Shown: piece after piece, positions 1 to 31,383 of the stretch
How the letters are laid out: each line of letters begins with the position of its first letter
How positions within the stretch are numbered: the stretch's first letter is position 1
Source of the DNA: a virus
DNA: 31,383 nucleotides
Strand: one strand, 5' to 3'
IMG/VR virus record: IMGVR_UViG_3300042938_001000
Coordinates: 1-31,383 of that record
Translations under genes and position numbers: made by a program
Notes under the pieces: generated by a model
The model's database searches: none
Told to the model about the DNA's origin: nothing
What the model saw: only the letters and a program-made list of their open reading frames with translations

Positions 1-215
1 TTCTTTCCCATCTCTCTCTAGGTCGAAATATCTGAGTACCCTTGAGAGGCCACAGGTGGCCGCATAGGCGGTTTTTAGCGGTTTTTTGGGTTTGTGGTCG
101 GCTCGGTTGCTGTGCGTTCAACGTCGAGCAATCTGGTTTTTGGGAACTTGTGAGAATGGATCTATTGGGCCGATAAACGCATTTTGGGTTTAATTAATGG
201 GCCGAGAATGGGTGT
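1..215. other. Left-end non-coding region (candidate cos/terminus flank)
   Basis: No convincing gene is present before the terminase small subunit. The stretch holds a short palindrome, AGGCCACAGGTGGCC at 47-61, and a tandem pair of GCGGTTTTT at 68-76 and 78-86. CCGC (60-63) can pair with GCGG (68-71) and is followed by five T, so a weak terminator is possible. In cos-type actinophages the cohesive-end site lies between the HNH gene and the small terminase gene. Here that interval would be this region joined to the last ~67 bases of the window. The cos site itself cannot be identified from one contig. Confidence 0.5.
165..194 (+). promoter_or_regulatory. Candidate sigma70-type promoter for the packaging/head operon
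   Basis: TTGGGC at 165-170 and TTTAAT at 189-194 are separated by 18 bases. The -10 matches consensus at 5 of 6 positions; the -35 matches only its TTG. Transcription would start close to 200, giving a leader of about 20 bases before the first gene. The match is weak and the host sigma factors are unknown. Confidence 0.25.
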
Positions 216-221
216 GTGTTT

Positions 222-524
222 ATGGTCGATTCGTTTGTTGATGAGGTGAATTCGGGTGATGAGCGCAGGGCTTTGGTGGCGTTGCGGGCTCATTTGGCTG
301 AGACGTTGTTGATTGCTCCTCCGCAGGCGGTTGCTGCGTTGGGTGCCAGGTTGCAGATGGTGTTGGCGAAGCTTGCGTTGCTCGAGGGTTCGGGTGTGGA
401 GGGTTCTACTGTTGACGATCTTGCAGCGGCCAGAGTTGCTAGGCGTTCAGGTGCCGCAGATTCTGCATCTGCCGGTAAGCGTTCACAGCCAAGACGCAGC
501 GACCGAGGCGATAGAGCTGGCTGA
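222..524 (+). CDS. Putative terminase small subunit
   Basis: The product is about 100 residues and lies immediately upstream of the large terminase. Its middle is an alanine/leucine-rich helical segment, followed by a STVDDLAAARVARRSGA-type motif and a basic C-terminus. This resembles the short protein that precedes the large terminase in many actinobacteriophages and is often annotated as terminase small subunit. Its expected role is recognising phage DNA and feeding it to the large subunit. No strong Shine-Dalgarno is seen; ATG at 222 is preferred, with an in-frame GTG at 216 as the alternative. Its last ~113 bases overlap the large subunit gene in another frame. The assignment rests on position and motif resemblance. 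Confidence 0.65.
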   Translation: MVDSFVDEVNSGDERRALVALRAHLAETLLIAPPQAVAALGARLQMVLAKLALLEGSGVEGSTVDDLAAARVARRSGAADSASAGKRSQPRRSDRGDRAG

Positions 525-1908
525 GTCGGTTGGCATGTTGTTGGATGATTCGCAGCGGTACACGTTGCGGGTGGCGTTGTCTGAGCGTGATGATTTCACT
601 TGGTCTGCGTTTGAGGTTTGTGATGTGCAGCCAAGGCAGAATGGCAAGGGCGAGACGATCCAAGCTAGGGAGCTTGCAGGGTTGTTCATCTTTGATGAGC
701 AGTTGATCATCCACACGGCCCATGAGTTTCCTACCGCTAACGAGGCGTTCTTGCGGATGGTTAGTTTGATCGAGTCGAATAAGCAGTTGTCTGCGAAGAT
801 TGCTCGTATCAGGTTTGCGAATGGTGAGCAGGGTATCGAGTTGAAGTCTGGGGCTCGGTTGAAGTATCGGGCTCGAACTGGTGGCGCTGGTCGTGGGTTT
901 GCTGGTGCGAGTTTGGTTGTTTATGACGAGGCGTATGCGTTGCAGGCTGAGCATGTTGCGGCTTCGTTGCCGGTGTTGTCTACGCATCCGAACCCGCAGG
1001 TTTGGTATGCGTCGTCTGCTGGTTTGAGTACTTCGTCTGCTTTGTGGAAGATCCGTCGGCGTGCCCTTGCGGGTGACGCTGGGCGGTTGGCCTATTTGGA
1101 GCACACTGCTGAGCGGGTCACACTTGATGACCAGGGGAACTGTACGAGTGAGCGGTTAGATGTGAATGATCGCAGCTTGGTGGCGTTGGCTAACCCTGCG
1201 TTCGGTACTCGTATTTCTGCTGATTACATTGATGCTGAGCAGAGTGCGATGGGTGATGAGAAGTTTGCTCGTGAGCGTTTGGGTGTGTGGGATTCTGAGC
1301 CGGATAGTTTGCGGTTTAAGGCTGCGAAGATTCCTGAGTTGGCGTGGGCTCGTACTTTGACGAACCGGCCACCGGTGTTGGGTGTGGGTGAGATCACGAT
1401 CAGTTTTGATGTGTCTCGTGGTGGCGAGTATGCGAGTGTTGCTGTTGCTGCTGGTTCGATTAGCGCACCGTATGTTGAGGTTATTGAGCATCGTGAGGGT
1501 ACGGGCTGGTTGGCTTCTCGGCTTGTTGAGCTGGTTGAACGTTGGGAGCCGACTGCTGTTGGTTGTAATGGTGCGGGCCCGACTGGCGCTGCTGTTGGTC
1601 CTGTGTTGGCTGCGTTTCGTGATGCTGGTATCAGCGCCGATTTGTTGCACCAGGTGAACACGGTTGATTACAAGCAGGCGTGCGGCGGGTTCTTTGCTGA
1701 TGTGATTGAGGGGCGTTTGAGTCGGCCTGATAATCAGGGACCGTTGGATGTTGCTGCGGCTGATGCTGCGGAACGCCAGTTGGGTGATGCGTGGGCGTGG
1801 GATCTGCGTTCTTCGGTTGTGCCGATTTCACCGCTGGTTGCTGTGACGATTGCTCGAGCTTTGTTGCCTGTGGCGGCTGTCGTTAGCCCACAGGTGTTCG
1901 CATACTAG
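412..1908 (+). CDS. terL: Terminase large subunit (packaging ATPase/nuclease)
   Basis: This is the motor ATPase that pumps DNA into the prohead and cuts the concatemer. With a TTG start at 412 the protein has 498 residues. The Walker A-like segment is QPRQNGKG at 73-80, Walker B is LVVYDE at 168-173, and the C-terminal RNase H-like nuclease has its first acidic residue at D333 (SFDVSRGG), with further aspartates near 446-451. The TTG is chosen because GGAGGG at 398-403 lies 8 bases upstream and because actinophage homologues begin near the following RPELLGVQVP segment. The open frame extends back to an ATG at 313, but those extra residues are arginine/tryptophan-rich and look like an out-of-frame read of the small subunit gene. 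Confidence 0.93.
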   Translation: MTILQRPELLGVQVPQILHLPVSVHSQDAATEAIELAESVGMLLDDSQRYTLRVALSERDDFTWSAFEVCDVQPRQNGKGETIQARELAGLFIFDEQLIIHTAHEFPTANEAFLRMVSLIESNKQLSAKIARIRFANGEQGIELKSGARLKYRARTGGAGRGFAGASLVVYDEAYALQAEHVAASLPVLSTHPNPQVWYASSAGLSTSSALWKIRRRALAGDAGRLAYLEHTAERVTLDDQGNCTSERLDVNDRSLVALANPAFGTRISADYIDAEQSAMGDEKFARERLGVWDSEPDSLRFKAAKIPELAWARTLTNRPPVLGVGEITISFDVSRGGEYASVAVAAGSISAPYVEVIEHREGTGWLASRLVELVERWEPTAVGCNGAGPTGAAVGPVLAAFRDAGISADLLHQVNTVDYKQACGGFFADVIEGRLSRPDNQGPLDVAAADAAERQLGDAWAWDLRSSVVPISPLVAVTIARALLPVAAVVSPQVFAY

Positions 1909-1922
1909 AAAGGGCGGTGCCA

Positions 1923-2069
1923 ATGTTTAAAGATGCTCTTGCGACCGTTCTGGAGATTGCTGGGATTATGGCTGTTTGTGTTGCAGTGTTTTTGGTGTCA
2001 CCGATCATGGCCCTTGGTGTTGCTGGCGTGTGTTTGTTCGTTGTGGGCTTTCTGATTGATGGTGCCTGA
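1923..2069 (+). CDS. Two-helix membrane miniprotein between terminase and portal
   Basis: The 48-residue ORF begins with MFKDALATVLEIAG and contains two hydrophobic stretches, at about residues 8-25 and 28-45, separated by SP. AAAGGGCGG lies just upstream as a ribosome site, and its TGA shares a base with the portal ATG at 2069, so it looks translationally coupled. Small membrane proteins at this position occur in other actinophages, but their role is unknown. I do not recognise a named family. Confidence 0.7.
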   Translation: MFKDALATVLEIAGIMAVCVAVFLVSPIMALGVAGVCLFVVGFLIDGA

Positions 2070-3202
2070 TGGGTTTCTTTAAACGTGAGCAGCGTGCGAT
2101 CACACCGGATTCGATTATTGCTGCGGTGAATCAGATGCGTATGCGGACTGGTGCGCCAATCGTTGATGCCAATTCGGCGATGCGGTTGGCTGCAGTGTGG
2201 GCTTGCGTGCGGTTGTTGGCGGGTGTGGGTTCGACGTTGCCGTTGGATCAGTACCGTGATGGTCCTGGCGGTCGTACACAACTGCCGGCTAGTTCGCTGT
2301 TTCGTGCGCCAGCACCAAACGTCAACATCACCACATGGCTTTACCAGCTGTGGTCGTCACTGCTACTCGATGGCAACGCCTACGGCTTGGTGACCGAAAC
2401 AGGCGTAAACGGGTTCCCTGTCACAGTAGAGATCCTCGACCCGGCCACCGTCCAGTGGCGGCACGTTGACGGCGAGTGGACCACACAGATTAACGAGAAG
2501 CGGATCAACCGTTGGCCTAACGGACCGCTGTGGCACATGCCAATGTTTGTAATGCCAGGTATGCCGATGGGCATGAGCCCGATCAACAGTGCAAAACAAG
2601 CTATCGGTTCAGGCATCAGCGCTGAGCAGTTCGGTGCGCAGTTCTTCAACAGTGGTGGCAACCCTAACGCCATCATCTATTCGGACTCTGAGTTGACTCC
2701 TGAGCAGGCACAGGGCATCAAGGGTGCGTTCATCAATGCCACACAGGGCAACCGTGAACCCGCCATTATGGGCAGTGGGCTCAAGTATGAGCGTGTGCAG
2801 ATCAGCCCTGACGAGTCACAATTTTTGGATTCGCAACGGTTTACGGTTGAGCAGATCGCACGCATCTACGGCATACCGCCTGAGCTTGTCGGTGCCGCCA
2901 CATCTGGTAGCTCGGTTACTTATGCGAACCGTGAGCAGCGTGCAGCGGACTGGTTGAGCTTTGGCCTGATGCCATATTTGATCCCGATTGAAGATGCGCT
3001 TTCAACGCTGGTGCCAAGGGCGCAGCGTGTGAAGTTCAATGTTGACGGGCTGTTGCGCTCCGATCTCAGTACGAGATATGCGGCGCATGCTGTTGGTATC
3101 GGTTCTGGTTTCCTCACAGTTGACGAGGCCAGAGCGTATGAGGATCTTCCACCGCTCACTGCAGAGGATCAGCCTTTGCCTGTTGACCAGGTGATTGCCT
3201 GA
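2069..3202 (+). CDS. Portal protein, HK97 family
   Basis: The portal forms the dodecameric ring at one capsid vertex through which DNA enters and leaves and to which the neck attaches. The 377-residue length is normal for the HK97-type family (Pfam Phage_portal). Typical features include an early AVWACVRLLAG helix, GNAYG near residue 110, and the IARIYGIPPELVG and SSVTYANREQ segments in the C-terminal half, with LRSDLSTRYAA after them. It follows terL and precedes the protease, the canonical order. Base composition shifts inside the gene: the first ~200 bases are G+T-rich like terL, and from about 2280 the strand becomes more A+C-rich. Confidence 0.93.
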   Translation: MGFFKREQRAITPDSIIAAVNQMRMRTGAPIVDANSAMRLAAVWACVRLLAGVGSTLPLDQYRDGPGGRTQLPASSLFRAPAPNVNITTWLYQLWSSLLLDGNAYGLVTETGVNGFPVTVEILDPATVQWRHVDGEWTTQINEKRINRWPNGPLWHMPMFVMPGMPMGMSPINSAKQAIGSGISAEQFGAQFFNSGGNPNAIIYSDSELTPEQAQGIKGAFINATQGNREPAIMGSGLKYERVQISPDESQFLDSQRFTVEQIARIYGIPPELVGAATSGSSVTYANREQRAADWLSFGLMPYLIPIEDALSTLVPRAQRVKFNVDGLLRSDLSTRYAAHAVGIGSGFLTVDEARAYEDLPPLTAEDQPLPVDQVIA

Positions 3203-4305
3203 TGCCTTGGCATGTGGTGGAAAAAGATGCGGGCTGTTCTGTTTCTGAACCGTGGGGTGTTCGCAAAGATGATGACAATTCATTAGCAGGCTGCCATGGC
3301 AGCAGAGCAGAAGCAGTTGATCAGATCGCAGCACTGTATGCATCTGAAGCTGACAGGAGTATCCGCATGGAAGAAGAACCAATCCACCCACTTAGCCCAC
3401 GCCAGAAGGCGCAGTACGAAAGTACTGAGTCGATTGTTGAGGTGTTCGGCCAGTACGATCAGACTGCTGGTGCTGATGGCTGTGGCTATCAGGCAGAGTC
3501 TGAGCAGGCCAGTGATGGCATTGCTTGTGCTAACTGCGTGTTCTTCATGGAAGGCATGTGCGAGGTTGTGAGCGGTGAGATCGCTGCGGCTGGTTTGTGC
3601 AAGCTGTGGGTGATCCCTGCAGGTTTGCTTGAGGGTGAACCTGAACCAGAGGTTGAGCCTGAACCTGTGGTTGAGGTTGAGGTTGAGCCTGAACCTGTGG
3701 TTGAGATTGATGGGTTTAAGCGTGGTGTGAAACCTGAGCGTGAGGTGCGCAAGCTTGAAAAGCTTGAGGTGCGTGCAACCCCTGATGGTGGTGCGATCCT
3801 CGAGGGTTACGCAACTGTTTACGATTACGCTTACAACATTGGTGATGTTGACCGTGGCGGGTTCACTGAGATCATTGCCGCTGGTGCCGCAACGAAATCA
3901 GCTGCAGAAGCTGATGTGCGTTTGCTGATCAACCATGAGGGTATCCCGTTGGCACGCACCAAATCTGGGACGATGACGCTCACATCTGATGATATCGGTT
4001 TGAGGGTTATGGCCGAGCTCGACCCGTCCAACCCTGTGAGCGCTTCGTTGCGTTCTGCGATGGAACGTGGCGACATGGATCAGATGAGTTTTGCGTTTCG
4101 TGTTCTGCGTGACGAGTGGAACGATGATTACTCGATGCGCAAAATCTATGAGTTGAAACTGTTTGATGTTTCAATGGTGACGTACCCGGCGAACCCGGCC
4201 ACGGTGGCAAAGGTTCGTAACGATACGCAAGTTTCCGAGCAGGCTTCAGGTCGTTCGGTTGAGATGGCGAAACGCCAGCTCGCAGCAATACCAGCACGCC
4301 GGTAA
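3202..4305 (+). CDS. Prohead maturation protease (S78) with N-terminal cysteine-rich module
   Basis: The C-terminal half (about 183-340) matches the HK97 prohead protease family (Peptidase_S78), which trims capsid and scaffold domains during maturation. The catalytic His is expected at H245 (INHEGIPLARTKSG) and Ser at S296 (MSFAFRV). The N-terminus is unusual. Residues 1-50 (MPWHVVEKD...GCHGSRAEAVDQIAALYASE) form a module seen in other phage head proteins. Residues 109-136 contain C109, C112, C120 and C133 in a CANC...C...GLCKLW pattern like the short HiPIP-like iron-sulfur motif. A Glu/Pro/Val-rich acidic linker (146-168) joins this to the protease. The gene overlaps the portal stop by one base. 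Protease confidence is high; cluster binding is inference. Confidence 0.9.
   Translation: MPWHVVEKDAGCSVSEPWGVRKDDDNSLAGCHGSRAEAVDQIAALYASEADRSIRMEEEPIHPLSPRQKAQYESTESIVEVFGQYDQTAGADGCGYQAESEQASDGIACANCVFFMEGMCEVVSGEIAAAGLCKLWVIPAGLLEGEPEPEVEPEPVVEVEVEPEPVVEIDGFKRGVKPEREVRKLEKLEVRATPDGGAILEGYATVYDYAYNIGDVDRGGFTEIIAAGAATKSAAEADVRLLINHEGIPLARTKSGTMTLTSDDIGLRVMAELDPSNPVSASLRSAMERGDMDQMSFAFRVLRDEWNDDYSMRKIYELKLFDVSMVTYPANPATVAKVRNDTQVSEQASGRSVEMAKRQLAAIPARR
3651..3705 (+). repeat. Tandem 25-bp repeat in the protease linker
   Basis: An identical 25-base unit occurs at 3651-3675 and 3681-3705, a 30-base period that keeps the reading frame. It encodes the VEPEPVVEVE repetition of the acidic Pro/Glu linker between the cysteine module and the protease domain. 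Such repeats can change copy number by slippage, so linker length may vary between relatives. Confidence 0.9.
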
Positions 4306-4392
4306 CAAGCCGGAACGCATGCCGCCTCCTGGCACATGCAGTCCACTTGAAGCCACAAGCTGATCCCATTCCTAAACAGAAAGGTTCCACAG

Positions 4393-5742
4393 ATGTTGGA
4401 GCAGATCCGTAGTTTGATTAGCGCAGCGCTTGATGAGCGTGATGCGTCGCAAGAAGCAGTCGAGGCGATCCTTGCTTTGGCTGAAACCGAAGGCCGCTCA
4501 GATATGACGGCTGAAGAAACCGAAAAGTTTGACGTTGCTCGTGCTGAGCTTCGTGAGATTGATGACAAGATCACCGCATTGCAGGCTCGTGAGTCTGACC
4601 TCGTGGATCTTGCTACCCGTTCCGACAAGGCCGCTGAGGTCAGAAAAGAAGTACTACCCATGAACATCCGTGTTGTTTCAGAAGAGAAGACCTACCGTGC
4701 AGATTCCGAGCATGACTTCCTGAGCGATGCTATCGCTGCGAAGTTCGGCAATGACAACGCTGCGTCTGATCGTCTTGCTCGTGCCCGTGATGAAGCACTT
4801 GCCGAGTACCGTTCAACGACTGGCAACTTCGGTGGCCTTGTTGTTCCTCAGTACCTCACAGAGCAGTTCGCTGCGACGCTTGCATCCGGTCGGCCATTCC
4901 TCGAAAATGTCACCAAAGTGGCGTTGCCGGCACAAGGAATGAATATGGTGATCCCTCGTGGAGCTACCTCCACAGGTGTTGCCGCACAGGAAACACAGGG
5001 TGTTGCAGTAACCAACCAGACTTTCACCGAGTCCGATCTCACTGTTCCAGTGCGGACCTTTGCAGGCCAGCAGGTTGTTTCACGCCAGTCCATTGACCGT
5101 GGAACCGGTATCGGCCAGATCCTCCTAGCTGATCTCTATCAGCAGTACGCAACCAAGGTCAACGTTTCTGCCATCTCTGGTGACGGAACCGTTGGAGGCC
5201 ACTTCGGTATCCTCAACACGACCTCGGTGCAGACCGCAGCGTGGACCGGCACCACAGGCGCAAGCCTCGTTGCTGCAATCCACAATGGTCTTGGCAAGGT
5301 CAACGCCGCACGCTACGCAGCAGCAGACCTCATCGTCATGCACCCTCGTCGTTGGGCTTGGCTGTGCGCCCAGTCTGACTCGTCGCTGCGTCCGTTGGTC
5401 GCCATCGAGGGTTACAACTCCTTCAACGCTTCTGGCGCTGGAATTGCCGCAGGATATGGGCCAGTTGGTTCCATCGCCGGTGTGCCGGTCGTAACTGACG
5501 CTGGTGTCCCAATCGTTCTCGGTGCCAGCACCGATGAGGATCGGATCATCATCACCCGCAAGGCCGATGTGTTGTTCATGGAAGATGGATCAGCACCTAT
5601 CGGGCTTACCCTCAACGAGGTTGCCGCAGCGAGCTTGAACGTCACCATGGTGACCTACGGCTACTCGGCATTCACCGCAGGACGCTACCCAGTAGCCACC
5701 TGCAACCTGCAGGGAACAGGCTTCAAGCAGGTTCTTTCCTGA
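4393..5742 (+). CDS. Major capsid protein, HK97 fold, with N-terminal scaffold (delta) domain
   Basis: The protein has 449 residues. The first ~95 (MLEQIRSLISAAL... to KEVLP) are charged and predicted coiled-coil, the expected scaffold/delta domain removed by the upstream protease. The remainder has hallmarks of the Phage_capsid family: a G-loop/E-loop region with GGLVVPQYLTEQF, then FLENVTKV and QGMNMVIPRG, and a C-terminal VTYGYSAFTAGRYP. It forms the icosahedral shell. AGAAAGG precedes the ATG by a short spacer. The 87 bases between protease and capsid genes hold no other ORF or clear hairpin. A perfect inverted repeat follows the gene. Confidence 0.93.
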   Translation: MLEQIRSLISAALDERDASQEAVEAILALAETEGRSDMTAEETEKFDVARAELREIDDKITALQARESDLVDLATRSDKAAEVRKEVLPMNIRVVSEEKTYRADSEHDFLSDAIAAKFGNDNAASDRLARARDEALAEYRSTTGNFGGLVVPQYLTEQFAATLASGRPFLENVTKVALPAQGMNMVIPRGATSTGVAAQETQGVAVTNQTFTESDLTVPVRTFAGQQVVSRQSIDRGTGIGQILLADLYQQYATKVNVSAISGDGTVGGHFGILNTTSVQTAAWTGTTGASLVAAIHNGLGKVNAARYAAADLIVMHPRRWAWLCAQSDSSLRPLVAIEGYNSFNASGAGIAAGYGPVGSIAGVPVVTDAGVPIVLGASTDEDRIIITRKADVLFMEDGSAPIGLTLNEVAAASLNVTMVTYGYSAFTAGRYPVATCNLQGTGFKQVLS

Positions 5743-5755
5743 GTTAACTAGGATG

Positions 5756-5788
5756 GGTGGTGCAAGCAGTGGGCTTGCTTGCACCACC
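5756..5788 (+). terminator. Perfect 13-bp hairpin downstream of the capsid gene
   Basis: GGTGGTGCAAGCA (5756-5768) and TGCTTGCACCACC (5776-5788) are exact reverse complements with a 7-base loop. The hairpin lies 14 bases after the capsid stop. There is no T-tract, so it is either a weak terminator, which would explain high capsid but lower downstream expression, or an mRNA 3'-end stabiliser. Its presence argues against starting the next gene at the upstream in-frame ATG at 5757. Confidence 0.65.
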
Positions 5789-5816
5789 ACCTAACCCGAT
5801 CAACCAAAGGACAAAC

Positions 5817-6620
5817 ATGCAAGAGACTTTTGATCACCCTGGACAAGTCCTGCTGGCGTTCCCGTCAACAGGCCACGACATCTCAACACGGTTCATGCGT
5901 TCATTTTGGGAGCTTGACGTTTGGGATCGTGAACGTGCGGTGCAAGTGTGGGAAGCGCTTGATTGCCCTGAGTCACCGAACCCGATTGATCTGCGCCTAC
6001 TGCACAATTACGTTGCGCTCGAGGCCACAGCAAATCTTGCGAAGGCTCGCAACCGTTTGTGTGACGAGTTCTTAAAGACGTACACCGATGCAGAGTGGTT
6101 GTGGTTTGTTGATACTGACATGGTGTTTGAACCGCAGTTGATGCATCAGATGGTTGCACGAGCGGTCGAACATGACATCAAGATTCTTGGTGCCCTGTGT
6201 GTGATCCTCACCGCCGACGGCGTGATCCCTACGCTTTTTGTCGAAAATTCTTTGACTTGCACACAAGTGATGTTGGATTGGGCACCAAACCAGCTGGCAG
6301 AGGTTGCAGCTACTGGTACTGGTTGCCTGCTCATTCACCGCAGCGTGTTGCAACAGATGTTCGATCAGAGTGGTGGTAGTACTAACTGCTGGTTTGGTTT
6401 CGATATTCGCTTTGGTGATGATGGTTCTGAGTGGGCGTTGGGCGAAGATGTGAGTTTCTGTTTGCGTGCGGGCGAGCAGGGCCACAAGGTTTACGTTGAC
6501 ACGACTGCGCATGTTGGGCATCACAAAGGCGGCAGGGTTTACTGGCCGTCAGACACAAAGACAATGGGTGTGACACCGCCTGAAGAACCACGCACCACGG
6601 ACGACAATGCTAGGACCTGA
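5817..6620 (+). CDS. GT-A fold glycosyltransferase (GT2-like)
   Basis: The 267-residue protein likely transfers a sugar from a nucleotide-sugar donor. It has a DTD metal-binding motif at residues 99-101 (WFVDTDMVF), GTGCLLIHRSV at 166-177, a GED motif at 209-211 (the candidate catalytic acid), and an HVGHHKG segment at 232-238 typical of this phage family. There is no membrane segment, so it is probably cytosolic. ATG at 5817 is chosen because AAAGGACA precedes it and the upstream extension would read through the hairpin. It sits directly after the capsid gene and overlaps the next gene by 14 bases. Capsid-linked glycosyltransferases are known to modify virion proteins in some mycobacteriophages; the acceptor here is unknown. 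Confidence 0.8.
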   Translation: MQETFDHPGQVLLAFPSTGHDISTRFMRSFWELDVWDRERAVQVWEALDCPESPNPIDLRLLHNYVALEATANLAKARNRLCDEFLKTYTDAEWLWFVDTDMVFEPQLMHQMVARAVEHDIKILGALCVILTADGVIPTLFVENSLTCTQVMLDWAPNQLAEVAATGTGCLLIHRSVLQQMFDQSGGSTNCWFGFDIRFGDDGSEWALGEDVSFCLRAGEQGHKVYVDTTAHVGHHKGGRVYWPSDTKTMGVTPPEEPRTTDDNART

Positions 6621-7416
6621 TGCCAGCAGGTACATCCTTGCTGGTCGTGGAGTGCCGGTGGCACGACCGTTCAACCTGAGATGGTTGCTCCCGACCATCT
6701 GCAAGGATGATCTGCGCAGATGGCGTGCAGTGTGGGTTACGTCATGGGTTGTTGCAGCGGTTGGCATGTTGTGGTGGTGCTCGGATCTTGGTTTGGAACG
6801 TGCGGCAGCTGCAGCAGTGTTGTTGCTGGCATTGCCTGGAGTGTGGGGCCCGCAAGTTGTTCGGCCTATTGGCGTTGATCTACCGGCGATGGCTGTGGCG
6901 ATCATGGCTGTTGCTTGTTTCGATCATGGGCTGTGGCCTGTAGCGGTGTTGCTGATTTTGGTTGCCGCTTCTATCAAGGAAACATCACCTGTGTTTGCTG
7001 CGGTGTGGGCATGGCATCCGATCATGCTTATCGGTTTGATTGTGCCGGCTGTTGTGTGGTTTGTACGCAAACCACAACTTGACCAGGTGACCGCACAGCC
7101 TGTGTTGCGCAGAGTGTATGAACATCCTTTCAAGACTGCGATGGAAGCTCATCGTGGGCGGTGGCGTGACGCTTGGTTGATGGTCGCACCGTGGGGTGCA
7201 ACACTCGCAGCTTTGTACCACCCGTCGTGGCAGACGCTTCTGATACTCGTTCTAGCGTATGCACAGCTGTTGGTTGCTACTGACACGGTTCGCCTGTTGC
7301 ACACGGCTGCTGGGCCTGTGATGGCCATTGCTGCAGCCCAAGTGTTACCAGTCCAGTGGCTACCATTGATCTTGATTGCACACTTCTTCTGGTGGCGGAA
7401 ACCTGAGGTGATCTGA
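6607..7416 (+). CDS. Polytopic membrane protein, GT-C glycosyltransferase-like
   Basis: The 269-residue protein has about seven or eight hydrophobic segments starting near residue 42. Its N-terminus, GPDASRYILAGRG...RPFNLRWLLP, and the internal SIKETSP followed by a hydrophobic stretch resemble bacterial GT-C-type membrane glycosyltransferases, which use lipid-linked sugars (DxxRY near the first loop; KE after a helix). It is shorter than full GT-C enzymes, so it could be a minimal or divergent member or a transporter-like partner of the adjacent GT-A enzyme. A polytopic membrane protein in the middle of a phage head operon is unusual. Start and stop overlap both neighbours, indicating coupled translation. 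The family call is a resemblance, not a firm match. Confidence 0.55.
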   Translation: MLGPDASRYILAGRGVPVARPFNLRWLLPTICKDDLRRWRAVWVTSWVVAAVGMLWWCSDLGLERAAAAAVLLLALPGVWGPQVVRPIGVDLPAMAVAIMAVACFDHGLWPVAVLLILVAASIKETSPVFAAVWAWHPIMLIGLIVPAVVWFVRKPQLDQVTAQPVLRRVYEHPFKTAMEAHRGRWRDAWLMVAPWGATLAALYHPSWQTLLILVLAYAQLLVATDTVRLLHTAAGPVMAIAAAQVLPVQWLPLILIAHFFWWRKPEVI

Positions 7417-7898
7417 TGCATCACGCAGTTCTCGAATGGGTGCAACGGTGGGTGCCAGCAACGCCTTGCAGCGTGCTGGATTGTGGCGGGCGTGACATCA
7501 ACGGCAATCCTGAATACCTATTTGAACACGCAACCTTTGAAGTGGTTGACCTTGTGCCGGCACCAGAGGTCACATGGGTTGGCGACATCCTCGACTACGG
7601 CAACGCACAACCGTTTGATGTGGGCTTGTATCTTGAGGTTGCTGAGCACACACCTGATTGGCCGCTACACATCGCACACATGAAAAACTTGCTTGATCAT
7701 CGCAAGGGCCTGCTGATCTTCACCGCAGCCTGCTTTGAACGTGCACCACACTCAGCGTCTGATGGTGGGCTGTTACAACCTGACGAGTACTACTTGAACG
7801 TAGACCCCGACAACCTTTCTGTAATCCTCACACGCAACTTTGCAAAGCATGTGATTGATGTGCAGGGTAATGATGTGAGGGCTGCAGCATGGAGATGA
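7416..7898 (+). CDS. Class I SAM-dependent methyltransferase
   Basis: The compact 160-residue Rossmann methyltransferase has motif I SVLDCGGRDING at residues 19-30, an acidic strand end FEVVDL at 41-46, VGDILDY at 55-61, and an acidic post-strand motif YLEVAEHTPDW at 72-82. The later PHSASDGG and NVDP segments are shared by a family of small methyltransferases found in actinophages. Motif I has Cys where hydrophobic residues are usual. The ATG overlaps the stop of the membrane protein gene. With the two upstream genes it forms a three-gene sugar-modification cassette, suggesting methylation of a glycan, although a protein or small-molecule substrate cannot be excluded. Confidence 0.75.
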   Translation: MHHAVLEWVQRWVPATPCSVLDCGGRDINGNPEYLFEHATFEVVDLVPAPEVTWVGDILDYGNAQPFDVGLYLEVAEHTPDWPLHIAHMKNLLDHRKGLLIFTAACFERAPHSASDGGLLQPDEYYLNVDPDNLSVILTRNFAKHVIDVQGNDVRAAAWR

Positions 7899-7902
7899 AC
7901 GC

Positions 7903-8523
7903 ATGACAATTACAAACGGTTATCTCACACAAGCTGAAGCACTTGCTTACGTTGGGCAGAACCTTGTGCAAGACACAAGCCTTTTGGATGATGTGGTTAC
8001 GTCGAGCTCGAGGATGATCGACCGTTACTGCGGGCGAGAGTTCTTTCAAGTGACCGAGGCACGCACGTTTGCCACAACCGATGATATCTACACGCTAGGT
8101 TTCGGTTCGTTCAACGACCTCGTGAGCGTCACGACACTCAAGACTGATCCGACCGGCGCAGGCGTTTACTCCACGACTATCGGTGCGACAAGCTTTCAGC
8201 TGTTGCCGTACAACGCACCGCAAGCAGATGAGCCATACACAGACCTGCAACTACTCGGTGGTGTGCAGTGGCCAGTACCAACGTTCAATATGAGGCAGAA
8301 CACGGTTGAGATAACTGGTGTGTGGGGTTGGCCAGAAGTGCCGCTTGATGTGAAACAGGCGTGCAGGATTATCGTGGCCGAGATTTCCAAGATGCAAGAA
8401 TCACCGCTGGGTGTTGCAGGGTTCGGCGAGTTCGGTGTTATGCGAGTATCTAAGACGATGCCGCCAAGGGCTATGCAACTGCTTGCACCGTACCGGCATG
8501 GGCGCAACTTTGGTATCGCATGA
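7903..8523 (+). CDS. Head-tail adaptor (connector) protein
   Basis: The 206-residue protein begins with a helical segment YLTQAEALAYVGQN and then SSRMIDRYCGREFF, the pattern of gp6/gp15-like adaptors that dock under the portal ring. The middle is beta-rich, and the C-terminal helices (VKQACRIIVAEISKMQ) are also typical. It is the first neck gene after the inserted sugar cassette; in most related phages it directly follows the capsid gene. Confidence 0.75.
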   Translation: MTITNGYLTQAEALAYVGQNLVQDTSLLDDVVTSSSRMIDRYCGREFFQVTEARTFATTDDIYTLGFGSFNDLVSVTTLKTDPTGAGVYSTTIGATSFQLLPYNAPQADEPYTDLQLLGGVQWPVPTFNMRQNTVEITGVWGWPEVPLDVKQACRIIVAEISKMQESPLGVAGFGEFGVMRVSKTMPPRAMQLLAPYRHGRNFGIA

Positions 8524-8915
8524 GTACCGCTATTAGTAACCGTGAGATCCGAGAAGCACTCGCACAAGCAATCAGTGCGGTCCCTGGACTCAACATTTAC
8601 AGATACCCACCGGACAACGTAAACGTGCCGTGCGCAATGATTTCAGGGTTTAACGTCAAACCGACCACGTTTGATGGGAACCGTGAAACGACTGTTGAAG
8701 TGATCATCCTTGTGTCACGCAGAAGTGTTGATCAGATGGCCAGCCTTGACCAGCTACTCGATGCGGACGATCCGAGTTCTGCGATCACAGCTATCGAAGA
8801 AGCGAACCCACCTGGCATTGATTTTTTTGTCGAATCGTTCGGTTCATACCGTGAACTTGTTGTGGCCGATGTCGGGTATTACGCAGCAGATGTTGTTGTG
8901 CGAGTGATGACCTGA
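8520..8915 (+). CDS. Tail terminator-like neck protein
   Basis: The 131-residue alpha/beta protein has an N-terminal helix REIREALAQAISAVPGL, then strands around VPCAMISGF and ETTVEVIILVS, then a helix with LDQLLDADDPSSAITAIEEA. This layout matches the tail terminator / tail-completion proteins that cap the tail tube at the head-proximal end. It overlaps the adaptor stop by four bases (ATGA). Head stopper is the main alternative, as this neck has only three recognisable genes. Confidence 0.6.
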   Translation: MSTAISNREIREALAQAISAVPGLNIYRYPPDNVNVPCAMISGFNVKPTTFDGNRETTVEVIILVSRRSVDQMASLDQLLDADDPSSAITAIEEANPPGIDFFVESFGSYRELVVADVGYYAADVVVRVMT

Positions 8916-9508
8916 TGGGCACATCTACACCGCAGAACTTTGGTACCAAGATGATCAAAGCGGGCAACAGCATGCTGGAAGTAAACACTCTTGCAACTGC
9001 AGCTGCTGCGCAGGAATACAAAGAGTCCGTCCTGATAGCTGGGCGTGCAGCAACTGGCGGTGACGGGCAGCTTTCGCGTTGGGGCAAGGACCGCACCAAG
9101 GTTGGTTACAAGGGCGGGGTGAAACTCAACGCACGGTATGACATGGAAAACACTGGCGGGAAAGCGCAAGCAGTTTTAAAAGCTGTTCCGATGGGTGTGT
9201 GGAAAGTTGTTGAGTACGGTGCAGGCGCTCACCCGATTGTTCCTGGTGCTACCAAGAAGATGAGGCAGGGTGCTCAGCTGATGTCTTTGATGACTGGTTC
9301 TGATACTGCTGGGGCGCTTGCAGGTGCCCGCAAAGGATCTAAGAAACGCAGGGTGATGGTGTGGGGCAACGGCAACTTTGCCGCATACGTTCGCCACCCT
9401 GGCACCAAAGGTAAGAAGGCATGGTCGGTTGGTATTGCCAAGGGCACACCTGATGCGATACGTGCCTATAAGAAGAAACAGGTTGAGGCGTTGGGCAAGG
9501 TTTTCTGA
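8915..9508 (+). CDS. HK97 gp10-like neck/tail-completion protein
   Basis: The 197-residue, strongly basic protein contains VEYGAGAHPIVPG near the middle and YVRHPGTKGKKAW in the C-terminal third. The V-x-HPGTKG motif recurs in HK97 gp10-like proteins of actinophages. It sits between the tail-terminator-like gene and the GT-B enzyme. It is longer than the usual 110-150 residues because of an insert rich in Gly, Ser and Lys around residues 115-155. Confidence 0.65.
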   Translation: MGTSTPQNFGTKMIKAGNSMLEVNTLATAAAAQEYKESVLIAGRAATGGDGQLSRWGKDRTKVGYKGGVKLNARYDMENTGGKAQAVLKAVPMGVWKVVEYGAGAHPIVPGATKKMRQGAQLMSLMTGSDTAGALAGARKGSKKRRVMVWGNGNFAAYVRHPGTKGKKAWSVGIAKGTPDAIRAYKKKQVEALGKVF

Positions 9509-10549
9509 GTGCGTATCCTTGTTGTCCACCCCGGTCCTAATTTCAGTGTGCAAGATGTGCATGATGGTTGGGTTGAGGGTTTCGAGCAGTTAGGCCACGA
9601 GGTTCAGCAGTACAATCTTGGTGACCGTCTCACATGGGCCAGCGTTGCGCATCTGGGTATGGATGACGGCACCTTTATCAAAGCCTTTCCGAAAACAGAG
9701 AACGTGTATTCCTTTGCGATCAGTGGCCTGCCACAGGCTGCGTTGTACTGGTGGCCACAACTCATCGTGTTCATCAGCGGGTTCACGGTTGACCCGCAGT
9801 TCTTAGAGGTTTGCCGTGGTCGTGGTATTAAAACCGCTTGTGTGATGACCGAATCACCGTATGAGGAATCACGGCAGTTGTTGATCGCACCGCACTTCGA
9901 TGCTGTGGCGTTGAACGATCCGACGAACATGGGTCAGTATGCGACGTTGACAACAGCGGTTTACACACCGCACGCATACCGGCCTGACATCCACTTTGAA
10001 GGCGAAGCACACGAGGACTACCTGAGCGACTGTGTGTTTGTTGGTACGGGCTACCCAAGCAGGGTTGCGTTCCTCGAGCGGTGCAACTTTGATGGTATTG
10101 ATCTTGCGTTGGCGGGCAACTGGCAGAACGTGCCAACCATCCTGGCTGATCGTGTTGTGCATGATCTTGAGGATTGCATTGATAACGCTCAGACCGCAGA
10201 GTTGTACCGTGGCGCTAAAACATCGTTCAACATTTACCGTACTGAAACCAACGGTGATGTGGTTGATGGTTGTGATGGTTGGTCTGTTGGGCCTCGTGAG
10301 ATCGAGCTTGCAGCATCTGGCACTTGGTTCGCTAGGCAGTCTCGTGGCGAATCCGATGAGCTCTTTCCGATGCTCCCTACTTTTAACAGTCCTGAAGAAC
10401 TTGGCGAGCTAATACGCTGGGCTCTTGAGAATCCCGTTGAGCGGCAGATCGCTGCGCAGCAGGCAAAACGAGTGGTCGCAGATCGCACGTTTCCAAATAA
10501 TGCCCACACGTTGCTTGCATCGTGCGGCCTAGTGAAAGAAGAAAGCTAA
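9509..10549 (+). CDS. GT-B fold glycosyltransferase, CgeB-like
   Basis: The 346-residue protein begins with MRILVVHPGPNFSVQDVHDGW, a first Rossmann strand and loop. It continues through LGHEV, FISGFTVDP and VYTPHAYRPDIH, and its C-terminal half has SFNIYRTETNGDV, SVGPREIELAASGTW and FNSPEELGELIRWALENP. The C-terminal half matches the Glyco_trans_1_2/CgeB-like donor-binding domain, including the P-R-x-x-E-x-x-A-x-G core. The GTG start abuts the preceding TGA and the stop overlaps the major tail protein ATG. A glycosyltransferase wedged between neck and tail tube genes will be expressed late with virion proteins, pointing to virion or late envelope glycosylation. Confidence 0.82.
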   Translation: MRILVVHPGPNFSVQDVHDGWVEGFEQLGHEVQQYNLGDRLTWASVAHLGMDDGTFIKAFPKTENVYSFAISGLPQAALYWWPQLIVFISGFTVDPQFLEVCRGRGIKTACVMTESPYEESRQLLIAPHFDAVALNDPTNMGQYATLTTAVYTPHAYRPDIHFEGEAHEDYLSDCVFVGTGYPSRVAFLERCNFDGIDLALAGNWQNVPTILADRVVHDLEDCIDNAQTAELYRGAKTSFNIYRTETNGDVVDGCDGWSVGPREIELAASGTWFARQSRGESDELFPMLPTFNSPEELGELIRWALENPVERQIAAQQAKRVVADRTFPNNAHTLLASCGLVKEES

Positions 10550-10959
10550 TGGCTAATCCCATAAGCGGTCGTAAGGGCCGTGTATATATCGATGCAAGTG
10601 CCAATGGAACGGCAGCAGCGTCACCGGTAGCAAACCTGAACACATGGGGACTTGATTCCACCACCGACAAGACCGAAGTGACTTCGTTTTCTGACACCAG
10701 TAAGACCTACGTTGTGGGCCTTCCAGACGGATCAATTTCCTTCGGTGGCTACTGGGATACTGCTGCAGGTTCGCAGTTCGGTATTACTAACTCGGTTGCT
10801 GCAGGTCGCAAGTTCTACTTGTATCCGTCGACTGACAACGCTCAGTACTTCTTTGGTCAGGCGCACTTCGACCTGAGCATCACTCAGACGGTTTCGGGTG
10901 CGGTTGAGATCAGCGGTACCGGTTCAGCGGCCAGCTCGATCAGCAGCGTTGGTACCTGA
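10549..10959 (+). CDS. Major tail protein (tail tube)
   Basis: The 136-residue beta-rich protein has GRKGRVYIDAS at the N-terminus, TDKTEVTSFSDTSKTYVVGLPDGSIS-like strands, and a Ser/Gly-rich C-terminus. Size, composition and position just before the tail assembly chaperone and tape measure identify the tail tube subunit. The ATG at 10549 overlaps the upstream TAA and has GAAGAAAG as its ribosome site; an earlier in-frame ATG (10522) would lie inside the glycosyltransferase gene and is less likely. Confidence 0.85.
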   Translation: MANPISGRKGRVYIDASANGTAAASPVANLNTWGLDSTTDKTEVTSFSDTSKTYVVGLPDGSISFGGYWDTAAGSQFGITNSVAAGRKFYLYPSTDNAQYFFGQAHFDLSITQTVSGAVEISGTGSAASSISSVGT

Positions 10960-10961
10960 TC

Positions 10962-11324
10962 ATGGCTGACGAGTGGGCCGTCAACCTTCCAGACAAAAAG
11001 CAGGTCAGGCTTTCTGACTTCACGCTTGATGAGCTGGTGCAACTTGAATCGGATTGTGATGAGGAGTGGTGGGCGCTCCTATCGCACCCGTTCAAAAGTG
11101 CGAAGAATGCCAAGTACATTTACGCCGCAGCGTGCGCACAACAAGGCGTTGAGCCTGCAGTGCTAACAGTGCGGATGCTTACCGATGTGTTTGTCCAGGT
11201 GCCAGACAACATGCCTGACATTTATGAGGGCAGTATCCCAAAAGAGGTGGACGCTCAACAGACAGCTGGATCGTCTGGTGCGCCCTCCGATTCAACTGGA
11301 CCCCAGAACAAACCCGACGCTTAA
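10962..11324 (+). CDS. Tail assembly chaperone, short form (gpG-like)
   Basis: The 120-residue acidic protein (LSDFTLDELVQLESDCDEEWW...) is the unshifted product of a tail-chaperone locus located, as usual, between the major tail protein and tape measure genes. Such proteins coat the tape measure during tail assembly and are absent from the virion. A slippery heptamer at 11237-11243 allows a longer product. Its last 26 residues, after the slip site, are Ser/Asp/Gln-rich and low in complexity. Confidence 0.8.
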   Translation: MADEWAVNLPDKKQVRLSDFTLDELVQLESDCDEEWWALLSHPFKSAKNAKYIYAAACAQQGVEPAVLTVRMLTDVFVQVPDNMPDIYEGSIPKEVDAQQTAGSSGAPSDSTGPQNKPDA

Positions 11325-11377
11325 GCATCAGGGATCTCAAACTTCTTAGCGAGGCGGTAAGCAGTGGCATTTCTTGA
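10962..11377 (+). CDS. Tail assembly chaperone, -1 frameshift product (gpGT-like)
   Basis: The inferred product joins 10962-11243 to 11243-11377 by a -1 shift. That gives 94 shared residues plus 44 new ones, ending at TGA 11375-11377 inside the start of the tape measure gene. The new tail includes RFNWTPEQTRRLSIRDLKLL, which looks like genuine helical protein and resembles the T-domain of other actinophage chaperones. Frameshifting at this position is a conserved trait of siphophages (lambda gpG/gpGT). The frame has no start codon of its own and would be missed by ordinary gene calling. Confidence 0.8.
11237..11243 (+). promoter_or_regulatory. -1 ribosomal slippery site CCCAAAA
   Basis: CCCAAAA is in the correct phase: zero frame reads CCA AAA and re-pairs as CCC AAA after slipping back one base, a canonical X-XXY-YYZ heptamer. 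The -1 frame is open from before here to 11375. No clear downstream stem-loop was identified by eye, although GC-rich sequence follows. Confidence 0.85.
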
Positions 11378-13943
11378 ACGCCTACAAATGATCATCGACG
11401 CAGACGCTTCCGGTGCTGCTCGAGAGTTCAAAAAGATGGGCACAACTGCCGACCGTGAACTTGGTAAAACAACCAAGTCGCTAGACAAGTTGAGTTCAAA
11501 GCTGACAAGCGTTGGCACAGGCGCAGTCCTAGCGGGTGGTGCTCTCGCTGTTGGTCTTGCGACGTTTGCTAAAGAAGCAAGCGACGCTGAAGCACAGCAG
11601 ATGAAGCTGAACAACTCGATTAAGAACAGTGAAAGCGTTTTTGCTGGCAACGGTAAAGCTTTGCGTGATCAGGCTGCAGCGCTGATGAAGGTCACCGTTG
11701 CTGATGATGATGCGATTGCTTCTTCACAGTCTTTGCTTGTGCAGTTTGGGCGCACAGAGGCAGAAGTTCTGGCGCTGACACCTCTTGTCGTTGATCTCTC
11801 ACGCAAAATGGGCATCGACCTTGACGCAGCTGCGAAAGCGGTTGGTAAAGCTTCCGATGGTTCTACTGGTGCGTTAAAGAAAATGGGCATTGAGGTTGTG
11901 GACCTTGGCGGGAATGCTTCCGATACAGACAATGTGATTTCTGCGCTGAGTAATAGCGTTGGTTCTTTTGCTGAGACAGAGGGTGCCAGTTACGCAGGCC
12001 AGCTTGAGATCATGAACAACAAGTTCGGTGAGCTAAAGGAATCCATAGGCTCAGGCATCTTGGATGTTGTGAACCCGCTGTTGAGTATCGGTGGTGCGCT
12101 TGGCGAAGTGAACCCGCAGATCGGTGAAACCGTAGGCAAGGTCGGTGCTATCGGTGCAGCCGGTTCGTTAGCTGTTGGCGGGCTTTCAATCCTTGCAGGG
12201 CAAGCAATCAAACTGAGAAGCGTGTTCACCACAGTGGACATGTCATCTGGTGTTGCGACACGCAGCCTGACAGGTATGGGCAAGGCTGCAGCGGGGTTGG
12301 GGTTTGTTGCTGCAACTGCTCTGGTAACTGACTTTGTGTTTGGGCTGCTCAACGCTGGCGATGCTGCTGAACGCGTGCGCACTGGTGTTGACAAGCTCAC
12401 AATCTCTATCAACACAGCCGGTGATTCCAGCTTGCCTGAGTTCGCAGAACTTGTTGCAGCAGAAAAAAACATATTCACTTTAGGCAGGCTAGTAACAGAC
12501 TTTGGTGCAGAGATCACCCTTGTTGGCACTGGTGTTCAGAATGATATTGAACAAGTGCAAAAAGTGTTTGACACTGTTGGCCAGAATCAGGGGCCTAAAG
12601 CACAGATCAAAATTTTGAACGAGTTGGAAGAAGCAAATAAGACGCTTCCAAAGAATTCAGAAGAGTTTAAGAGGAACCAAGAGTTTATTGATAAGAACCG
12701 TAAAGCGCTTGAGTTAAGTGCACAGGCATCGCAAAGTGCGACAGGCGCAACTACTGAGCTTGGCACGGCTGTTGGTGAAACAGCAGATGCTACTGAAGAA
12801 GCAACTGTCAGTACCAAAGGTTATGACGCACAGTTGAAGTTCATTGCTGATACGCAAAAGCTTGGCGCTGATCGTGCAGCAGCATTTACGAAAACTATTG
12901 AGGATACGTCAACGCTTGATGATCAGGCCACTGCAGCGTTCGGGATGAACGGCGCGTATAAAGGGTTGTTTGATACGTTGAATGATCTGCCGAAGTCGTT
13001 TGATCCGATTAAGGCTGCTTTGGGTGATTACACGGATGAGCAGAACAAAGCTGTTCAAGCGGTCATTGATTTTGGTGACTCTGCTGGGAGCGTGCTGGAG
13101 CAGGCTGTTGCAACTGGCGGTGATCCTCGCATGCTGGGTGGCATCTTTAGGTCAAGACTTGAAGAAACATTGAAGAATGCAAACATTCCACCTGAGCAGA
13201 TTGCCGAATACATCGGCCTTGCTGGGTTGTCCGAGTTGCAGATTGAAGCAGCTGTCATACTCAGTTTGAAAGAAGAAGAAAAAGCAAAGTTGTACAACCT
13301 GTTGGCATTGTTCCAAACAGACCTTGATAGCAAACCTATTGAGATGCGTATTGCTATTCAGGATGCTATTGACGCTGGCGAGTTCGCTAGGGCAGAACTG
13401 TTAGTCAAGGCGTTTACAGGACAGTTGTCTCCTGCTGAGATGAAACTTGTGCTTGCAGCGTACCCTAACCTTGCACCTGAGTTGAACGCTGCTGTGGCTA
13501 CTGCTCAAGCAGCTGCAAACGGTAACCCGATTAAAATTCCAACTGTGATCATTCCACCTGGTGGGCGTGAAACAAACCAGCCACCAGCGCCACGCAGACC
13601 ACGCAGACCTAACCCTGTTGGGCCTGCTGGCGGTGGGTTCCCTTCAACACCACCTGCGTCAAACATGGGTGGTTCATACTCTGGTGGGCCTGCCATTGCT
13701 GGCGGTAGGTATGAGGTCAATGAGGGTGGGCGTGAGTTTTTCACACCATCGAGCAGTGGGTTTATTATGAACGCAGCGAACGCACAAGCGCTTGTGCAGG
13801 GTGTGTCACAGCTGGTTAGCGGTGGGGGTGGTGGAGGTATGACTAACAACATTACGATCAATGAAACCAGTTCACCACGCCAGACAGCGCTAGAAGTGAT
13901 CAGAGCTAACAAGGCTTCTCTGTTTTTGGCTGGTGCACTGTGA
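11364..13943 (+). CDS. Tape measure protein
   Basis: At 859 residues this is the longest protein in the window. It sets tail length and helps eject DNA. The N-terminal third is Ala/Lys-rich and helical with MGTTADRELGKTTKSLDKLSSKL, followed by hydrophobic helices (AGSLAVGGLSILAG; GLGFVAATALVTDFVFGLL) and long charged coils. A Pro/Arg/Gly-rich segment around 730-790 precedes the C-terminal INETSSPRQTALEVIRANKASLFL. With the usual ~1.5 angstrom per residue relation, the tail would be roughly 130 nm. It starts at GTG 11364, overlapping the frameshifted chaperone, with GAGG upstream. No lytic domain is apparent inside it. Confidence 0.92.
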   Translation: MAFLERLQMIIDADASGAAREFKKMGTTADRELGKTTKSLDKLSSKLTSVGTGAVLAGGALAVGLATFAKEASDAEAQQMKLNNSIKNSESVFAGNGKALRDQAAALMKVTVADDDAIASSQSLLVQFGRTEAEVLALTPLVVDLSRKMGIDLDAAAKAVGKASDGSTGALKKMGIEVVDLGGNASDTDNVISALSNSVGSFAETEGASYAGQLEIMNNKFGELKESIGSGILDVVNPLLSIGGALGEVNPQIGETVGKVGAIGAAGSLAVGGLSILAGQAIKLRSVFTTVDMSSGVATRSLTGMGKAAAGLGFVAATALVTDFVFGLLNAGDAAERVRTGVDKLTISINTAGDSSLPEFAELVAAEKNIFTLGRLVTDFGAEITLVGTGVQNDIEQVQKVFDTVGQNQGPKAQIKILNELEEANKTLPKNSEEFKRNQEFIDKNRKALELSAQASQSATGATTELGTAVGETADATEEATVSTKGYDAQLKFIADTQKLGADRAAAFTKTIEDTSTLDDQATAAFGMNGAYKGLFDTLNDLPKSFDPIKAALGDYTDEQNKAVQAVIDFGDSAGSVLEQAVATGGDPRMLGGIFRSRLEETLKNANIPPEQIAEYIGLAGLSELQIEAAVILSLKEEEKAKLYNLLALFQTDLDSKPIEMRIAIQDAIDAGEFARAELLVKAFTGQLSPAEMKLVLAAYPNLAPELNAAVATAQAAANGNPIKIPTVIIPPGGRETNQPPAPRRPRRPNPVGPAGGGFPSTPPASNMGGSYSGGPAIAGGRYEVNEGGREFFTPSSSGFIMNAANAQALVQGVSQLVSGGGGGGMTNNITINETSSPRQTALEVIRANKASLFLAGAL

Positions 13944-14392
13944 CCGCATCCTCAATCACCTTTGATGGTGTCTCACTAGGTAACAGTGCAATCAAGATCC
14001 GAAACATTTGGACGTTCTGGCAACCAGCACAACTCGAAGCATCAAACATCAAACTCGCTGGTGTCACCGGTATGACTGCACGCAAACCTTTGGTGCAACC
14101 AACGACACACAGCCTCGAGCTCATCATCTCCGGTGAAGTGTCAACCACCGGCACACCTGACACAAACTACCCTGCACGCTTGAAAACCAATCTTGCGTAC
14201 ATTGCAACGTACTTCACGAACATCCCAGCAACAGCTGACGGTACGCGCACAGCAGTGCTCACACTGCCATCAGCAGCAACGATCACAGGCCCAGTACACA
14301 TTCTTGGCCTAACTATCGGTGAGGTTGTACCGACGGCAAAATGGGCGCTTGCAGTGTTAGAGGTTTCAGTCCCAGCAGGTGTTCTAGCATGA
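13940..14392 (+). CDS. Minor/distal tail protein
   Basis: The 150-residue beta-rich protein begins MTASSITFDGVSLG and contains TAHSLELIISGEV-like strands. It lies immediately after the tape measure (GTGA overlap), where the distal tail (Dit) protein is found, and resembles small Dit-like minor tail proteins. The hub that joins tail tube and tip is the likely location. Sequence alone does not separate Dit from other small tip proteins. Confidence 0.6.
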   Translation: MTASSITFDGVSLGNSAIKIRNIWTFWQPAQLEASNIKLAGVTGMTARKPLVQPTTHSLELIISGEVSTTGTPDTNYPARLKTNLAYIATYFTNIPATADGTRTAVLTLPSAATITGPVHILGLTIGEVVPTAKWALAVLEVSVPAGVLA

Positions 14393-14413
14393 TCCAAAAA
14401 GAAGGTTGAACTG

Positions 14414-14812
14414 ATGGCAAACGTTGTTTACCCAACAGGCATGAAAGCCTTTGCAGATGCAGACATTGACTGGCTAGTCGATGATATCAAGATTGTTGCA
14501 ATGAGCAGCACCTACACCTACTCAGCTGCACATGACTTTCGGGACGATCTGTCAGGCGTTGTTGCAACCTCGGCAAACCTTTCATCAAAAACTTCTACTG
14601 GTGGTGTGCTTGATGCAGCAGACCCAGTGTTCACAGCTGTGACAGGTTCAACCATTGTGAGCTTTGCGATGTTTAAAGACACTGGCACCGCTTCCACATC
14701 ACGCCTGATCTGTTTTTGGAACGCCACTGCAGCTGGCGCAGCGTTCGCTGTGATCCCTGACGGCACCAACATCACACTCACACTTTCAGCCACAGGCCTT
14801 ATCGCTATCTGA
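14414..14812 (+). CDS. Conserved actinophage virion structural protein
   Basis: The 132-residue protein has YPTGMKAFADADIDWLVDDI, then TYTYSAAHDFRDDLSGVVATS, then a beta-rich half with FKDTGTASTSRLICFW. The HDF-x-DDLSGVVATS pattern recurs in a family of small structural proteins of actinophages and other siphophages. Its place in the virion is not established; context suggests the tail tip. GAAGG lies upstream of the ATG and the stop overlaps the next ATG. Confidence 0.65.
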   Translation: MANVVYPTGMKAFADADIDWLVDDIKIVAMSSTYTYSAAHDFRDDLSGVVATSANLSSKTSTGGVLDAADPVFTAVTGSTIVSFAMFKDTGTASTSRLICFWNATAAGAAFAVIPDGTNITLTLSATGLIAI

Positions 14813-17142
14813 TGGCGCAAACCCTTGCGTTTCCTTTCCTCACACCAAGAGCGCTCGGTGCTCCTGCACCGCTTGCGTTCACAGCAGTGCAAGGAAACAA
14901 GACCGCTGCAATCCCTTTCATAAACCGTGCACCATCAGTGCGAGGATTCTTCGCTGACACCACACCACCGGCACCAGTAGCAAACGCTGCACCAGTGCCT
15001 GCTATCAGCGTCCAACTGTTCGACACAAACAACGCCACTGCTATCTCCACACCAACGACCATTCTTGGTTCTCGCAGATGGCAAGACAGCCTGGACTCTC
15101 TGAGCCAAGGCAAGATCAGCATGCCTTATGCGACTGCAGCGGATATCAGCGCAACATCAGGTATGACACTAGGCCGGCACCTACGGTTCACGCTTGGCAC
15201 AACGCTGGCGTGGACCGGGCGCATTGTCTCCACGCAGGTTGTTGAAACAGACATCAAAGACTCTGACAAAGTGTTCGAGGTTACCTGTTTAGATGTGCGA
15301 TCAATCCTTGATCGTGCGACCGTGTTTCCGCAGAACGGTCTAGGCAAGGTCCCTGCATCAGATTTGCGAACGTTCGCATGGCACTCAGCAGAAGGTTCCA
15401 CTACTGGTTGGTCTCCTGCAACGTTCCGCTCCTACGCAATCTCTATTGCGTGGCGTACACCTAACACGCAGCCGGAATGGTTTGAACCTTGGCTACCGCC
15501 TGATGGTTGGCCTATCGGGTCAACGAAACCTATACAAGGGTTTGTTGGCAGGATCGCAGCATCAGATGTTCGCACGACCCTGTTCAAACGCACGTTCACT
15601 GTTGCATCAGATGGCCTGTATGACCTTTGGTTGGCGATGTATTCGGGTGGTGCTGTGTACGTTGACGGCATCCAGTTGTATTACAGCAAAGACAACACGG
15701 ATTCGTGGCGTTCACCGTGGCGGGCAATGATCGAACTGACAGCTGGCGATCATGTGTTTGCTGTGGAACTTGACCACGTTGCAGGCCCAGACAACTCGGC
15801 GTTACCTGGCACCCTTGCAACTGTGAACCGTGAACATTGTTTTGCGTTGAACCTGCACAAGATTGAATCACCTGAAACACCGCTCACAGCTTCAACACTG
15901 GTCATGGCTTCTGATGACAGCTGGTCTGCGTTAGACAATCCTGCTGTGGTCCCTAACCCGACAGCGGGCACAGTGCTGATCACTCTGATCAATGAGGCTA
16001 TTGCACGGGGTTCTTTGCCAGCAGGGTTCGCTGTTGGGTTTAGTGCCACAGTTGATTCTGATGGGTTGGGTTGGCCTGCTTTGGATGTGTTTACGGTGCG
16101 TGTTGGTGACACGATCTGGGATGTTTGCCAGCAGTTGCAGAATCTTGGTTATGAGTTCGGGATGCGTGCCGCTGGGCTAACACTTGATGTGTTTGCTTTT
16201 GGGCGTGGCGGTACTTCTGCTGCAGGCATTCAGGCGGGTGTGAATTTGCAGGCTGTGACTCGTGATGAGCGGCCACCGCAACCAAACACACTTGTGTGCA
16301 CCTATTCGGGCGGGCAGTTTGTTTCCACTGATGCGGCACAGGTTGCCCTGTTTGGGATTATTGAAGCAGCGTTCCAGATAGCTGATGTGCGTGACCTTGT
16401 ATCAGCACAAGCAGTTGCGACAGCACAACTCGAACTGTTCGCAGCACGCACAGAGTCGTTGTCTGTGTCTGCCATCTACGCTGGCGATCAACCGTATCTG
16501 AACTACCGGATTGGCGACACCATCGTGTTGTACAAGGGTGGCGCTAACGCTGAGAACGTCAGGTTCAAAACGTTGGATGTGTCCGAGGATTCAAACGGGT
16601 TTGTTGGCCTATCGTTTGAACTTGCATCAGCATCCGAGCAGGACGCTGACAGGATCGCTCAGATGTTGAAGCGTGGTGTGCCAGGAGCGTTGGCTGGTTT
16701 GTCAAAGGTTGCGACACCTTCACGCTGGTTGGCTGATGGTGGGACCAGTGGCCTTGTGCAGCTGTACCGTGTCGACGGGTTCTCACAGGGTGAACTAGTT
16801 GACTACACCGAGGATCCGTTGAAGGGTCAGTCAACTGCTGAGGTTTTCCAACGGCCTGTACGACTCACCTACATCAAACTGTCGCAGCTCGGCACACTCA
16901 CATCTGCTATCGAAGTGATCATGCTGAAGAACGGTGCGCAGCTCGACGTTTCCATGTTCATTGCCGCTGGTGAGTTCACTGCCACATACCTGACAATGGA
17001 TCACACGTTTCAAGCTAACGATCAGTTGTCTTTCAGACTGGTTGATAAGGGTGTTGGCGGCGGGCAGTTGCAGGTTCAGGTATGGGCTGCGTTTGCTTCA
17101 GGCGAAGATGTGCAACCTGTTGGCCGTCTCATATGGGAATAA
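14812..17142 (+). CDS. Large minor tail protein (tail tip/baseplate) with PA14-like segment
   Basis: The 776-residue protein has an N-terminal Pro/Ala-rich part. It then shows a tail-hub-like region (residues ~65-160, RRWQDSLDSLSQGKISMPYATA), a beta-rich segment at about 250-330 (FKRTFTVASDGLYDLWLAMY, GGAVYVDGIQLYY, AGDHVFAVELDH) that resembles a PA14/GLEYA-type carbohydrate-binding fold, and a further hub-like region containing VRVGDTIWDVCQQLQNLGY. It is the probable tip protein linking tail tube to receptor-binding parts. The PA14 resemblance would give glycan binding; this is inference. Confidence 0.75.
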   Translation: MAQTLAFPFLTPRALGAPAPLAFTAVQGNKTAAIPFINRAPSVRGFFADTTPPAPVANAAPVPAISVQLFDTNNATAISTPTTILGSRRWQDSLDSLSQGKISMPYATAADISATSGMTLGRHLRFTLGTTLAWTGRIVSTQVVETDIKDSDKVFEVTCLDVRSILDRATVFPQNGLGKVPASDLRTFAWHSAEGSTTGWSPATFRSYAISIAWRTPNTQPEWFEPWLPPDGWPIGSTKPIQGFVGRIAASDVRTTLFKRTFTVASDGLYDLWLAMYSGGAVYVDGIQLYYSKDNTDSWRSPWRAMIELTAGDHVFAVELDHVAGPDNSALPGTLATVNREHCFALNLHKIESPETPLTASTLVMASDDSWSALDNPAVVPNPTAGTVLITLINEAIARGSLPAGFAVGFSATVDSDGLGWPALDVFTVRVGDTIWDVCQQLQNLGYEFGMRAAGLTLDVFAFGRGGTSAAGIQAGVNLQAVTRDERPPQPNTLVCTYSGGQFVSTDAAQVALFGIIEAAFQIADVRDLVSAQAVATAQLELFAARTESLSVSAIYAGDQPYLNYRIGDTIVLYKGGANAENVRFKTLDVSEDSNGFVGLSFELASASEQDADRIAQMLKRGVPGALAGLSKVATPSRWLADGGTSGLVQLYRVDGFSQGELVDYTEDPLKGQSTAEVFQRPVRLTYIKLSQLGTLTSAIEVIMLKNGAQLDVSMFIAAGEFTATYLTMDHTFQANDQLSFRLVDKGVGGGQLQVQVWAAFASGEDVQPVGRLIWE

Positions 17143-17148
17143 CCTGAC

Positions 17149-18087
17149 ATGGGATACAAGTGGGGACCATCTGTTACTGTCGGGACCACAGCGTATGGGA
17201 TCACTTTTGGGTTTGGTTCCTTGTGGGTTGCAAATGGTGTGAGTGGCACAGTTTCTCGTGTTGACCCCACAGCGTTGACTGTGACTGCAACGATTGCTAC
17301 GGGTACTGGTGGACCGTTTGCAATCACGTCTGCGTTTGGTTCCGTTTGGGTAGGCCATGCAAGAACTGGCGGTCAAGCAGTATCACGTATCGACCCTACG
17401 ACCAACACCATCACTGCCACAATCAACGTTGATTTTGCTTACAACCTGACGTTTGACGCTAACTATATTTGGGCAACCAATTACGTTACGCCATCTGAGG
17501 TGTTACGTATCGACCCGTCAACAAATACGATTACTGGCACATTCACCAAAACGGTAGCAGCCTACGGTTTAGCTGCCGGGGGTGGCAGCGTCTGGGTTGC
17601 AGATGGCAGTGCGGGCACAGTCATCCGTGTGAACCCTTCGACGCTTGCAACAACAGCAACGATTACTACGTCTATCTTTCCGCAGTATTTGGTTTACGCC
17701 TTTGGTGATGTGTGGGCAGGCGATACAAGCACATGCATTGTGGAACGGATTAGCCCTGCAACAAACACAGTCACCGCAACAATCTCAACACCTTCGCTAA
17801 GTCTGGCCTATCCTTTTGCGATAACCGCAGATTCAACAGCGGTCTGGCTTGCCAGTAATAGCACTGCAACTAACAACAACGGTGTAGGACGGATCGACCC
17901 TGCAACAAACACGTTTACCGATGTTCTCTACACGCTTCCCAACGTGTTCCCTACTCCTAACCCGCAGCCTCGTGGCCTTGGCGTTGATGGCACAGACAAA
18001 CTGTGGGTTTCTTATTTGAATGAAATTAACCGTGTTGATGAAATTGCTGTTGCGTTGGGTTGGGTGCGTGGCCATGCGTGGGGGTGA
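17149..18087 (+). CDS. Seven-repeat beta-propeller tail protein, candidate receptor-binding protein
   Basis: Almost the whole 312-residue protein is built from seven similar units of about 41 residues. Conserved tryptophans sit at 26, 67, 108, 149, 189, 233 and 286 within G-S-x-W-V-A, each followed by x-R-(I/V)-D-P-x-T-N-T-x-T-A-T-I. This is the pattern of YVTN/NHL/SMP-30-like seven-bladed propellers. There is no signal peptide. It lies between the tail tip gene and the endolysin gene, where receptor-binding or tip accessory proteins occur. Propellers of this type bind ligands or proteins at the central pore; no catalytic residues can be assigned. Confidence 0.8.
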   Translation: MGYKWGPSVTVGTTAYGITFGFGSLWVANGVSGTVSRVDPTALTVTATIATGTGGPFAITSAFGSVWVGHARTGGQAVSRIDPTTNTITATINVDFAYNLTFDANYIWATNYVTPSEVLRIDPSTNTITGTFTKTVAAYGLAAGGGSVWVADGSAGTVIRVNPSTLATTATITTSIFPQYLVYAFGDVWAGDTSTCIVERISPATNTVTATISTPSLSLAYPFAITADSTAVWLASNSTATNNNGVGRIDPATNTFTDVLYTLPNVFPTPNPQPRGLGVDGTDKLWVSYLNEINRVDEIAVALGWVRGHAWG

Positions 18088-18090
18088 AAG

Positions 18091-18942
18091 ATGAGAGACA
18101 CAGGGATCGCTGACAGGTTGCGTGGCGCTGGTCTTGTGGTTGAAGAACAACCAGGGTGGCAGACTCGTGGCTCAGCGCTGTTTGCGCCAAGGGCTGTGAT
18201 GTGGCATCACACAGCATCAGCAATGAACCGCAACCTTCCAAGCCTGAACATTGTGACCAACGGGCGTGCAGACCTTGCAGGCCCGCTCTGCCATGTGCTT
18301 ACCGGTCGTGATAACTGCAACGTGGTGATTGCAGCAGGCAGGGCAAATCATGCTGGTGCGGGCAGTTGGAACGGCAGCAGTGTTGGCAACAGCGCTTATT
18401 GGGGCGTGGAAGTAGAGAATGTTGGCACGGTGGCTGAACCGTGGCGGCCCGACCAACTGCAAAACGTCGCAGAGGTCACCGCAGCGCTCATCAGCTACAA
18501 CCCTGCACTCGTCGCTGATTGCTGCATGCACAAGGAGTGGGCACCGTCACGCAAGATTGACATGCACACGATCAGCGGCAATGAGATGCGTGCTCGAGTC
18601 ATGCAACTCTGCATCGGCACACCAGCACCACCGGAACCAGAACCAGCACCGCCTGCACCACCGACAGTTGACCTTGCAGCAATCGCAGCAGGCATAGCGG
18701 CAGCATCCAAACAGATCGTCAAACAAGGCACCAAAGGCGACGCTGCAAAGTGGGCGCAAGCCCTACTCAACAACAAGCTTGATGGTCCAGACCTAAAGGT
18801 AGATGGCAACTTTGGGCCAGCATCAGTGGCAGCAGCTAAACGCTTCCAAACAAACGTCAAACGGTTCTTCAAACTCTCATCCAAGCAGATGCCAGTAGAC
18901 GGAATCATTGGGCCTGCAACTTGGTACTGGCTAACAAAATGA
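18091..18942 (+). CDS. Endolysin: N-acetylmuramoyl-L-alanine amidase with peptidoglycan-binding domain
   Basis: The 283-residue enzyme cuts the amide bond between muramic acid and the stem peptide. The Amidase_2 domain (about 28-175) has MWHHTAS with zinc ligand H39 or H40, and HKEWAPSRKID with H147 and D157 as the other likely ligands and K155 as a catalytic lysine. A Pro/Glu linker (178-192) leads to a PG_binding_1-like domain (about 205-283) containing LKVDGNFGPASVAAAKRFQ and VDGIIGPATW. There is no signal peptide, so release needs the adjacent holin. The lysis genes are embedded among tail tip genes. Confidence 0.93.
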   Translation: MRDTGIADRLRGAGLVVEEQPGWQTRGSALFAPRAVMWHHTASAMNRNLPSLNIVTNGRADLAGPLCHVLTGRDNCNVVIAAGRANHAGAGSWNGSSVGNSAYWGVEVENVGTVAEPWRPDQLQNVAEVTAALISYNPALVADCCMHKEWAPSRKIDMHTISGNEMRARVMQLCIGTPAPPEPEPAPPAPPTVDLAAIAAGIAAASKQIVKQGTKGDAAKWAQALLNNKLDGPDLKVDGNFGPASVAAAKRFQTNVKRFFKLSSKQMPVDGIIGPATWYWLTK

Positions 18943-18952
18943 AGGAGTCCGC

Positions 18953-19138
18953 ATGAGCCTCAAAGATGAAGCAACACGAGCATGGATCTACCGTGTGCTC
19001 ACTGCAGCAGTCCCACTCGTAACCGCCTACGGGATAATCGACCAACGCACCGCAGCCTTGTGGCTCGGTGTCATCGGTGCACTACTCGGCATCGGTCTAG
19101 CATCAATGAACACAAGCACAAAGGGGCCCGACCTATGA
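18953..19138 (+). CDS. Holin-like membrane protein
   Basis: The 61-residue protein has two hydrophobic segments (about 14-28 and 33-51) and ends in a polar tail ASMNTSTKGPDL. Size, topology and position directly after the endolysin fit a holin that opens the membrane at lysis. The RAWIYRVLTA...TAALWLGV...GLASMNTSTK pattern resembles small actinophage holin-like proteins. AAGGAG is positioned well upstream of the ATG. Confidence 0.75.
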   Translation: MSLKDEATRAWIYRVLTAAVPLVTAYGIIDQRTAALWLGVIGALLGIGLASMNTSTKGPDL

Positions 19139-19491
19139 GCGCACAAGTACAGCTCGACGACACCGGAGCGCAAGTCAACTGGTCTGTTCGTGAGAACACC
19201 ACATGGACCGATGACTTCACCGCAACCCTCACAGCCACCGGTGCTGCGATAGACATCACAAACATCACGATCACCGCAGAAGTGACCGCTGCACCAACCT
19301 CTGACACTGCGCTCAAAACGTTCACCGTGACCAAAACAAACGCTGCGCTCGGCCAGTTCAACATACGCATCAGCGAAACCCTCACCACGCTCACCCCTGG
19401 TACTTACTGGTGGGCGATGCAATGGAACGACGGCACCGATGACGTTGCGCTCTGCGCCGGCCTGTTTGTTGTTCAGGATTGGACGCTCTGA
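19135..19491 (+). CDS. Beta-rich structural protein, BppU-N-like
   Basis: The 118-residue protein contains WSVRENTTWTDDFTATLTA, AAIDITNITITAEVTAA and TPGTYWWAMQWNDGTDDVALCAG. This succession of strands resembles the N-terminal domain of upper-baseplate/BppU-type proteins that attach fibres to the tail tip. ATG at 19135 overlaps the holin stop as ATGA; a longer frame back to 18982 would sit inside the holin gene. The family match is tentative, but context before a fibre gene supports it. Confidence 0.55.
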   Translation: MSAQVQLDDTGAQVNWSVRENTTWTDDFTATLTATGAAIDITNITITAEVTAAPTSDTALKTFTVTKTNAALGQFNIRISETLTTLTPGTYWWAMQWNDGTDDVALCAGLFVVQDWTL

Positions 19492-19492
19492 C

Positions 19493-20854
19493 ATGACCAC
19501 AGTAACGATCCAATCATCTAAACCACCCATCACCCTGACCAGTGGGCGTGGCATCACAATCACCATTGATAGAAGTGTCAACACCAGCAACGGCGGGTCA
19601 GGCACCGTCACAAGTGTGACCGCTACTGCACCTGTGGTCATCACAGGCACACCAACCACAACACCAAACGTGACCCTTGGCGGGATTAACGCCACACAGA
19701 CCACAGCAGGGATTTTCTCACCTGCCCGCCTCGGATCAGGCACCTACAACATAGATACATTTCTTCGTGGCGATGGTTCATGGTCAGATGATGTCCCCCT
19801 ACAGATCAGTGTAAAGAACACATCTGGAGGTGCGCTCACTAAAGGAACTCCGGTTTACGCAACTGGCACTGTTGGTGCTACTGCTGTGATTGAGATTGCT
19901 GGCGCTGACGCTTCAGTAGGCGCAAAGATGCCCTCTATTGGCCTGCTTATGCAAGACCTTGCTAATAACGGTACGGGCCTTGTGATGATTATGGGGACTA
20001 TCACTGGCCTCAACACCACTGGCTATGGAATCAACTCCGGCATGTTTGTTGCACCAGGTGGAGGGCTAACCAACACACGCCCAACCGCAGCAACAGACTT
20101 GGTTCAGAACGTCGCCAGAGTTACTCGTGTTCACGCCACAACAGGCTCGGTGATGGTTCTTGGACCGGGACGCACAAACGATGTACCCAACCTCATCGCC
20201 ACAAACTTTCTGGCAACCAGTGGTACAGCATCAGCCACCACTTTCCTACGGGGCGATCAGCAGTGGGCTGCCGCTGAAGGGATTGCACCGGCGTTCATTG
20301 CACCGTCAGGCGTGAAGTCTTATGGGATACCGGGTTTGCGGCCAACAGGGCAGGGCGCTGCATCACAATCACAAGACCGTCTCTGGTATGAGCCTTGGTT
20401 TGTTGATTCAACAGCGACACTTGACCGTCTTGCTGTTGAGGTTGTTACCACTGCTGGTTCTGCAGGGAAACTGTTGCGCATGGGTATCTATAACGCCAAC
20501 ACATCATGGACCCCAACAACACTTGTTGTTGACGCTGGCACTGTGGCTGTTGATGCAATAGGTATCCAAGCGGCAACGATCAACGTGACGCTCTCACCAG
20601 GCCGTTACTGCTGTGCTTTTGTTTTACCCACTGGTGGCACCGCACCCACCTTGCGGCAGATAGCAGGCACCGTAAACTCGTTCCCAACAATCTCCGGTAC
20701 AGCAGGCAACCCATATCAGGTTTCGCAGTACCTTGGAGCCCAAGGCGGACTGGTAGCAACAGGCTTGCCAGCAACAGCCACAGCACCAGATGTTTACGGT
20801 GCAGCAGGCACAGTCGCAACACACAATTACCATGTGAGAGCAAGGTGGGCATAA
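19493..20854 (+). CDS. Tail fibre / receptor-binding protein
   Basis: The 453-residue Gly/Thr/Ala-rich protein has an N-terminal GTVTSVTATAPVVITGTPT motif common in phage fibre proteins, two FLRGDGSW/FLRGDQQW units (about residues 98 and 260), a middle domain that may be trimeric, and a C-terminal beta-rich domain (about 310-453) with RLAVEVVTTAGSAGKLLRMGIY. That domain resembles carbohydrate-binding jelly-rolls at fibre tips. ATG at 19493 follows the previous TGA by one base and is preferred over an upstream in-frame codon inside the neighbour. Confidence 0.75.
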   Translation: MTTVTIQSSKPPITLTSGRGITITIDRSVNTSNGGSGTVTSVTATAPVVITGTPTTTPNVTLGGINATQTTAGIFSPARLGSGTYNIDTFLRGDGSWSDDVPLQISVKNTSGGALTKGTPVYATGTVGATAVIEIAGADASVGAKMPSIGLLMQDLANNGTGLVMIMGTITGLNTTGYGINSGMFVAPGGGLTNTRPTAATDLVQNVARVTRVHATTGSVMVLGPGRTNDVPNLIATNFLATSGTASATTFLRGDQQWAAAEGIAPAFIAPSGVKSYGIPGLRPTGQGAASQSQDRLWYEPWFVDSTATLDRLAVEVVTTAGSAGKLLRMGIYNANTSWTPTTLVVDAGTVAVDAIGIQAATINVTLSPGRYCCAFVLPTGGTAPTLRQIAGTVNSFPTISGTAGNPYQVSQYLGAQGGLVATGLPATATAPDVYGAAGTVATHNYHVRARWA

Positions 20855-21138
20855 TGGAAAACACGTACACCGATGGGGTGCTTGTCCAAAGCAGAGAAGA
20901 TCACGGCGATGGCACAGCTACAGTCACAGACCACACCACTAACCCACTTACGGTCACACTGCTCACAGGGCTTGCAACCTACGAACCTTGGGTTGCACCA
21001 CCGGCAGCAGAAGTTGTGGCTGCACAAGCGATCTCAGATGAGATAACCATCAGGCTTGACCCTGCTGGGACTATCCCAGAGATCAAAGCAGCAATCACTG
21101 ATGGTCTTGCCGCTGCAATCGTTTCCCTCGGCGGCTGA
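20854..21138 (+). CDS. Small fibre-associated protein of unknown function
   Basis: The 94-residue acidic protein begins MENTYTDGVLVQSREDHGDGTATVTDH and has an Ala-rich C-terminus. Its ATG overlaps the fibre stop (TAATG), so it is probably co-translated. It could be a fibre chaperone or small fibre subunit; no family is recognised. Confidence 0.5.
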   Translation: MENTYTDGVLVQSREDHGDGTATVTDHTTNPLTVTLLTGLATYEPWVAPPAAEVVAAQAISDEITIRLDPAGTIPEIKAAITDGLAAAIVSLGG

Positions 21139-21145
21139 TGCGATC

Positions 21146-21502
21146 GTGTTCGGGGCGCTTGAAACCATCCAAACAATAAGCATCACCATCGGAATCCTCG
21201 TTGGTGTCGCATCACTCATCGTTGCACTCTTCGCAATCTTCGAAAAGATCACAGGGTTCACCGCACGGTGGGCAGGCCGACAAGTAGCAATAGGCGTGCA
21301 ACCGTTACACGACTCGATTGAAGAGCTCGCAACATACACACGGCACCATCTCGGACCGAACGGTGTGACCATGCCGTTACACCACAAGGTCAACTTGCAA
21401 ACAGAATCGTTGGCTGAACTCCAAGGCCGTGAATGGAAACGCAAAGATTTCAACGCATGGCTAGACCGCCTTGAAAGCGAAACAATAGACCCCCCAGCTT
21501 AA
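21146..21502 (+). CDS. Single-pass membrane protein at the end of the late operon
   Basis: From GTG 21146 the protein has 118 residues: a transmembrane helix at about 9-32 (TISITIGILVGVASLIVALFAI) and then a soluble, partly helical C-terminal part (LHDSIEELATYTRHH... ESLAELQGREWKRKDFNAWLDRLE). It resembles small TM-plus-coil proteins in actinophage lysis regions and could act as a second holin or lysis regulator. The longer in-frame alternative, ATG 21101, lies within the upstream gene and has no ribosome site. The start is uncertain. Confidence 0.55.
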   Translation: MFGALETIQTISITIGILVGVASLIVALFAIFEKITGFTARWAGRQVAIGVQPLHDSIEELATYTRHHLGPNGVTMPLHHKVNLQTESLAELQGREWKRKDFNAWLDRLESETIDPPA

Positions 21503-21550
21503 AGATCGACGGCGCAGTTTTGTTTGTCCTTCTCTGCATGCCGTCAGATT

Positions 21551-21598
21551 GAACCCCCACATCTTGTGCGCAAGCCCACTGCGCCGATGTGGGGGTTC
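21551..21598. terminator. Bidirectional terminator between convergent genes
   Basis: GAACCCCCACAT (21551-21562) and ATGTGGGGGTTC (21587-21598) are exact complements. The 24-base loop contains a second small stem (GCGCA at 21568-21572 with TGCGC at 21580-21584). It lies between the end of the rightward late unit and the end of the leftward lipoprotein gene, exactly where a two-way terminator is expected; TTTC follows on the + strand. Confidence 0.85.
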
Positions 21599-21619
21599 TT
21601 TCATGTCCGCACACAAGTT

Positions 21620-22045
21620 TTAACAGCCCGTACCGTTCCACGCTGAAGACCAACCACTGTTCACCGTGTACACGGCAACAGCATCTTGCACCCACGGTGG
21701 TGCCGAGCGTGCCGAACCGTAACCGCTGTGACCTGCTCGAGCAGACATCGTGCGCCAAGTACTATCAAGGTACTGATACGCACCACTAGCGGTACTCACA
21801 GGGTTCTTCGCCTGATAGTTCCCACCCGACTCATGCCGGCGCACGCATGCGAGGAATCCGCCAGGAGGGTTATGCGCTGGCGCAGCTGTTGCCGCTTGCG
21901 CTTGCAGGTGTGCTTTCACAGCGGCCTGCTCATCAGCGTTCATTGTGCCGTATAGCGCTATTTCTTCTGGTGTGCAGGATGCTGCAAAGAGTAACGGGAT
22001 TGTAACGGCAAACAGCAGTGCCGCAGCCTTTGGTGTGCGTATCAT
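21620..22045 (-). CDS. Rpf-like lytic transglycosylase lipoprotein
   Basis: The only leftward gene encodes 141 residues. The N-terminus is a signal peptide (MIRTPKAAALLFAVTIPLLF) followed by AASC, a plausible lipobox with C24 as the lipidated residue. A linker of ~40 residues leads to a C-terminal lysozyme-fold domain: FLACVRRHESGGNY (E72 the expected catalytic acid), SGAYQYLDSTW at 88-98, and PPWVQDAVAVYTVNSGWSSAWNGTGC. This matches the resuscitation-promoting-factor/transglycosylase-like domain of Actinobacteria. C67 and C141 could form a disulfide. ATG at 22045 is chosen because AGGAG lies 8 bases upstream and the signal peptide starts there. Terminators and a palindrome bound it, so it looks like an independent moron-type unit acting outside the host membrane. 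Confidence 0.85.
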   Translation of the reverse strand: MIRTPKAAALLFAVTIPLLFAASCTPEEIALYGTMNADEQAAVKAHLQAQAATAAPAHNPPGGFLACVRRHESGGNYQAKNPVSTASGAYQYLDSTWRTMSARAGHSGYGSARSAPPWVQDAVAVYTVNSGWSSAWNGTGC

Positions 22046-22075
22046 ATTGATTGTCTCCTGGTCGGGATATGGAAC

Positions 22076-22099
22076 AAGCCCACGCTGATGCGTGGGCTT
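22076..22099. terminator. Perfect 10-bp hairpin upstream of the lipoprotein gene
   Basis: AAGCCCACGC (22076-22085) and GCGTGGGCTT (22090-22099) pair perfectly around a TGAT loop. A-rich and T-rich flanks are short. On the minus strand it falls in the leader of the lipoprotein gene, so it could insulate that gene, attenuate it, or protect its transcript. Confidence 0.55.
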
Positions 22100-22181
22100 C
22101 ACCATTTACCCTACTCACATTCGGTTGGCTGGCGCACGCATACCCGTCCAAAAAGAAATTTGAGAAATGCCACACCAAACC

Positions 22182-22208
22182 TTGCAACTCGTGCAACAAT
22201 GGTTGCAC
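22182..22208. promoter_or_regulatory. Operator-like palindrome GTGCAACAATGGTTGCAC with extra half-site
   Basis: GTGCAAC (22191-22197) and GTTGCAC (22202-22208) form a 7-bp inverted repeat with a 4-base spacer. A third TTGCAAC lies at 22182-22188. The 9-base spacing between the two direct half-sites and the location upstream of the early operon suggest a dimeric repressor/activator site; an RNA hairpin is the alternative. Confidence 0.45.
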
Positions 22209-22259
22209 GCCACCGAAACGGGGCGTACCACCACACCACCACAAAGGACAAACAACACG

Positions 22260-22577
22260 ATGAATGCAATCACCGCAGGACTCCTGCACAACCTTAGGCT
22301 CGAGGATCAGATCCTCACCTACAACGAACAACTCGCCAACATGAAACAACTTGGCATGGCGTTGCGTGAAGCAAGCGAAGACACACCACAACACAAAGCA
22401 ATCCACGATCTGCTCTGGGGTCTTGACCAAGGAGCACGAGACTCGGCAAACCAGATCGTTGACGACCTTCACGATTCAGGCATCAACGCCAGTTCCGCAG
22501 CTGGTCACAAAGGTGACTTCACCATCGAGCTCATCACGCCGACCGGCACACACCTGATCGCAGGGTGCCAACTATGA
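22260..22577 (+). CDS. Helical protein of unknown function, first gene of the early operon
   Basis: From ATG 22260 the product has 105 residues, mostly charged and predicted helical up to about residue 75, with a beta-type C-terminus (FTIELITPTGTHLIAG). The start is supported by AAAGGACA upstream within a C/A-rich leader and by the change from low-complexity to normal sequence at this codon. As the first gene after the divergent control region it could be an early regulator or anti-host factor, but no domain is recognised. Confidence 0.6.
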   Translation: MNAITAGLLHNLRLEDQILTYNEQLANMKQLGMALREASEDTPQHKAIHDLLWGLDQGARDSANQIVDDLHDSGINASSAAGHKGDFTIELITPTGTHLIAGCQL

Positions 22578-22801
22578 GCAACGACGGCGAAGTAATCGGC
22601 GGTGCATGCGTATCCGATGCTGGCGTACCAGTCGTCATCCTCTCATCCGCATCGAAGTGGATTGAGTTTGATGAGTCGTGCGGGTTTATGGAATGGAGGA
22701 TGAGCGCAGATGATGCGTTCACACTCTCAAACCTTCTCATCAACCGTGCGGTGCAAGCAATGAAGATGGCAGCAGAAGAAAGGGCAGAAGATGACATCTG
22801 A
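22574..22801 (+). CDS. Small acidic protein of unknown function
   Basis: The 75-residue protein has a beta-rich N-terminal half (VPVVILSSASKWIEF) and a helical C-terminus with MSADDAFTLSNLLINRAVQAMKMAAEE. The layout, a short beta-sheet followed by an S-x-x-x-A-x-x-L-x-x-x-L helix, is common among small phage early proteins. Its ATGA overlap with the previous stop indicates coupling. Confidence 0.55.
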   Translation: MSNDGEVIGGACVSDAGVPVVILSSASKWIEFDESCGFMEWRMSADDAFTLSNLLINRAVQAMKMAAEERAEDDI

Positions 22802-22991
22802 AGGCAAGATCACAACCACCGAAGCAGCGTTCATCCTCGGTATCAACCGTGCGACTGTTACACGGTGGGTTCATAACGGGCAACTCAAACCGGACTGCAC
22901 GCTTGCTAACGGGCAAATGGTTTTCGATCACCAGTACATCCTTGATGAAGCGGCAGAGCTAGCGCTCGAACAACAGGAGAACGACGAATGA
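22791..22991 (+). CDS. Excisionase/MerR-type helix-turn-helix protein
   Basis: The 66-residue protein has a winged-helix core ITTTEAAFILGINRATVTRWVHNGQLKP (residues 7-34 in part), as in HTH_17/excisionase-family DNA binders, and an acidic tail. There is no integrase in the window, so a transcriptional or replication-control role is more likely than excision. It overlaps the previous gene by 11 bases. The nearby operator-like palindrome could be its target, but this is untested. Confidence 0.75.
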   Translation: MTSEGKITTTEAAFILGINRATVTRWVHNGQLKPDCTLANGQMVFDHQYILDEAAELALEQQENDE

Positions 22992-23134
22992 GCAAAGATC
23001 AGCTCTTTGGTTTCGCAATGATCTTTGGTGCTTTCATGTACCTGCCAGCACAAGCAGCATGCACACGCATTCACCGCTGGTGGAACCGTGAACGCATCGA
23101 GCTGGCAAAATACCGTCACCCTGGCTCCCAGTGA
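22988..23134 (+). CDS. Small single-pass membrane protein
   Basis: The 48-residue ORF begins with MSKDQLFGFAMIFGAFMYLP. A hydrophobic segment spans about residues 6-24, followed by a basic tail (CTRIHRWWNRERIELAKYRH). It overlaps the upstream stop as ATGA. Its size suggests an envelope-acting early protein such as an exclusion or inhibitor peptide; no family is recognised. Confidence 0.5.
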   Translation: MSKDQLFGFAMIFGAFMYLPAQAACTRIHRWWNRERIELAKYRHPGSQ

Positions 23135-23197
23135 GTTAGTGTCACACCCCACCACCACACTTACCACCACACCCACCACCACAGAAGGACAACAAGA
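23135..23197 (+). promoter_or_regulatory. C/A-rich leader with AAGGACAA ribosome site
   Basis: After the stop, about 40 bases are built from CCACCACCACA/CCACCACAC units, nearly free of G, and end in AGAAGGACAACAAGA before the ATG at 23198. Similar leaders precede 22260 and 24892. Such unstructured leaders favour translation initiation. Confidence 0.5.
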
Positions 23198-23476
23198 ATG
23201 AGCAACGCAGACAGGTACGAGCACAACCGGCTAGCACGCCAAGAATCGATGCGTGCCAGCATCACCGGTGTGAGCTTCCACGGCAATAACGGCAAAATGG
23301 TACAAGCCGACTACCTGAAAGACGCAGAAGGCCACGAACACATTGCGTTTCATGTTGGGCGGGCCACCTTCTTCCTCGAGGGTGAAACCTCAAACGAGAA
23401 GCTGATCCAGATGCAACTCATTGGCCTTGCGATCGTCGCAGCGTCAGAAGAACTGCTGAAGAACGGCCCAACATGA
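23198..23476 (+). CDS. Unknown early protein, paralogue A
   Basis: The 92-residue protein has a clear paralogue encoded at 26095-26412. Shared features in order are ITGVSFHGNNGKMV versus LEEIDFYHTNAKMV, HIAFHVGRATFFLEG versus DISFSIGKAVFFLEG, and a C-terminal helix with GLAIVAASEELL versus AAAIVVAANDLEL. The fold looks like a short beta-sheet packed with one long helix. It directly precedes the exonuclease gene (ATGA overlap), which suggests an accessory role in DNA metabolism, but no function is known. Confidence 0.65.
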   Translation: MSNADRYEHNRLARQESMRASITGVSFHGNNGKMVQADYLKDAEGHEHIAFHVGRATFFLEGETSNEKLIQMQLIGLAIVAASEELLKNGPT

Positions 23477-24828
23477 GCCTCATTGAACCGCTCCCCGATC
23501 CGATCAGGCGTGACCAGTACGGGCGATACAAGGTGTTGCCGCTAAAGGGCAAGAAACCTGTGGGCTACACCAGGGCAACAACGGTTGCCAAAGCCCTCGA
23601 TGACACCTCCAACCTTGCTGCGTGGGGTAAACGCATGACAGCACTAGGTTTAGCTTCACGGCCTGATCTGCTCGCCATGATCCAAACAACCGATGCGACA
23701 GACAAGAAAGCCCTCGACCGACTCTGCGAGTCGGCATCCGAGGCTGGTGGGGCAACAGCCCGCAGAGACCTCGGCACCGCCTTACACAAAATGTTCGAGC
23801 AATCCTGCGTCACTCCTGGCTACAAACCGCCGGCCACATACCAAGCAGACATCACAGCCATCCACCAAGCGTTGCGTGAAGCAGGTTTGCAAGTAGTTGA
23901 CGAATGCTCCGAGCTAATGGTTGTGATCGATAAACACCAGATCGCAGGTATGGCAGACCTGATCGTCGAACGCATCAGTGACGGCGAGCTGTTCATCGCA
24001 GACCTCAAAACCGGCAGCTCGGTGCAGTACGGTGCGCTCGGTTGGGCGATACAACTATCGATCTACGCCAACGCCGACAACATTTACATCCAAGGCGCTG
24101 CGGTTGACGGCTCGGAGGATCTCCGGGCACCAATGCCCACAGTTAACAAGCAACAGGCGTTCATCATTCATTGCGAACCCGAGAGCGGCAGCTGCGATCT
24201 CCACACGCTCAACATCGAACGTGGCTTCCAAGCGTTGGAGTGTGCGATGGAGGTGCGTGAGTGGCGCAAGGCACGCCAACTGCTTGTACTGTTTAAAGGT
24301 GCTGGCGGTGCGGAGTCAGGGGTCGTGGTGGCCCATGATGGACCCGCCGCCAGCACTGATGGTCTGCCAGACGCTGTGAGCACGGCAACTGGCAGCAGTG
24401 ATGGTGTGGGTGAGGTAACCGCCTCCTCGGTTGAGCAAATTGCTGCAACCTCGCCCACACCACACATCACCGATACCGCAGGGTCGCTAATAGCTGAACT
24501 TGTTGAGCGTGACCACATGCTCAACCTTCGCAAACTCTGGTTACTTGAACGCATCCGTATCATTGGGGAACAAGGGTTCATCACAACACTCCAGGCTGAA
24601 TGGCCTGACGCTTGCGCAGGACCAAAAGCGGTACGCAACGGTGATGCCATCTGGAACATCGCAGAGACTGCTGCAGTGGTCAAATGCGTTGACATTGTGG
24701 AGATGGCGCATGATTTGCCGTTCGGTGCGACAGACCCCGAACTTTTGCAACGTATGAAGCTCGAGGAAGCAGAACGACTTGTGAAAGCTGCGACAGGCGC
24801 AGGACTCACCAACCAGACCGCAAATTAG
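23473..24828 (+). CDS. RecB/Cas4-like PD-(D/E)XK exonuclease
   Basis: The N-terminal ~260 residues carry the PDDEXK_1-type nuclease signature: GTALHKMFE with H105, GMADLIVE with D162, FIADLKTG with D177 and K179, and WAIQLSIYA with the downstream Q194/Y198. These enzymes degrade duplex ends to expose single strands for recombination. A Ser/Thr/Pro-rich linker (about 275-335) and a C-terminal helical domain (about 340-451) of unknown function follow. The ssDNA-binding and resolvase-like genes lie next, forming a recombination module; no separate annealing protein is recognised. Confidence 0.85.
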   Translation: MSLIEPLPDPIRRDQYGRYKVLPLKGKKPVGYTRATTVAKALDDTSNLAAWGKRMTALGLASRPDLLAMIQTTDATDKKALDRLCESASEAGGATARRDLGTALHKMFEQSCVTPGYKPPATYQADITAIHQALREAGLQVVDECSELMVVIDKHQIAGMADLIVERISDGELFIADLKTGSSVQYGALGWAIQLSIYANADNIYIQGAAVDGSEDLRAPMPTVNKQQAFIIHCEPESGSCDLHTLNIERGFQALECAMEVREWRKARQLLVLFKGAGGAESGVVVAHDGPAASTDGLPDAVSTATGSSDGVGEVTASSVEQIAATSPTPHITDTAGSLIAELVERDHMLNLRKLWLLERIRIIGEQGFITTLQAEWPDACAGPKAVRNGDAIWNIAETAAVVKCVDIVEMAHDLPFGATDPELLQRMKLEEAERLVKAATGAGLTNQTAN

Positions 24829-24831
24829 CGG

Positions 24832-24850
24832 GCAGGCCACAGTGGCCTGC
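24832..24850 (+). terminator. Palindrome GCAGGCCACAGTGGCCTGC after the exonuclease gene
   Basis: Nine bases on each side of a central A are exact complements; a physical hairpin would have 7 bp and a 5-base loop. It begins four bases after the TAG and has no T-tract, so it may be a weak terminator, a processing site, or a protein-binding site. Its core resembles the palindrome at 47-61. Confidence 0.55.
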
Positions 24851-24891
24851 ACACAACACAACAACACAACAACACGAAAGCAGGACAGGCA
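24851..24891 (+). promoter_or_regulatory. C/A-rich leader of the ssDNA-binding gene
   Basis: ACAACACA-type repetition with almost no G or T leads into GAAAGCAGGACAGGCA before the ATG at 24892. It matches the style of the leaders at 22229-22259 and 23135-23197. Confidence 0.45.
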
Positions 24892-25320
24892 ATGGATCTA
24901 AACGAACTGAACAGGGCAGCAACCACCAGTGGTGGTAAGTGGGTGAAGCTGCGAACCAAAGAAGATGGCAGTTTCGAGGGCACACTCGTTGCGTTCGAGT
25001 CACGCCCACGCACAGACATGGAAGGCAACGTGGTGATGAAGCGTGGTACTGACACGCCTCGCATCGAATGGTTGCTTACACTGTCGGTGCCGTTGGCTGA
25101 GCGTGAAGGGCCCGACGATGACGGCACACGCAAGATGCCATGTAACGAGGCCATGCAATCAGCGATCTCACAGGCCATCAAAGCGTGCGGTGAGCCTGCG
25201 AAAGAGGGCGACACACTGAAGATCGCAGTGTCTGCTGATCCTGCAGACAAGATGCGTCAGGCCACTTATGTGGCACGGTGGACACCGGGCAAACCCATTA
25301 TTGACATCGCAGAGTTCTGA
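24892..25320 (+). CDS. Probable single-stranded DNA-binding protein
   Basis: The 142-residue protein is predicted beta-rich (WVKLRTKEDGSFEGTLVAF; TPRIEWLLTLSVPL; DTLKIAVSADPADKMRQATYVARW), consistent with an OB fold. Proteins of this size and pattern follow the exonuclease in other actinophages and are thought to bind ssDNA. It would protect the strands exposed by the exonuclease. It lacks the typical acidic SSB tail, ending in PIIDIAEF. The stop overlaps the next ATG. Confidence 0.6.
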   Translation: MDLNELNRAATTSGGKWVKLRTKEDGSFEGTLVAFESRPRTDMEGNVVMKRGTDTPRIEWLLTLSVPLAEREGPDDDGTRKMPCNEAMQSAISQAIKACGEPAKEGDTLKIAVSADPADKMRQATYVARWTPGKPIIDIAEF

Positions 25321-25751
25321 TGTCTGGTGCCGCCAGCAGGAACCGTGGGGCAAACGCCGAGCGTGCAGTGGTGAACTACCTCAAAGCGGAGGGGTGGTTA
25401 CACGCAAGGCGGGTTCTTGCTGGCGACGGGCACCAACACTCAGACATCGAATGCTGGCAAGGTGTCAGCATCGAAATCAAGGACCGGACATCAAGCTCGT
25501 GGCCTTCATGGCGTGAGCAAGCAGTTGAGCAGGCCCGACCAGGAGACCTGATCGTCGTCACCCGACGCACAAGAGGCACACCCGATGTCGGCAAGTGGGT
25601 TGCGCACATGCCACAACGTGACTACATATGGATCGGCGGCAAAGGACTGTTGCCCTTCCCATGTAAACGGTTGAAAGAACTATGGGTTGAAACAACCTTC
25701 GCAAACGTCTGTGCGCTAGTGCGTGCGACAGAACAGGACAAACAACGATGA
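25320..25751 (+). CDS. Holliday-junction-resolvase-like PD-(D/E)XK nuclease
   Basis: The 143-residue protein begins RNRGANAERAVVNYLKAEGW with E14 in the first helix, followed by HSDIE (D42) and VSIEIKDR (E52, K54), the ordered catalytic residues of Hjc/VRR-type nucleases. SWPSWREQAVEQA provides the following helix. It likely cleaves branched DNA made by recombination or replication before packaging. TGATG joins it to the ssDNA-binding gene. Confidence 0.75.
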   Translation: MSGAASRNRGANAERAVVNYLKAEGWLHARRVLAGDGHQHSDIECWQGVSIEIKDRTSSSWPSWREQAVEQARPGDLIVVTRRTRGTPDVGKWVAHMPQRDYIWIGGKGLLPFPCKRLKELWVETTFANVCALVRATEQDKQR

Positions 25752-26095
25752 ATCACATTGGAGACGAACCAGAAACACCCGACCTGCTCACAATGAGTTT
25801 GCAGATACTGTCAGACATGGCACCCGCAACAGGGATCGCAGAATGGTCGCATCAGATGGGCGTAAAGAACAAGACACTCAGACCATTCCACACTCATATG
25901 ATCTGGGGCCACGACCTAGTACTCGACTGGGGTTTGATCGCCTTGCGCATCAAGGAATGCAGTTTCAACCCTCGAGGCGGGCAACAATACCCAGAGATCA
26001 AGAACTATGTGGTCCGCAGCGTCGAGCTCACCCATGCGGAGCTCGCAGAAGCCATCGAGGCTTACCGTCCACCACAACAACAGTTTGATATCTGA
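25748..26095 (+). CDS. Unknown early protein
   Basis: The 115-residue protein has mixed structure: an acidic N-terminus, a central MIWGHDLVLDWGLIALRIKECSF segment and a helical LTHAELAEAIEAYRP near the end. It lies between the resolvase-like gene and paralogue B with four-base and one-base overlaps, so it belongs to the same transcript. No family is recognised. Confidence 0.6.
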   Translation: MNHIGDEPETPDLLTMSLQILSDMAPATGIAEWSHQMGVKNKTLRPFHTHMIWGHDLVLDWGLIALRIKECSFNPRGGQQYPEIKNYVVRSVELTHAELAEAIEAYRPPQQQFDI

Positions 26096-26412
26096 TGGGC
26101 GCACGTGAAGCGTCCGCACGCACCATGCGAGCAATCAAAGCAACCGTGTACCAAGAACTAGAAGAGATCGACTTCTACCACACGAACGCAAAGATGGTCG
26201 ATGTGCGCATGCGTGGCAACGATGTAGGCGACATCAGTTTCAGTATCGGCAAAGCCGTGTTCTTCTTGGAAGGCATCGGCACCAAAACCCAGAAGCTTGC
26301 CGCTATCCGTGAGATAGCAGCAGCCATCGTTGTTGCCGCTAACGACCTCGAGCTCGAACTGCGTAAGGCCGAACCTGCTGAACCAGCAGAGCAACTGCAG
26401 TTAGGTGAGTGA
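26095..26412 (+). CDS. Unknown early protein, paralogue B
   Basis: The 105-residue protein is related along its length to the protein at 23198-23476 (NAKMV, SFSIGKAVFFLEG and AAAIVVAANDLE elements). It has a longer C-terminal tail rich in Glu, Pro and Ala. The pair brackets the exonuclease, ssDNA-binding and resolvase genes, suggesting duplication with divergence inside the replication module. Function is unknown. Confidence 0.65.
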   Translation: MGAREASARTMRAIKATVYQELEEIDFYHTNAKMVDVRMRGNDVGDISFSIGKAVFFLEGIGTKTQKLAAIREIAAAIVVAANDLELELRKAEPAEPAEQLQLGE

Positions 26413-26839
26413 CCTCATGCGCCTACCAGTACGGGCTGAGATGATCGACCACCTCACCATCATCGTCGAAGACTGCAACAAACAAGCCCACTGGCGTAAA
26501 CACGCTGCGTGCCGTGGCATGGACACCAACCTGTTCTACCCAGAAGCAGGATACAACGGGCACAGGAAACAACGGCAAGCGCAAGCAGTGTGCGCAGGAT
26601 GCCCAGTACGAGACGAATGCTTACAAGCTTTGGGTGCGTACAGGGGTGGGATAGTCGGCGGGCAAACAACAGCGCAACGCACCAAAGGCCACATGATCAA
26701 AAGCAACCTCGAACTGTTGCAGCTACGTGACCACATCATCCGCACAGAACCCCTAGAAATCGCAGCGCACGACCTTGGCATAACACCGTTATCACTAAAA
26801 AAACATATACACCGACACCCCGAAGGAGTCGCAACATGA
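26405..26839 (+). CDS. WhiB-family regulator 1
   Basis: The 144-residue protein has a WhiB core with four cysteines expected to hold a [4Fe-4S] cluster: C36 (HAACRGMD), C63 and C66 (VCAGC) and C72 (DECLQAL). The usual G-(V/I)-W-G-G turn is GIVGG at 82-86, so tryptophan is replaced. The tail contains an HTH-like IAAHDLGITPLSLKKHI. WhiB proteins bind the principal sigma factor and, in mycobacteriophage TM4, WhiBTM4 represses host WhiB2. GTG at 26405 overlaps the previous gene; ATG at 26417 is an alternative start. Confidence 0.85.
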   Translation: MSDLMRLPVRAEMIDHLTIIVEDCNKQAHWRKHAACRGMDTNLFYPEAGYNGHRKQRQAQAVCAGCPVRDECLQALGAYRGGIVGGQTTAQRTKGHMIKSNLELLQLRDHIIRTEPLEIAAHDLGITPLSLKKHIHRHPEGVAT

Positions 26840-27540
26840 CTGCTAAACCAACGATCCCAGAAGGCTATCGACCCTACGGATCTACCAACAACCCAGAATA
26901 TCTGCCAGCGCTCACGACCTTCTGCGAACAACGAGGCTACAGGATCCACCAAAAATTCATATGGGCGTGCCTCCGCCGATTACAAAACCCCTCGCATACA
27001 TGCACACGTTGTGACAAAAGCTCATTCCCAAGACCATACGACTCACTGCTAGATCACTTCATACTGCTCAAAGCTGTCGATGATTCTCACTGGGCCTACC
27101 TCGGACAGCCTTACTTTCCAGAAAGATGGTTGCAAACGGCAGCCCAAGAACTTTGCTGGTCAGGCCAATGCAACACTTTTGAGGTCATCGAACCAGCACC
27201 CTACGGCCACAACACAACAGGCATACTCCTTATCGGCAACACCAAAGAACAGATGTGGCCCAAAGAAACAAAAGCGATTATGCGTGAACGCATCGAAGCG
27301 CTCCACTGGGCAGACATCAAAAAAATAGGCAGGTTTCATGACGACATAGCGCCAGAACAATGCTTCGCTAACAAATTGTTTGCTTTGACATTTAGCTTTG
27401 TCGATGGCGTAAAGGCCGATGCGTCTAACGCACACCTCAAGCATCGCAGCAACGAGCTCTTAACAATCCTGATCGAACGTCAGAGACTAATCCAAGGTCT
27501 CAACTGCGACTGGACACGCAACGCACAGGTGACCCGATGA
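26836..27540 (+). CDS. Unknown protein with a CTRC cysteine pair
   Basis: The 234-residue protein has no recognised domain. It has C-x2-C near residue 56 (HTCTRCDKSSF), aromatic-rich central sequence, and a basic C-terminal segment. Codon choice is visibly richer in A/T (for example AAAAAAATAGG near 27320) than in its neighbours, so it may be a later arrival. ATGA junctions on both sides place it in the same transcript between the WhiB genes. Confidence 0.6.
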   Translation: MTAKPTIPEGYRPYGSTNNPEYLPALTTFCEQRGYRIHQKFIWACLRRLQNPSHTCTRCDKSSFPRPYDSLLDHFILLKAVDDSHWAYLGQPYFPERWLQTAAQELCWSGQCNTFEVIEPAPYGHNTTGILLIGNTKEQMWPKETKAIMRERIEALHWADIKKIGRFHDDIAPEQCFANKLFALTFSFVDGVKADASNAHLKHRSNELLTILIERQRLIQGLNCDWTRNAQVTR

Positions 27541-27695
27541 ATTATCCGCAACCACCACAACAGCACTGTTATCAGTGCGGCAAGGAAGTAACACCAGGTG
27601 TTGACCACGACACAGCAAACATCAACGGCATCAGATGGTGGTGCCCAGAACACTGCCCACAATGCAGAGAATCACCCACAACCAATGACACCTGA
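27537..27695 (+). CDS. Zinc-ribbon miniprotein
   Basis: The 52-residue ORF begins MNYPQPPQQHCYQCGKE and contains CYQC (11-14) and CPEHCPQC (36-43), five cysteines and histidines arranged like a small zinc ribbon. It overlaps the previous stop as ATGA and overlaps the next gene by 11 bases. Tight packing supports its reality. Role unknown; nucleic-acid or protein binding is likely. Confidence 0.6.
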   Translation: MNYPQPPQQHCYQCGKEVTPGVDHDTANINGIRWWCPEHCPQCRESPTTNDT

Positions 27696-28116
27696 CGAAT
27701 GGGATGTAGCAGCCTGCCGATACCACCCCAAAGAACTGTTCTTCCCAGACCGCAACAACTACGGGCAAGCATGGGATCAGGCACGCAGGATCTGCCAAGA
27801 ATGCCCAGTCAAAGCCGCATGCCTCCAAGACGGGCAACACGAAGTGTTCGGCATGTGGGGCGGGCTCACACCAGCAGAAAGGGGATACGGAAGATCAACC
27901 AACGCAGCACCGATGAGCACCGAGCGCATCGCAGCCTTACTCGAACACGTAGGCGAACCCATGACAGTCAAACAAGTCTACCTAGCCTTACACCCGCATT
28001 ACACGAAACACGCCACACGCAACGCACTCACACGCCTCGCACAAGGCGGCATCGCAACCCGCACATCCAACGTACAACCCGAACCAGATACCTACCACTG
28101 GAACCACCACACATGA
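27685..28116 (+). CDS. WhiB-family regulator 2 with C-terminal winged-helix domain
   Basis: From ATG 27685 the protein has 143 residues. The WhiB core is classical: C11, C37, C40 and C46 (ICQECPVKAAC) and GMWGG at 56-60, followed by LTPAERG. Residues about 78-128 (STERIAALLEHVGEPMTVKQVY...NALTRLAQGGIATR) look like a winged helix, giving a WhiB-wHTH fusion. The core probably binds the host sigma factor and the extra domain DNA. An in-frame ATG at 27598 adds low-complexity sequence inside the zinc-ribbon gene and is disfavoured. Confidence 0.88.
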   Translation: MTPDEWDVAACRYHPKELFFPDRNNYGQAWDQARRICQECPVKAACLQDGQHEVFGMWGGLTPAERGYGRSTNAAPMSTERIAALLEHVGEPMTVKQVYLALHPHYTKHATRNALTRLAQGGIATRTSNVQPEPDTYHWNHHT

Positions 28117-30191
28117 ATGACCCGCACAACACAGCCAACCAGTACGCACGACGAGGATGGCGGGTCGTGCCGATCATGCCAGGGGAGAAACGACCAGCGC
28201 TCAACCAATGGCAACACCAAGCAACAACGGACACCGCAACGATTGACCGATGGTGGTTGGGAGAACATTCCGGTTGCGGTGTCGGCATCGCAACCGGGCA
28301 AGCCTCCGGCATCTGGGTTCTAGACATCGATGACCGAGACGCACTGTACGAGCTCGAGCGTGAACACGGTGAGCTACCGCCAACGCTCACATCGATCACA
28401 GGATCAGGCGGAGAACATCAGGTATACCTGTGGCCGGCAGACGGGCGCACCATCCACAACAGCGCCAGCGGGTTCATACAAGGCATCGATGTCAGGGGTG
28501 AAGGCGGGCAGATCGTCGCACCACCAACCATCCACCCCAACGGCAACCCATACGAATGGGACGAACAATGCACAGACATTGCTGCAGCACCCGAATGGCT
28601 GTTAGCCCTCATCTGCGACAAAGACCCCGAACCCACCACCACAAACCCCACCCCGAGCAGTACTGCCACCGATCGACCAGGAGACCTGTGGGCACAACAA
28701 ACAGACTGGGCATACATCCTCATACCCGACGGCTGGCAACTCTCACACACCGACAACAACGGCGAACGATACTGGGTACGACCCGGCAAAGAACCCCGAG
28801 ACGGCATCAGCGCCACCACAGGCAACACAGCCAACGACAACCTCCACGTATTCACAAGCTCAGTACCCAACCTCAAAGCAGAAGAAACATACACAAAACT
28901 CGGCTACCTAGCAGCCATCCACCACAACCACGACCACGCTGCAGCAGCCCGAGCACTAGCAGCACAAGGATTCACAACACCACAACCCGACCTAAACATC
29001 CTCGACCACCTCACCACCAACATCAGCGGTGAACAAGGAGATCCGAACCCGCTCGCCCCATACCTCATCAACTGGCAAACCTTCTGGACCACAGACCACA
29101 CCGAAACAGAATGGCTACTCGAACCCCTCTTCGCCAAAGGACGAGCCCACGCCATCTACGCCGGAGCCAAAGTCGGCAAATCATTCGTCACACTCGCAGC
29201 CTGCGCAGCCCTCGCAACCGGCCAACCATTCCTACGCAAACCCCAAACAAACCCACAACACGTACTCTACGTCGATTACGAAATGACACCACAAGACCTA
29301 GCAGACCGCCTAACCGAATTCGGATACGAACACACAGTGTTCGACCACCTCCACTACGCACAACTACCCAACCTGCCACCCCTCGACACACCCAAAGGAG
29401 GCATCGCCCTATGCCAAGCAGCACACGCAGTCGGCGCAGAAATAGTCATCATCGACACCACAGGGCGTGCAGTCGAAGGCGACGAGAACGATGCGAACAC
29501 ATACCAAAACTTCTACCGCCACACAGGCATGCAACTAAAACGCATGGGCATGACATGGGCACGCCTCGACCACGCAGGCAAAGACACCACCAGAGGCCAA
29601 CGAGGATCATCAGCAAAGAACGATGACGTAGACATAGTGGTCAACCTCACACGCACACCAACCGGCATCACATGGACAGCAACCCACAGGCGCATGTCCT
29701 GGTACCCAGAACAATCAGACATCACCATCGCAGAACTAGACGACCAAGCCACCTTCACAATGGAAGGCGGCAACCTCGAACAGTTCGAACTACACATCTT
29801 CGACCTCTCAGACTGGCTCGACGAACAAGGAATACCAGCCAACGCACCCATCCGAGAATGCTGGGCACACACCAAAACAAACGGGCCAACAGGCACCCTC
29901 AAAAAGGATGTACAAGCCGCAGTCAGATACCGCAAATCAGCACAGTATTCGCTTCGAAAAACAGGGCGGGACAAAGCTCGGGACACGCCTCCAGACAAAA
30001 CTGCGGGACAAACTGCGGGACACTCTGGGACAGAACCCAAAACCCATACAAACAAAGGCGGGACAGAGAGCGGGACACTGCGGGACACTATTCCGCAGGC
30101 ACAGCGGGACACTCTGTCACCCCGTAGGGGGGACAGAGTTCACGGCCCACAAACCGAACACCCAAACCAACCCACATACGAAGAGTTCTAA
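28113..30191 (+). CDS. Primase-polymerase / RepA-like helicase fusion
   Basis: The 692-residue replication protein has a Prim-Pol domain at about 5-165 with catalytic VLDIDD (D71, D73), SGGEHQVYL (H102) and GIDVRGEGGQIVAPP. A linker follows, and then a RecA/AAA_25-type ATPase at about 335-530 with Walker A GAKVGKS (351-357), VDYEMTP, and Walker B IVIIDT (444-449). It would prime and unwind phage DNA for host polymerase. ATG at 28113 forms ATGA with the previous gene; the open frame extends far upstream only because the strand is T-poor. The last ~75 residues are low-complexity (RDT, GT, AGQ motifs) because that DNA carries iteron-like repeats. Confidence 0.9.
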   Translation: MNDPHNTANQYARRGWRVVPIMPGEKRPALNQWQHQATTDTATIDRWWLGEHSGCGVGIATGQASGIWVLDIDDRDALYELEREHGELPPTLTSITGSGGEHQVYLWPADGRTIHNSASGFIQGIDVRGEGGQIVAPPTIHPNGNPYEWDEQCTDIAAAPEWLLALICDKDPEPTTTNPTPSSTATDRPGDLWAQQTDWAYILIPDGWQLSHTDNNGERYWVRPGKEPRDGISATTGNTANDNLHVFTSSVPNLKAEETYTKLGYLAAIHHNHDHAAAARALAAQGFTTPQPDLNILDHLTTNISGEQGDPNPLAPYLINWQTFWTTDHTETEWLLEPLFAKGRAHAIYAGAKVGKSFVTLAACAALATGQPFLRKPQTNPQHVLYVDYEMTPQDLADRLTEFGYEHTVFDHLHYAQLPNLPPLDTPKGGIALCQAAHAVGAEIVIIDTTGRAVEGDENDANTYQNFYRHTGMQLKRMGMTWARLDHAGKDTTRGQRGSSAKNDDVDIVVNLTRTPTGITWTATHRRMSWYPEQSDITIAELDDQATFTMEGGNLEQFELHIFDLSDWLDEQGIPANAPIRECWAHTKTNGPTGTLKKDVQAAVRYRKSAQYSLRKTGRDKARDTPPDKTAGQTAGHSGTEPKTHTNKGGTESGTLRDTIPQAQRDTLSPRRGDRVHGPQTEHPNQPTYEEF
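29968..30135 (+). repeat. Ten GGGACA iteron-like repeats (candidate replication origin)
   Basis: GGGACA starts at 29968, 29980, 30005, 30017, 30027, 30060, 30072, 30082, 30106 and 30130, all in the same orientation; six are preceded by GC. Intervals are 12, 25, 12, 10, 33, 12, 10, 24 and 24 bases, close to whole helical turns. They lie inside the 3' end of the primase-helicase gene, as lambda's origin lies in gene O, and make that protein end low-complexity. This is a strong candidate initiator-binding array. Confidence 0.75.
30111..30139. repeat. Strong palindrome at the end of the iteron array
   Basis: ACTCTGTC (30111-30118) pairs with GACAGAGT (30132-30139). CCCC (120-123 of that kilobase) pairs with GGGG (127-130) inside it, leaving one A-G mismatch and a GTA loop. 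The tenth GGGACA copy is part of the right arm. It could extrude as a cruciform at an origin or act as an RNA hairpin. Confidence 0.75.
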
Positions 30192-30203
30192 GGACAACAA
30201 ACC

Positions 30204-30449
30204 ATGCCCAACTGTCAATGCCAATACCGAGGCGACCTACTCACACAAGGACACCGAGACCACCACCGCAACTGGGAACAAACCCAACCCACAACCAGAC
30301 ACCCAACCACCTCAACCACAACCCACATCGACATCACACAACTCATCATCGCCATCGACCAACTCACCGCCGCACTCCACGGCGGACCACCACCACCGCT
30401 CACACCAGGAGCACAAGCCATCATCGCCAACCACAGGAGCCAACAGTGA
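30204..30449 (+). CDS. Small unknown protein after the replication gene
   Basis: The 81-residue protein begins MPNCQCQYRGDLLTQGHRDHH, then Thr/Pro-rich sequence, then a helix ITQLIIAIDQLTAAL. AAGGACAACAAACC precedes the ATG, the same ribosome-site style as other genes here. The stop overlaps the next GTG. The strand is extremely A+C-rich, which biases composition, so confidence is moderate. Confidence 0.5.
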   Translation: MPNCQCQYRGDLLTQGHRDHHRNWEQTQPTTRHPTTSTTTHIDITQLIIAIDQLTAALHGGPPPPLTPGAQAIIANHRSQQ

Positions 30450-30973
30450 AAGACCTAGACCAGCTCACAGCCCTAGCCCACACCATCACACGCATCCTCG
30501 AAGCAGGCGCACAAGCACTCATCGAACAACGCTCCGGCTTCCCCGCAGGCGGCACAGGCGGCACACCATCATCCACATCCGACCGCACAGGCAGACTCGC
30601 AACCACACGAGCAGACAAAGGCCCAGAACGATCAGACCAAGACTACGAACGAACCATACAAATCCTCATCGAACTAGAAGACATCCTCAACCGTGCACGC
30701 CCACCCAAACGCACAACCACCCACATCCAAGCCACCACCACACAAGCAGACGACGGCTGCAAGAGTTGCGCACGAGTAGGCACATGGACCGCACGAACCA
30801 AGAACAACCCCATGTGCCGCACATGCAACGAGCTCATCCTCCGCATACAAATGCAACACAACATCACCCTCGAGCTACCACCCACCACACTCGTTGACCG
30901 ACAACGCCAAGGCCGACGCATCACCACACGAGAAATCAACCAAGCACTCCACGAAAATAAAACCCATAGATAA
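30446..30973 (+). CDS. Unknown protein with CxxC...CxxC zinc-type motif
   Basis: From GTG 30446 (AGGAG seven bases upstream) the product has 175 residues: an N-terminal helix (LDQLTALAHTITRILEAGAQAL), a Gly/Ser/Thr-rich linker, and a C-terminal part with CKSC and MCRTC about 18 residues apart, likely zinc-binding. The C-terminus ends with RRITTREINQALHENK, a helix. Position between replication and HNH genes suggests a DNA- or transcription-related role. The frame is open back to 30218, but that part duplicates another gene's sequence. Confidence 0.6.
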   Translation: MKDLDQLTALAHTITRILEAGAQALIEQRSGFPAGGTGGTPSSTSDRTGRLATTRADKGPERSDQDYERTIQILIELEDILNRARPPKRTTTHIQATTTQADDGCKSCARVGTWTARTKNNPMCRTCNELILRIQMQHNITLELPPTTLVDRQRQGRRITTREINQALHENKTHR

Positions 30974-31046
30974 CCTTGACGATCGCCACCACCACATGTA
31001 ACGCTTACGGCAGTCTCACCACACCCAGCCTAGAAGCAGGTGGCTG
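30974..31046 (+). other. Short intergenic spacer before HNH
   Basis: These 73 bases hold no ORF of note. Only a weak AGGTGG element close to the HNH start is visible. Confidence 0.4.
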
Positions 31047-31316
31047 ATGGCACGAAGCAAACGCCCACACCACCAAGGCGGATACCAGTCACAAGCACGA
31101 GCAGTCAGAGCAGCAGCCAACGCTGACCCAAGCACAAGATGCTGGCGTTGCAACCAAACCAAAGCAGAACACCAGCAGCCATGGCAGGCAGGCCACCTGC
31201 ACGATGGGCAAGCAGGCGGTCCACTCCTACCAGAGTGCAGACGCTGCAATGCCAGTGCAGGTGCCACCTATGGCAACAACCTTCGGCGCAAGTTCAAGCC
31301 CACACGCAACTGGTGA
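31047..31316 (+). CDS. HNH endonuclease
   Basis: The 89-residue protein has a zinc-stabilised HNH core: C32-x2-C35 (CWRCN), the catalytic QAGHLHDG with H50 and D53, and C64-x2-C67-N68 (ECRRCNAS). Small HNH proteins beside the terminase genes assist the terminase in cos cleavage in many phages (for example HK97 gp74). With the terminase genes at the opposite end of the window, circular joining would place it directly upstream of the small subunit. Confidence 0.88.
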   Translation: MARSKRPHHQGGYQSQARAVRAAANADPSTRCWRCNQTKAEHQQPWQAGHLHDGQAGGPLLPECRRCNASAGATYGNNLRRKFKPTRNW

Positions 31317-31383
31317 TTAATTGAAACTCTGCAGTTTCTTGCGCAGATTTTTTAGAAATTCAAAAATTTGCAGCATGACCCCG
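31317..31383. other. A/T-rich right end
   Basis: This non-coding stretch after the HNH stop includes the candidate terminator and an AAATT/AATTT-type A/T-rich element at about 31356-31370. It ends in GCATGACCCCG. No repeat of the window's first bases is present, so the ends are either cos ends, an arbitrary break in a circle, or incomplete. Confidence 0.5.
31323..31353 (+). terminator. Candidate Rho-independent terminator after HNH
   Basis: TCTGC (31328-31332) can pair with GCAGA (31343-31347), directly followed by TTTTTT (31348-31353). A competing hairpin, GAAACT with AGTTTC, overlaps it. Position after the last early gene fits transcription stop. The stem is short. Confidence 0.5.

Follow-up and report, generated by a model that had tools for sequence, protein, structure and literature searches.

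A probable lipid-anchored Rpf-fold transglycosylase in environmental phages and its relatives in one Acidimicrobiia family

Free-standing secreted proteins with Rpf-like or transglycosylase domains recur in phages, and the Tgl protein of Kayvirus has been studied experimentally (PMC7150955). Tgl, which is encoded by the phage and secreted, is a lytic transglycosylase of host-like type, and its core lysozyme motif is of the Rpf type. Its promoter is active early and independently of the main endolysin, and the protein is lytic in S. aureus once nisin mimics the holin (PMC7150955). Mycobacteriophages use Rpf-like or other wall-cutting motifs within their tape-measure proteins, such as motif 1 of Barnyard and motif 3 of TM4, the latter of which aids the infection of stationary-phase cells (PMC1796659). 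The Annadreamyvirus phages of Streptomyces encode a free-standing secreted Rpf-like protein (e.g. Blueeyedbeauty gp19), which is annotated only as a "hydrolase" or as hypothetical. That a phage can encode a secreted transglycosylase resembling those of its host has already been published; therefore, the first-pass annotation of the present DNA, which presented one of its genes as an undescribed phage-host manipulation system, went too far in this respect. As far as the partial literature shows, what is new is that the Rpf-type protein has a predicted lipid anchor, that it recurs in several phage lineages and that it is tied to one Acidimicrobiia family. Our literature search returned no publication about Rpf lipoproteins that phages encode as free-standing proteins, which is weak evidence because its coverage was partial.

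The protein studied here resembles Tgl in that it is free-standing, host-like and probably secreted, carries the conserved glutamate in a transglycosylase domain behind a signal peptide (recognized by eye and by pattern), and is encoded apart from the main endolysin. Tgl has its own promoter, and the present gene has its own strand and leader. Tgl differs in that it is of the staphylococcal IsaA/SceD type, is cleaved by type I signal peptidase, is not a lipoprotein and is experimentally muralytic. A tblastn search gave a partial match to a staphylococcal phage "transglycosylase". The Annadreamyvirus protein shares the N-terminal signal-like segment and the Rpf-like domain; however, it lacks the lipobox cysteine, has a long charged linker and is encoded in a neighborhood of ribonucleotide reductase (RNR), glycosyltransferase, tRNA and ThyX genes. 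The tape-measure motifs belong to the virion tail and act at entry, whereas the lipoprotein carries a signal peptide and is no part of the tail. The secreted accessory transglycosylases described in Kayvirus would have a lipid-anchored counterpart in this enzyme if it is active.

Setting and conservation of the gene

The window, i.e., the whole stretch of DNA that was analyzed, comprises positions 1–31,383 of the 31,383-base virus record IMGVR_UViG_3300042938_001000. Genes for the terminase, portal, protease, capsid, tail and amidase endolysin run rightward and are followed by replication genes, including those of an exonuclease and a primase. One gene runs leftward, between the gene of a small membrane protein and the next rightward gene. 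The longest open reading frame of the latter is 22167–22577, but a start at 22260 is likelier from its ribosome site and its relatives. The amidase endolysin gene is separate from the leftward gene and lies 2.7 kb from it. The small membrane protein had no match in the family searches, and its role as a holin is only possible. The coordinates of the features are collected in Table 1.

Table 1. Features at and near the lipoprotein gene, in positions of the window
Feature	Position	Strand	Basis
Coding sequence, including the stop, of the 141-residue lipoprotein; Rpf-type lytic transglycosylase domain	21620..22045	-	Open reading frame, dN/dS, conservation
Predicted signal peptide, residues 1–23	21977..22045	-	Hydrophobic stretch, then invariant Cys; by eye and pattern
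Codon of Cys24, the +1 cysteine predicted to carry the lipid	21974..21976	-	Invariant in the 16-member alignment
Catalytic domain, residues 57–141, Rpf fold	21623..21877	-	PF06737; AF2; Z 11.6 to RpfB 4emn
Codon of Cys67, which may form a disulfide with Cys141	21845..21847	-	Invariant, 32 sequences
Codon of Glu72, glutamate at the catalytic position	21830..21832	-	Invariant; aligned with Glu of RpfE CESGGNW
Codon of Cys141, C-terminal residue	21623..21625	-	Invariant in 32 sequences
Conserved 5' leader with 10-bp hairpin (22076–22099) and AGGAG ribosome site	22046..22115	-	Almost unchanged across 6 relatives
Convergent 3' hairpin, 13 perfect pairs, at the junction of the late operon and the lipoprotein gene	21551..21598	.	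Folding against shuffles
8-bp inverted repeat CGTGCAAC/GTTGCACG, candidate operator	22190..22209	.	Divergent intergenic region
Endolysin, Amidase_2 and peptidoglycan-binding domain	18091..18942	+	phrog_880 E 8.5e-50; PF01510
Small membrane protein, possible holin, convergent neighbor	21056..21502	+	Hydrophobic segment in translation

The leftward gene starts with an ATG whose first base is at 22045, with AGGAG 9 nucleotides upstream, and its stop ends at 21620. The initial description of a single minus-strand gene amid a rightward genome was borne out. Five other contigs from this phage group (L028, L029, L038, L039 and L040) retain the gene in synteny, and in all five it is the sole gene oriented opposite to its neighbors. 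Where synonymous sites were not saturated, dN/dS against relatives was 0.14–0.26, and the gene is under purifying selection. Its own strand, its leader and its 3' hairpin would suit a moron, yet the gene is present in all six relatives of the group. A moron in the lysogen-expressed sense would be conjectural, as the families searched included no match to an integrase or repressor.

Two hairpins accompany the gene. The convergent 3' hairpin had a z-score of −6.4 on the plus strand, where 0 of 200 shuffled sequences were as stable, and −3.6 on the minus strand. In L039 and L040, it carries one compensatory change from C-G to G-C and one added pair. The compensatory change supports selection on the stem, although the covariation is modest, with one common change in two relatives. 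The hairpin had been called a bidirectional terminator. The structure itself is real, but a bidirectional terminator is no more than putative, since the U-tract is weak on the plus side (TTCTTTC) and absent on the minus side, and a terminator scan did not flag the hairpin. The 10-bp hairpin (z −4.5) had been regarded as a boundary of the gene. It lies within the gene's own 5' leader and is kept in all six relatives; therefore, it is a leader element and not a boundary. Conservation of the leader with this hairpin exceeds that of the coding sequence. A promoter scan yielded no site for the lipoprotein gene with confidence, so its autonomy is something that we infer, and the gene may be transcribed independently. 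An Rfam search of the window gave no match.

The putative exported protein and its Rpf-fold domain

The protein begins with MIRTPKAAALLFAVTIPLLFAASC, followed by TPEEIALYG, and continues into a domain that contains CVRRHESGGNYQAKNPVSTASGAYQYLDSTW and ends with WNGTGC. In the models, the mature protein consists of a short helical linker and the Rpf domain. The signal peptide and the lipobox-like AASC described at first are present. The AASC box is a weak match because of Ala at position −3, yet Cys24 is invariant in the 16-member alignment of the main clade. Other phage lineages have a canonical LAAC or VAAC, and the PROSITE-style lipoprotein pattern was matched in relatives. In free-standing viral relatives at a greater distance, the N-terminus still resembles a signal, but the cysteine is absent. 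The protein is free-standing and probably secreted and lipid-anchored, with Cys24 as the putative site of lipidation.

The domain was assigned by family, by fold and by its key residues. The domain alone scored 29.2 bits against PF06737 and passes the cut-off of 27, while the full-length protein scored 26.7, just below it. The named RpfC equivalog (NCBIfam NF046107) was ruled out, as the score was 13.5 bits against a required 200. A full-length AF2 model was poor (pLDDT 70), and Foldseek matches obtained with it were not significant. A domain-only model, built from an alignment of 32 relatives, reached a pLDDT of 95.7. Its closest structural matches were RpfB (4emn; Z 11.6, 1.9 Å over 75 residues), 5e27 and 3eo5 (both 11.2), RpfC (10.7) and RpfE (10.6). 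Lower values were obtained for phiKZ gp144 and an insect lysozyme (both 8.1), as well as for further lysozymes of the C-type (near 7.5). Foldseek gave the domain model only modest E-values, none better than 5e-3, but each of the eight highest-ranked matches was an Rpf protein. The comparison with Rpf and lysozyme folds that had been proposed for this protein therefore places it nearest to the Rpf proteins.

The lytic transglycosylase domain with a catalytic-type HESGG, as first described, was also confirmed. The domain has the motif RHESGG, which includes Glu72, and GTGC at its C-terminus. Cys67, Glu72 and Cys141 do not vary in the main alignment of 16 members, nor do they vary in a 32-member alignment of the domain only, which contains viral and actinobacterial relatives. 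The conservation of the glutamate, on which the first reading depended, thus holds. The domain is predicted to cleave peptidoglycan. Compared with RpfB, RpfC and RpfE of M. tuberculosis, the phage protein has the same fold, an ESGGN-type motif and the Glu at the catalytic position, although the identity is 22–28%; it has a lipoprotein anchor and none of the extra domains of RpfB. The tuberculosis Rpfs have a Cys directly before the Glu, while that of the phage protein is five residues before it; therefore, the disulfide, if formed, would be differently placed. We are highly confident that the molecule is an exported Rpf-fold transglycosylase lipoprotein.

A single-protein scan of genome contigs gave no match, and an alignment scan of them gave only three distant Acidimicrobiia genes; a genome-wide profile search was needed to reveal the chromosomal relatives. 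In a sample of 198 genomes of Acidimicrobiia (the class of the genome of L025), matches better than E 1e-30 occurred only in four genomes, all of which belong to one family. A profile search found a close chromosomal relative in 22 of the 33 genomes of this family, and all 20 chromosomal homologues inspected have a lipobox. The chromosomal lipoproteins (e.g. L058, L059, L060 and L085) have the same order of parts, i.e., lipobox signal, short linker and C-terminal domain, and share the domain pattern CVRxHES...GAYQ...STW...W-GTGC, with profile E-values down to 3e-41. They differ in that many have a longer linker with a DxNxDGxI-type motif, and they are not phage-borne. A gene read from its sequence as superoxide dismutase was nearby in three of the four chromosomal loci examined, which speaks for a chromosomal rather than a prophage-borne lipoprotein gene there.

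One genome of this family includes a 6.7-kb contig with the capsid gene of the window phage at 69% identity, together with portal, protease and glycosyltransferase genes syntenic with those of the window phage. Even if this contig stems from a free phage that was binned with the genome, which is possible, it supports the link to the host, and exchange between phage and host is likely. The tail protein of the window phage had no match in the 33 genomes, a result that is uninformative alone; the capsid did match. In a tree, the phage lipoproteins grouped with the chromosomal ones (90/88), and the main phage set formed one supported group (98/86). With its 95 columns, the tree cannot tell in which direction the gene was transferred. 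Because the gene is broadly distributed on the chromosomes of the family, host-to-phage transfer is the natural reading, and phages most likely acquired the gene from such hosts.

Possible roles during infection

An alignment-guided scan of viral contigs detected at least 322 relatives, from which the best 80 were kept and read by inspection. Among these best 80, about 24 are short lipoproteins (several of the loci are near-duplicates). Another 10 or so are also short, in most cases with a hydrophobic segment at the N-terminus, and in roughly 45 the domain lies within a longer protein. The expectation that phage Rpf domains usually reside in tape measures thus stands insofar as these 45 lie within longer proteins, but it does not cover the lipoproteins and the other short proteins. 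The search for free-standing Rpf-like lipoproteins in other phage contigs, suggested by the first-pass annotation, found them in several unrelated lineages. The type occurs in the window's group, in L030–L037 (where the endolysin reads as M15-like from its sequence) and others, in L041–L043, in L044, in L045 and in L119–L122. Standing alone in the opposite orientation characterizes the gene in the window's group; L041 and L042 have further genes on the same strand after the lipoprotein gene. The lipoprotein connects one Acidimicrobiia family with several environmental phage lineages that are unrelated to one another, and it offers a concrete, testable case of phages that repeatedly carry a host wall-remodeling lipoprotein.

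The best explanation, to which we give about an even chance as a whole, is that the Rpf-fold lipoprotein serves as a pre-positioned accessory wall hydrolase. The host would export the protein, and Cys24 would anchor it on the external side of the cytoplasmic membrane, where its domain would cut the glycan strands of the peptidoglycan of the infected cell using Glu72. Made from its own transcript, it would be held there before lysis. When the membrane is depolarized, it would cooperate with the amidase endolysin, as has been proposed for Kayvirus Tgl. This role is favored by the gene's own strand and leader, the separate amidase endolysin, the adjoining small membrane protein and the host-type export. 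Tgl is the best precedent and suggests that the lipoprotein helps to weaken the wall of the infected cell; by this analogy, a part in lysis is plausible. However, the gene is opposite to the late operon, so that its co-expression with the endolysin is hypothetical, and in the unrelated phage groups it is not clearly beside lysis genes. The distant secreted Rpf-like genes of L023/Annadreamyvirus and of an environmental phage contig (L020:2676-8169) are instead near ribonucleotide reductase, glycosyltransferase and ThyX genes.

This last setting, near genes of nucleotide metabolism, favors the main rival, in which the protein is a wall-remodeling or growth-sustaining factor that, like an Rpf, keeps a slow-growing infected host metabolically active or stimulates its neighbors. 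The Rpf fold and the chromosomal relatives in the host family are in line with it. Phage WC1 provides a parallel, as four host rpf genes of Rhodococcus are up-regulated throughout infection and the authors suggested that dormancy is prevented (PMC10986025). However, resuscitation has been shown for other Rpf proteins and not for the lipoprotein type, and a lipid anchor would retain the protein on the producing cell, which makes an action on neighboring cells unlikely. We regard a growth-sustaining role as possible but rather doubtful. Its narrower form, in which the lipid-anchored Rpf relative keeps slow-growing or dormant Acidimicrobiia active during infection as a dedicated viral counter to dormancy, is unlikely.

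A surface lipoprotein might also alter the wall or meet incoming tail proteins and thereby block DNA entry by related phages. Ltp-type phage surface lipoproteins do so in Streptococcus (PMC3952083), and an Ltp-like gene has been proposed for Cutibacterium phages (PMC11480721). However, Ltp proteins carry two repeat HTH domains and not an enzyme fold (PMC11480721), and a Pfam scan of the window protein found no HTH family. Glu72 and the whole active-site motif are conserved, although exclusion by binding would not need them, which makes Ltp-type exclusion less likely. Among the families searched, there was no integrase or repressor and no sign of lysogeny in the phage. Superinfection exclusion therefore appears improbable. 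That the gene is a passenger, recently acquired from a host without a selected function in the phage, would fit its close chromosomal relatives and an adjoining intergenic region that takes other inserts, but this reading is strongly disfavored and very improbable given the dN/dS values, the fact that six syntenic genomes have kept the gene together with a conserved leader and hairpin, and the presence in several unrelated phage lineages.

Other features of the phage genome

The inverted repeat in the divergent intergenic region (CGTGCAAC-AATG-GTTGCACG), together with a nearby TTGCAAC, is similar in most relatives. The intergenic region by the lipoprotein gene looks like an acceptor site for accessory genes. 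In L029, a DNA methylase-like open reading frame (L029:6713-7873) is inserted beside the lipoprotein gene on the same strand, and L028 has a different small insert.

Just before the endolysin, positions 17149–18087 encode a beta-propeller-like protein with matches to PF16819 and Glu_cyclase_2. It is only 29–53% identical in four relatives, while the flanking genes are mostly >90% identical; this may be a protein that evolves fast and acts in receptor binding or host range. Among the head and head-tail genes (5757–7898 and 9509–10549), there are two glycosyltransferase-like genes together with one membrane protein gene and one methyltransferase-like gene; glycosylation of a surface or of the capsid is a possible function of this set. 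The phage also encodes a WhiB-like regulator (26405–26839; PF02467), and WhiB-like proteins are present in the unrelated L041–L043 phages, which carry the same lipoprotein.
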